DNA of 64,000 bases from Liolophura sinensis (taxonomy: Eukaryota > Mollusca > Polyplacophora > Chitonida > Chitonidae): contig NC_088307.1 of the NCBI RefSeq assembly GCF_032854445.1, positions 3,598,001-3,662,000 on the forward strand, written 5' to 3'. Below the pieces are notes generated by a model. The model was not told the DNA's origin. It saw only the letters and a program-made list of their open reading frames with translations, and made no database searches. The translations under genes were made by a program, and so were the position numbers. Below, one piece after another: positions 1 to 64,000 of the stretch (position 1 is the stretch's first letter; every line of letters begins with the position of its first letter).

Positions 1-3000
1 ATGTAATCTTGTAGGAATACCTGGTACGTGACAATGGGAATGATCACTACTATGTAATCTTGTAGGAATACCTGGTATTTGACAATGGGAATGATCACTA
101 GTATGTAATCTTGTATGAATACCTGGTACGTGACAATGGGAATGATCACTACTATGTAATCTTGTAGGAATACCTGGTACGTGACAATCTGAATGATCAC
201 TACTATGTAATCTTGTATGAATGCCTGGTATTTGACAATGGGAATGATCACTAGTATGTAATCTTGTATGAATACCTGGTACGTGACAATGGGAGTGATC
301 ACTACTATGTAATCTTGTGGGAATACCTGGTATTTGACAATGGGAATGATCACTACTATGTAATCTTGTAGGAATACCTGGTACGTGACAATGGGAATGA
401 TCACTACTATGTAATCTTGTATGAATTCCTGGTATTTGACAATGGGAATGATCACTACTATGTAATCTTGTAGGAATACCTGGTACGTGACAATCTGAAT
501 GATCACTACTATGTAATCTTGTATGAATACCTGGTACGTGACAATGGGAATGATCACTACTATGTAATCTTGTATGAATACCTGGTACGTGACAAACTGA
601 ATGATCACTACTACGTAATCTTGTAGGAATATCTGGTTCGTGACAATGGGAATGATCACTACTATGTAATCTTGTATGAATACCTGGTACGTGACAATGG
701 GAATGATCACTACTACGTAATCTTGTAGGAATATCTGGTTCGTGACAATGGGAATGATCACTACTGTGTAATCTTGTATGAATACCTGGTACGTGACAAT
801 GGGAATGATCACTACCATGTAATCTTGTATGAATACCTGGTACGTGACAAACTGAATGATCACTACTATGTAATCTTGTAGGAATGCCTGGTATTTGACA
901 ATGGGAATGATCACTACTATGTAATCTTGTATGAATACCTGGTACGTGACAATGGGAATGATCACTACTATGTAATCTTGTATGAATACCTGGTACTTGA
1001 CAATGGGAATGATCACTACTATGTAATCTTGTAGGAATGCCTGGTATTTGACAATGGGAATGATCACTACTATGTAATCTTGTAGGAATACCTGGTATTT
1101 GACAATGGGAATGATCACTACTATGTAATCTTGTAGGAATACCTGGTACGTGACAATGGGAATGATCACTACTGTGTAATCTTGTATGAATGCCTGGTAT
1201 GTGACAATGGGAATGATCACTGCTATGTAATCTTGTATGAATATCTGGTACGTGACAATGGGAATGATCACTACTATGTAATCTTGTGGGAATACCTGGT
1301 ACGTGACAATCTGAATGATCACTACTGTGTAATCTTGTATGAATGCCTGGTATTTGACAATGGGAATGATCACTACTATGTAATCTTGTAGGAATACCTG
1401 GTACATGACAATCTGAATGATCACTACTATGTAATCTTGTATGAATACCTGGTACGTGACAAACTGAATGATCACTACTATGTAATCTTGTAGGAATATC
1501 TGGTACGTGACAATGGGAATGATCACTACTGTGTAATCTTGTATGAATACCTGGTACGTGACAATGGGAATGATCACTACTATGTAATCTTGTATGAATA
1601 CCTGGTACGTGACAAACTGAATGATCACTACTATGTAATCTTGTAGGAATACCTGGTACATGACAAACTGAATGATCACTACTATGTAATCTTGTATGAA
1701 TACCTGGTACGTGACAATGGGAATGATCACTACTGTGTAATCTTGTATGAATACCTGGTACGTGACAATGGGAATGATCACTACTATGTAATCTTGTATG
1801 AATACCTGGTACGTGACAAACTGAATGATCACTACTATGTAATCTTGTAGGAATACCTGGTACATGACAAACTGAATGATCACTACTGTGTAATCTTGTA
1901 TGAATACCTGGTACGTGACAATGGGAATGATCACTACTATGTAATCTTGTATGAATACCTGGTACGTGACAAACTGAATGATCACTACTATGTAATCTTG
2001 TAGGAATACCTGGTACATGACAAACTGAATGATCACTACTATGTAATCTTGTATGAATACCTGGTACGTGACAAACTGAATGATCACTACTATGTAATCT
2101 TGTATGAATACCTGGTGCGTGACAAACTGAATGATCACTACTATGTAATCTTGTAGGAATACCTGGTACGTGACAATGGGAATGATCACTACTATGTAAT
2201 CTTGTATGAATGCCTGGTATTTGACAATGGGAATGATCACTACTGTGTAATCTTGTATGAATACCTGGTACGTGACAATGGCAATGATCACTACTGTGTA
2301 ATCTTGTATGAATGCCTGGTATTTGACAATGGGAATGATCACTACTATGTAATCTTGTATGAATACCTGGTACGTGACAATGGGAATGATCACTACTGTG
2401 TAATCTTGTATGAATGCCTGGTATTTGACAATGGGAATGATCACTACTATGTAATCTTGTAGGAATACCTGGTACATGACAATCTGAATGATCACTACTA
2501 TGTAATCTTGTATGAATACCTGGTACGTGACAAACTGAATGATCACTACCATGTAATCTTGTATGAATACCTGGTACGTGACAATGGGAATGATCACTAC
2601 TGTGTAATCTTGTATGAATGCCTGGTATGTGACAATGGGAATGATCACTGCTATGTAATCTTGTAGGAATACCTGGTACGTGACAATGGGAATGATCACT
2701 ACTGTGTAATCTTGTATGAATGCCTGGTATTTGACAATGGGAATGATCACTACTGTGTAATCTTGTATGAATGCCTGGTATTTGACAATGGGAATGATCA
2801 CTACTATGTAATCTTGTAGGAATACCTGGTACGTGACAATGGGAATGATCACTACTGTGTAATCTTGTATGAATGCCTGGTATTTGACAATGGGAATGAT
2901 CACTACTGTGTAATCTTGTATGAATACCTGGTACGTGACAATGGGAATGATCACTACTGTGTAATCTTGTATGAATACCTGGTACGTGACAATGGGAATG

Positions 3001-3572
3001 ATCACTACTGTGTAATCTTGTATGAATATCTGGTACGTGACAATGGGAATGATCACTACTATGTAATCTTGTATGAATACTTGGTACGTGACAATGGGAA
3101 TGATCACTACTGTGTAATCTTGTATGAATGCCTGGTATTTGACAATGGGAATGATCACTACTATGTAATCTTGTATGAATACCTGGTACGTGACAATGGG
3201 AATGATCACTACTGTGTAATCTTGTATGAATGCCTGGTATTTGACAATGGGAATGATCACTACTGTGTAATCTTGTATGAATACCTGGTACGTGACAATG
3301 GGAATGATCACTACTGTGTAATCTTGTATGAATACCTGGTACGAGACAATCTGAATGATCACTACTATGTAATCTTGTATGAATACCTGGTACGTGACAA
3401 TGGGAATGATCACTACTATGTAATCTTGTATGAATACCTGGTACTTGACAATGGGAATGATCACTACTATGTAATCTTGTATGAATGCCTGGTATTTGAC
3501 AATGGGAATGATCACTACTATGTAATCTTGTATGAATACCTGGTACGTGACAATGGGAATGATCACTACATC
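1..3572. repeat. 51-bp tandem array, about 70 copies
   Basis: Tandem units of 51 bp run without interruption from the window edge to about 3572, ending where 'CACTACATCAATGTGTAAGG' leaves the consensus. Units fall into a few classes that differ at fixed sites: 'CCTGGTACGTGACAATGGG', 'CCTGGTATTTGACAATGGG', and versions with 'ACAATCTGAATG' or 'ACAAACTGAATG'. Because 51 is divisible by three, stretches stay open in one frame and give false ORFs of up to 238 codons. The array lies downstream of the last visible NDOR1 exon on that gene's strand, so it is probably inside an NDOR1 intron. The left edge is cut by the window. Confidence 0.95.
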
Positions 3573-3983
3573 AATGTGTAAGGTATGAATTTAGCTCACC
3601 TCCAATATTGACCGCTTCACCCTGTTACAATAAGTAAACAACTCTTGCTGAAAAACACAGAAATTATGTCATGATTACTGGTGTATTAAATATTATCTTC
3701 AAAGTGAATTAAGAAAAATAAATACTCAGTAATGTTAAACTTTCTCTGTCTTGGGTATGGACCTGCCATATCCATTTATGCTCATGTAACTTCATGTATA
3801 CGAATTTAAAAACAACACTAAGACTAAATGTATAAATATATCAATGAAATGTTTAGGTCTGTTTTCACCCTCATTGTATTATCTGTTGCCTTTTCTTTTA
3901 AATAAAAAGCCAATTTAAAAATTACATGTACAAATGACCAATGCTTTATAAATATAATCCCCAAGAAGGCAAAGCCAGGGTAT
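3573..3983. other. AT-rich intronic or intergenic stretch, no gene seen
   Basis: Between the 51-bp and 27-bp arrays lies AT-rich single-copy-looking DNA. I searched it for the next NDOR1 exon (the segment following the conserved 'EFSSAEGQ') on the minus strand and found none. Confidence 0.5.
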
Positions 3984-4485
3984 TGAGATATATGGTTCCC
4001 GAGATACTACTGAGATATGGTTCCTGAGATACTATTGAGATATATGGTTCCTGAGATACTATTGAGATATATGGTTCCTGAGATACTATTGAGATATATG
4101 GTTCCTGAGATACTATTGAGATATATGGTTTCTGAGATACTACTGAGATATATGGTTCCTGAGATACTACTGAGATATAGTTCCTGAGATACTACTGAGA
4201 TATATGGTTCCAAGATAATATTGAGATATATGGTTTCTGAGATACTACTGAGACATATGTTCCTGAGATACTACTGAGATATGGTTCCCGAGATACTATT
4301 GAGATATATGGTTCCTGAGATACTATTGACATATATGGTTCCTGAGATACTACTGAGATATGGTTCCCAAGATACTATTAAGAAATATGGTTCCTGAGAT
4401 ACTATTGAGATATGGTTCCTGAGATACTATTGAGAAATATAGTTCCTGCAATACTATTAAGATATATGGTTCCTGAGATACTAAA
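3984..4485. repeat. 27-bp minisatellite next to an NDOR1 splice donor
   Basis: About 18 imperfect units of 27 bp built on 'GAGATATATGGTTCCTGAG' plus 'ATACTATT'. On the minus strand the first unit starts about 18 nt after the donor of NDOR1 exon 8 (exon end 4503). Frames stay open because 27 is a multiple of three, so the 68-codon minus-strand ORF here is an artefact. Confidence 0.9.
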
Positions 4486-4502
4486 ACAGTTTGTCTTAAT
4501 AC

Positions 4503-14985
<10,483 letters not shown>

Positions 14986-15399
14986 ATGTTTTTCACACTC
15001 AAAGAAATCGTGCGTTGGCTTTGGATGACAGCATTTGAGCTGTTCTTGCACTTACTCGCTCTGTTGGTGTTCACGATACTGTTGGTGATTAAAGTGGAGT
15101 GCCCGACGTGCAGTACTGGCACATGGTGGGGCGTCTTTAGCCCACTCTTCATCTGTGATGGACTGAACGCTTATTTCTGCGTCATTGTGTTTATCCGAAT
15201 GAATGGGGAACGCGAATACCGGCGAGCAGGTTTGCGCTTTCTAGCGGCCATGCTTTGCATCAGTATGCTGTTCACCAGTAAGATCTTGATCTGTCAGAAG
15301 CTGACGGACAGAAAGCAGCTGTCCAATTCTGAAGTAATGATCCCTATGTTCCTTATGCTACAGATCATTATGGTTAGGGCATGTCAGCAGGTCCATTGA
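14986..15399 (+). CDS. TMEM203: Transmembrane protein 203
   Basis: Intronless 137-codon frame, close to the 136 residues of the human protein. It starts 'MFFTLKEIVRWLWMTAFELF' and keeps the family landmarks 'HLLALLVF', 'WWGVFSPLF', 'CDGLNAYF', 'LICQKL' and the C-terminal 'LLQIIMVRAC'-like ending. Four hydrophobic segments are visible at about residues 17-34, 48-68, 82-99 and 115-131, as expected for a four-pass membrane protein. The family is known as an ER membrane protein that affects ER calcium stores and binds STING; that is knowledge of vertebrate members, not seen here. The start is the first in-frame ATG giving full family length. It lies head-to-head with NDOR1. Confidence 0.93.
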   Translation: MFFTLKEIVRWLWMTAFELFLHLLALLVFTILLVIKVECPTCSTGTWWGVFSPLFICDGLNAYFCVIVFIRMNGEREYRRAGLRFLAAMLCISMLFTSKILICQKLTDRKQLSNSEVMIPMFLMLQIIMVRACQQVH

Positions 15400-15880
15400 A
15401 GGTAGGAATGGGAGGAGAGATTCCAATGTGTGCCAAAACCATAGCATCTGTTCATGACAAGTCGGCCTAGATGTAGGCCCGTTAAGAAGCTTAATGTCAA
15501 CTGTGAGTTCTACATTTGTCAACAGGCCCATTGAGAGGCTGACATTTGACAGCAGGCCTATTGAGATGCCTACTGAGAAAGAACAGATACCCATTTGTGT
15601 CAGCACCAAAGCATGTGCATTGCAAACAGGCCCAACGAGCGACGTTTCTTAACAGGCTGAGGGAAAAATGTTTGAAAATATCTCCATGTGTGCTACAGTC
15701 AGAACCATATGTTCAACAAGGAGATGCATTACTCTTCAAGTCATTTTGCCAGCAGATTTACTGAGAAGACTGTGATGTGCCTACTACAGTAGTATGTATA
15801 CAGCCACAGAGTGCATTGAGGTTGTTGACATTTGTCAATAGGTTCCCTGTGTATCATGGAATAAAGATTGGTGAGATTCC
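15400..15880 (+). other. Probable 3' UTR of TMEM203 with degenerate repeats
   Basis: After the stop codon, diverged tandem copies of a roughly 45-60 bp unit are visible ('GTCAACAGGCCCATTGAGAG', 'GACAGCAGGCCTATTGAGAT', 'GTCAATAGGTTCC'). A poly(A) signal follows at 15860, so this is the likely 3' UTR. The ORFs here are not supported. Confidence 0.5.
15860..15865 (+). terminator. AATAAA polyadenylation signal after TMEM203
   Basis: Canonical AATAAA in 'CATGGAATAAAGATTGG', about 460 bp beyond the TMEM203 stop and the first canonical signal downstream of it that I noticed. Confidence 0.5.
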
Positions 15881-16247
15881 ATTATGTGCTACAACCATGA
15901 CAAGTGTACAAACAGGTGCAAATTTTGTCAGAATATTATTCCACTCGAACGAATAAGTCCTAACTCTATACACACTCCATGATTAGAGCCTGTGTGCTGC
16001 CCCCATACAGCGAGTTTATTGGGAAGCATAAATTTGTGATAAATATGTCATAACTTTATACTTTTGCCACATTTAAATAGATCTTGTGTACGTTCACCCA
16101 ATGCAGGATAATTCCACTGACCAGTATATCACGAAGGAACAGCTCTAGGTGGGATGTTTGATTCCCAGCAAAATGACAGATGAGTTTCATTCCAGATTGC
16201 CACTAGTGTACATGTGTGTGTATGAATATGCGTATTTACATGTAATA

Positions 16248-16281
16248 CATATGTATGTATGTATGTATGTATGTATGTGTG
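16248..16281. repeat. (ATGT)n microsatellite
   Basis: About eight tetranucleotide units in intergenic DNA. Confidence 0.95.
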
Positions 16282-16971
16282 TCAGAGGTTCATACACCTC
16301 AAAATGTTAACTACCCTATCAGAAATATTGAGTTTCTTCCAACGTCGTTTTGAGATTTTTTCAGATCTAACTGCCCTGTAATAGAGCCATTTTGAGTTTT
16401 AAATATCTAACTACCCTTTAAATTTAAAAAGACAAAGTTATATTAATATCTGTGTTTTTCAGATTCTGAAAATATCAGATTGAAAATATCTCATACATCC
16501 ATTCTAAGCGGTCGATGGCCTGTCAATCTAAACCATGTATATATAAATTCTCGACCACCATTCAAACTCCAAGAGAGCAATAATTTGACATATTGGCAAG
16601 TACGGTGTGCTTTCATTTGGTAGCTATATTCATGTTAATTACAAGAAAATCCGTCCGAGGGTGGTCTCCTCCAGATTACAGAGAAGTAAGAAGAAAACTG
16701 TAGCTGATGCACGGCTGGCAGCAGAGATTAGTTTGGGATGACTTTCACATGGGCGGGAGAACGTATCACAAACACGTAGTCAAAATAAAACTAGAGATGT
16801 CCTGTGCTTCACATATTTCACAGGAAGTGTCTTTTTCAAATTGAGTTTTACTAAAATATATTCAGTTTTTCTGTACCAAATAGCACACTTTTGAGTTTTT
16901 TAAACTCTGTATTCAGTATTTTGAATCTCTTAACTACTGTTAAACGGTAATTAAGGTTGATGTCTATGAGC

Positions 16972-17640
16972 TGTACCACACACCACATGTACAAGGAGAT
17001 CCAGAAGTGAGCATGTAATGATCCCAGTATAAGACAAGGAGATTCAGCAGTGAGCTGTACCACACACCACATGTAATGGTCCCAGTATAAGACAAGGAGA
17101 TTCAGTAGTGAGCTGTACCACACACCACATGAAATGATCCCAGTATAAGACAAAGAGATTCAGTAGTGAGCTGTACCACACACCACATGTAATGGTCCCA
17201 GTATAAGACAAGGAGATTCAGTAGTGAGCTGTACCACACACCACATGTAATGATCCCAGTATAAGACAAGGAGATTCAGTAGTGAGCTGTACCACACACC
17301 ACATGCAATGATCCCAGTGTAAGACAAGGAGATTCAGTAGTGAACTGTACCACAGACCACATGCAATGGTTCCAGTATAAGACAAGGAGATTCAGTAGTG
17401 AACTGTACCACACACCACATGTAATGATCCCAGTATAAGACAAGGAGATTCAGTAGTGAGCTGTACCACACACCACATGTGATGATCCCAGTATAAGACA
17501 ACGAGATTCAGTAGTGAGCTGTACCACACACCACATGTAATGGTCCCAGTATAAGACAAGGAGATTCAGTATTGAACTGTACCACAGACAAGGTAATGGT
17601 CTCAGTATAAGACAAGAAGATTCAGTAGTGGGCTGTACAT
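16972..17640. repeat. 58-bp minisatellite, about 11-12 copies
   Basis: Units of 58 bp contain 'GTACCACACACCACATGTAA', 'TGATCCCAGTATAAGACAAG' and 'GAGATTCAGTAGTGAGCT'. The outer units are shortened. Short minus-strand frames across it (16851-17153, 17450-17665) are repeat artefacts. Confidence 0.93.
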
Positions 17641-20208
17641 CAGAGGTGGGGTTAAATGATTGCATGTGTGTTGGTCATCAGGAAATGTTTAATTTATTCA
17701 GAGTCGTCACTGATTGGGTGGTGTGAGAGATAGGCAAGTCCAGGCTATGCCGAGGATGTACAGCTGAAGTTTAGGTGCTTGATGACAGATTTATTTACGT
17801 ATGACGAAGGTTGAAAGTTCACTGTTATCTAGAGTCAATTCTGTAACCGGTATTTTGATGATACGTGTATGTGTTTGGCACAGAGTATTGAGCTGAGCTG
17901 AGTCAGGAGCAACAGTTCTGCATGTCGAGTTACAGATTCTTGCCACCCTGTAATAATGTCAAGTGTGTAAGGAACTCCTTTCTTATGCCATTCTCGCCAC
18001 GATATGGGTGAAATATTGCTAATCCAGCACTAAGCCATAATCATTCCTTTATTCTTAAGCCATTCTGAGAGTAAAATTTCATAATTTCTTATGAACCTAG
18101 TATTGTGAAATGGTAGATCTGTGCCTAATCTGAGAATACCTAGTGATGGATTGTATTAAAGTTATTGTCTGTGAAACAGGCCTATATATACCATCAGTAA
18201 AGAGTTATCTCTCTTAGAATAGCTCTCCTCGCAATTAATTTACATGGTACATTTGAACATGTACAAACAACATACATGTAATATGCCAGAATAAAAACTA
18301 TAAACACAATCTTTCACCAGATCATTTTAAACTGTTGTGACTATTTTCAGGGCCTAATCTTGCCCCAGAAAGACAGGGGGTGGAACCATCGGTGAAGGGA
18401 ACCTCATTGTTGAACATTTCCATTCTCATACATTTCTATCACTGTAGATAATCCGAGTCTTAAAATGAATTCAGGCTGTTTCTTTTTTTTTATGACGCAA
18501 AGGGCACTTCGAGGGAACGACAGCGTTCGGTAATCTGACGCTGAGAAGGGCTGGATTAGGCCCTGATTTTCAACCATGTCGATTCAATGGATAAGGTTAC
18601 AGGTCGCAAGTTGTTGGTATTAGCACATGTTAGGCTGTCATACAAGGAGGTCAATTTTGGAGGTTATAAGCTTTTCTTTAGAAAATTTTGTGGATAGTTT
18701 TCATTGCTGTATATGTATGGGGCCATTTTAAAATGCACTGATTTACTTCAGTGTTGTAAGGTGACACCATCAGACATGTCAGACCATATAATATCGTGTT
18801 GATATACACCTTCATGTGTTGATTTTGCTTTACCATCTGAACAGACATATAGAAAGTGATTAGAGGATTACTGACGAAGACTGCATAGATAGAGTGGTAT
18901 CTCAATTTTTTTGTCACAAGCCTATTTTGCCTTTTTAAACATTTTCTGAAAAAGAAAAAAAAAAATTTTGGCACACTAGAGTTTTTAATTATGATAACAA
19001 TGTAATGAATACTTTCCAGTCATGTAGTAAATCTGTATTAAGTTTTCCAGTCATGTAGTAAATCTGTATTAAGTTTTGTAATTGCACACAAACCTCTGTT
19101 GGACCAAGGTATATATTTACTTGTGGAATTGTGGAAATTAAACATATTCTATTTCCTTCGTTTCTTAATCACCTAAGCACATGTAAGTTTTGGTTTTGTC
19201 CTCAGTACATGCACCTTTTACCATAGCATTATTTAAAAGATACCTGTACATATTTTAAGAAAATTGATATTTCAGGCAAATTTTCACACACCTGAGATGT
19301 GGGAAATGAAGAAAAACTTACTACATACATGCATGTACCTCCTCATGTTGAATCGGGGCCTTTCATGAAGTGTTTGAGTGTGTTAAACTAGCACACGTTT
19401 TGTGGTTGGTCAGATCTGTCTCAGGACCACAGTTAGTCTGTGATAACTCATAGTTAAGTTTACAATCATTTTTCACTGTGACAGTCCCTAAATTTGTCAA
19501 AGGCAACAACAGTAAAGCAGTTGATCAATCATAAGTACAGAAGTCCTTAATGATGAAGCGGGTAGACTGAGACCAAAGCACTTGTCTGTAACCAGTGAGT
19601 TGCTGGGTTCAAATCCAGCTCTTGCAGGATTTGTTGTACCCAGATGGTTTGTCAGATTAATCAAGCAGGGTGAAATGGTATCCACTGTTAACCTGACTAC
19701 GGTTATTTGCACTCTATTAATACCTTGTTCTGATAGCCTTTTTGCACATTTTACATCTGTAATTAATTACTGCACATGTTGTTACATGTACATATTTTAT
19801 ATATAACAAAAAAATAAAATGATGTTTTAATGTACATGTGAATAGATGTATATTTTTAGTTTAAGCACAGAGATTTGACAACTCACAAAGTTTGGCTGAT
19901 GGCAAAGATGAGTTTTCATCTGAAATTGTCTTTTATTGTGTTGATAGATTAAGGAGAGTTGGAGTCACTATATGCATGAGCCTGGGCATATTGAGATCAC
20001 ACAGACTGCCATGTGTATGTATACGCTACATCGGATACTCTTGACATATGCTGCTACGTGCATACACCATTCCTAAGGAAGAGATTTCAATATACTCAGC
20101 TATATTTCATAAGTAGAAAATAATATATTTGCTTCGGTTCACCTAGTCTATGCTAGTTCATGATTTTGGGTGCATCTGTATGTGGATGTACTATGTATAT
20201 TTAATATA
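17641..20208. other. Intergenic DNA without a recognised gene
   Basis: No ORF has family landmarks. A 31-bp direct duplication ('CCAGTCATGTAGTAAATCTG' core) is at about 19010-19077. A tRNA-like segment is at 19560-19640 and is listed separately. Confidence 0.45.
19555..19645 (+). mobile_element. tRNA-like segment, possibly the head of another SINE family
   Basis: Contains a B-box-like 'GGGTTCAAATCCAGCT' preceded about 50 bp upstream by an A-box-like 'AAGCGGGTAGACTGAG'. No complete cloverleaf could be drawn, so a working tRNA gene is unlikely. Confidence 0.35.
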
Positions 20209-20209
20209 A

Positions 20210-20265
<56 letters not shown>

Positions 20266-20266
20266 G
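20209..20266. repeat. (AC)n(AT)n compound microsatellite
   Basis: A run of AC dinucleotides passes directly into AT dinucleotides. Confidence 0.97.
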
Positions 20267-20779
20267 TAATCATACTTCATGTGTGTGCACATACATATTT
20301 GAGCATAATTGATAGGCATACATGTATGTGCATATAAATATGTGAGCATACATCACACTCATGTGACTGCATATATATGCGAGGATATTGCAAATGTGTG
20401 TACATAATATAGGATAAATATGTGAATGTTCTGTGCTTATGTGTACATGTACATATAAAAATATGTGAGCGTGCTGTAATTGTAGATTCATTTTGATGTA
20501 TACTAGATTGTGAAAGAACTGAACAAAATGTATGAGGACAACAATCATGATAATCATCAAATGAGAATATAGGTGAAATTCCTGCTGTTCAAACTTCGAG
20601 AACAACTCCAAACTCTAAACTGATTTCACAGCCTTGTGGTACATGTACATGCAGTCCTAAAGTCTGTAGTTTCTAAGCTGTGTTCAGATGTGATTATCCG
20701 TTAAACTCTGCTTCTGTTTTTTCTGTGCTTTGTTCATTTACACATTCGTGTTTTCTCAAGAATGATTTATGGTTTGCTG

Positions 20780-20945
20780 TATTTCACCTTAAGGTTGGCA
20801 TTTTTTCAAGTGACACACTTGCTTGATTTTGATTGATTTGTCCCACTTAGGAGTTTTATTAGAAAAATTTGAGTGTTGGCGTCTAATGTATCATTTTACG
20901 GCCTTCATGCGCTTTTGAGAGTGCATTTTAAATACCCATGTTTAG
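20780..20945 (+). repeat. Interspersed repeat X, copy 1
   Basis: Segment with 'CTGTATTTCACCTTAAGG', 'TTGATTTTGATTGATTTGTC' and 'TTTTGAGAGTGCATTT'. The same order of landmarks is seen at 33238-33430 and 35030-35180, all plus oriented. No coding capacity or terminal repeat was seen. Confidence 0.55.
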
Positions 20946-21043
20946 GTGAAGGACAGTGTGTCAGAGACTTTCTACAACATCATGCTTTACCATCTTCATT
21001 AAAATTAAAATGTATGTACAGTGTACGGTATGAATTTTTTGCC

Positions 21044-21213
21044 CATCATAACAGAACATTACTGGGAAAAGAACACGCTGCTGGTATTTAGAGGATTCTG
21101 GCTGAACGCCACATTTTCACATGATTCACATCACAACAGAACATAACTGGGAAAAGAACACGCTGCTGGTATTTAGAGGATTCTGGCTGAACGCCACATC
21201 GGCCATATTTCAC
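21044..21213. repeat. 85-bp direct duplication
   Basis: Two near-identical copies start at 21044 and 21129, each holding 'GAACACGCTGCTGGTATTTA' and 'GGCTGAACGCCACAT'. A partial third copy of the linker follows. Confidence 0.9.
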
Positions 21214-22910
21214 ATCATTTTCACGTGATTCACATCATGGCGACTGAAGGTACGTGTATTTACAAACCAAATCAACATGACGGCTGACCAGATTTGTACC
21301 CATGTCAAACCAATGGTTCCTGTGGACTGTAGTTGTGATTGTGAATTGGCCTACATTTGCACCGTAACTTTGATTGCCCCCATACCTCAACTTTCAACTC
21401 CCAATAAAGATTTCCAAACTGTTGATCTACATGTATATGTCAGACATTTTATCTACATGTGTATTCATAAACCCCTGAGCTCTGCCCACTTTCACCTTAC
21501 CATAATGCTGCTTCAGATGGGGCATTTTTACACAGCTAACCTATTGGTGAAATATCTGGTTCAAGGTTTACTTAGATTTACGTATTAGTCAAGTCAAGAA
21601 TCTGTGCTTCATTATCAGCCTTGTGAATAAAAAAAAAACATGTTTTGTTGACCAAGATTGCATAAGCATGACTTAATAACTGACCAGGGACCCTGAATCT
21701 TTTCTTCAACAATGTTTCTGTTTGTTGCACTCAGACTCTTTACTGACAGTCTAACACTTTAAGTGCTACCTCAGACCCAAGAGAAACCAGGTAAAAATCT
21801 TGACATGATATGAAAGATATCCTGTGGAACACGGGTAACACCATGCTTCAAACAGATCTATGCAGGATAACACTATTAAACCTGTATAAAGTGAGGAGTC
21901 CTCAAACACAAAATGTTTGGCCATGTGACTTTCCTGATATGACCTGATGACATTCCTTACATGAAGATGAATCCTGCAGTTGTGAGGCTGAAACGCTGGA
22001 ATGATACGTGGCCATGAAAGAACAATGTTGTTCCTAGCTAACCCTGAGTTGGTATCACCAAGCCTTCTTGCATGACCTCGCACCAGGAAAAATGGGAAAC
22101 GACAGATAACTATTGTTTCTGTATGATCATCCAAAATAACAACAGTGGTTTACATACAGTACAATTTTTCACAACTTAAATCAGTTCCCACTCGTCCTCA
22201 TCACATTGCCTTTAAGACATAAAGGTCTCGACTTTGTCGCGCTACCTCTTGATCCTTACCCAGCTACCCGCAATACAAACAGACCTAGAACAAACTTTTT
22301 TTAGGGTTTAAAACCATTATATTTTCTTTTGAATTTAACACCTGTTAGGGTAAATGCAACTTGATTAGTTTTTAAGTCAATCCATGCTGACGGTTCAAAG
22401 TCAAAACATTTCCAAAGGCAAAACAGCTCTAGCTTTGCCCTGTAGGTATATTATATACATTCATGTATATGTGTGCGTGAATGCGTTGTAAAAGATGCAT
22501 GAAAAGGAAGTCTGTAAAAATGTATTTGTACTTTGTATGTATAAATGTGTGTATTAAATTTTAAATCATATACAGCTAGCTTCATTTTTATTCATCTAAG
22601 ATACATGTATCATCACGTAATGCAACTCGCAACTGATCTCAATGTTCATAAAAATCATTCATGCAATGGTGATCTGTTCTCTGAGCTTGTTTTCTGGAGA
22701 GTTCTACCGCAGTTTTTTCACATACACATTTGTACAGTTGTAGGTATATGAAATGGTAGATGTGCATTGACGATGTTAAATCATTTGGTATGAAGAGGCA
22801 GGGAGGTTTTCCCTCCCTTGATCATGAATAAAGTCTCTTTTTGTCATGTGCTTGTACTTGGAATTTTTGTTTTGTCGCTTGATTTGATTAGTGATTAGTG
22901 TCGGTATATA

Positions 22911-23008
22911 TTTATTTGTTTGATAGGTGTTTTATGCTGTACTCAAGAATATTTCACTTATACAGTGGCAGCCACTATTATATATGGTGGGAGGAAACCA
23001 GGACATTC
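22911..23008 (-). mobile_element. Truncated SINE 3' module
   Basis: Minus-oriented fragment from the AT-rich end through 'TACTCAAGAATATTTCACTT' to 'GGTGGGAGGAAACCAGGA'; head missing. Confidence 0.75.
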
Positions 23009-23599
23009 ATGTATTGGCAGTCAGACTTATGAGTAGAGGAATTGCTTGGCGTAAACCATTGTGCTTCACCAAGACATAGCTGACAAACCCCCTTGTATTA
23101 TATCTACAGACTAGAATGCACTCTCACTGGTTCATATAATGTGACTGTCGATGTCTTCCGCATGATACTTTAGTGAGGGCAGTACTTAGGTAGACTCTCC
23201 TGTACACAGTATATGTACATATACTTAATGATTCCTTGTTGTTGTATGACTGGAAAATTGTTAAGTACATTGTAAAATGCTAAGTACACATGTACTTACA
23301 TACATATTAGGTCATTAAAGTATCCATCTCATTAGCATATCAACTCCTGGCGTAGTTCCACCTTAGTTGGACCTTCATGAAAAACTGCGGTAATTTTTCC
23401 TTCTTGCCTAATGCTCAGTAGCATAGGAGACTGTCAAGAAGTCAAGTACTGGTCTATGCAGTGTCTGTCTGTTGTGGGCGAGGTGTCCATTTGATAGCCA
23501 AGGTGTCATGTTTGGTGTCTTGCTGAATTGGACATGCCTTCTAGTTGGTGGATGCGGTCCGTGCTATTTGGTAGATGAGGTGTCCTGTCCATGGTCACC

Positions 23600-24090
23600 T
23601 TATGAGGGGGATCATATCTGGTGTCTTCTGGTGGGTGGAGTGTTATCTTGTGGGTGGAATCTCATGCCAGATGATTTCAGGGTGGAATGGGTATCAGGTC
23701 TGCTATATTCTGAAGGGTTGGGTGTCATGTCTGGTGTCTTCTGGTGGGCGGAGTGTTATCTTGTGGGTGGAATCTCATGCCAGATAATTTCAGGTGGAAT
23801 GAGTATCAGGTCTGCTATATTCTGAAGGGCTGGGTGTCATGTCTGGTGTTTTCTGATGGGTGGAGTGTTATCTTGTGGGTGGAATCTCATGCCAGATAAT
23901 TTCAGTGGATTGGGTATCAGGTCTGCTATATTCTGAAGGGCTGGGTGTCATGTCTGGTGTCTTCTGATGGGTGGAGTGTTATCTTGTGGGTGGAATCTCA
24001 TGCCAGATAATTTCAGGTGGAATGAGTATCAGATCTGCTATATTCTGAAGGGCTGGGTGTCATGTCTGGTGTCTTATGATGGGTGAGTGT
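23600..24090. repeat. About 112-bp tandem array, 4-5 copies
   Basis: Each unit holds 'GTCATGTCTGGTGTCTTCTG', 'GGAATCTCATGCCAGATAAT' and 'CAGGTCTGCTATATTCTGAA'. More diverged GT-rich units continue to about 24330. The ORFs 23472-23825 and 23575-23787 are products of this array. Confidence 0.9.
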
Positions 24091-24329
24091 GCAGTCTGTT
24101 GACTTCAGGTGGACAGCATGTCATGCCTGCAATATTCTGGTCGACAGGTGTTCTGTGTGATGTCATTTGGCAAAATAAGTGTCATGTCTGCTGTTTTCTG
24201 GCAGGTGGGATGTCCGATCATGTCGCCTTGTGAGTGAGGGGGTCATGTCAGGTGTCTTCCGTTGGGTAGTGTCTCATGTCAGGTGACTTGTGTTGGATGG
24301 GGTGTTATGTCTGGTGTCTTCTGGTGAGC

Positions 24330-25595
24330 TGAATGTATAAGCTGCCTTCTGCACTGTCCAGCATCAATCACCTTATAGCTCAGCCAAAAGCATGTATTTC
24401 ATGGAACATGGTCAGTCATTGCCTACACCAAAACCAGGTATGCATATTTCTGTAGGAACTGGCGAGTGAAAGGCTCATGTGAGCAGTACTAGTCTTCCAC
24501 TAACATTTTTATTTAAAGATGACTCAAAATAGGTGTCTATTTGACGGTTAATTGTTATGATCATTCCACTGATGTTTATTCATACAGATGATGTACCAGT
24601 CAACTGGCTTCACACAAAAATGCCCGCAGAATACGCTTGAATGAACATCTTGCCTCCATGTTAACAGGTTGAAGAATTACAGTAGTGCATTTAGTTGACT
24701 GATGACCAAGTACATTCGACTGAAGTCTAATTATGAAGTGCCTCACTATTTCATGATGTCGCCAACATGACATCAGACAGAAATATCAATAGGGCTGCAC
24801 TCAATTATCTTAATGTCACTCTCTCGTTAAATAGGTGCCTTTTTTTAGGAGTAAGCTGTGGTTTGGTTGTACCTCTAAGCTATTTGAAGACCTAGCTTTT
24901 GGACAGATTTTAATCTTGTAAGCTTATTTGGAAAGCCTAGGATATACATTATGTATTTTTTTAAACCAATTCTTAGATGATTTTAAAATTCTGGCCCTAG
25001 TTGAATACAATAAACAGCTTCAGTGAACTCTTAAGCTGGAAAACATTTACTTCATTTAAGATGTCCCGACATTTCTGCAACTCTTAAAGCCTGATTTAAT
25101 GTGTGTTTACATCCTGTTGCTCAGAAAATATTTGTCATTGTTATGGCATAACCTACATACTGCACGCTTTAACAGACCATGTCCCACTTCTCATACCTTC
25201 ACGCCTCAGTAACTAATCCACGTTACATTATAGTCGCTGTTGTGTAACAAGGGAGATAATTCACAGCAGGCCTATTAAATGGCATATTTAGCTTTAGGAA
25301 CAACTGTAGCATCATTCACTGGTTTCATACTGTTAGCCACAGGCTGGTAGCATGTTTACATCATCATACAAAGCTGTAAGTTTGCTGGAAGAATAAAAAC
25401 AATGCCTCCAATATACTAACAAACAACCATAATAAATGTACATTATATACACACACCATAACAAAAACTATAAACAAACAATATGTTAGCTAGGGACAAT
25501 ACGCACCAATTACACCAATACTAAGTTCATACATGTGAGATTACACAGTCTGATGCTCTGCATACACAGGTGCTCAAGACACTAGCAAGTGAGCG
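24330..25595. other. Intergenic DNA without a recognised gene
   Basis: AT-rich sequence with no supported ORF. The short motif 'CAAGGGAGATAATTC' at about 25248 resembles the motif in the 5' exons of the two ABHD14 copies. Confidence 0.4.
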
Positions 25596-25792
25596 CAGCA
25601 TAATGACCCATAAGCTTATAGCTTATGTTGAATTCCTGTCCAGTTGTATGCGGAGAGGTCTGTCAGCAACCTGCAGATGGTTGTGTAATTCCCATGAGGT
25701 TTTGCCCAGTTTTCTATCACCATATAATGCTGGCTGCTGTCAAATAAGCAAAATATTCTTGACTACGGCATAAAACTCCAACCAAATATACA
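25596..25792 (+). mobile_element. Diverged SINE copy beside the 49-bp array
   Basis: Plus-oriented copy with a degraded head ('AGCATAATGACCC'), 'GTCAGCAACCTGCAGATGG' and the 3' module 'GGCATAAAACTCCAACCAAA'. The 49-bp array begins directly after it. Confidence 0.7.
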
Positions 25793-25804
25793 AATCAACT
25801 GGAC

Positions 25805-26862
25805 CAGTCCTGCACCAATCACTATATGCGTATGCCGGCTCAGTCCAAAGTTGTAGTCCTGCACTAATCATTACATGTGTATACCGGCTCAGTCCAAAGT
25901 TGTAGTCCTGCACCAATCATTACATCATATGCCAGCTCAGTCCCAAGTCGATGTCCTGCACCAATCATTATACGCATGTACCGGCCCAGTCCAAAGTTGT
26001 AGTCCTGCACCAATCATTACATGCGTTATACCGGCTCAGTCCAAAGTTGTAGTCCTGCACCAATCATTACATGCGAATGCCGGTTCAGTCCAAAGTTGTA
26101 GTCCTGCACCAATCATTATACGCATGTACCGGCCCAGTCCAAATCGTTACATGTGTATACCGAACTCAGTCCAAAGTTGTAGTCCTGCACCAATCATTAC
26201 ATTGTATGCCAGCTCAGTCCAAAGCTGTGGTCCTGCACCAATCATTACATCGTATGCCGGCTCAGTTCAAAGTTGTAGTCCTGCACCAATCATTACATGC
26301 GTATGCCGGCTCAGTCCAAAGCTGTTGTGTTGCACCAATCATTACATCGTATGCCGGCTCAGTCCAAAGTTTTAGTCCTGCACCAATCATTACATGTGTA
26401 TGCCGGCTCAGTCCAAAGTTGTAGTCCTGTACCAATCATTATATGTGTATACCAGCTCAGTCCAAAGTTGTAGTCTTGCACCAATCATTACATTGTATGA
26501 CGGCTGAGTCCAACGTTGTGGTCCTGCACCAATCATTACATGTGTATACCGGCTCAGTCCAAAGTTGTAGTCCTGCACCAATCATTACATGCATGTACCG
26601 GCTCAGTTCAAAGTTGTAGTCCTGCACCAATCATTACATGCATATACCGGCTCAGTTCAAAGTTGTAGTCCTGCACCAATCATTACATGCGTATTCCGGC
26701 TCAGTCCAAATTTGTTGTCCTGCACCATCATTACATGCGTATTCCGGCTCAGTCCAAATTTGTTGTCCTGCACCAATCATTACATGCGTATTCCGGCTCT
26801 GTCCAAATTTGTAGTCCTGCACCAATCATTACATGCATATTCTGGTTCAACCCACAATTGTA
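25805..26862. repeat. 49-bp minisatellite, about 21 copies
   Basis: Units contain 'GGCTCAGTCCAAAGTTGTAG' and 'TCCTGCACCAATCATTACAT', with some deletions. Frames shift between units because 49 is not a multiple of three; the 166- and 117-codon ORFs here are artefacts. Confidence 0.95.
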
Positions 26863-27719
26863 TGGCCATGCATCAGTGACCTGGATCAACTGACGCATCT
26901 AAGTCACATCTTATAAAGCTCTTATTTATGCCAAGTTTTAACTTACAGATCTCAATCTGTCGTGATTCAACCCACTGCAACACAATTCTAAGTACTTGAC
27001 TTGTATGAGCCGTGAATGTGTACAAAAGAAGAAAGAAGACACAGGATGGACTGGTTGCTCATACTCATTTGAATATAACACAGGTAGCAGATTCAGATTT
27101 CACTACCCATAAGCTAGGGAGCCAGTTTTCAGGGGCTGGGTTCAGAACAGAAAAAGTGGGCTTTAACAGCAAGCCATACCTTTAAACTTCAACAAACACC
27201 TGTGCGGAATGACCTAAAATTTCGCCCCAAAACATGTACCTCAGAATCGGGCAAAATGTTCAACTTACCATGCTCATGTTTCAACTCAAAGAGACAGATT
27301 TGTCTTACTAAACCCTATTATATTCTGATATTCAGAATATATATTCAGAATAGACCCAACATTCTGAATCAGCCTTTAGGCAACACCAAAGTACGTCCAA
27401 ATACTGATAATGCTAAACAACAGGAATGCTCAGACAAGGACACCAGAGATCATGTCATACCCTAAATAAAATTTGTAACACGCATGTCTATCCCCAAAGT
27501 GCTCTTTCACATATTCCATGCATATTAGCTATGATGTATTTATTGATTTTTTTTTTACATATATATATCAGTTATTTAATGGATTTTTTTAACATCGTAA
27601 GAAGTGTCAGTGGAAAACTTGTATTAGCTTAGACAATACTCCACAAATCATCGCCTAAATGCTGAAAAGGATGTGGTCTTCCCACCTAAAACATTAATAT
27701 GAAATTCTTATGTCTGTCA

Positions 27720-27930
27720 CAAAAACCCTATCCAAATATTTCTCACGCTATTATGATGTACATGATAAATAACCCAAATCTGCCCCAAAAATGAGCCATT
27801 CTAATGGCCAATTATTGTCATAAAATATTACATTTTCCAAAAGAAGAACACCCTTCCTTCCACACAATCCTCAAAACATCTAAGATCAGTAAAACTCTCA
27901 GAATCAGGAAAATATACAACTTAGTTACCA
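27720..27930 (-). repeat. Interspersed repeat Y, copy 3 (reverse)
   Basis: Reverse complement of repeat Y: 'AGTAAAACTCTCAGAATCAG' here matches 'CTGATTCTGAGAGTTTTATT' in copy 1. A weaker piece of the same family lies at about 27200-27330. Confidence 0.45.
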
Positions 27931-27954
27931 GTGAAAACTTAGGCCACTTTAATA

Positions 27955-28170
27955 CCCCAATTCTTTGATCTTTTCAACCACCTTTGCAACCAATATTTTG
28001 AAACATTCTAAGAGAACTATGAGGTTTAGAGAAATAATTTGGACAATTTTTATGAACCTTGCATCTTTAATGACATAAACCAATGATTTTTACCATTATT
28101 TTCAAAAGAATTGTATGCATACCCTCCATATTTTATTTTAGTGGTTGAGAAGGTTGAAGATTTACAGCAC
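27955..28170. mobile_element. Possible MITE with terminal inverted repeats
   Basis: The left end 'GATCTTTTCAACCACC' is mirrored by 'GTGGTTGAGAAGGTTGAAGA' at the right end, giving inverted ends of about 20 bp around a 170-bp core. A related core is at 47085-47250 ('CCAATATTTTGAAACATTCT' in both). No coding capacity. Confidence 0.45.
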
Positions 28171-29830
28171 CGTGTATAAGAGCCTATAATACATATCTCA
28201 TGAAGTGGCATGGCCAACAGATACAAGTTTAAGTGCAGGAGTTTGTGGGGAAAAAAAGACCCGTCACCTTATGTTCTTTGAGGACAAAGTTAGAACTCAC
28301 GGCATTTCATTAAGCCTGCCTTACGTGTACACAATGGCAGTCCTCATAACATGAAAAGTTTCTGGCTTTATTCATACACTAGACAACAATAAAAACTTGA
28401 CACACGAGTACATGACTTAAACTGGGATTTAAGCCTCATGTTCCAAAAAAATGATTTTTCTAGTTATTCCTCACCATCCACAGCTAACCATTTGTGGTAA
28501 GAACACGATAGAAATGTTTCCTACAATCAACAACTCTCAAGGTCCCAATATTAATGTAACTTGACTACAGTGTGTAGACTTGGAAAAACAAAACAAAAGT
28601 TACCTTGCTTCACACGAAGTAGCACAAGATCTTTGAGACTTCAAAATATATTCAATTGTCAACAATGTGTGCTTTTCTTTAAAAAAAAAACACATATTTT
28701 TAAGCAATAAAGCTGAAGTTATGCCCTAATCTCAAAAAGCCCCAAATCTCAAAGTTCTAAGCACAAAAATTAATCATCCACCACTGCAAAAGCATGCAAC
28801 AAAATATTCAACAGGTACTAAACATACCCCGATACTTTAAATACCACAACAAATATAAACAAGCAGAGCATGAAAATTTAATGTAGCTCTTGCACATAAA
28901 AAAACATGATTCCCATCTGAATTCATCTCTGAATGAGAATGTAAGAATGTACCGTGAATTGGACGCACTTTTCAGAAGATTGTGACAGAATCCTTGAAGG
29001 ATGAGTGAGAAGAAAATCTCATGGAATTAATTTTCACACAAACATAATGAGATGTTTGAGTCACATAGTTCGGTTTATAGACCATTATGACATTAGGATC
29101 AATGGTGTCAGATGTCTGTCTTTTGTTTTCCAGCCCATAATTCTACAATTTATGTTGGGAAAACTTTTTACCTATAAGTCCATAAAACATTTGTCAAAAA
29201 AAAAACTGTCGTGCAAAGTTTCCCATTCAATGAGAACAATTACAGACACAGTCTGTACTCTTGCCTATAAAAGTCTACAACATTAGAAACTGCAGAAAAT
29301 TAACTGCTTTGTTCCATACTGACCTCTGTTTCTGACAAATTGCATTCTACACCAGAAGACATTTTATACAGGTATCAATTTCTTAAGCAGGATTAAATAT
29401 TTGTAGAACATAGGTCCCAAGAAATAATCTCAGCATGTTGATGCCAAATAACATGACTGACAGAAACAAATCCTTGGAAAACTGTTCTAAATGTGAGACC
29501 TTTTTACATATCGTTCTTGTTTCACTGCCAAAATGGGTCTATACCATACGCAATGTATACATGTCTGTATGATATCACTGTACAAGATACAGTTAACAAT
29601 ATAGGTCTGGGTTTGACAAAATAAAGACTTTCTGTGAATATTTAGCTACATTTAAAAGTAGTAAAAAAGAAAACAAAAATGTACCAATTTCACATTGCAT
29701 ACATCAAGGAGATAGTGACGATTTATCTCATCACATCCCCATAAACACTTGTTTTTTTTACAGCCTTCTCAATGCCTGTAAAATATGTTTGTTCCGACAG
29801 CCTTCACACCTCTTTTATTGACAATTTACA
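28171..29830. other. Intergenic DNA downstream of ABHD14 copy A, no gene seen
   Basis: AT-rich, no supported ORF, no array. It may contain the 3' end of the minus-strand ABHD14 copy A transcript, but I could not place a poly(A) signal with confidence. Confidence 0.4.
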
Positions 29831-29924
29831 CACTTGTTAGTGGAAGATAAAATTAGTTCTCAATTTAAATTTAAAAACACCTGTGTAGTCTGTCTGTGTA
29901 GTCCAATCATCTGTATGTACACTG

Positions 29925-30195
29925 TAAACACTTTGCTTGTGCATTCTCAAAACCTGTTTGCACAGTCTAAACACCTACCTGTACAGTCTAAATACCTGTC
30001 TGTACCATCTAAACACCTGTCTGTGACATCTAACACAAACGTCTGCAAAAACTTGTGTGTGCTGTCTAAACACTGGTAAATACCCTAAACGTCTGTTTGC
30101 ATGTCCGGCTTCAACACCTGTGTTTACAGTCTAAATACTTGTGCATAGTCTAAACACCTGTTGGTGCAGTCTAAACATTAGTCAGACTACACAAC
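29925..30195. repeat. Degenerate repeat in the 3' flank of ABHD14 copy A
   Basis: Units such as 'ACAGTCTAAACACCTGT' and 'CTGTACCATCTAAACACC' repeat about a dozen times 40-300 bp beyond the stop codon. The same repeat occupies the same position after copy B (40930-41195), so it was present before the gene duplicated. Confidence 0.8.
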
Positions 30196-30235
30196 TGACA
30201 CACACTCTAAATATCACATGTACCGGTACATAAAC

Positions 30236-33200
30236 TCAGGTGTTCTTTGCAGTGATGTCTTCTAAAAAGCTGTACAAACACTGGTGAAATACATCTGGTT
30301 TGCTGATGTAAGCAGCATGGCCTCCGTCCTTCATGACATATGTCTTGTGGTTGGGAATATTTTTCAGGTTTTCCAGTGATTGGTGACCCAAACCTGTGTC
30401 CTTCTCACCGTAAACAATCAAAATTGGCACCTGCAAGCAGATATATTTATCAGTATTAGTTAATAAAACAAACAAATAAAACTCATAGATTTTATTAGAC
30501 ACAATATCCACCCAAAACAGAGCCAGCTGTATTTAAAGAGAATGCTGTCTCGTATATGAACTCAAAATACATAATTCTTACCTTGACATTCTTGTAATGT
30601 TCTGGAGTGAATAGGTCTGTTGTTACCGGGGCCAATGATACAAATCCTCGGATATGTTCTTCTCCCATCCCCAGCAGAGGAATGGCCAATTCGCCACTAG
30701 CAGACGGGCTCACCACAATTGGCTTGTCCAGCTTCAGGGCTTGGATCAGATTCACCAGGAATTCCAGTGCAATTGTTTTTTTAACAGATGCTGTGAATGT
30801 AACAACAATACATGTACAATTAACCAACGCACACTGCTGAATTTCTCCTGAAAGAGAGGTACTTTTACAAGCATGCAATTACTCTCTTCTGACCAGAAGA
30901 CAATGACCTACAATTGATTGCTATTTCTTTTACACCGACGCCATTCCCCCATATGGCCATCTAAAGCCCAGATCACTGGTGTGTACCAAAAGCGATGTTG
31001 CTATACGTGTCATCTATCAACTAAATGTCTGTCTGACCTTTCAAGATTGTATGTATCTGTTGTTTGACTTACAAAAGAAAAGACGCAGAACCCTGATCAG
31101 GATTTAAATGCTTTCCTTTATACTTGTCTGCATGGATGTCGCTTGTCAAACGAGAGTAAGCTGATTTTCTTATAAATCTTTCTTTGACTCCGCAGAAATG
31201 GATAACCTGTTTAGTCGGGTCTAACGGGTTGTGACCCTATTTCCATATCATGACCCAAAAAAGTTCAAATCACTGAACTACCACATACGCAACAAATGAT
31301 TCTATAGATATGTACATTAAATGGAAGTTTAAATTAAGCAGTAAAATATGCTCCAATTTCTTTTGGGCCACAGGCTGAAAGTTTCATCACTTTATAACAC
31401 GGTTCAAATACCAAAATGAAGATTTTTCGGCAACCTTTGAATGCTGTATGTTTTCCAGCAAAGCAACATGGCGTTTACAAATCAGTATCAGTCATGTCAG
31501 TGTACAGTACAATTAACATTAGGACTAACACAACAGCACCAGGCAGCATATTTACATGTACTTCTTTAGCACTCTGGTCTGTACCATGTTCACCGCTTCA
31601 ATAATTTATAAAAGACCCTGACATTCACTTTTACTCATTCCTCACTCCACTTTGTAGCCGTAAATCGGATGAGGTCAAATCTGATGTGTCAGGTCCGAGG
31701 CCACAGCACACCTCCTCTGCTCTTTTTGGCACTAGTATGTGCGCAGTCTGCCCAACATGTCACAATTACTCCTGTCAGAAATCGTATCAGAAAACCAGGT
31801 GCGTTTCGACAGAGCATCAGATCGAGAGATTCGAACAGATCATTGTAACAGTGTAGTATTGGTAATGGTGATGCAGACCCTATTGTTTGCAAACATTTTA
31901 AAGTACTACAGGGCAGGAAACATGAAGAGTGTCTGTTCACTGAGAGATGCTGGTAGTCTCCTAACACAGACACCCAAAGGTTCACAAGACATGTACAACA
32001 TGCACAAGACAGTTACAACATTTTCAACATGCACAAGACATTTACAACATGCTCAAGACATGTACAACACGCACAAGACATGTACAACACGCACAAGACA
32101 TGTATAACATGCACAAAACATGTACAACATCCACAAGACATTTACAACATCCACAAGACATTTCCAACATGCTCAACACATCTACAACATGCTCAAGACA
32201 TGTACAACACGCACAAGACATTTACAACAAACACAAGACACTTAAAACATCCACAAGACATGTACAACATCCACAAGACATTTACAACATCCACAAGACA
32301 TTTACAACATGCACAAGACATGTACAACACGCACAAAACATGTACAACATATGCACAAGATATGTACAACATGCACAAGACATTTACAACACGCACATGT
32401 ACAACATGCACAAGACATTTACAACATGCACATGTACAACATGCACAAGACATGTACAACATGCACCTGTACAACATGCACCTGAAGCCAGTCCCACAAG
32501 TATGATCCTTCCTTTCTGGCTTTCTCATATATCCCATCTCAGCTTATTTGGCAAACACCAACTGTACATCACATGCAGACTGACACCGAGTAACTGGAAC
32601 TGATGAGTCTGAAGAAATCAAGCAGACTTAGGAAACCAGACTGTGTCTGAGGAAATAAGGTATCAACACCAGGCAGAGTGTAACAAAAACCTGACATGCC
32701 TGACAGAAAGTGAGGAAACAAAAAAACCAGACAGAGAGTGAAAAAAACAGACAGTCTGTGGAAACCATCCAGTGATATAAACCTTGTAATCTGGTTGACG
32801 GAAGATCACTATCAACATAATATAATGTTGAAAGCCACACCTCATATGCTTACCCTTTAACTCGTCAGGCCTGTTTATGGCCACCATTCTATACCCCAAG
32901 GCCCCAAATGTCTCCAGAGTTTTGATTTCCTTCCAGTTCTGAGCTGAAAAGCTGGCACCGTGCAAGAGAAGGACATCTTGTTTTGACTTTGTTGTGGGCA
33001 TACCCTGAATGTAAGTGACATCCAATTCCTGTAACAGATATTATGCTACTTAACTGACAATCTCAAAGAGTCCAAAGGTGGCCCCGTTTCCATGTATACG
33101 AAGGGGACATACACCTGATTATAGTTTACACTATTGGGCATGGATATCATCCAAATTGTTTCCATCTACAAAAAAAAAAAATATATATATATATAATTTC

Positions 33201-34822
33201 TTTTCATTGCAAGCATTACACCATACTTTGATTTTTAATTACTGTATTTCACCTAAAATTTAGCAGTTTTCAAATAAAGCATATTGCTTGATTCTGACTG
33301 ATTCATCCATTTTGTAGGGGCACTTTTTTGTGAAGCCTGATTCACTTTTTATCAGAAAAACTTAAGGCTTGGCACATAGTATCATTTTAAGGATTTTTGT
33401 ACTTCTGAGAGTACATTTCTACATACCAATGCATCTTGAGTTTATCTCTTTATTTCTTTGATTGGTGTTTTATGCCGTACTCTAGAATATTTCACTTATA
33501 TAAGCAATATGGTGGGAGGAAAAAGGGCACAGCCCAGTGGAATCCCACGCCACCAGCAGGTTGCTGCCAGACCTTCCCACGTACAACTGGAGAGTCATGC
33601 ATCTTGGAGGCAAGTTTCATGAGAGTAGGAAGTGCTTAGGGGGGAAAGTACCTGCCTTTGGCAAGTAAATAATAAACTTTCCTGCACGTGCATGTTTTCA
33701 TCTCCAACATGAAGTCAATGTATTTGCAATGGTTCAGTGATCTTCACCAAACTTCATGTAAACATTAACATTTCAACTCTTCCACATTTACTGCACTAAA
33801 ATGACAACAATGACTAGATAAATAATCAGTATTTCTTAATTTGCAGCTGGAATTGAACCAACACTTTCTGTGCCTGTCACTTCAAGGACAGGAGCTTTGA
33901 AGTCATTTCCAAAAATAATTCATTTAAAATATTTATTTATTTATTTATTTATCTGATCACTTTTGTACACCATACTCAAGAATTATTCATTTGTGAAACA
34001 GTGACCACCATTACATGTATTGTGGGAAGAAACCCACAACCATCCATAGGTTGCTGGCAGGCCTTCCACATACAACTGGATAGGAAANNNNNNNNNNNNN
34101 NNNNNNNNNNNNNNNNNNNNNNNNNNNNNNNNNNNNNNNNNNNNNNNNNNNNNNNNNNNNNNNNNNNNNNNNNNNNNNNNNNNNNNNNNNNNNNNNNNNN
34201 NNNNNNNNNNNNNNNNNNNNNNNNNNNNNNNNNNNNNNNNNNNNNNNNNNNNNNNNNNNNNNNNNNNNNNNNNNNNNNNNNNNNNNNTAGGAAACAAGCA
34301 TCAGCTGGACTTAGAGTCATAGCAATCACATTGGAGGTAGGCTCCTGATTCACTGTCTTTGCAGGCTAGCTACTTTGCCATGGAGGACCCTCCAGAAATA
34401 AACACCCCATTACAAAGTTTATCAAAAACCAACTTTTCTGTGTCACATCACAGGAACCCATACTATGAAAAAACAACTATTTTGCTACTTACCCATGTTC
34501 CAGCCCTGACCTTGACCTTGTTATCCTCTACTTTGACCTTGGTGAGGTCAACATTTGGAATGGACTTTAGATTTATTACTTCGTCAGTTCCCTGCACCGC
34601 TTCAGCTCTCTCTCCAGCACCCTCTGGAGGCACATTCCCTGAACTCTGACCCTCAGGTAACTTAACAGGGGGTTCCAACACTGACTTATCTCCCTTCTTC
34701 AAATCTCCTTGAACGGTTTCTGGTTTAGACGAGCCAGAGGTGAGGTACCAAACTACGGCTAATATGACCACAACCAGGAAGGCCAGAACTGGCTTGTTCA
34801 CCTGAATCCCACTAGGTTTCAT
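30236..34822 (-). CDS. ABHD14-like alpha/beta hydrolase, membrane-anchored copy (copy A)
   Basis: Coding exons: 34493-34822, 32854-33028, 30582-30790, 30236-30430; together 909 nt, 302 residues plus stop. The first exon gives a cytoplasmic-type N-terminus, a hydrophobic anchor at about residues 12-27 ('VLAFLVVVILAVVWYL') and a long Lys/Pro/Glu-rich linker to about residue 85. The hydrolase core follows: 'QDVLLLHGASFSAQNW', the nucleophile elbow 'VSPSASG' (middle Ser about 198), acid 'YGEKD' (Asp about 249) and 'GGHAAY' (His about 276), completing a Ser-Asp-His triad. Length and anchor resemble ABHD14A (271 residues in human). The second coding exon must use a donor 12 nt downstream of the copy B donor because the equivalent GT is AC here. 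Introns contain a 20-bp array, SINEs and the N gap. The substrate is unknown. Confidence 0.85.
30880..31985. other. Intron DNA of ABHD14 copy A, no further exon seen
   Basis: Between the third and second coding exons. ORFs at 31416-31604 and 31739-32107 have no family landmarks and the second runs into the 20-bp array. Confidence 0.5.
31988..32475. repeat. 20-bp minisatellite in an ABHD14 copy A intron
   Basis: About 24 units of 'ACATGTACAACATGCACAAG' with T-rich variants. The equivalent intron of copy B lacks this array but has a different one next to the matching single-copy landmark 'ATCCTTCCTTTCT'. ORFs of 158, 184 and 114 codons here are artefacts. Confidence 0.93.
33238..33430 (+). repeat. 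Interspersed repeat X, copy 2
   Basis: Landmarks 'CTGTATTTCACCTAAAATTT', 'TTGATTCTGACTGATTCATC' and 'CTTCTGAGAGTACATTT' match copy 1 in the same order. Confidence 0.5.
33445..33605 (-). mobile_element. SINE copy lacking the tRNA head
   Basis: Minus-oriented copy in the intron between the first two coding exons of ABHD14 copy A. It has 'GATTGGTGTTTTATGCCGTA' and 'CTTCCCACGTACAACTGGAG', with an internal deletion of the 'GGCGGCCAG' part. Confidence 0.8.
33931..34385 (-). mobile_element. Full-length SINE interrupted by the assembly gap
   Basis: The 3' module and body (33931-34087) and the tRNA-like head (34288-34385, ending 'GCCATGGAGGACCC') are parts of one minus-oriented SINE, with the 200-N run between them. 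The two sides meet at the expected point in the SINE. Confidence 0.8.
34088..34287. other. Assembly gap of 200 N
   Basis: Exactly 200 N. The left side ends and the right side begins with the same 7 bases, 'TAGGAAA', inside one SINE copy. The true gap is therefore probably of negative or zero length. ORFs drawn through the N run are meaningless. Confidence 0.97.
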
Positions 34823-35029
34823 CTCCAGTCAGCTGTAGTGTTTAGGCGAGACTGTAACGTGTCCATTTAACACAGGAACATCCACTAGAAATATAAAACA
34901 TCGATAATGGACATAAAATTCAGTTTTTTTTCCAGACACCACTTGCCATTTATGAAAACTCTTTAAAGGGTATTAGATAATGAGGATGAACTGATCAGTG
35001 TATGGAAAAATCAGGTGTTCAAAGTTGGA

Positions 35030-35180
35030 AATACAGTATTTCACCTTCAACATTTTTAAAGTGACACATCTTTCTTGATTCAGATTGATTCACCCGTCTT
35101 ACACAGCCATTTAAGAGTTTCTCATTAAAAAGAGCTTTTGTGTAGGCATCATTTGAAAGTTTAAAAATACATTTAAGCAA
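35030..35180 (+). repeat. Interspersed repeat X, copy 3
   Basis: Landmarks 'CAGTATTTCACCTTCAACAT' and 'TTGATTCAGATTGATTCACC' match the other two copies. It is in the 5' intron of ABHD14 copy A. Confidence 0.5.
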
Positions 35181-36298
35181 ATAGTATCATGTCCAAAGTT
35201 TGGGTGGTCACAAGTGTTTCTTTACAGTGTTCTAGTAAACATTTAAACTAGGAGCACAGCAACCATAAGTTTACTAAGTGACATAAACAAAGAATACGTA
35301 CTCATGGTTGATACTGGCATGAGACTATGTTTAAACTACATGGCTTAATTTAAAGCCTTTATCCCAGGAAATCCTATCTCCATTGCCAGCCAGTAAGTAT
35401 TAATTCTTTTGTATCCTTTAAGGATCTTTTAAGGTAACGGCTCTTGGGTGTGAATCAAAATAACACCATGTACAATTTTAAAACAGATGAGTTCATCAAC
35501 TTGTTACAGCACTTTGCTCTGATGGTTGCTAATTTGTTGCTACAAACTGCACAAAATAATTTATAGTGGTTTGTGGCCCTCCATACATACACATGACATG
35601 CAACTACCTTTGCTCAGGCTATAAAACATGAGAAAGGCTGAAAGTAAGCAGAAATAAGTGGCTTGGTGGACTGTTCTGGGAACAAGTAGTCCATTTAGAT
35701 TAAATTTTGACATGCATCAAAACATAACACTAAGTCCATGCCTGCCTTTCAAAAAAATTGCCCCAGGTTTCCGAAAGTCAACTAAATGAATGTCTCAATG
35801 AAGTCCCACTTTTTCCATGAAATCCATTTTCTCTTCTTTGTTGAATTATGAAATTGAGCCTACAGACGACACTGAAAATATCATAGTTTTAAGGATAGTT
35901 TTCATGCCAGTGCTCAGTTACATTTCAGAAACCACATTTGTAGGTCACCTGACTTTTCAATACTGTATGGATGTTGACGGCCGGCAGTTTGGAACTTTCG
36001 AAGCTCTTGCAGTGAATGTAACCCCAAAACAGCAAGTTAATTAGTTTTATTAGATGAGGGTAGTGAATTATCAATATATTATTCAACCAGAAAACAGTAC
36101 AGAAATGAGCAAAAGAGGTGAGTTTGATTGCCAAAAGAGGGAAGAATGAAGGAGTTGGGAATCAACACCATGTTTTAGGAGCGTGGGAATGGAGAACGTA
36201 GTGTTACAATGAATGCCAGAATTTTGAAACAGCACACTGAGTGTTTTTGAGAAGAAGATATAATGTAATGTTGACTGGATCCCTTCCTCGTTTACAAT

Positions 36299-36420
36299 GG
36301 TACGTGGGAAGGCCTGCCAGTAACCTACAGACCGTGCCTGGTTTCCTCCCACCATAATGCTGGCCGCCGTCATATAAGTGAAATATTCTTGAGTACGGCG
36401 TAAAACACCAATGAAAAAAA
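36299..36420 (+). mobile_element. Headless SINE 3' module in the 5' intron of ABHD14 copy A
   Basis: Begins at 'TACGTGGGAAGGCCTGCC' and ends 'GGCGTAAAACACCAATGAAA'. It starts at the same internal point as the outer arm of the foldback at 50522-51052. Confidence 0.8.
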
Positions 36421-37073
36421 TTAAAGAAATTGTCTCCAATCAGTGCAGGGCAATTTCTGATCACCATTATTTCGGCTTCTTCCATTGATAATAGCAGCTT
36501 TGGTGACAATTTCTAGCAAAAAATGAAATAAAGAGTTGCAACGTGGGGAACAACAGAATGTTTGGGCAGTGAAGGGAACCAAGGGATAATATGTGGTACG
36601 CCTTTGTTACGGTATGCTGGAAAAGGTGACTATATAAATGACAATCGTGTGGACTGTTGGAAAGGCCCAAAACATGGTTAACAAACCCGTCCTGATGGAC
36701 TGGGAATAACATGAATCTATGAATTACATTAATATTTCACTGCCACATGTCACGAAACACCATTTGGCCCATTGCATTACTATCATTGGTGTATTTTTGC
36801 CACGTCGCTATCCAAACCAGGTCAGCTTAGCAACGTATTTAAAATCATTCGACTTCAAGTGTAGAACTAGTGCACGTTCATGCTCGATTAACGCGTTCAG
36901 CGTCATATTATCTTAACGTAATAAACCACAGTGTTTCTAAAGTGACAGAATGAGATTTCACACAAGGCTTAATCTATTCCAAACTAGACACACTTCATCA
37001 ACCCAAGGAGGATTCTACCTGTGGTTGACGATTCCGACAAAAAGTGAAACTTCAGAGAAAAGGCTATTCTTAC

Positions 37074-37135
37074 CTCTAAGCCTAAAGAGCCAATAATATT
37101 CCTCAACAAGGGAGACAACTTTTCAAATCCTTTTG
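37074..37135 (-). other. Probable 5' non-coding exon of ABHD14 copy A
   Basis: Minus-strand segment ending at a strong donor (GAG|GTAAGA, GT at 37073-37072). It aligns with 49182-49240, upstream of copy B, through 'CAAGGGAGACAACTTTTCAA' (plus strand) and the flanking 'AGAGCCAA'. The matching acceptor is probably at 34884/34885, giving a 5' UTR of 62 nt in the coding exon. The start of this exon is not defined. Confidence 0.5.
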
Positions 37136-37674
37136 AAACGAAGTGCAAAATTTCAATCGCATGAATTTATGTTATGTGGGTATTACCCACTTGTACCACA
37201 TTGTTAACGTTTAAATTTAGCTATTTCCTGTACCAGTGCAAGGAAAGACAAAAATGTATCACATTGTATATACGATAAATCAAATTCTTGGTTTTTATTT
37301 CTTAATAAGGCTTCAAAGTTGTAGGTGGGGGTGGGGGTGGGGGGTCGGGGATAGAGCCCGAGGAGCGGATGTACACTATATCAGCTGTCCTCGTGTTCCT
37401 AGTAAGTTCATTCGCGCGTCGTTTCGGAAAATTCCTAAGCTCTGAGGGGAATTTGAATAAAATAGTCGACTTATTAAGAGATACAAAACATGCTTCAAAA
37501 ATGAATTTTTTATTCTTATTGTTATTTATAAATTGATTCATTTATTTACTGCATAACTCAAACTTAATTTCCCCATAAAGCCTCATAGACTTCGTTTAAG
37601 TGCGCATTTTTCACACATAGTATTTTGTCACACAGGCCACATTAATTTAGCATAGGCTTCAGAATATTTTCCTT

Positions 37675-37866
37675 GATTTATTCAATTCGTGTTTTGCACC
37701 GTACCGGTCGCGCCCTACTCAAGACTATTTGACTTAATATACGATGGCGGCCAGCATAATATTATGGTGGAACGAAATTGGAGGGAGATTTGGGAAAAGC
37801 CACGGCCATCCGCGGCTTGCTGGCATTCTTCCCACGTCATTCCACCGAAGAGGAAGTCAGCATGAG
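37675..37866 (-). mobile_element. Diverged SINE copy
   Basis: Minus-oriented, with 'GATGGCGGCCAGCATAATAT' and 'CCATCCGCGGCTTGCTGGC'. The body has a small insertion and the head is missing. Confidence 0.7.
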
Positions 37867-38154
37867 GTAGGCCTACAACATATATAAATATTTGAATATT
37901 CTACAGAGTATCGCGCAACACTGCCGTTTAGAGAAAAATAAAATGACGGGTATAAGATTTGGATGGACGATGAATATTTTCCAGAAATTCTCAAACAGGT
38001 TTGCCAATTTACACTAATATTGAAGTCAATCCATGGGAATTTTAATTTGTCTGCTTTTTAAGCAGTATCCGATTGAATTACTCCCGGAATGCATGATTTA
38101 CGTTTCTTGCTTAGTCGGACAACCATATATTTCGTCTTGGGAATTGAATGTCCT

Positions 38155-38287
38155 TATTTTATTTTATTTATTTGGTGGTTTACGCCGCAATCAAGAATAT
38201 TTCACTTGCATGACGGCGCCCAGCATAATGACTGGAGGTAACCGGGTAGAATCCAGGGGAAATCCACGACCATCCGCAAGTTGCTGC
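38155..38287 (-). mobile_element. Truncated SINE 3' module
   Basis: Minus-oriented fragment from a TTTA-rich end to 'CCATCCGCAAGTTGCTGC'. Confidence 0.75.
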
Positions 38288-38849
38288 TTTATTTTATTTT
38301 ACACGATACCATACAAATAGTGTGTCTAATTCATTAATTCCACAGCACAGACACAAAATTTTCTGTGTTTTTACCAGCGAGGGTGACACTGATATCAACT
38401 GTGAAAAAATATAAAAACAAGGAAATGTGTGATTTTTAATACTAATATCGCTCATATAGATATTAAAATAACTGTTCCTATAGAACACACTCTGGGGGAA
38501 CTCCACATGTAGGCCTAATTTCATTTTGGTTTACTTGTTAATATATAGCACAGGGGATAACTGCATGAAACCCATAAGAATTTCGTGCAAAACAAGTTAA
38601 TGATCACTGTAACTCTTCAACCTTTTCACCTTTTGCAAGATATTGATTCAAGTATATTCTAAAGACATTATTCTGTGTAGACGGATATTTTTGAGGCTCT
38701 GAAATTGGCCAATCCAACCAATGTACTTTTGCCTCCAAAATCAAATTAAATGTGTGCATACACTGCACTGAAAGTTGCTCTATGAGAAAAGGTTTAGGAA
38801 TTTGGATACTTAGATTATGCTCACTATAATGTACTATAATGTAATCACT

Positions 38850-39620
38850 ATACATGTACAACGGTGTCAAGTCCAAACGGACCCATATACTCAACAATGC
38901 TTAGAAATTTCACAGAGGCAATATTCATAAGAGGGAAAATCCACAGTATAACCGAGTGTATGACGAAATATACACAAAATTCCACAGACAGGGTCCGTGT
39001 ACTAATAAGCACTGTGTACAAAAGAGCACAAATTAAATATACAAGTTCAGAATGAACAAGTGCTCGGTGGAGATATGATATAACAAAGCCAGAGGTTACA
39101 AAGACACCAAAATTCAGCACAAAAGGCCTACTAAAGTAACACGCAGCGAAAGCATCCAAAACTCTCAATAATTCTCCTTTTTCCCTCTTTGACCTGCTTT
39201 CATAGGTCTTATATAGACTGGTGGAATTTTCTAGAATAAGAAAATTCTTGAACACTTGTTGTAAACAAACAGGCCCCGTACTGAGCGTACTCTGGAACAT
39301 TCTAAGGCAGAGGCAGACAGCAGGCCCTGAACTCAGCATATGTAAACAGTGGCAAGCTAAATTTAGAAGCTAACGGCGGTTGTTCACATAACATTATACT
39401 GTCTTTATAAGAGATATTCTGATACCATCAGCTACATTGTATTCTCAATACAGAACGATATCTCCTGTTTCATCAACAGAACCTCTAGTAACCTGAGAGC
39501 CATGTGCAGATCTCCTGCAGAATTTACTATCTAAATATAGCTGTACGCCCATCAGATTTGTGGGACAAAGCTGCCCTTCGCCACGTAGTACCCTCATCAA
39601 TTAACCTGTTAGCACCCACA
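38850..39620 (-). mobile_element. Possible solo LTR or retroelement promoter remnant
   Basis: On the minus strand there is a well-formed TATA box in 'CCAGTCTATATAAGACC' (plus 39208-39216) after a palindromic 'TTCTAGAA'-type segment and before a purine-rich 'AAAGAGGGAAAAAGGAG', a layout often seen in retrotransposon LTRs. The 163-codon frame at 38848-39339 overlaps this and looks non-coding. No flanking duplication or element interior was identified. Confidence 0.3.
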
Positions 39621-39743
39621 GTTGAACAGTCTCTGAGTGTAATCAGGCTTCGTGAGTGATATTTTGGAATATGACTACAACATAAATGTAGCACTGTTTG
39701 CGTGGGTATTTTTTCTGGACACTGAAATATGCTGAATCTGTTT

Positions 39744-40013
39744 ACTCATTCATTTCATCGGTGTTTTAGTCCGTACTCAAGAATATCTCACTTGCGGTGT
39801 TCGAGGGCGGCCAGCATTATGGTTGGAGGAAACTAAACAGAGCCAGGAGGAAACCCACGAGCATCCACAGGTTGCTGGCAGACCTTCCCATGTACGTCTG
39901 GAGAGGAAGTCAGCATGAGCTGGACTTGATCTCATATCAACCCCATTGGTGGAAGGTTCCTGGGTCACTGCGCCACACTGGCGTGCTAACCTCCTCCGCC
40001 ACGAAGACCCCTT
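39744..40013 (-). mobile_element. Full-length SINE copy
   Basis: Minus-oriented, with the complete body and a tRNA-like head ('GGAGGAGGTTAGCACGCC'). The first body segment has a small rearrangement ('CTTGCGGTGTTCGAGGGCGG'). Confidence 0.88.
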
Positions 40014-40164
40014 ACAGTATTTGACTTGAATGTTTGTCCATGACTACATATTTTACCAGATTCTGATATAATATATGATAACATAGACATTTGAAACAGT
40101 CAACGGTAAACAGCAGGATTGGTATAAACATTGCATGCATATATTACAATATTGGATGCGACGA

Positions 40165-40255
40165 TACGCAAGGATTGTATCTATGCAGGTAAGGATTGTA
40201 TTTATGCAGGTAAGGATTTTATCTATGCAGGTAAGGATTGTATCTATGCACAAGC
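40165..40255. repeat. 21-bp tandem repeat, about 4 copies
   Basis: Units of 'AAGGATTGTATCTATGCAGG' type in the region between the two ABHD14 genes. Confidence 0.9.
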
Positions 40256-40929
40256 ATTATAAAGAACATATATGAATATACATAAATATAGAATAAAATG
40301 GGAAGCACATAATATATGAAATATATCTGAAAAAGAAAATGCCCCAAAAAATTAACTGATACTGATATTCTGATGGGCATATGACCATGCTCTTTTCATG
40401 AGATAGCTGGTAAAAATATAAACACATAATATCAGGGTCATTTGCCTGTGATATTACACTAGGAGAATGCCAGCTTTCATATCATCCACAATGGAGAGAT
40501 ACAACAGTCCCAGTCACACTATAGCCTCTAAAGTGGTTTCAGCCCATTGCCCATAGCATTCACAAATTCACATCTGAATGTATAGAAACAAAGTTGTGCA
40601 GCCCAGAAAATGACAAAAATAAGGATCTTCATGTCCACTGATAAAATTTGTGTTACTCGTCACGACTGCAGGGCACAAAGCTTGTGAAACATAATTCCAG
40701 GATTTGGTTTTCTGCGAACAAAAACTTTAGTTTTTATGATCAACAATGCTGCCTTACAGGAACACCATGCAAAGGACACCAGTATATATATTGATGAATA
40801 CAAAATAAATGAGCCTTTGATCAATTTTTAAGATCTTTGTATTCCAGCTTCAGTTCTGAGCATGTTCTGCTGGACTTATCAAGAAATGGCACATAAGGAG
40901 TTGTCAAGATGAAGATGCCACTACAATAA

Positions 40930-41195
40930 TCACCTCTTTGTACAATCTGAACACTTGCCTCCACATTTTAAATATGTACCCATATGTACAACATCTTCCA
41001 GTACAGACTAAACATATGTCTGTACAGTCTAAACGGGCCTGTATGTACAACCTAAACACTTGTCTGTGCAACCTAAACATTTGTCTATACAGTTTAAACA
41101 CCGGTCTGTACAGTCTAAACTTGCCTGTATGTACAAACTAAACACTTGCCTGTACAGTCTAAACACCTGTCAATACAGTCTAAACATCTGCCTGA
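40930..41195. repeat. Degenerate repeat in the 3' flank of ABHD14 copy B
   Basis: Same 'ACAGTCTAAACA' units as after copy A and at the same distance from the stop codon. It marks the downstream limit of the duplicated segment that I can see. Confidence 0.8.
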
Positions 41196-41234
41196 CATAC
41201 AATGTTAATGTCACATGTACCTCTAGATTTAAAC

Positions 41235-44200
41235 TCAGGTGTTCTTTGCAGTGATATCTTCTAAAAAGTTGTACAAATACAGGTGAAATTCATCCGGTTT
41301 GCTGATGTAAGCAGCATGGCCTCCGTCCTTCATGACATATGTCTTGTGGTTGGGAATGTTCTTCAGGTTTTCCAGTGATTGGTGACCCAAACCTGTGTCC
41401 TTCTCACCGTAAACAATCAAAATCGGCACCTGAAAGCAGATATATTCATAGGAGTTAACAGGATGTATGCAAAAGATACTTTAGTTGAAAGGAAAGTATG
41501 GTTCTAAAGAAATTTATGACAAAGAACAAAATCAGAAAAAAATTATATTTCTAATAAATACTCTACCTTACTTATTCTATTTTTAGGACAGACATCAGTA
41601 GTGCTGAAAGCAAAGAATTACATTTCTCTCTCCGTTTTGTGGTAAACTAAAAATATGAATATGTTGTTCATTAGATGGACTAACCATGTGAGAGAAAAAG
41701 AAACTAAATATTCCTACTACAGTTACACATATATTGACCAAAAGAGCAGATCTGGTGTCCCAAAAATTAGAAGAATTAGAGTATTTTACACGGAATACAT
41801 GGAATATGATTATATATACCATTGATGAACATACTTTGAACGCAGGGGAACAGCTGAGCGCTCCCAATTCAAGCTCTCCCCTCTACAAATTTGTTTGACG
41901 GCTACAATGCATCACCACTGATATCACCACAGTAAGCTACTTAATTTCCAGGCTGATCCGCTTGGAGCATTACAAAAAACACAGTTTTAAAACCATTTTT
42001 ATGCCGCATCATACACTTCGTATTAGGAACCAAAAAGCCAGCACTTCAAGTGTCCCATAATGTTCCACATGACCTGTAGCAATGGTACTATCTCACCAGT
42101 TTACGTTATGCCAAGTGGTGCATGTATGTAATATAAACCACACATGCATTTCAAAGAGAAGCCATTTCTTGGGGATGAAATGCAATAGAGCTGGGTGCTG
42201 AGTTTTCACTTCTGGCATGTGTTTTAATGTAGCAGTGGCATACATACCAGATTCAATATCCGTTTCATTGAAACTTTACACTGTAAATCATATCCCTATT
42301 CACAATAACTTGTATTGAGTGTAGCTGCTCCACTGTACTGAGTGTAGCTGTTCCACTGTATTGAGTGTAGCTGCTCCACTGTATTGAGTGTAGCTGCTCC
42401 ACTGTACTGAGTGTAGCTGCTCCACTGTACTGAGTGTAGCTGCTCCACTGTACTGAGTGTAGCTGCTCCACTGTATTGAGTGTAGCTGCTCCACTGTATT
42501 GAGTGTAGCTGCTCCACTGTATTGAGTGTAGCTGCTCCACTGTATTGAGTGTAGCTGCTCCACTGTATTGAGTGTAGCTGCTCCACTGTATTGAGTGTAG
42601 CTGCTCCACTGTACTGCATGTAGCTGCTCCACTGTACTGCATGTAGCTGCTCCACTGTATTGAGTGTAGCTGCTCCTTTGTACTGAGTGTAGCTGCGTGT
42701 AGTTTCTCCACTGTACTGAGTGTAGCTGCTCCACTGTATTGAGTGTAGCTGCTTCACTGTACTGAGTGTAGCTGCTCCACTGTATTGAGTGTAGCTGCTC
42801 CTCTGTATTGAGTGTAGCTGCTCCACTGTATTTGTAGTTACAGAATATTACCTACAATTTCGCACGTGACTATTGTTCACTTTCACACGATCTGTGTTAG
42901 AGACAAGATGACAGAAGAGAGTGATTAGCCCCCTGCCCGTTTCAGTCTCTGCGTGGCACTTGGCAGCAACTGCTGCTAACCCTCACCACATAGGGTCAAG
43001 TCACTGACAGTGAGGTGTGTAGGTCTGCTGGCTAGTAGGGCTACATGTTCATCTCTAAATATACCCATGGATGAAACAGAAGAAGGTATCAAGACTTTGT
43101 GATGTCTACTATAAACCTTTAAATTCCAATCACCGTCTCAAAGCATGACCATGCCAAAGAAAATGCACAGTGTACACTGCAGACAAATCACCTCACACCG
43201 TCATCAGGTGAACGGTTGTCTGCTGAGAGCCCTCAATATGCAAGAAATATGTGTACAATCGTATTTCAGCTAAAAACAAATTTCATTGAGAAATATCTGT
43301 CATCAGCTTCCTGTGTTCATGTAATTCCAATTACAGATTACAAATTCAGTCTACAATCACGTTTGTTTCCTTACAATCGGAACTGTCCTCCTATTGTACA
43401 AGAGTTACCTTTCTTGCGTTTTGAAATCGGGAACCCCTACTAAACTCAGAAAACATAATTTCCGAAACTACCACGATTAACTTTGACCCCTTTTCGAGAG
43501 AACTGTGTTCAAGTCCAACATATCGGGAGTCAGAAAGGCTATGTCCATGTTCTTGACATTTTAGAAGTTTACACAGCACTGTCTGGCTACATAAAGTGCA
43601 TGTCTTATGATTACCAGTACGCAAATATGCTTACGTGTCGCCAGCGACATGCAAGACGGATATAATAGATGTGGAGATTCAAACCCTTTGATTGCAAGTT
43701 GTGGCTTTAAATGCAGTTTGAGTGATCATCTGCTGGTAACTGGCAAGTAAGGATTTGCAGGGTGCTAAGTCCTATTATAGCTTTGTACATCAAGAGCTGT
43801 GCATGCATACTTAATGGTGAGCTTGTTCATTACATTCGGGGACTGTCCATATAATTCCCTGACCACCTCTGATGCTTTCCCTTGGTGCCCAGTCAGTAAG
43901 AACCTCAAACAACACGGTGAATCCTGGGATACACTTTCCGGGTCCCAGGGCGAAACTTAAGGTCATTTATTATATCAACAAGTCAATACTGACTTCACAG
44001 ATTTATCCTCCATCAACCATGACCGTTGATGTACATGTAAGTGTTTACTTAGCCTGACCTAAAAGCTGACTGTCACTGTACATAGTACTGGTCATAGCAT
44101 AAACAAACCAATAAACACATAAATCTTACCTTGATGTTCTTGTACAACTCTGGGGTGAAAGAGTCTGTTGCTACCGGGGCCAGTGATACGAATCCTTGTA

Positions 44201-47200
44201 TATGTTCTTCTCCCTTAGCAAGCAGAGGAATGGCCAACTGGCCACTAGCAGATGGGCTCACCACAACTGGCTTGTCCAGCTTGAGGGCTTGGATCAGATT
44301 CACCAGGAATTCCACTGCATCTTTTGACAGAACAGACCCTGTCAATGTAACAACAACACATTTATCAAAACACACTGCCCAACATCTCCCCAAAACCAAT
44401 AACGAATATGCTACAGTATAACATTTCTAAGTTTAGCACAACAGAGTGGTAACAATTTGAAGCAAGACATTCATGTCATTCATTGGATTAGTATTCAACA
44501 GAAAAGTTTTACAGCAGAGGCAACAATAAGCTTCTTTATGAAATTATTATGAAAATATTAAGAAACTTCAGCAGGCACAAGCAACTTTTATACATAAAAT
44601 CCTTCCTTTCTTGTTTTCTTATCCATATCTCATCAACTTATTAATAGACACAGATGTAGGAAACTTGAAAGAGACTCAGGAAACCAGACAGATCCTGAGG
44701 AAAATAGAATACGACTACACCAGTCGTACGAAAACAGATTGTGTCTGAAGAAATCACACAAAGTCTTGAGTAACAAAGTAAGAGCACAAAGAGTAAGAGA
44801 AAGGAAGAAAGAGTCAACAGAAAAACAGTCAATCTCTGAGGAAACCAGACAGTCTGAAAAAAAAATGGCAGGAAACCAGACAATTTGAAAAAACCAGACA
44901 GCAGATGAGAAAACCAGTCAGAAGATGAGAAAACCATACAGAGGATAAAGATATCAGAAACAGAATGAAGAAAACCAGGCGGAGGATGAGGAGCCAGACG
45001 GAAGATCTCATAACCAGGCAATCTAAGAAAACCCTCCAATCTTAGAAAAACACACAAGACAATGAGGAAACCAGGCATACTCTGAAGAAACCAGGTAAAG
45101 AATGAGGAAATCAAAGAAAACCAGACAGAGGATGAGGAGCCAGACGGAAGATCTCATAACCAGGCAATCTAAGAAAACCCTCCAATCTTAGAAAAACACA
45201 CAAGACAATGAGGAAACCAGGCATACTCTGAAGAAACCAGGTAAAGAATGAGGAAATCAAAGAAAACCAGACAGAGGATGAGGAGCCAGACGGAAGATCT
45301 CATAACCAGGCAATCTAAGAAAACCCTCCAATCTTAGAAAAACACACAAGACAATGAGGAAAGACGAGGATGATGGAACCAGACGGAAGATCTCATAACC
45401 AGGCAATCTAAGAAAACCCTCCAATCTTAGCAAAACAGACAAGAGAATGAGGAAACCAGGCATACTCTGAAGAAACCAGGTAAAGAATGAGGAAATCAAA
45501 GAAAACCAGACAGAGGATGATGGAACCAGACAGAATCTGAAAAACCAGGCAAACCTGCGGATGGTCGTGGGTTTCCCCCAGGCTCTGCCCGATTTCCATC
45601 CACCATAATGCTGGCCGCCGTCGTACAAGTGAAATATTCTTGAGTACAGCGTAAAACACCAATCAAATAAATAAATAAATAAAAACCAGGCAGAGGATGA
45701 AAAAACCAGGCAGAGGAAGAAAAACCAGGCGGAGGATGAGAAAACTAGGCAGAGGATGAGTAAATCAGTCAATCAGAGAAAAGCTGGCAGAGTCTGAGAA
45801 AAGTGGGCAGAATCAAAGAAAAGTGGTCAGAATCTGAGAAAAGTGGGCAGAATCTGAGAAAAGTGGGCAGAATCTGAGAAAAGTGGGCAGAGGATGAGGA
45901 AATCAATCACCCTGAGAAAACCAGGCAGAGGATAATTTTAACTTGGCAATTTAAGAAAAACATGCAGAGAAAGCCAGGTAGAAGACGAAACCAGGCAATG
46001 GGAGAAAACCAGGCAGAGACTGAAGAAAGCTAGTACCACAGCTGTAAGGCTTCTTCATATCTGGTCCGTCCAGATGACTTCTATAAGCCTGAGGCTGAAG
46101 TACCACAGCTGTGAAGTTTCATGGTCTACCATGAAGTTTGACAGAAACTAGCTTTGAACAGTCTTTCACACTAAGCTTTCTCGCCTTATATACACCTTGT
46201 ACATGTAATGTATGTAATGATGAAAGACCCCTGAATACATGCATGTTTACCCTATATTGCATTACACTCACCAGGCCTGTTTATGGCCACCATTCTAAAG
46301 CCCAAGGCTCCAAATGTCTCCAGAGTTTTGATTTCCTTCCAATTCTGAGCTGAAAAGCTGGCACCGTGCAAGAGAAGGACATCTTGTTTTGACTTTGTTG
46401 TGGGCACACCCTGGATGTAAGTAACGTCACCTTCCTGTAACACGCATTATGCTAATCAGCCTACAAGAAGTTTTACCAAAAGCAGCCTTCCATAACAAAT
46501 GATAATCAAATTGCATAGAAAGCTTGCCTTAGCCGCCTTCCATACAAATGATAATCAAATGGCATAGAAAGCTGACCTGACAGAGTTTATAGTTTCTTGC
46601 AATGTTTTTCATCCTTGAATTTCTCAGGTATGACCATCCTCCAACTTGTTTTCAAACGAAGAGTTATACATTCCTTCCCATTTCTTCACTATGAGTAGCT
46701 CACTCGCTCTGATTAGTTTTCACAGATCGATTGCTTGACTTGTGCAATAACAACATAGTCATCAACAATTTTTAGTTTCCTGGGTGCGAGGAACTCTGGT
46801 GTGTCCAAGTAATCACAGAAAACCTCCCTTTTGACTACATGAACCATCATAAAAGAACAGCTTACTGGCACCAAGACTCAGACAGAAGTGGAGGTAAAGT
46901 AATCCTGACTGTGTATTTTCCATCTAATTTATTTATCTCAGACACACTTGGTGTGTTATGCCCTACTGAAGAATATTTCACTTATGCCACAGTCTACCAG
47001 CGCTATGATGGAAGGAAACCAGGTAGGCCTCGAGGAAACCCACGACCATCTACAGGTTGGGATTGATCCGAAACATGTACAAACCCATTCTTCAATCTTT
47101 TTTCAACAACCTTATTTTTTGAACCAATATTTTGAAACATTCTAAGAGAACTATAGGTGTAGCAAATTAATTTAGATGTGTCTCTGTGTCTTTAATGACA

Positions 47201-47815
47201 CAAACAAATCATTTTAATCTTAAACTGCACTGAAAAAACAGTATTCCATATATCAGACACTTGAATTTATTTTATTTATTTGATTGGTGTTTAATATATT
47301 TCACTTATACGATGGCGACCAGCATTATGATGGGAGGAAAACGGGCAGACCCCAGTGGAAACCCACAACCATCCGCAAGTTGACGGACTGTGAAGCAATC
47401 TGTGCTATATTTTGATCATAAACATTAAAAATAAACATCATATTACAACTTCACACAACAAATTTTTCTGATTTACAATCCTATGATCAAATAAACATGC
47501 ATATGCTTTAAGTTGCACTTTAATTGCAACCGGTCTGCCCGCAACCTGTGGGTGGTCGTGGGTTTCCCTCAGGTTCTGCCTAGTTTCCTCTCACCATAAT
47601 GCTGGCCGCCATCGTATAAGTGAAATATTTTTGAATACGGTGTAAAACACCAATCAAATAAATAAATTAACTGCAACTGAACGGCCACTTACCCAAGTTC
47701 CAGCCTTGACCTTGACCTTGTTAGCATCCAATTTGACCTTGGTGAGGTCAACCTCTGGAACAGGCTTCAGGTCTGCCTCCATCTTCCACAATGGTATCTG
47801 GTTCAAATCAGTCAT
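41235..47815 (-). CDS. ABHD14-like alpha/beta hydrolase, soluble copy (copy B)
   Basis: Coding exons: 47693-47815, 46272-46434, 44130-44338, 41235-41429; 690 nt, 229 residues plus stop, all junctions GT/AG and in phase. The start at 47815 gives 'MTDLNQIPLWK'; an in-frame ATG at 47782 is the alternative. There is no hydrophobic anchor. After a 40-residue leader the hydrolase core matches copy A: 'QDVLLLHGASFSAQNW', elbow 'VSPSASG' (middle Ser about 125), 'YGEKD' (Asp about 176), 'GGHAAY' (His about 203). Length is close to soluble ABHD14B (210 residues in human), for which a CoA-dependent lysine deacetylase activity has been reported. The last coding exon is about 94% identical to copy A at the DNA level, so the pair arose by a late duplication or was homogenised. 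The introns hold a 23-bp array, a 1.4 kb composite array and several SINEs. Confidence 0.87.
42308..42832. repeat. 23-bp minisatellite in the last intron of ABHD14 copy B
   Basis: About 23 units of 'TGTAGCTGCTCCACTGTATT' plus 'GAG'. All three minus frames stay open because 23 bp cycles through the frames every 69 bp, which explains the overlapping 144-176 codon ORFs. Copy A has no such array here. Confidence 0.95.
42840..44100. other. Intron DNA of ABHD14 copy B, no further exon seen
   Basis: Lies between the last two coding exons of copy B. The ORFs at 43216, 43391, 43483 and 43872 have no recognised features. Confidence 0.45.
44645..46030. repeat. Composite purine-rich array with 143-bp higher units in ABHD14 copy B
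   Basis: Built on a short motif such as 'GAAAACCAGGCAGAGGATGA'. Between about 44988 and 45420 the sequence is organised in 143-bp units carrying 'AGCCAGACGGAAGATCTCAT' and 'CCCTCCAATCTTAG' (starts near 44988, 45131, 45274 and a shortened one near 45369). A SINE fragment interrupts it at 45553-45682. The homologous place in copy A (about 32600-32760) holds only a few diverged units. Confidence 0.9.
45553..45682 (+). mobile_element. Headless SINE 3' module inside the composite array
   Basis: Plus-oriented from 'AACCTGCGGATGGTCGTGG' to 'AACACCAATCAAATAAATAA'. The purine-rich array continues on both sides. Confidence 0.85.
46482..46577. repeat. About 50-bp direct duplication
   Basis: Two copies holding 'AATGATAATCAAATGGCATA' lie just upstream of the second coding exon of ABHD14 copy B on the gene's strand. 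Confidence 0.85.
46927..47058 (-). mobile_element. Diverged SINE 3' module
   Basis: Minus-oriented fragment with 'GAAGAATATTTCACTTATGC' and 'ACCCACGACCATCTACAGG' in the first coding intron of ABHD14 copy B. Confidence 0.65.
47085..47250. repeat. Copy of the MITE-like core seen at 27955-28170
   Basis: Shares 'CCAATATTTTGAAACATTCT', 'AAGAGAACTAT' and 'TCTTTAATGACA' in order with 27980-28080. The inverted right end is not evident here. Confidence 0.5.
47268..47668. mobile_element. Possible second foldback with SINE-module arms
   Basis: A minus-oriented headless SINE module at 47268-47388 faces a plus-oriented one at 47527-47668. The interior keeps a mirrored 'TTTGATCATA' / 'TATGATCAAA' pair. 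The apparent centres differ by about 18 bp, explained by a deletion of about 16 bp in the left arm ('GGTGTTTAATATATTTCAC'). Confidence 0.5.
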
Positions 47816-47943
47816 GTGATTGAATATTCAGTGTGATAACAACACATCACTTGAGAGATTCTAGAATAGTGAGGTCCAATAAATTGCAATTAACATCATT
47901 GAATTCTTATGCCTACTGTAAACCTTCAACCTTTTCAACTACT

Positions 47944-48208
47944 GTTTATTTATTTATTTGATTGATGTTTTACGCCGTACTCAAGAATATTTCACTTATA
48001 TGACGGCAGCCAGCATTATGGTTGGAGGAACCGGGCAGTGCCCTAAGGAAACCCACAACCATCCGCAGGTTGCTGGGAGACCTTCCCACTTACGGCCGGA
48101 GAGGAAGCCAGCATGAGCTGGACTTGAACTCACAGCGACCACATTGGTGAGAGGCTTCTGGGTCATTATGATGCACTACCGCGCTAACCAACTGAGCCAG
48201 GGAGGCCA
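47944..48208 (-). mobile_element. Full-length SINE with 13-bp target-site duplication
   Basis: Complete minus-oriented copy with AAAT-type tail, body and tRNA-like head ('TGGCTCAGTTGGTTAGCG'). 'CTTTTCAACTACT' flanks it exactly at 47931-47943 and 48209-48221. It lies in the 5' intron of ABHD14 copy B, just upstream of the first coding exon. Confidence 0.93.
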
Positions 48209-49181
48209 CTTTTCAACTACTAACTGTTCATGAGAGTAGTTTTTGCCCAGCTATTTTGCACAGCAGAGGAGATAAGACTTTCCATTTGTCCAGATTCTCA
48301 GTCAAGAATGACTTCTGGGCAGAGCTGCAGCATGCTGTTAGATTTAACGCAATGTCTGCTGTAAGTTCTAGTCTCAAAATTTGGACATTATGACAGCATG
48401 TCAAGTCAGAACTACATGTATAAACACTGTATAGGACAACTAGATCATCCCTCTGCTTGAAATGAGTTTATCCCGTATCAGCTAGGTTGATACCTGAAAC
48501 ATGACTCTCTGTATTTTGTGTTTTGATGTTGTCAGAGTTTCAACACTAGAAATCTGCCAGAGTGTACATGGTGGCAGTGAACAAAATGAAATTGGTGGCT
48601 TCCACAGCAACTATGATCCACATGTAACATGACATTAGTTTTTTTGAGAAACTACGAAAAGTGCTTCCGGTCTCGTCATTACTGAAGTGCTGTCAATATC
48701 TGCGGGAATTTGCACGCCTCCTGACATGACGAGTCGGCTTATATACATGTGCAAACATTCTCAGTATACAAGTTTGATAGAGCTCTTTGATGCGACCTCG
48801 TCTACGGCCGGGTGAAAGCATAGCAATGCGGTAGCGAACAGAGAAAATCAACAGCGGTCGATCTTTAATGGTTTTGAGACCATGCCCATGCCCTTATGCT
48901 CGGACCGAATCTGAGACCGACAGACCGACGTTCAGACCGGCTTTTACTTCTAGGCCGTGCGGCTAGACGAATATGTGGGCTAGCTCTAGAATTGTGCTAC
49001 ATGCTCGCACTCTCGTAAGCATCAAAGTTTCTGAAGCAATAAAAAATGGTTTCACGCCAGATAGCATCTACTGTATACACAGCACACGTCATGAACCCGA
49101 AGAAGAATCTACATCTTACCTGCCAGTTTCGTTTGCTGACTCTTGCAAAACTGAAACTTCGTGCTGTAAGAACTACCCTAC

Positions 49182-49240
49182 CTCTACGCGTAGAGAGCCA
49201 AACATCTCGCTGAGCAAGGGAGGTAACTTTTCAAATTCAT
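49182..49240 (-). other. Probable 5' non-coding exon of ABHD14 copy B
   Basis: Homologous to 37074-37135 upstream of copy A and ends at the same donor position (GAG|GTAGGG, GT at 49181-49180). Plus-strand 'CAAGGGAGGTAACTTTTCAA' corresponds to 'CAAGGGAGACAACTTTTCAA' in copy A. The plus-strand ORF 48973-49335 covers this but shows no family features. Confidence 0.5.
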
Positions 49241-49514
49241 TTGGGGTCCTACTACAAAGTGTGCGACCACAATCAAAAGTACCAGTTTATAGCGGAGGGG
49301 GCGGGGATACGTTTGCGTATGTTGTCCCCCGGTAAATGTTAACAAGCATCGCAGTTGATTTAAAGTGTCAGTTTGAATCTGATCAGTTCTTTGCAAATTA
49401 TAAACCTGGGCCACGAGGGCTCTATAAATGGCCATGTAAATCGTCGTCATATGACTGAAAAATTGTTGATTAAGCCATTAAAACTCATGTATACATACAA
49501 ACATGCATATATAT

Positions 49515-49605
49515 TCGAACCTCCTGGGCGTGGATTCGAACTCGCAACCTCACTGATCACATACCGCCGTGCTTACATCGCATGCGCTGATCTCCACGTT
49601 AACTT
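49515..49605 (-). mobile_element. tRNA-like segment, probable head of another SINE
   Basis: On the minus strand a B-box-like 'GAGTTCGAATCCACGCC' follows a GC-rich segment with an A-box-like 'GGAGATCAGCGCATGCG'. No full cloverleaf is evident. Confidence 0.4.
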
Positions 49606-50521
49606 TATATCAGTCACCACTGTACCAAATACTGGACTGGAATTTGGAACAACGCCAGGGTGACCAGGATCAAGATGATGAATGATACAGAGGTTGATCT
49701 GACCAAAAAAAAAAATTTTCAACCGTAATTGTTTCCATTGATACTTGAGACTTATGCATTCCATTTAGGCCTTTTTTTAATAATGCAAAACATGATTTAA
49801 ACCGATCTTGGCATCAAAACAGACGTTCCAGCCGTTAACCAAAATGGTCGTTTCGGGACAATAAACACGTGATCAATTTCCAAAACAGCGTTCAACTCAT
49901 ACCACCAAAGAACTGAGTCCATGTATACAAAGTACGAGGAGAAGTTAATCGTTTCCACGCAATGATGATGGAAAGACGCAAGGTGTGTTCTAGGGGAGTA
50001 AATCGCTAAACCCGTATCCAAAATTTGCACCGTGCTAGTTTATAAGTAAATCGACAATGGACTATAATTTCAAGCACGTTTACTGGCGAATGCCGATAAT
50101 AATTGGTTAAGCCCACGTGAGTACATTGTTTTTGTGCTTAGGCTAGGCCTAAGTGTTTTCGGTACTGTAGCTCTCCTACTCGGGTCCTGATGACGGACAG
50201 CTAGACACAGTAGAAGTGGCAGACAAACATATGGCGGATCCAGTTCAATCCAAAACTTGGCAACGGGGCGGGTTTCAGATGGAAAGAGGAGTTCTCGTAA
50301 GGACCATAAATGTTACAAGCATACGAAACTGTGGTACATAGCTATACTTCAATCCACAGAAAGGCCAAGCAAATTCAACTTTAGTGAAAACAGACATTTC
50401 TGTGACAAGCACGTACAAGCTCTTAAAACAGCACTGGGTCTAGCGCGCAAATGCGATTAATGTGAGTTTAAGTTCAGCACAATCTGCCGGTAGAACATTA
50501 CAGAGTCAAAGTAAGTTAATT

Positions 50522-51052
50522 TCTTTATTTGTTTTAGTGGTGTTTTGTACGCCATACTCAAGAAAGTTTCACTTATAGGACGGCGACCAGCATTATGGTG
50601 GGAGGAAACCAAGCAGAAACCCACGAACATCAGCAGGTTGCTAGCAGGCTTTCCCATGTACACTCAAAAAATAATCTGGTAATTTTAAGAGAAAGTCTGT
50701 TGTCTGAGTGATGCTAGAATGTATTCTGTTATTGCAGCAGATTATTCTGTTAAACATAACACACATATTCTATTAATTCAACAGAAATCTTCTGTTAGAC
50801 TAGACGGGGTATTATGTTAAATATGACAAAATATTGTGTTACAATAACAGAATACATTTTAGCATTACTTAGACAACAGATTTTCTGTTAAAATAACAGA
50901 TTAGGCCTAATTTGTTGAGTACATGGGGGCAGATCTGCTAGCAACTTGCGGATGATCGTGGTTTTCTGCCCGTTTTTCTCACACCACAATGCTGGTTACA
51001 ACAAGTGAAATATTCTTGAACAAGGTGTATAAAACGCCAATCAAATAAATGA
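50522..51052. mobile_element. 530-bp foldback element with SINE-module outer arms
   Basis: The left half (50522-50661) is a minus-oriented SINE 3' module and the right half (50919-51052) a plus-oriented one. Between them lie about 130-bp inner arms that mirror each other ('GTCTGTTGTCTGAGTGATGC' left, 'GCATTACTTAGACAACAGA' right; 'AATGTATTCTGTTATTG' left, 'CAATAACAGAATACATT' right). Paired landmarks all centre on about 50790. No coding capacity was seen and flanking duplications are unclear. Confidence 0.8.
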
Positions 51053-51173
51053 ATATATAAACCAGCATCGACTATGTAATGTTCCACCAACGATTCTCGG
51101 TTAAACAGTTAAAGACCAGTTAAATTACCAGTTAACCTTCATATTCTTCTTGTCATGGGATCTGAAAACCTGC

Positions 51174-51260
51174 CAGGTTTCCACCCACCATAATGCTGGC
51201 CGTCGCCGTATAAGTGAAAAAACTCTTGACAATGATTTAAAACCCAAATTAAATAAATAA
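51174..51260 (+). mobile_element. Short SINE 3' fragment
   Basis: Plus-oriented remnant with 'CCATAATGCTGGCCGTCGCC' and a decayed tail. Confidence 0.65.
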
Positions 51261-52784
51261 AGAAAATCTGAATCCGTAAAAATGGACACAAACAAAAGTA
51301 TAGGTATGCTGACCATAAATGTGTTAATTTTCCTATTTTTATAAAAAAAATTGCCGATGTGGGGTTAAGCAATAACCATTCATTCATGAAACAAATATAT
51401 CACAAGATGTATGACATTGTTTGCTCACAAATAAATGTTAGTAGAACAGGTATAGACATTTTTAAAAGTTAAATCTATATAGCGATATTTGAAATTGAAA
51501 TATTACAACATCTGCTTTGGTGGGTAATATCATAGGAAACTATTATATACTATTGTATATATGGGAAGTAGTTCGTGCGAAACTGAATGCGCATATATGA
51601 ATACGCACGTATGCAGAGAAACGGTCCAGAAAGCATAATTTGTGGACCATACATTTAAAATATTCAGTATGATAGGCATTTGATCACACCCAATAGTGAG
51701 ATATACGCGTATTCTTTAGTATAACGAAGGATTGGCCTTTGACGTCACTACAATGGGAAAATGAAGGCTTAACATCAATAATGACGATATCCAATATGCT
51801 GCCAAAAACAGATCATAGAAACCTTCTACACATAAGGAAAAATTTTTTTTTGACAAATGAATATATATCTGAATATTTCGAAGAGCTGTAAGATTAAATT
51901 TAAGAACCTTTTAAGATTAAATGAATTACGAAATACACGTATTGTCGTTTTAATTATCTTTGGCCTTGACTGACTGATTTCCATATCGACCATCAGCAAC
52001 CCGAAGTTGTTTTAGCCATATTTTTCCAGGGAACTCTTATACATTTACACTTCTTAAATAGAAATACAGGCACCTTTCTTAACGATTATAAATAGCGCCT
52101 TAGAGATGGGTGTATACATAATATCACCTAGGCATTATTTTATAGACATATTCATTCGCTGGAACTTAGTATGACATTGTGTGGAAAAAGTCAAGGATAT
52201 AGAAAAATGTGAATATACTGTATACAAAAAATATTGGGACAAAAGACAAAGGCAATATACATGATGTACGCAATATACATGTACGCATGCATGAGTGTGA
52301 ATTTGACTTTTATGCTACAACCTACTGGGATCTAAGCTAAGGAGAGCAAAACCAGTAAAGAGCCATCAGTCTGATACTTGAACACAAGGAGCAATCGAGG
52401 GCGCCGCCATGTTATCCGTTTTAAGTAATCAGGCGCAAGTTTTTCTATAACCCGAAGACGCAGCTATTTCCGCTAACGTCACCCAAATTCTGTTTTGCCT
52501 TTAATGATGTGGCCCTAGGGTGTACAAGCGACGCGAAATCGCGTTTCCGGTTGTTTAAACATGGAGCATTCCATGGTCGCACAGGAATTCCTGATTAAGA
52601 GTTGATTTATACAGTTACCAAGGAAGTCCATTTTCACCCCTCTTCCGAAATAACTCAAGATGTATTATTTGTTGATTGTCTTTCTTTTAATTATAGGCAT
52701 GAGGCGATAGCGCCATGTAGATGCAAATACAATTCTTCCGTGATATAAATTTGTTATTCCTGTGCCTGGCTTAGGTCAGATTAT
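51261..52784. other. Intergenic DNA without a recognised gene
   Basis: AT-rich, no supported ORF or array. A short plus-strand 'GCCGCCATG' near 52405 starts a frame of only a dozen codons. Confidence 0.45.
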
Positions 52785-52850
52785 TTATTCATTTATTTGA
52801 TTGGTGTTTTATGCCGTGCTCAAGAATATTTCACTTATATGACGGCGGCC
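52785..52850 (-). mobile_element. Very short SINE 3' end
   Basis: Only the last 65 bp of the SINE, from the AAAT-type tail to 'TATATGACGGCGGCC', where it stops abruptly. Confidence 0.75.
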
Positions 52851-53193
52851 TATGTCAGATTAAAGTAACGCTATAGCCTTATGCTGTTTGGTGGCCATCT
52901 TCATATTTTCCAAGCGCTCTTGGTGGCAGAAACATTTCAAGTCCGTATTTAATAATATACGCATTATTTTGGATTCACGTATGCAATCATTTTAGGAGCA
53001 AAACACACCGTCCATTTCATTAAACGTGCTGTGCGCACTTTTGGACCAGTCAAATATTAGATTCAAATTCTTCGATTGAACTATTAATTTGGGAAAAGAA
53101 GATGATCGCGAATATGGTAGGGTGCCTGTTTCAGCAGTGAAACTGTACAAATAGGACCAATCCTATTTTAAGATGATGTATCCTTGCACAATT

Positions 53194-53800
53194 TCATCTC
53201 AAAGAGTCTGTCAGGGCATTAGGAGGTGTCAGCCTATGACGTTGCACAAAGCCTATTGATACGGATGCCTCTACGTCATAGGCCACGAGGACACCAACTG
53301 CGGGGACTAATGCTTCAAGTAAATCGAAGTTCTCCATTTTAATCAGCATCTCGTCCTCGAGGCAATCAACTATCAGAAGCTCTCGCTTTTCCCAATCCAG
53401 GTAGAGTCCATTCCTGAGCTTAATATGCACGGAGCCCTCTTGCGATGTTGTGCTGGACACGCCCGGGATGTTAAGGCTTGTGCTGACGCCGTAGCCAATT
53501 TCGCTTTCACAGCGAGGCCCGAAGTCCAACAGCGTCCCCCATGATCGTCTGCCAACCTTGTCCACGTGGAAACTTCCCGCGCGCACGACACCTGTTGTGT
53601 ATTTGACGTAACAGTTAGGCGGTCCTTTCAGTTTGACGTCTGTCTCGAGCTCCCAGTACTGTTTTCCTGAGGTAGGCAACCATCTGCTATGACTTCCGAA
53701 GCACCCAGAATGTTATGTGGAAAATGACCATTAACCGACTCACCGTCTTCGCTAACGTGAAAGCAATTGTTTGTCGCCTGAGTGAACCTCAAGATCGGCG
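53194..53800 (-). CDS. B30.2/SPRY-domain protein, two 3' exons (partial)
   Basis: Exons 53744-53800 and 53194-53666 join across a 77-bp intron (donor G|GTGAGT, acceptor CCTACCTCAG|GA) to give 'CFHVSEDGKQYWELETDV'. This is the typical PRY-to-SPRY sequence in which a 'GxxYWE' strand follows a short HVSEDG-type segment. Later landmarks are 'YTTGVV', 'RSWGTLLDFG', 'NGLYLDWEKRELLIVD' and 'LLEALVPAVGVL', matching the hydrophobic strands and the terminal Pro of SPRY domains. The frame ends 'TDSLR' and stop at 53194. SPRY domains are protein-interaction modules found in TRIM ligases and many other proteins; no RING, B-box or other partner domain is visible, so a TRIM assignment is not justified. An upstream exon may be at 54814-54902. 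Confidence 0.7.
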
Positions 53801-53939
53801 CTGGAATGAGATGAAAATCAAGTTACCTACAATCTGGTCTGTCAAGACCTAAACACATGTACATCTATTGACTACAAGCGAAATGAATCCATACAGTCAT
53901 GAACTTTTTGCTGAAAAGACCCCTTGGCCAATTCCACAA

Positions 53940-54096
53940 AGTCAGTCTAGTTAAAATTTGAAATTCTATTTTAGACTTTATGTAAATTTTGAGTCAGTCT
54001 AGTCAAAATTTAAAATTCTAGTTTAAAGCTCATGTAATTTTTGAGTCGGTCTGGTCAAAATTTGAAATTCTATTTTAGAGTTAATGTAATTTTTGA
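53940..54096. repeat. 52-bp tandem repeat, three copies
   Basis: Units starting 'GTCAGTCTAGTTAAAATTTG' (next copies 'GTCAGTCTAGTC', 'GTCGGTCTGGTC') in the intron just upstream of the SPRY exons on the gene's strand. Confidence 0.9.
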
Positions 54097-54813
54097 GCCC
54101 ATATTTTAAAAATGTTGACGTCCTACCTTTGCATTGTTTAATGTTAAATGTGATGATGTCACAGCATTCTAAGTAATTCTAGACCAATGACGTGTAATAA
54201 ATGCAAGTAAGATCACTGCATTCTTTTTACCTAATTCGGCTTAAGCCATGGTGGCAGGGGACATGTAATTTGCTACTATTTCAGCATTTACATGAACAGT
54301 TAGAATAAAACTCTGGATGAGTAAATTGACAAGAAGTTGTATTTCGCCAGTTACGTTTGACCATTTGCTAACTATCACACTGTCATGGCGGCTCTGTTTT
54401 TCTCTCTATGCTGTACGTTTCAATTATATCATAAAAGTTACCATAGGACAAATGAATCGAAATGTCAGTAACTGTAACAAAAATTAAGTGAAGTGAATGT
54501 ACTTTTAACTTTTTGCTTCAAGTTAGCAATGGATCTGTGGAAGGACTAATATATGTAGGCCTGTGTGATTCTGAAAGAGTATGTAGGCATGCAAAAGCAG
54601 ATTAAACATCGGGTAAAGGCGGTGTTGGAAGAAGATGTGAGTTACCAGAATATAAAAGACTACATCATTGAAAGTAAAACCATAAAGAGGGAGGTAAATG
54701 TCGTAAAATGTGCTGCGGGTGTGATCAACATCAACAGTAAGCTCAGACATATATTAAGGAACAAGATGACGAAAGTTTAGCGAAGTGGTTTAATATTTAT
54801 TGAAGCAGAACAC

Positions 54814-54902
54814 CTGGAAAGGCGGGTGGTGTCGGCCAAGTGACAATCCTCGCGTTCTTTCCTTCCACTGTTATCGTGTATATAATGCATAGTTTCTCCA
54901 CT
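54814..54902 (-). CDS. Possible upstream exon of the B30.2/SPRY gene
   Basis: An 89-nt minus-strand segment between an AG at 54904-54903 and a donor CCAG|GTGTTC at 54814 reads 'VEKLCIIYTITVEGKNARIV' and ends 'TPPAFP'. Its phase matches the 53800 exon, joining to 'PPAFPAPILRFTQ'. The beta-strand pattern would suit the last strands of an FN3-like domain before SPRY, but this is a guess. The same stretch is open in another frame, so support is limited. Confidence 0.35.
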
Positions 54903-55356
54903 CTTGTATATCACGCATCCCATGTAACCAAGCCATGATTCAATTACCTGTGAGATCAACCAGGGCAGCGACGACAGTGTGCTAGTTGGCAAACAGTCAC
55001 ATTGAACAGGTGAAACCCGACCTCTTCTCAACTTACCCCCGTTATCGTTCTAATTGTTCATGCAGGTTAAATGCTAACTAACTGAGTAGGTGCAACCAAC
55101 TTGCCATGCATTTGTCTCAGTCATGAGACGCACGGCTGTCGCAGTGTTATTAAAGAAAATAGCCGCGAAAGTTGAGCAAAAAGAGCAAGTTGTTGAGCAA
55201 AAAGAGCAAGTTGTTTTAGATAAAGCTAAAAGCAATTATAGGAGGAATAAAAGCTTGGAACATGCTCACTTCCCTTTGATTTTATTGATTCAATTTGTAT
55301 TTAATTCCACCGACCTTTACCATGTACCTGACAAACATTCGGACATAAGAAAGTAG

Positions 55357-55440
55357 TTGAAACAGCGAGCACCGGATTCGAACCCGAGATCTCGTTGGCC
55401 AAGGATCAGATAGCGTTTTAAACATCTGAGAAAACGAATC
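55357..55440 (-). mobile_element. tRNA-like segment, probable SINE head or tRNA relic
   Basis: Minus strand has 'CTCGGGTTCGAATCCGGT', a strong B box with a paired T-arm. The region where an A box should lie is AT-rich and does not fold into a D-arm. Confidence 0.4.
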
Positions 55441-56516
55441 CTATACCTCTCGAGTTGATTTTGAACTCCTCTTTATAGGGTCAAACAGATGGACCTGTAT
55501 ATATTTAGAAAGTTCCCTTTTTGCCGTTTTTAGAAAGCACCTGACATATATTTTGTATTGTTAAAAATAAGACTTAATTTTGGAAAGATGAGACACATGC
55601 ATGTACATAACGGTAGATTATTACTCGATATTTCTCCCATGTCCAGACGACTTAGCCATGTTGGTTGCAAGGGAAAACAGTCCATCATCTCCTGTCCTTT
55701 GAATTTGTCTTTGATAACCCGGCTTTCAAGTCAACCCTATAGAAAAAGCGTGAAGTTAAAAGTAAATAAGTAATGGCACATGTATTATTATATAATAAAA
55801 GGGGACACAGAAGTCTATCGAACTGGGGTATATAATGAAAGGCGACCTAGGCCAAAAGATCCAACGCCCTTAGCTTTGCAGGTATTTAAAAAGGCTGGTA
55901 CCAGAGGTGAATGACAAATTTTAAAAAAGTAAATTGAACTTTTCACTGGAGAATGTTCAAAGGTATTTCATCTGATATATATGCATAAACGTTTTCATGT
56001 TTTTAAAGTGTATCAGGCCCAGAATTAAGAAGAGTAACATATTTAATTCACTCGCTACCTGCAGTGATGACCAACGATGTAGCATTCTTCGTCATGCATT
56101 CATAGAGCGAGTGAAATAGATGTGTTACTCATTTATATGTGAAGACGACATTTGCTATTGACTGAATAACACAGGGGTAAATTCTTTTAAATCGGGTTAA
56201 AATAATTAGTCCGACTTTGCAAGATGCATTGCAAGAATCTACACTTCTGATTGGATGGTTAACTCGGGGAGTTTTTCAGTATTTTTATTTTACTTTCAGG
56301 AAACAAAGAGAATAAAAATCTATATTGTGTTGATTTCGCCAGACTTAGCCAATGAGAAACTATTATTTCAAACTTCACCATTTTGGTTGATTAATTTCAT
56401 AGGATAGCAGCATTTAATTTAGTATTTTCTTTCCTTCTTCGATCCCCGAAGAAGAGAATATAAAAATGTCCATTTCGTGGTTCTGCAATTGTCATTAATA
56501 TCACTGTTTAGTTTTC
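55441..56516. other. Intergenic or intronic DNA without a recognised gene
   Basis: AT-rich. The ORF at 55558-55773 has no recognised features. Confidence 0.4.
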
Positions 56517-56527
56517 TATTTTATTGG

Positions 56528-56810
56528 TAGTCATGGGACCTCTCTTGCCTAGTGGTTAGCATGCTCAAACGCAGCAATGACCCTGGAGCCTCTCACCAGT
56601 ACGATTGCTGTGAGTTCAAGTCCAGGTCATGCCGACAACCTATTTGGCCGTACTTGGGAAGGTCTTCCAGCAGCCTGCGAATGGTCGTGGTGTATTTCCT
56701 CCGGGGTTCTATCCGGTTTCCTCTCACCTTCATGCTGGCCGCCGTCGTATACTATAGTAGTGAAATATTTTTGAGTACGACGTAAAGCACTAATCAGATA
56801 AATAAATAAA
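56528..56810 (+). mobile_element. Full-length SINE with 11-bp target-site duplication
   Basis: Plus-oriented, with tRNA-like head ('GCCTAGTGGTTAGCATGC'), B-box 'GAGTTCAAGTCC', body and AAAT tail. 'TATTTTATTGG' flanks it exactly at 56517-56527 and 56811-56821. The body carries a small insertion near 'GTCGTATACTATAGTAG'. Confidence 0.92.
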
Positions 56811-57150
56811 TATTTTATTGGCAGGTTCAGTTTTAATTTCGTAATGCGTACATAGTTCTGGAGAGCGGGTGGGAGTAGAATGTAACACGGGTTGCGTTAC
56901 GGCACTGAATACAGATGTCAGGATACCCTTTAACCAATGACACCGTCATCCTCATTTCTCAGAGATACGTATTCAGGTTATTGCACAGCATCTGTTAACG
57001 GTCGATACAGGCTATTTACCCACGAGATCAATAAAGATCACTGTTACCCGTGTAGATGCTGCTGAATTCTCCACACTTTAGCTTGTAGGCGTAGCTTATG
57101 CCGTAACCCGAGCATCGGCGTCATTGGCGTCCAATAACAAAGCAGTGTTA

Positions 57151-57484
57151 GGTGAGTGAGTGCTTGAGGTTTAACGTCGTGCTCAACAATTTTTCAGTCA
57201 TATGACGACGAAGGAATCCTTAGGGTGTATGCAATGTACCGCCTTGATGCAGGACGGATTTCCACCGCTCTTTTGTCCAGTGGTGCTTCACTGAGACGAC
57301 TTACTGAAGGCAAGTAAGCCGTACCGCCTTAGCCATTATACTGATACAGGTCAACCAGTCGTTGCACTATCCCCTTCATGCTGAACGCGGAGCGAGGAAC
57401 TGACAACTTCCTCTTTTAAAGTCTTAGGTGTGACTCGACCCAGAATTGATCCGGGATCTACCGCTCCCGAAGCGGACGCTCTAC
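57151..57484 (-). mobile_element. Second family of tRNA-derived SINE with 13-bp target-site duplication
   Basis: On the minus strand the head has A-box-like 'TGGTAGAGCGTCCGCTTCGG' and B-box-like 'GGGTCGAGTCAC'. The body is unrelated to the common family, and the end reads 'CAAGCACTCACTCACC'. 'CAAAGCAGTGTTA' flanks it exactly at 57138-57150 and 57485-57497. Confidence 0.9.
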
Positions 57485-58162
57485 CAAAGCAGTGTTAAGG
57501 GTGGTATCTTCAAAAGTACTGGATGTATTGATGTACAGTACCCATGTACAGTACACTAATACGAGTGGGGTATTCCACCGTTGATTCGCTGCATGCATAC
57601 TAAATACCATAAATTATAACTTCACGACTTACAGTGTACTGAGTATTACAAATTAGAATAAATAAACAAACTGTTAAGGGTGGTAGTGTAAAGGTTTCGA
57701 ATTGTGACATGATCTAAGATCTTTAATCCGATAATTTCTTTTAACTTGCATATCGTCTATATATATTCAGCTATCTGTAAAATCAATCACGCTATACGAA
57801 AACTTGCATTTCGTCTTTGAGACATTATACCACAAGCTCTACTCGTTCATTTGTTAGACGTCCATATTATTGCAAAGAAATGCAGTTAGAATACGTCTTC
57901 TGATTCACAGCCGGCAACTTAAAAGAAACAGACTGTAGCATGTCAGTTAAACGAAGGAAAAATTGCCTAAATCTGATTCTCGTATAAAAAGTGCCAAACT
58001 AAAGTTTTGCGTAGAACATTTTTGCGTAATTTCAAAGTATTGTTCAATTTTATGTATTCTGGCATTTAATTACTCCTTCAGGTATCCGATGTGTTACTTG
58101 AGCTGAACACTTTCTTCCTGTAGCAAGTTTATGCATGCATAAGCTGTTAATTCTGTATAAAT

Positions 58163-58165
58163 CCC

Positions 58166-58244
<79 letters not shown>
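58163..58244. repeat. (AT)n microsatellite
   Basis: About 40 AT units in a row, just before the TTTA-rich tail of a minus-oriented SINE. Confidence 0.98.
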
Positions 58245-58247
<3 letters not shown>

Positions 58248-58253
58248 TGTCTA

Positions 58254-58266
58254 CTCTTGTTAATAT

Positions 58267-58301
<35 letters not shown>

Positions 58302-58424
58302 TTTTCACTGATGTTTTATGCAGGAAATACTCAGAAATATTTCACTTATACGACGTTCGCCAGCATTATGATGGGAGGACACTAAGCACAGTCCGGGGAG
58401 ACTCACGACCATTCACAGGTTGCC
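58254..58424 (-). mobile_element. Headless SINE copy with long (ATTT)n tail
   Basis: Minus-oriented, with 'GAAATATTTCACTTATACGA' and 'CGACCATTCACAGGTTGCC'. The tail is eleven or more TTTA units. Confidence 0.8.
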
Positions 58425-58746
58425 ACGCTACACCTTACCATTATATATATATATATAAGCCTGTACAATCTTCTTATTGGCATATTTCTGATGATTACAA
58501 CATAGTGCTACGAAAAATTACTTCATTCGGAGTACTACTGACTCTGGTATTTAACCAGAAGCCATCCTGTAACTTTTATTGCAGCATTTTAAGGTTCTGT
58601 CATACATAGTAATAATAAAAAAATGATTGCAGCAAAGTAGTACACATCGTCTCATTTCTAAGGGGAAATCTCTTGTAAGCGAACTTTGCCCTGACAGTAT
58701 CACTGCCTGTCTTGTTAACACGGGCAGGCGGTTTGCTATAACCCTC

Positions 58747-58860
58747 CTTTCTCGCGATCACTCAAACCCGGCGCGTAAGAATTACGGCCCACGGGTCGAC
58801 AATTATGACCAAGTCTAGCGCCCCGGGGCGTAATAATCACGCGCATGCGTGGTGTACGGA
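58747..58860 (+). repeat. GC-rich interspersed repeat Z, copy 1
   Basis: Contains 'ATTACGGCCCACGGGTCGAC', 'CGCCCCGGGGCGTAATAATC' and 'GCATGCGTGGTGTAC'. It reappears in reverse at the right end of the window. Confidence 0.7.
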
Positions 58861-60057
58861 GCGAGACATTACCATATATAGAACATAAAGAATAAATTGA
58901 AGAACATAAAGAGCATGAAAAATCTTTAAATTCATAATACATTACCTCGATTTATGCTAGCAGGAGAGATTGGTGTGGATAGCATGGTGCGCAATGATAT
59001 TTTCCAATACAACTATATCGGACTGGTTCCGAGTGAATGACCTTTCCCCCAAGAATTCACTATAAAACTAGATAAAACTAGGCCGAGAATGACAGGTACA
59101 TGTGTTTCCAAATACTACAAGAAAAAATATTTAACATGGCATTATTCGTTGCAATCAAATCCATCAGAGTAACCAGAAATCAAAGATACATTTTTGAAAG
59201 TTGACTTTGAGAGGAGGAGTTCAGCACAGAACCTATATGTTTTTCATGAATGCAAACATCACAGATGTACGTACATGTATAAGATACAATAGGTCATCAG
59301 ACAAACTAATCTACATGCAAGAACTTTACCTATGTTGAAAAGACACGTGTTATATTTTTAAAATAGTTTGAATGAACAGCATATATTTATGCAGTCGTCT
59401 CTCCATACACATGTCCGCTAAACTTATAGTTCACACGCTGAATGTAACAAATATATCCCCAAACACTTCGATATCGACTGCAAGTTGTGTAAAATTGAAT
59501 CAGTTTAAGATCCAACGGATGTCTAAAGATCAAATCATAGTTTGTGCATAGTTTCCAGAAATACAAGAGATTTTTTTTCTGTCAACCTCAACAAAATTGC
59601 TGTGCAGTATATAAATTGACATTTGCAGAGATATTTATTAATAACGTGTATATTACATGTATTATAACAATTACTATATTCCCACAGCACTAGAGAAAAT
59701 TGAGAACAAACCGTACCTCATTTTGACATATCTTTAAGTGGGTTACGTTTGGGTAATAAAATTAATAATGAATATTTCAAGGTCGAGCGCTAAGTCATAT
59801 TACCATAACGCCCTGCCATCATATTCACAAAATATTACACATTTCAACATATCCTAGTGGTGCATGGGTGAGCGTAATTCTGCGATTCATGCAGGCCATG
59901 CTTATGTCACGTCAATGAAATGCGCCGAGCTAAAATCTTATTCCCATAAGATGAAACCAAACATTCCCATTTCTGTAAGGAAAACAGGACACCTGAGACA
60001 CAAATTGCTAAAACTGTGCGGTATAATTTGATGCCATAATTGGTTTACAGCTTCTAC
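58861..60057. other. AT-rich DNA, no gene seen
   Basis: No ORF with recognisable features. If the 60-61 kb exons and the SPRY exons belong to one minus-strand gene, this would be intron. Confidence 0.4.
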
Positions 60058-61203
60058 CATTAAGAAGTCCATACGTCCAACACGTCCATACCATGTAATG
60101 AGTAAATAATGGGGATCTGAAAGGCAGAGGGCAATACAACTTATCTCCTCCCTTGACAAGAGTTCACTCGTGGACTCGTCGTAAATTTCAATCTTGTTTA
60201 CATTAGCGCCAGGATTAAGGTTATGGTCTGGTGTTCGGCATCTAGGGAGGCGATCAGCTTTCAGGCGATCCCTCTGTTCACATCAGAAATATATCCATAC
60301 AAAAACAATTGTATAGTTAAAATGAAACATTTAACATTTATGTTATTATGATTGTGCATTTTTTATGAGAAACAATGTCACATGTAGAGCTTCGCAAAAT
60401 GTCTCCTCCTTATTAAGTACGCTGCGCTGTATTAATATTAATCAGAGTTCTTATTCCTGCAGTCTATTGACTCAGCAGGCAAAACTTCCAAGAAAGCAAT
60501 TCCGAAGTCATTCATACACTTCTGCAAAGATATCCAGATTTGGCGTGAAAACATCGAAGTGTCCGTTGACGTGTATGTGAACTGCCAAAGGCTGACTGAT
60601 CCACAGTCAAAATAAATTGTGGAGAGCCACAAACAGCAGATAATGTCTGAGCTTCACTATCTGCGCAAGTCTAGCAAACCAGCAACAGACCATTGCGTGG
60701 TGTCTCCTCAGGGCGCAACAGGAGAAGAGCAAGAATTGGGATTACCTCTGTCGATTCTGTCGAGCTTTATACGTTAATGCCTCTATAGTAAACTTTCTCA
60801 ATAAATCTCTTACGTCCGGTGTGAAGACGCAATGACTGACAGGCTGTTTCAACAAGGCAGAAATTATTGTAAATTAACATCCACAAAGGAAACTAATGTG
60901 AAAAATTATTTCTGTCTATATATAGGTTCATCCAGAAATAATTTCAGGTCTGTTTCTTGAATAAGCTGGAACCGTTGGCCACGGAGGCCATTTTCAGTTG
61001 GTTACCCACACAGCCTGTCTTGCAGTTGTGGTCACGTAATTCGAACAATACAACTTCCGAGCCGAGCGACCTCGGTCGCGTTCTTCTTCAGTAAGCTCGT
61101 CGATATCGAACCAACAATGTAAAAACAGTTGATACTCTACATTATCATTTCTGAGTGGTTTGAGACGCGATTTATTTAGTAAGTGTTCTTGATGGGTGTG
61201 CAT
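60058..61203 (-). CDS. Unrecognised protein, three phase-compatible exons (partial)
   Basis: Proposed exons 61006-61203, 60520-60591 and 60058-60273, all whole codons with GT/AG borders. They join to 162 residues without a stop. The first exon begins at an ATG (61203) and contains the acidic 'FDIDELTEEERDRGRSARKL'; the second reads 'PLAVHIHVNGHFDVFTPNLD'; the third contains 'NKIEIYDESTSELLSREEIS' followed by 'CIALCLSDPHYLLITWYGR'. The last piece has the strand pattern of a beta-propeller blade (WD or NHL type), which is only a suggestion. Composition differs from the AT-rich flanks. The 3' end is unknown; the SPRY exons lie 5 kb downstream on the same strand and could belong to it, but nothing links them. 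Confidence 0.45.
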
Positions 61204-61209
61204 GCAGTA

Positions 61210-62720
61210 GTTTATGATGAACGTTGGAACATGTTACATGGTTCAGTTTACCCGCCCCTTGTAGCCGACCCTTGGGTAATCCTGTCTATATACTTAGCCG
61301 GTCTGTCATTCTGGCCTCGTTTGCGTGCTAATGTTTTGTTCTGTAAACTGCATTTCGGACACTTTTCTGTAGGGTTATCTCCATAGAGGATCAATCCGTA
61401 AAAATAGTTTCCAAGTTCTGGCTTTCGTTCTAACTAGGTGACAGAAATTTTAGTACCATATGGGTCCATACTAATTTCTCAAGGTACTGAAACAATCTAA
61501 ACTTTGGAACGTCTAATATGGGTGGCCAAAATTAAGTTCTATCCAAGCTTACATCAGGTCATGTCATGTATGTGTATGTGAGATTAATCTAACATGGGCG
61601 AGATTGTCTATATTCGCCTAATAGGTAACATATGGGTAGGCCCTATTAATTGTGGTTAACAGTGTATGAGTGTTCTTTATTAAGGTATACCAATATGCAC
61701 ATAATGTACACCTATTCGCGTGGGAGACATTGATTATGTTTTACTTAGGTCCAGTTATATACTCTGCCCATGTACGCGTGTCTTTTGTAGATTCATAATG
61801 ACGGATATTTTCATGGTTATGGGTGATTTTGTTTCTTGTTTTGTTTTTGAGTGGTTTAGTCTAATTTGGTATAGGTCACAATCAGTGTAGTTATAGTATA
61901 TGGGGATGCATTATGTATCATTATAATCCATCAGGTGAATTGTGGAGTCAGCCTAATGGTTTTCATTAATACTTGCAAGTCCAGTGTATTTTAAATATAA
62001 GATTGCCTTTGTGTATGAAAAATATAAGAAATGGAAATAACAACCTCAACTGATTTGTCGTAGCAAATTGTTTTCATCGTCTAGATGTACCAGCTATACC
62101 ACTGGACCAGTTTTATTTGTACAGAAGTGTCAAGAACGTGAACAAACAGATATTTCGTTGTATTTTTCGTCAGAGTTGGTACATTTAATGGAGCTATAAT
62201 GGATATGTTGTGTTGAACATATATGCCAATGGCTTTGCGCACACCATTTAATAGAATGTAGCCATAAAACTACAGCCTTCATCATCAATCTACATAGAGA
62301 TTCAGAGATTTGCATTGTCCTCATGCCCTAGAATATCAACCATATACTACACAGCAATGGCAGGACATCTTTGGTTCAAATGGTTCGGATCTGTATGGTG
62401 GTGTTCAGTGCCGTGTGGGCTGTTTCATGTCAGCACTTTGTAGGCGCCGCATGGTGCAGCGCAGTCTAGAACCATGCAGTACTACATATCGCTGAGCCTT
62501 GCCACATCTGCTCACTTCTGTTGTTGTGAGATAAGAGTTGAACACTGCACTACATTATAAGAAACTATTCAAACCTGCTGTCACCCTGATACATAGATTT
62601 GGTTTTAAACTGAATACTTTCCTAAAATTGAAATCTTGTACACAAATTTAACCATACTAATTCCAAAATGGTGGCAGTGGTGGAGGTGTGAAAACGTTCA
62701 GAATGCTAGGTTAAGCCTTC
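61210..62720. other. Intergenic DNA without a recognised gene
   Basis: ORFs of 60-70 codons only, none with family features and no arrays. Confidence 0.45.
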
Positions 62721-62726
62721 TGCTGT

Positions 62727-63250
62727 TTAAAGGAGAAGAAAATTTAAATATCAATCAAATTCCATTGAAAAGAGTATGCTTTTCCTCGCGGGTGCATGCC
62801 ATAAAAATTCTAATATGTACATCAACTTGACAAATTATAAATAAAGTCAGAGCAAAAATCCGCTGAGGGCGACTCCATTTTGCCTGAGTCCTTAAGTCTT
62901 CCGTGTTAGGAGGAGAAATGCCCTCGGAAACCAACGAAGTGCAGTTCGTACATTTCCGGTAGAACTCTTTTTCCCAGAAGGTAGCGAACAGTACAGTTCG
63001 TTTTCCGCTTGACAATAGGGAAACCGGAATGCTGGACGGTTGAGAGGCAACACGACCCCAGCATAAATTACAGGGTGTTAAAGATGGAGGACGCAATGAA
63101 CTCAGCGATTTATGCCAGCTTTGCCGTATTCAGGCTTTACCTGTATTGCGAGGGAAAATCGCAAAATTATGCAGCAGGTACCACCAGGAAGAAGAAAATG
63201 TGCTGTTTTCAGCCTATACTGCCATGTTTTTAGGTTTTCTTCTCCTTTAA
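62727..63250. mobile_element. Short non-autonomous element with about 16-bp inverted ends
   Basis: Left end 'TTAAAGGAGAAGAAAA' at 62727 is mirrored by 'TTTTCTTCTCCTTTAA' ending at 63250. The interior is GC-richer than the flanks and has no long ORF; the 113-codon minus frame at 62755-63096 shows no recognised domain. Flanking duplications are not clear. Confidence 0.55.
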
Positions 63251-63894
63251 GAAATTTAACGGTTTATATAAGGAGACAGTGCAGTAATGTACCATTATCT
63301 TACGTCAAACAACAATTCTTTTGTGTATATAAGGCATTTTATGTTTAAAGTCTTTTATTCTAACATTATGTACCTTCCATGTAGTCATTACTCGATTTAA
63401 CAGTTTTGAGGTGTGGGCAATCACATTTCACGATATTTAACACAATTTATCAGCTTCACACTTATAGAGAGTGTTGACATTCTGACACTTGCGTTTATAT
63501 CGCAAGGATTATAGAATCAACCTGAACGGAAATGTTACCGCACTTAAATTAAAATTATGTACTGAACAGTGTAACAACGACAACATGATTGACCGAGCCG
63601 TTCACATGTGTCTGTGTGAGTGTAAATTCTTTGCTTATCTAAAACGATATTACGTTACCGGCAATAGCCCAGAACACAGTCTTATTCACTGCGCGCGGAA
63701 TTCATTGAAGGACAGGCCCTAATTGGCCAGCAATGTAGGCTACCGGTTATGCTTTTCCACCTGTAGAAGGTGTATATTTAACATCTACGAGATAAATTCA
63801 AGACCCTGCATGATGAATACAATAAGACAAGGCTTATTCAATCTACTATGGTTCAAACATTATCGGTGTATCATATTGGATCACTGGGCGTAAT

Positions 63895-64000
63895 CCTTAT
63901 ATCACGCGCTGTACACTACGCATGCTAGTAATTATTACGCCCCGGGACGCTATGCCTGGTCATAATTTGAATTGTCGTCCCGCACCAGCCCGGGCCATAA
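63895..64000 (-). repeat. GC-rich interspersed repeat Z, copy 2 (cut by window edge)
   Basis: Reverse complement of 58747-58860: 'ATTATTACGCCCCGGGACGC' and 'CGCATGCTAGTAATTATTAC' match the mirrored landmarks there. It continues past the window end. Confidence 0.7.

Follow-up and report, generated by a model that had tools for sequence, protein, structure and literature searches.

In yeast, inverted repeats that anneal in cis give rise to fold-back inversions and inverted duplications, as set out in the portions cited here of three reports (PMC7467729, PMC10164571, PMC6103520). In great apes, short-range template-switch mutations, for which a four-point model has been formulated, lead to the insertion of inverted copies (PMC7954356, in the part cited). 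A different kind of composite is represented by MER6 of mammals, which is a MITE that acquired the domain of a V SINE and underwent amplification (cited portion of PMC6887750), and the genomes of bivalves carry V, Meta, Deu, MIR, and Core SINEs (cited portion of PMC10294476).

The locus described here, which brings together a MITE, a SINE, and what appears to be an inverted copy of neighbouring DNA, lies in a stretch of 64,000 nucleotides (hereafter, the window) in the 609 Mb assembly of Liolophura sinensis (C13:3598001-3662000; NC_088307.1). We assign a probability of about 0.68 to the reading that a MITE inserted in one SINE and that fold-back from the MITE terminal inverted repeats (TIRs) then copied the SINE tail and its flank, inverted, leftwards. 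Such an event would resemble the yeast fold-backs in that it yields an inverted copy of neighbouring DNA, and the yeast system, as the cited portions describe it, tolerates spacers and imperfect repeats; the difference is that large chromosome rearrangements after breaks are described there, whereas here approximately 170 bp would have been rejoined nearby, with a MITE as the primer, and the event is read from a fossil. As with the template switches of apes, an inverted copy of nearby sequence would be made, replication would return close by, and an inverted repeat would be left behind; unlike the gold-standard ape events (median 12, maximum 128 copied bases in the cited part of PMC7954356), the copied tract would amount to approximately 170 bases and would have been seeded by a transposon hairpin. 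A TA-flanked MITE in contact with a SINE module is a trait in common with MER6; however, the SINE of MER6 lies inside the TIRs of an amplified composite (PMC6887750, cited portion), whereas here the SINE is located beyond the TIRs, and the searches gave no further composite. The SINE itself appears to be like the tRNA-headed SINEs of bivalves and other molluscs (PMC10294476, cited portion) in its tRNA-like head, central body, A-rich repeat tail, and many 5'-truncated copies. No described MITE-primed inverted duplication of flanking DNA was recognised in the excerpts of the literature searched, which is not proof of absence.

Extent and anatomy of the palindrome

A single self-alignment (50489-50786 against 50790-51088) delimits an imperfect palindrome of approximately 600 bp, spanning 50489-51088, within which a repeat search detected three nested pairs of inverted arms around 50788.5: an inner pair at 50679-50761/50815-50897 (82%), a middle pair at 50586-50672/50910-50996 (77%), and an outer pair at 50489-50574/51003-51088 (74%). 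By alignment, this centre is common to all mirrored landmarks, much as a preliminary description of the window had it (a single centre near 50790). The same description gave the extent as 50522-51052; the symmetry of that interval holds, whereas the true palindrome is approximately 33 bp longer on each side. An artefact of assembly or of read fold-back is unlikely because the palindrome arms are approximately 21% different. From left to right, the locus comprises the following features (window coordinates):

50450-50486, plus strand: head remnant of the putative original SINE, immediately before the left edge of the palindrome; corresponds to consensus 65-101, 28/37 identical
50489-50521, minus strand: apparent inverted copy of the SINE 3' flank, outer part of the left arm; 50489-50507 mirrors 51070-51088 at 17/19
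50522-50658, minus strand: left arm, an inverted SINE tail that begins at the internal base CATGGG; 25/119 non-CpG differences from the right arm
50659-50660: TA, left MITE end; the family consensus begins TACACTC
50661-50919: MITE bearing long TIRs, approximately 2 bp short at its right end; 39 other scored genome copies
50920-50921: TA, right MITE end
50922-51057, plus strand: right arm, tail of the putative original SINE
51058-51088, plus strand: SINE 3' flank, putative template of the inverted flank 50489-50521, which mirrors it; 19-mer without other exact genome match

The junctions thus read CCCATG-TA, MITE, TA-CATGGG, with approximately 2 bp absent from the right MITE end. Both SINE arms begin at the same internal base, next to the TA of the MITE, an observation already made in the preliminary description. 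The locus is a composite and apparently single-copy.

Inverted SINE pairs as such are common in the window, with three others within 1.5 kb. At 47293-48030, three SINE copies of alternating orientation make up two inverted pairs, with arms spaced 159 and 252 bp apart and no MITE at the centre. Overlapping inverted repeats of 61-69 nt with 71-72% complementarity, which are probably simple-repeat-like, occur at 58168-58302, and a further 5'-truncated plus-strand SINE piece is located at 51140-51270, to the right of the palindrome and outside the mirror.

The inner MITE and its other copies

The inner part of the palindrome (50661-50919) belongs to a separate TA-flanked MITE family. When the whole 531-bp query was run against the genome and the best 40 of 8,803 candidates were scored, 39 other MITE places were hit, with all of their matches inside query positions 133-405, i.e., the inner part; the one match of another kind was a SINE tail approximately 205 bp from one of these MITEs, that of L008, a locus considered below. 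The MITE consensus, 256 bp long, has arms whose outer 76 bp are fully complementary (0 mismatches in 76, from the aligned copies), and its terminal 25-mer has 309 + 288 genome matches at no more than one mismatch, compared with 0 for the control. From 100 of these 597 matches, 80 stretches were made, which gave 57 further MITE copies; 23 of the 80 loci were dropped as the second TIR was not recognised, and some of the 57 that were kept have a loose second TIR (e.g., L149). TA is present at the left MITE end in 51/57 copies with an exact right end and at both ends in 15 of the 39 older copies, and no strong target preference beyond TA was seen among the 39 and 57 copies. In the series L081-L160, members with the same MITE ends range from 64 to 514 bp in apparent length, the second TIR being sometimes a loose match, and given this spread, the family may have internal variants.

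The copy within the palindrome differs from the consensus at 20 of 258 non-CpG sites (7.8%; the median of the other 39 copies is 9.3%). Its loop retains the asymmetric sequence typical of the family, and the interval 50658-50916 is predicted to fold as one long hairpin (z -11). SINE pieces occur within approximately 500 bp at 10 of the 39 other MITE loci. No comparable mirrored flank was found at the 96 other MITE copies: the inverted-flank alignment score is 77 at the palindrome, compared with a best of 19 (n=39) and 22 (n=57) at other copies of its MITE, and the score of 22 reflects pieces of SINE-like sequence whose distances, 175 and 262 bp, are unequal.

Among these 96 copies and the palindrome, a SINE tail (score at least 50) lies within about a base of the MITE only at the palindrome, L008, and L094. 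At L094 (G000:C1:81300808-81301663), the same MITE stands inside a SINE at a TA, with nothing mirrored; one side of the MITE carries SINE consensus 215-260, which leads away from it (score 52), and the opposite side carries the preceding part, 177-214, from the MITE end onwards (score 28). L094 was rejected as a one-armed relative of the palindrome and is an ordinary MITE-in-SINE insertion. At L008 (G000:C6:41981074-41982420), a MITE with an altered right end is followed, one base on, by a 5'-truncated SINE tail that leads outwards (144-264); this locus was likewise rejected as a one-armed relative, its left side being without SINE. The preliminary description had envisaged copies with only one arm, whereas L008 and L094 touch a single SINE tail at consensus 144 and 215, respectively, unlike the break of the palindrome, and lack any mirror. 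A MITE insertion hot spot at the SINE base in question was also considered and rejected: a pattern combining MITE end and SINE gave 46 matches (control 7), the best of which was the left junction of the palindrome, and most of the others are, by eye, variants of the SINE head or ends of the MITE next to different flanking sequence.

A separate observation concerns L124 (G000:C4:21130662-21131517), where inverted flanks of 28 bp, which start one base outside both TIRs, are identical at 20/28 positions. Their score of 14 equals the maximum of 3192 cross-locus pairs (first 60 bp) and is borderline after 57 tests; L124 is a possible small second case of a mirrored flank.

SINE arms, head remnant, and mirrored flank

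Both arms are tails of a SINE whose full-length form, represented by copies in the window and in the genome, bears a tRNA-like head (judged by eye) and which presumably resembles mollusc SINEs. The string of the SINE tail had no literal occurrence in the literature searched, which carries little weight. The same 10 bp are absent from both arms; the exact deletion occurs in 0/35 unselected copies spanning that site and in 9/45 SINE copies of a set mostly chosen by arm similarity, from which it follows that a minor SINE subfamily exists. The derived substitutions common to both arms number 2, compared with a chance expectation of about 1 to 1.5, a common clade of the arms is neither supported nor rejected by the tree (AU p 0.47), and neither arm lists the other among its best 40 scored genome matches. 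Judged by substitutions, the arms are therefore not clearly sisters; these results lend no help to a common origin, which they would allow if the duplication took place soon after SINE insertion. The left and right halves differ at 25/119 SINE, 8/31 flank, and 10/74 MITE-arm positions, the last being a column-based count that replaced an alignment poor at its outer end (15/74). SINE and flank arms together (33/150) do not differ significantly from the MITE arms (10/74; Fisher p 0.15); without the flank, p is 0.25, and another comparison gave p 0.27.

According to the preliminary description, many headless SINE copies begin near the same point as the arms, which was not borne out. Only 3 of the unselected copies reaching the tail (n=51) start within 6 bp of the break base, and 6 are full length; in the arm-similar set (n=38, as 2/40 loci, L058 and L059, are without SINE and were left out of the SINE alignment), the break accounts for 4 starts within 6 bp. 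Ten of these 38 copies start at 106-120 of that query, which may point to a loosely defined zone of truncation where head and body meet. The 5' ends of unselected truncated copies (window and MITE loci) bunch at consensus 132-139 (11/51), which could reflect a truncation zone or a second family with the same tail.

The head remnant at 50450-50486 scores 38, compared with 29 for the best of 100 shuffles. A gapped head alignment scores 40 (best of 500 shuffles, 32) and extends to 50498, inside the palindrome, where it would make part of the mirrored flank SINE-derived. Among 2312 overlapping tiles of the window, three SINE heads lack a SINE tail within the 500 bp tested, namely this one and those at 19526-19690 and 14961-15125, and no SINE head was found to the right of the palindrome or on the other strand. 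With a plus-strand head at the left edge and none at the right, the simplest reading is that the left head and the right tail are parts of a single SINE, which would have been split by the MITE and the inverted tract with a loss of approximately 16 bp of SINE at the junction. A possible SINE target-site duplicate, 50424-50433/51058-51067, matches at 9/10 positions and is weak (shuffle p 0.16).

Beyond the SINE tails, 50489-50507 mirrors 51070-51088 at 17/19 bases in the register set by the arms. The score of this mirrored flank, 28, was equalled by none of 1081 control pairs (best 24; 18 with the offset limited to 3) drawn from the 47 other SINE 3' flanks that passed an anchor and length filter. 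The flank 19-mer in degenerate form has two exact genome matches, both at the palindrome, and five more at one mismatch (control 3), and the genome search revealed no repeat family to which the outer 19-mer belongs. On account of this match and of the lack of a visible repeat family, the flanking DNA appears to be present in a second, inverted copy. Independent insertions of SINEs do not duplicate a flank in this way, and the ends of a mobile family should also occur elsewhere. Thus, two independent SINE insertions explain the arms badly, as the preliminary description had argued from the symmetry, because the mirror runs into non-SINE flank without other exact genome match. Directly outside 50489 and 51088, where a mobile foldback element should have a target-site duplication, none was found by eye.

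Origin of the palindrome

The anatomy can be read as a sequence of three steps. A tRNA-derived SINE would have been present in plus orientation, as the left head remnant and the right tail suggest, and a TA-flanked hairpin MITE would then have inserted into it at GTA|CATGGG. The family of the MITE, the TA on both sides, and the break base are observed at the locus, and both halves would stem from one SINE; L094 shows the state expected after this second step. Later, or during failed excision, a strand ending in the left TIR may have folded back onto the right TIR and been extended outwards through the SINE tail and approximately 30 bp of 3' flank, i.e., approximately 170 bp altogether, after which the copied tract would have been joined to the SINE head, at the cost of approximately 16 bp of the SINE. 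The trigger could, by conjecture, have been cleavage of the left MITE end by a transposase. The product, head - inverted flank and tail - MITE - tail - flank, would not move as a unit. We infer these steps from the anatomy, and such events are a known class. No gap in the palindrome separates the MITE TIRs from the SINE arms, which counts for TIR priming because TIR priming predicts such continuity. The mirror in the flank, the plus-strand head on the left, the 10-bp deletion common to both arms, the retained MITE loop, the hairpin fold, and L094 all argue for a MITE-primed duplication. Against it stand the few derived substitutions in common, the lack of mutual listing among the best 40 matches, the occurrence of the 10-bp deletion elsewhere, the weak target-site duplicate, the gapped head alignment that enters the palindrome, and the lack of a second clear case at 96 other MITE copies, as well as the arm differences (33/150 vs. 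10/74), which at face value are the reverse of what an earlier MITE predicts, although the difference is not significant.

This last point bears on the order of events. If the palindrome arose first, fold-back at the 4-bp palindrome GTAC in the SINE would have produced a head-to-head SINE with the centre CCCATGTACATGGG, and the MITE would later have hit the central TA. The empty site would indeed have TA at the centre of a perfect 14-bp palindrome, and divergence is, if anything, greater between the arms of SINE plus flank than between those of the MITE; as the point estimates lean to arms older than the MITE, this order stays a rival, with the reservation on significance given above. However, the MITE must then have struck the central TA exactly, with no strong target preference beyond TA among the 39 and 57 copies, and MITE-free SINE palindromes were not found elsewhere. 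SINE head-to-head dimers as a class were rejected, since CCCATGTACATGGG is not enriched (3 places, compared with 11 for the control) and no SINE was matched at the three sites, L040, L058, and L059. We therefore regard a palindrome older than its MITE as unlikely. A coincidence, in which two SINEs inserted independently in opposite orientation around or beside the MITE and the mirrored flank is a chance match, draws on the density of SINEs and of their inverted pairs elsewhere in the window, on the single SINE tails that touch MITEs at L008 and L094, and on the same scarcity of common derived substitutions and missing mutual listing among the best 40 scored matches that weigh against a duplication. 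It nonetheless demands an identical break base on the two sides of the MITE, a 10-bp deletion common to both arms (0/35 unselected copies), a 17/19 in-register flank match (0/1081 controls), and an unrelated plus-strand SINE head at the palindrome edge, and such a conjunction appears improbable.

The preliminary description had favoured a single mobile palindromic element of approximately 530 bp, with SINE-module arms, that carries or donated the headless SINE copies. The symmetry of the locus itself would suit such an element, and a MITE carrying a SINE domain is known from MER6 (PMC6887750, cited portion). However, the genome search and consensus of the inner arm yielded a MITE family that, on the copies scored, occurs across the genome without the SINE module, the very outcome that the preliminary description had named as a refutation; mirrored SINE arms are present in 0/39 of the other scored copies, and among the best 40 scored matches for each junction, a match of more than 12 bp crossing it occurs at 0/39 and 0/39 other places. 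Moreover, the outer ends have no other exact genome match, unselected copies show no concentration of headless SINE ends at the break, and a full-length SINE with a tRNA-like head of its own exists. A mobile foldback element is thus very hard to reconcile with the genome, and we give it almost no credence.

With the MITE-primed duplication as the preferred reading, 50489-51088 is probably a neat fossil rather than a surprise. The locus illustrates how a nested insertion, combined with a single fold-back, can mimic a novel class of foldback element; the two can be told apart if the mirror is traced beyond the repeats into unique flanking DNA and the displaced half of the host element is sought. 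A more general proposition, that the TIRs of MITEs prime the copying of host flank by fold-back again and again and that new long-armed palindromes thereby grow outwards from MITE insertions, with 50489-51088 as a clear fossil and L124 as a possible small second case, is at present unlikely. Should such events prove recurrent, MITEs would give rise to hairpin loci and long palindromes, the latter being possible hairpin-RNA or longer-TIR loci.
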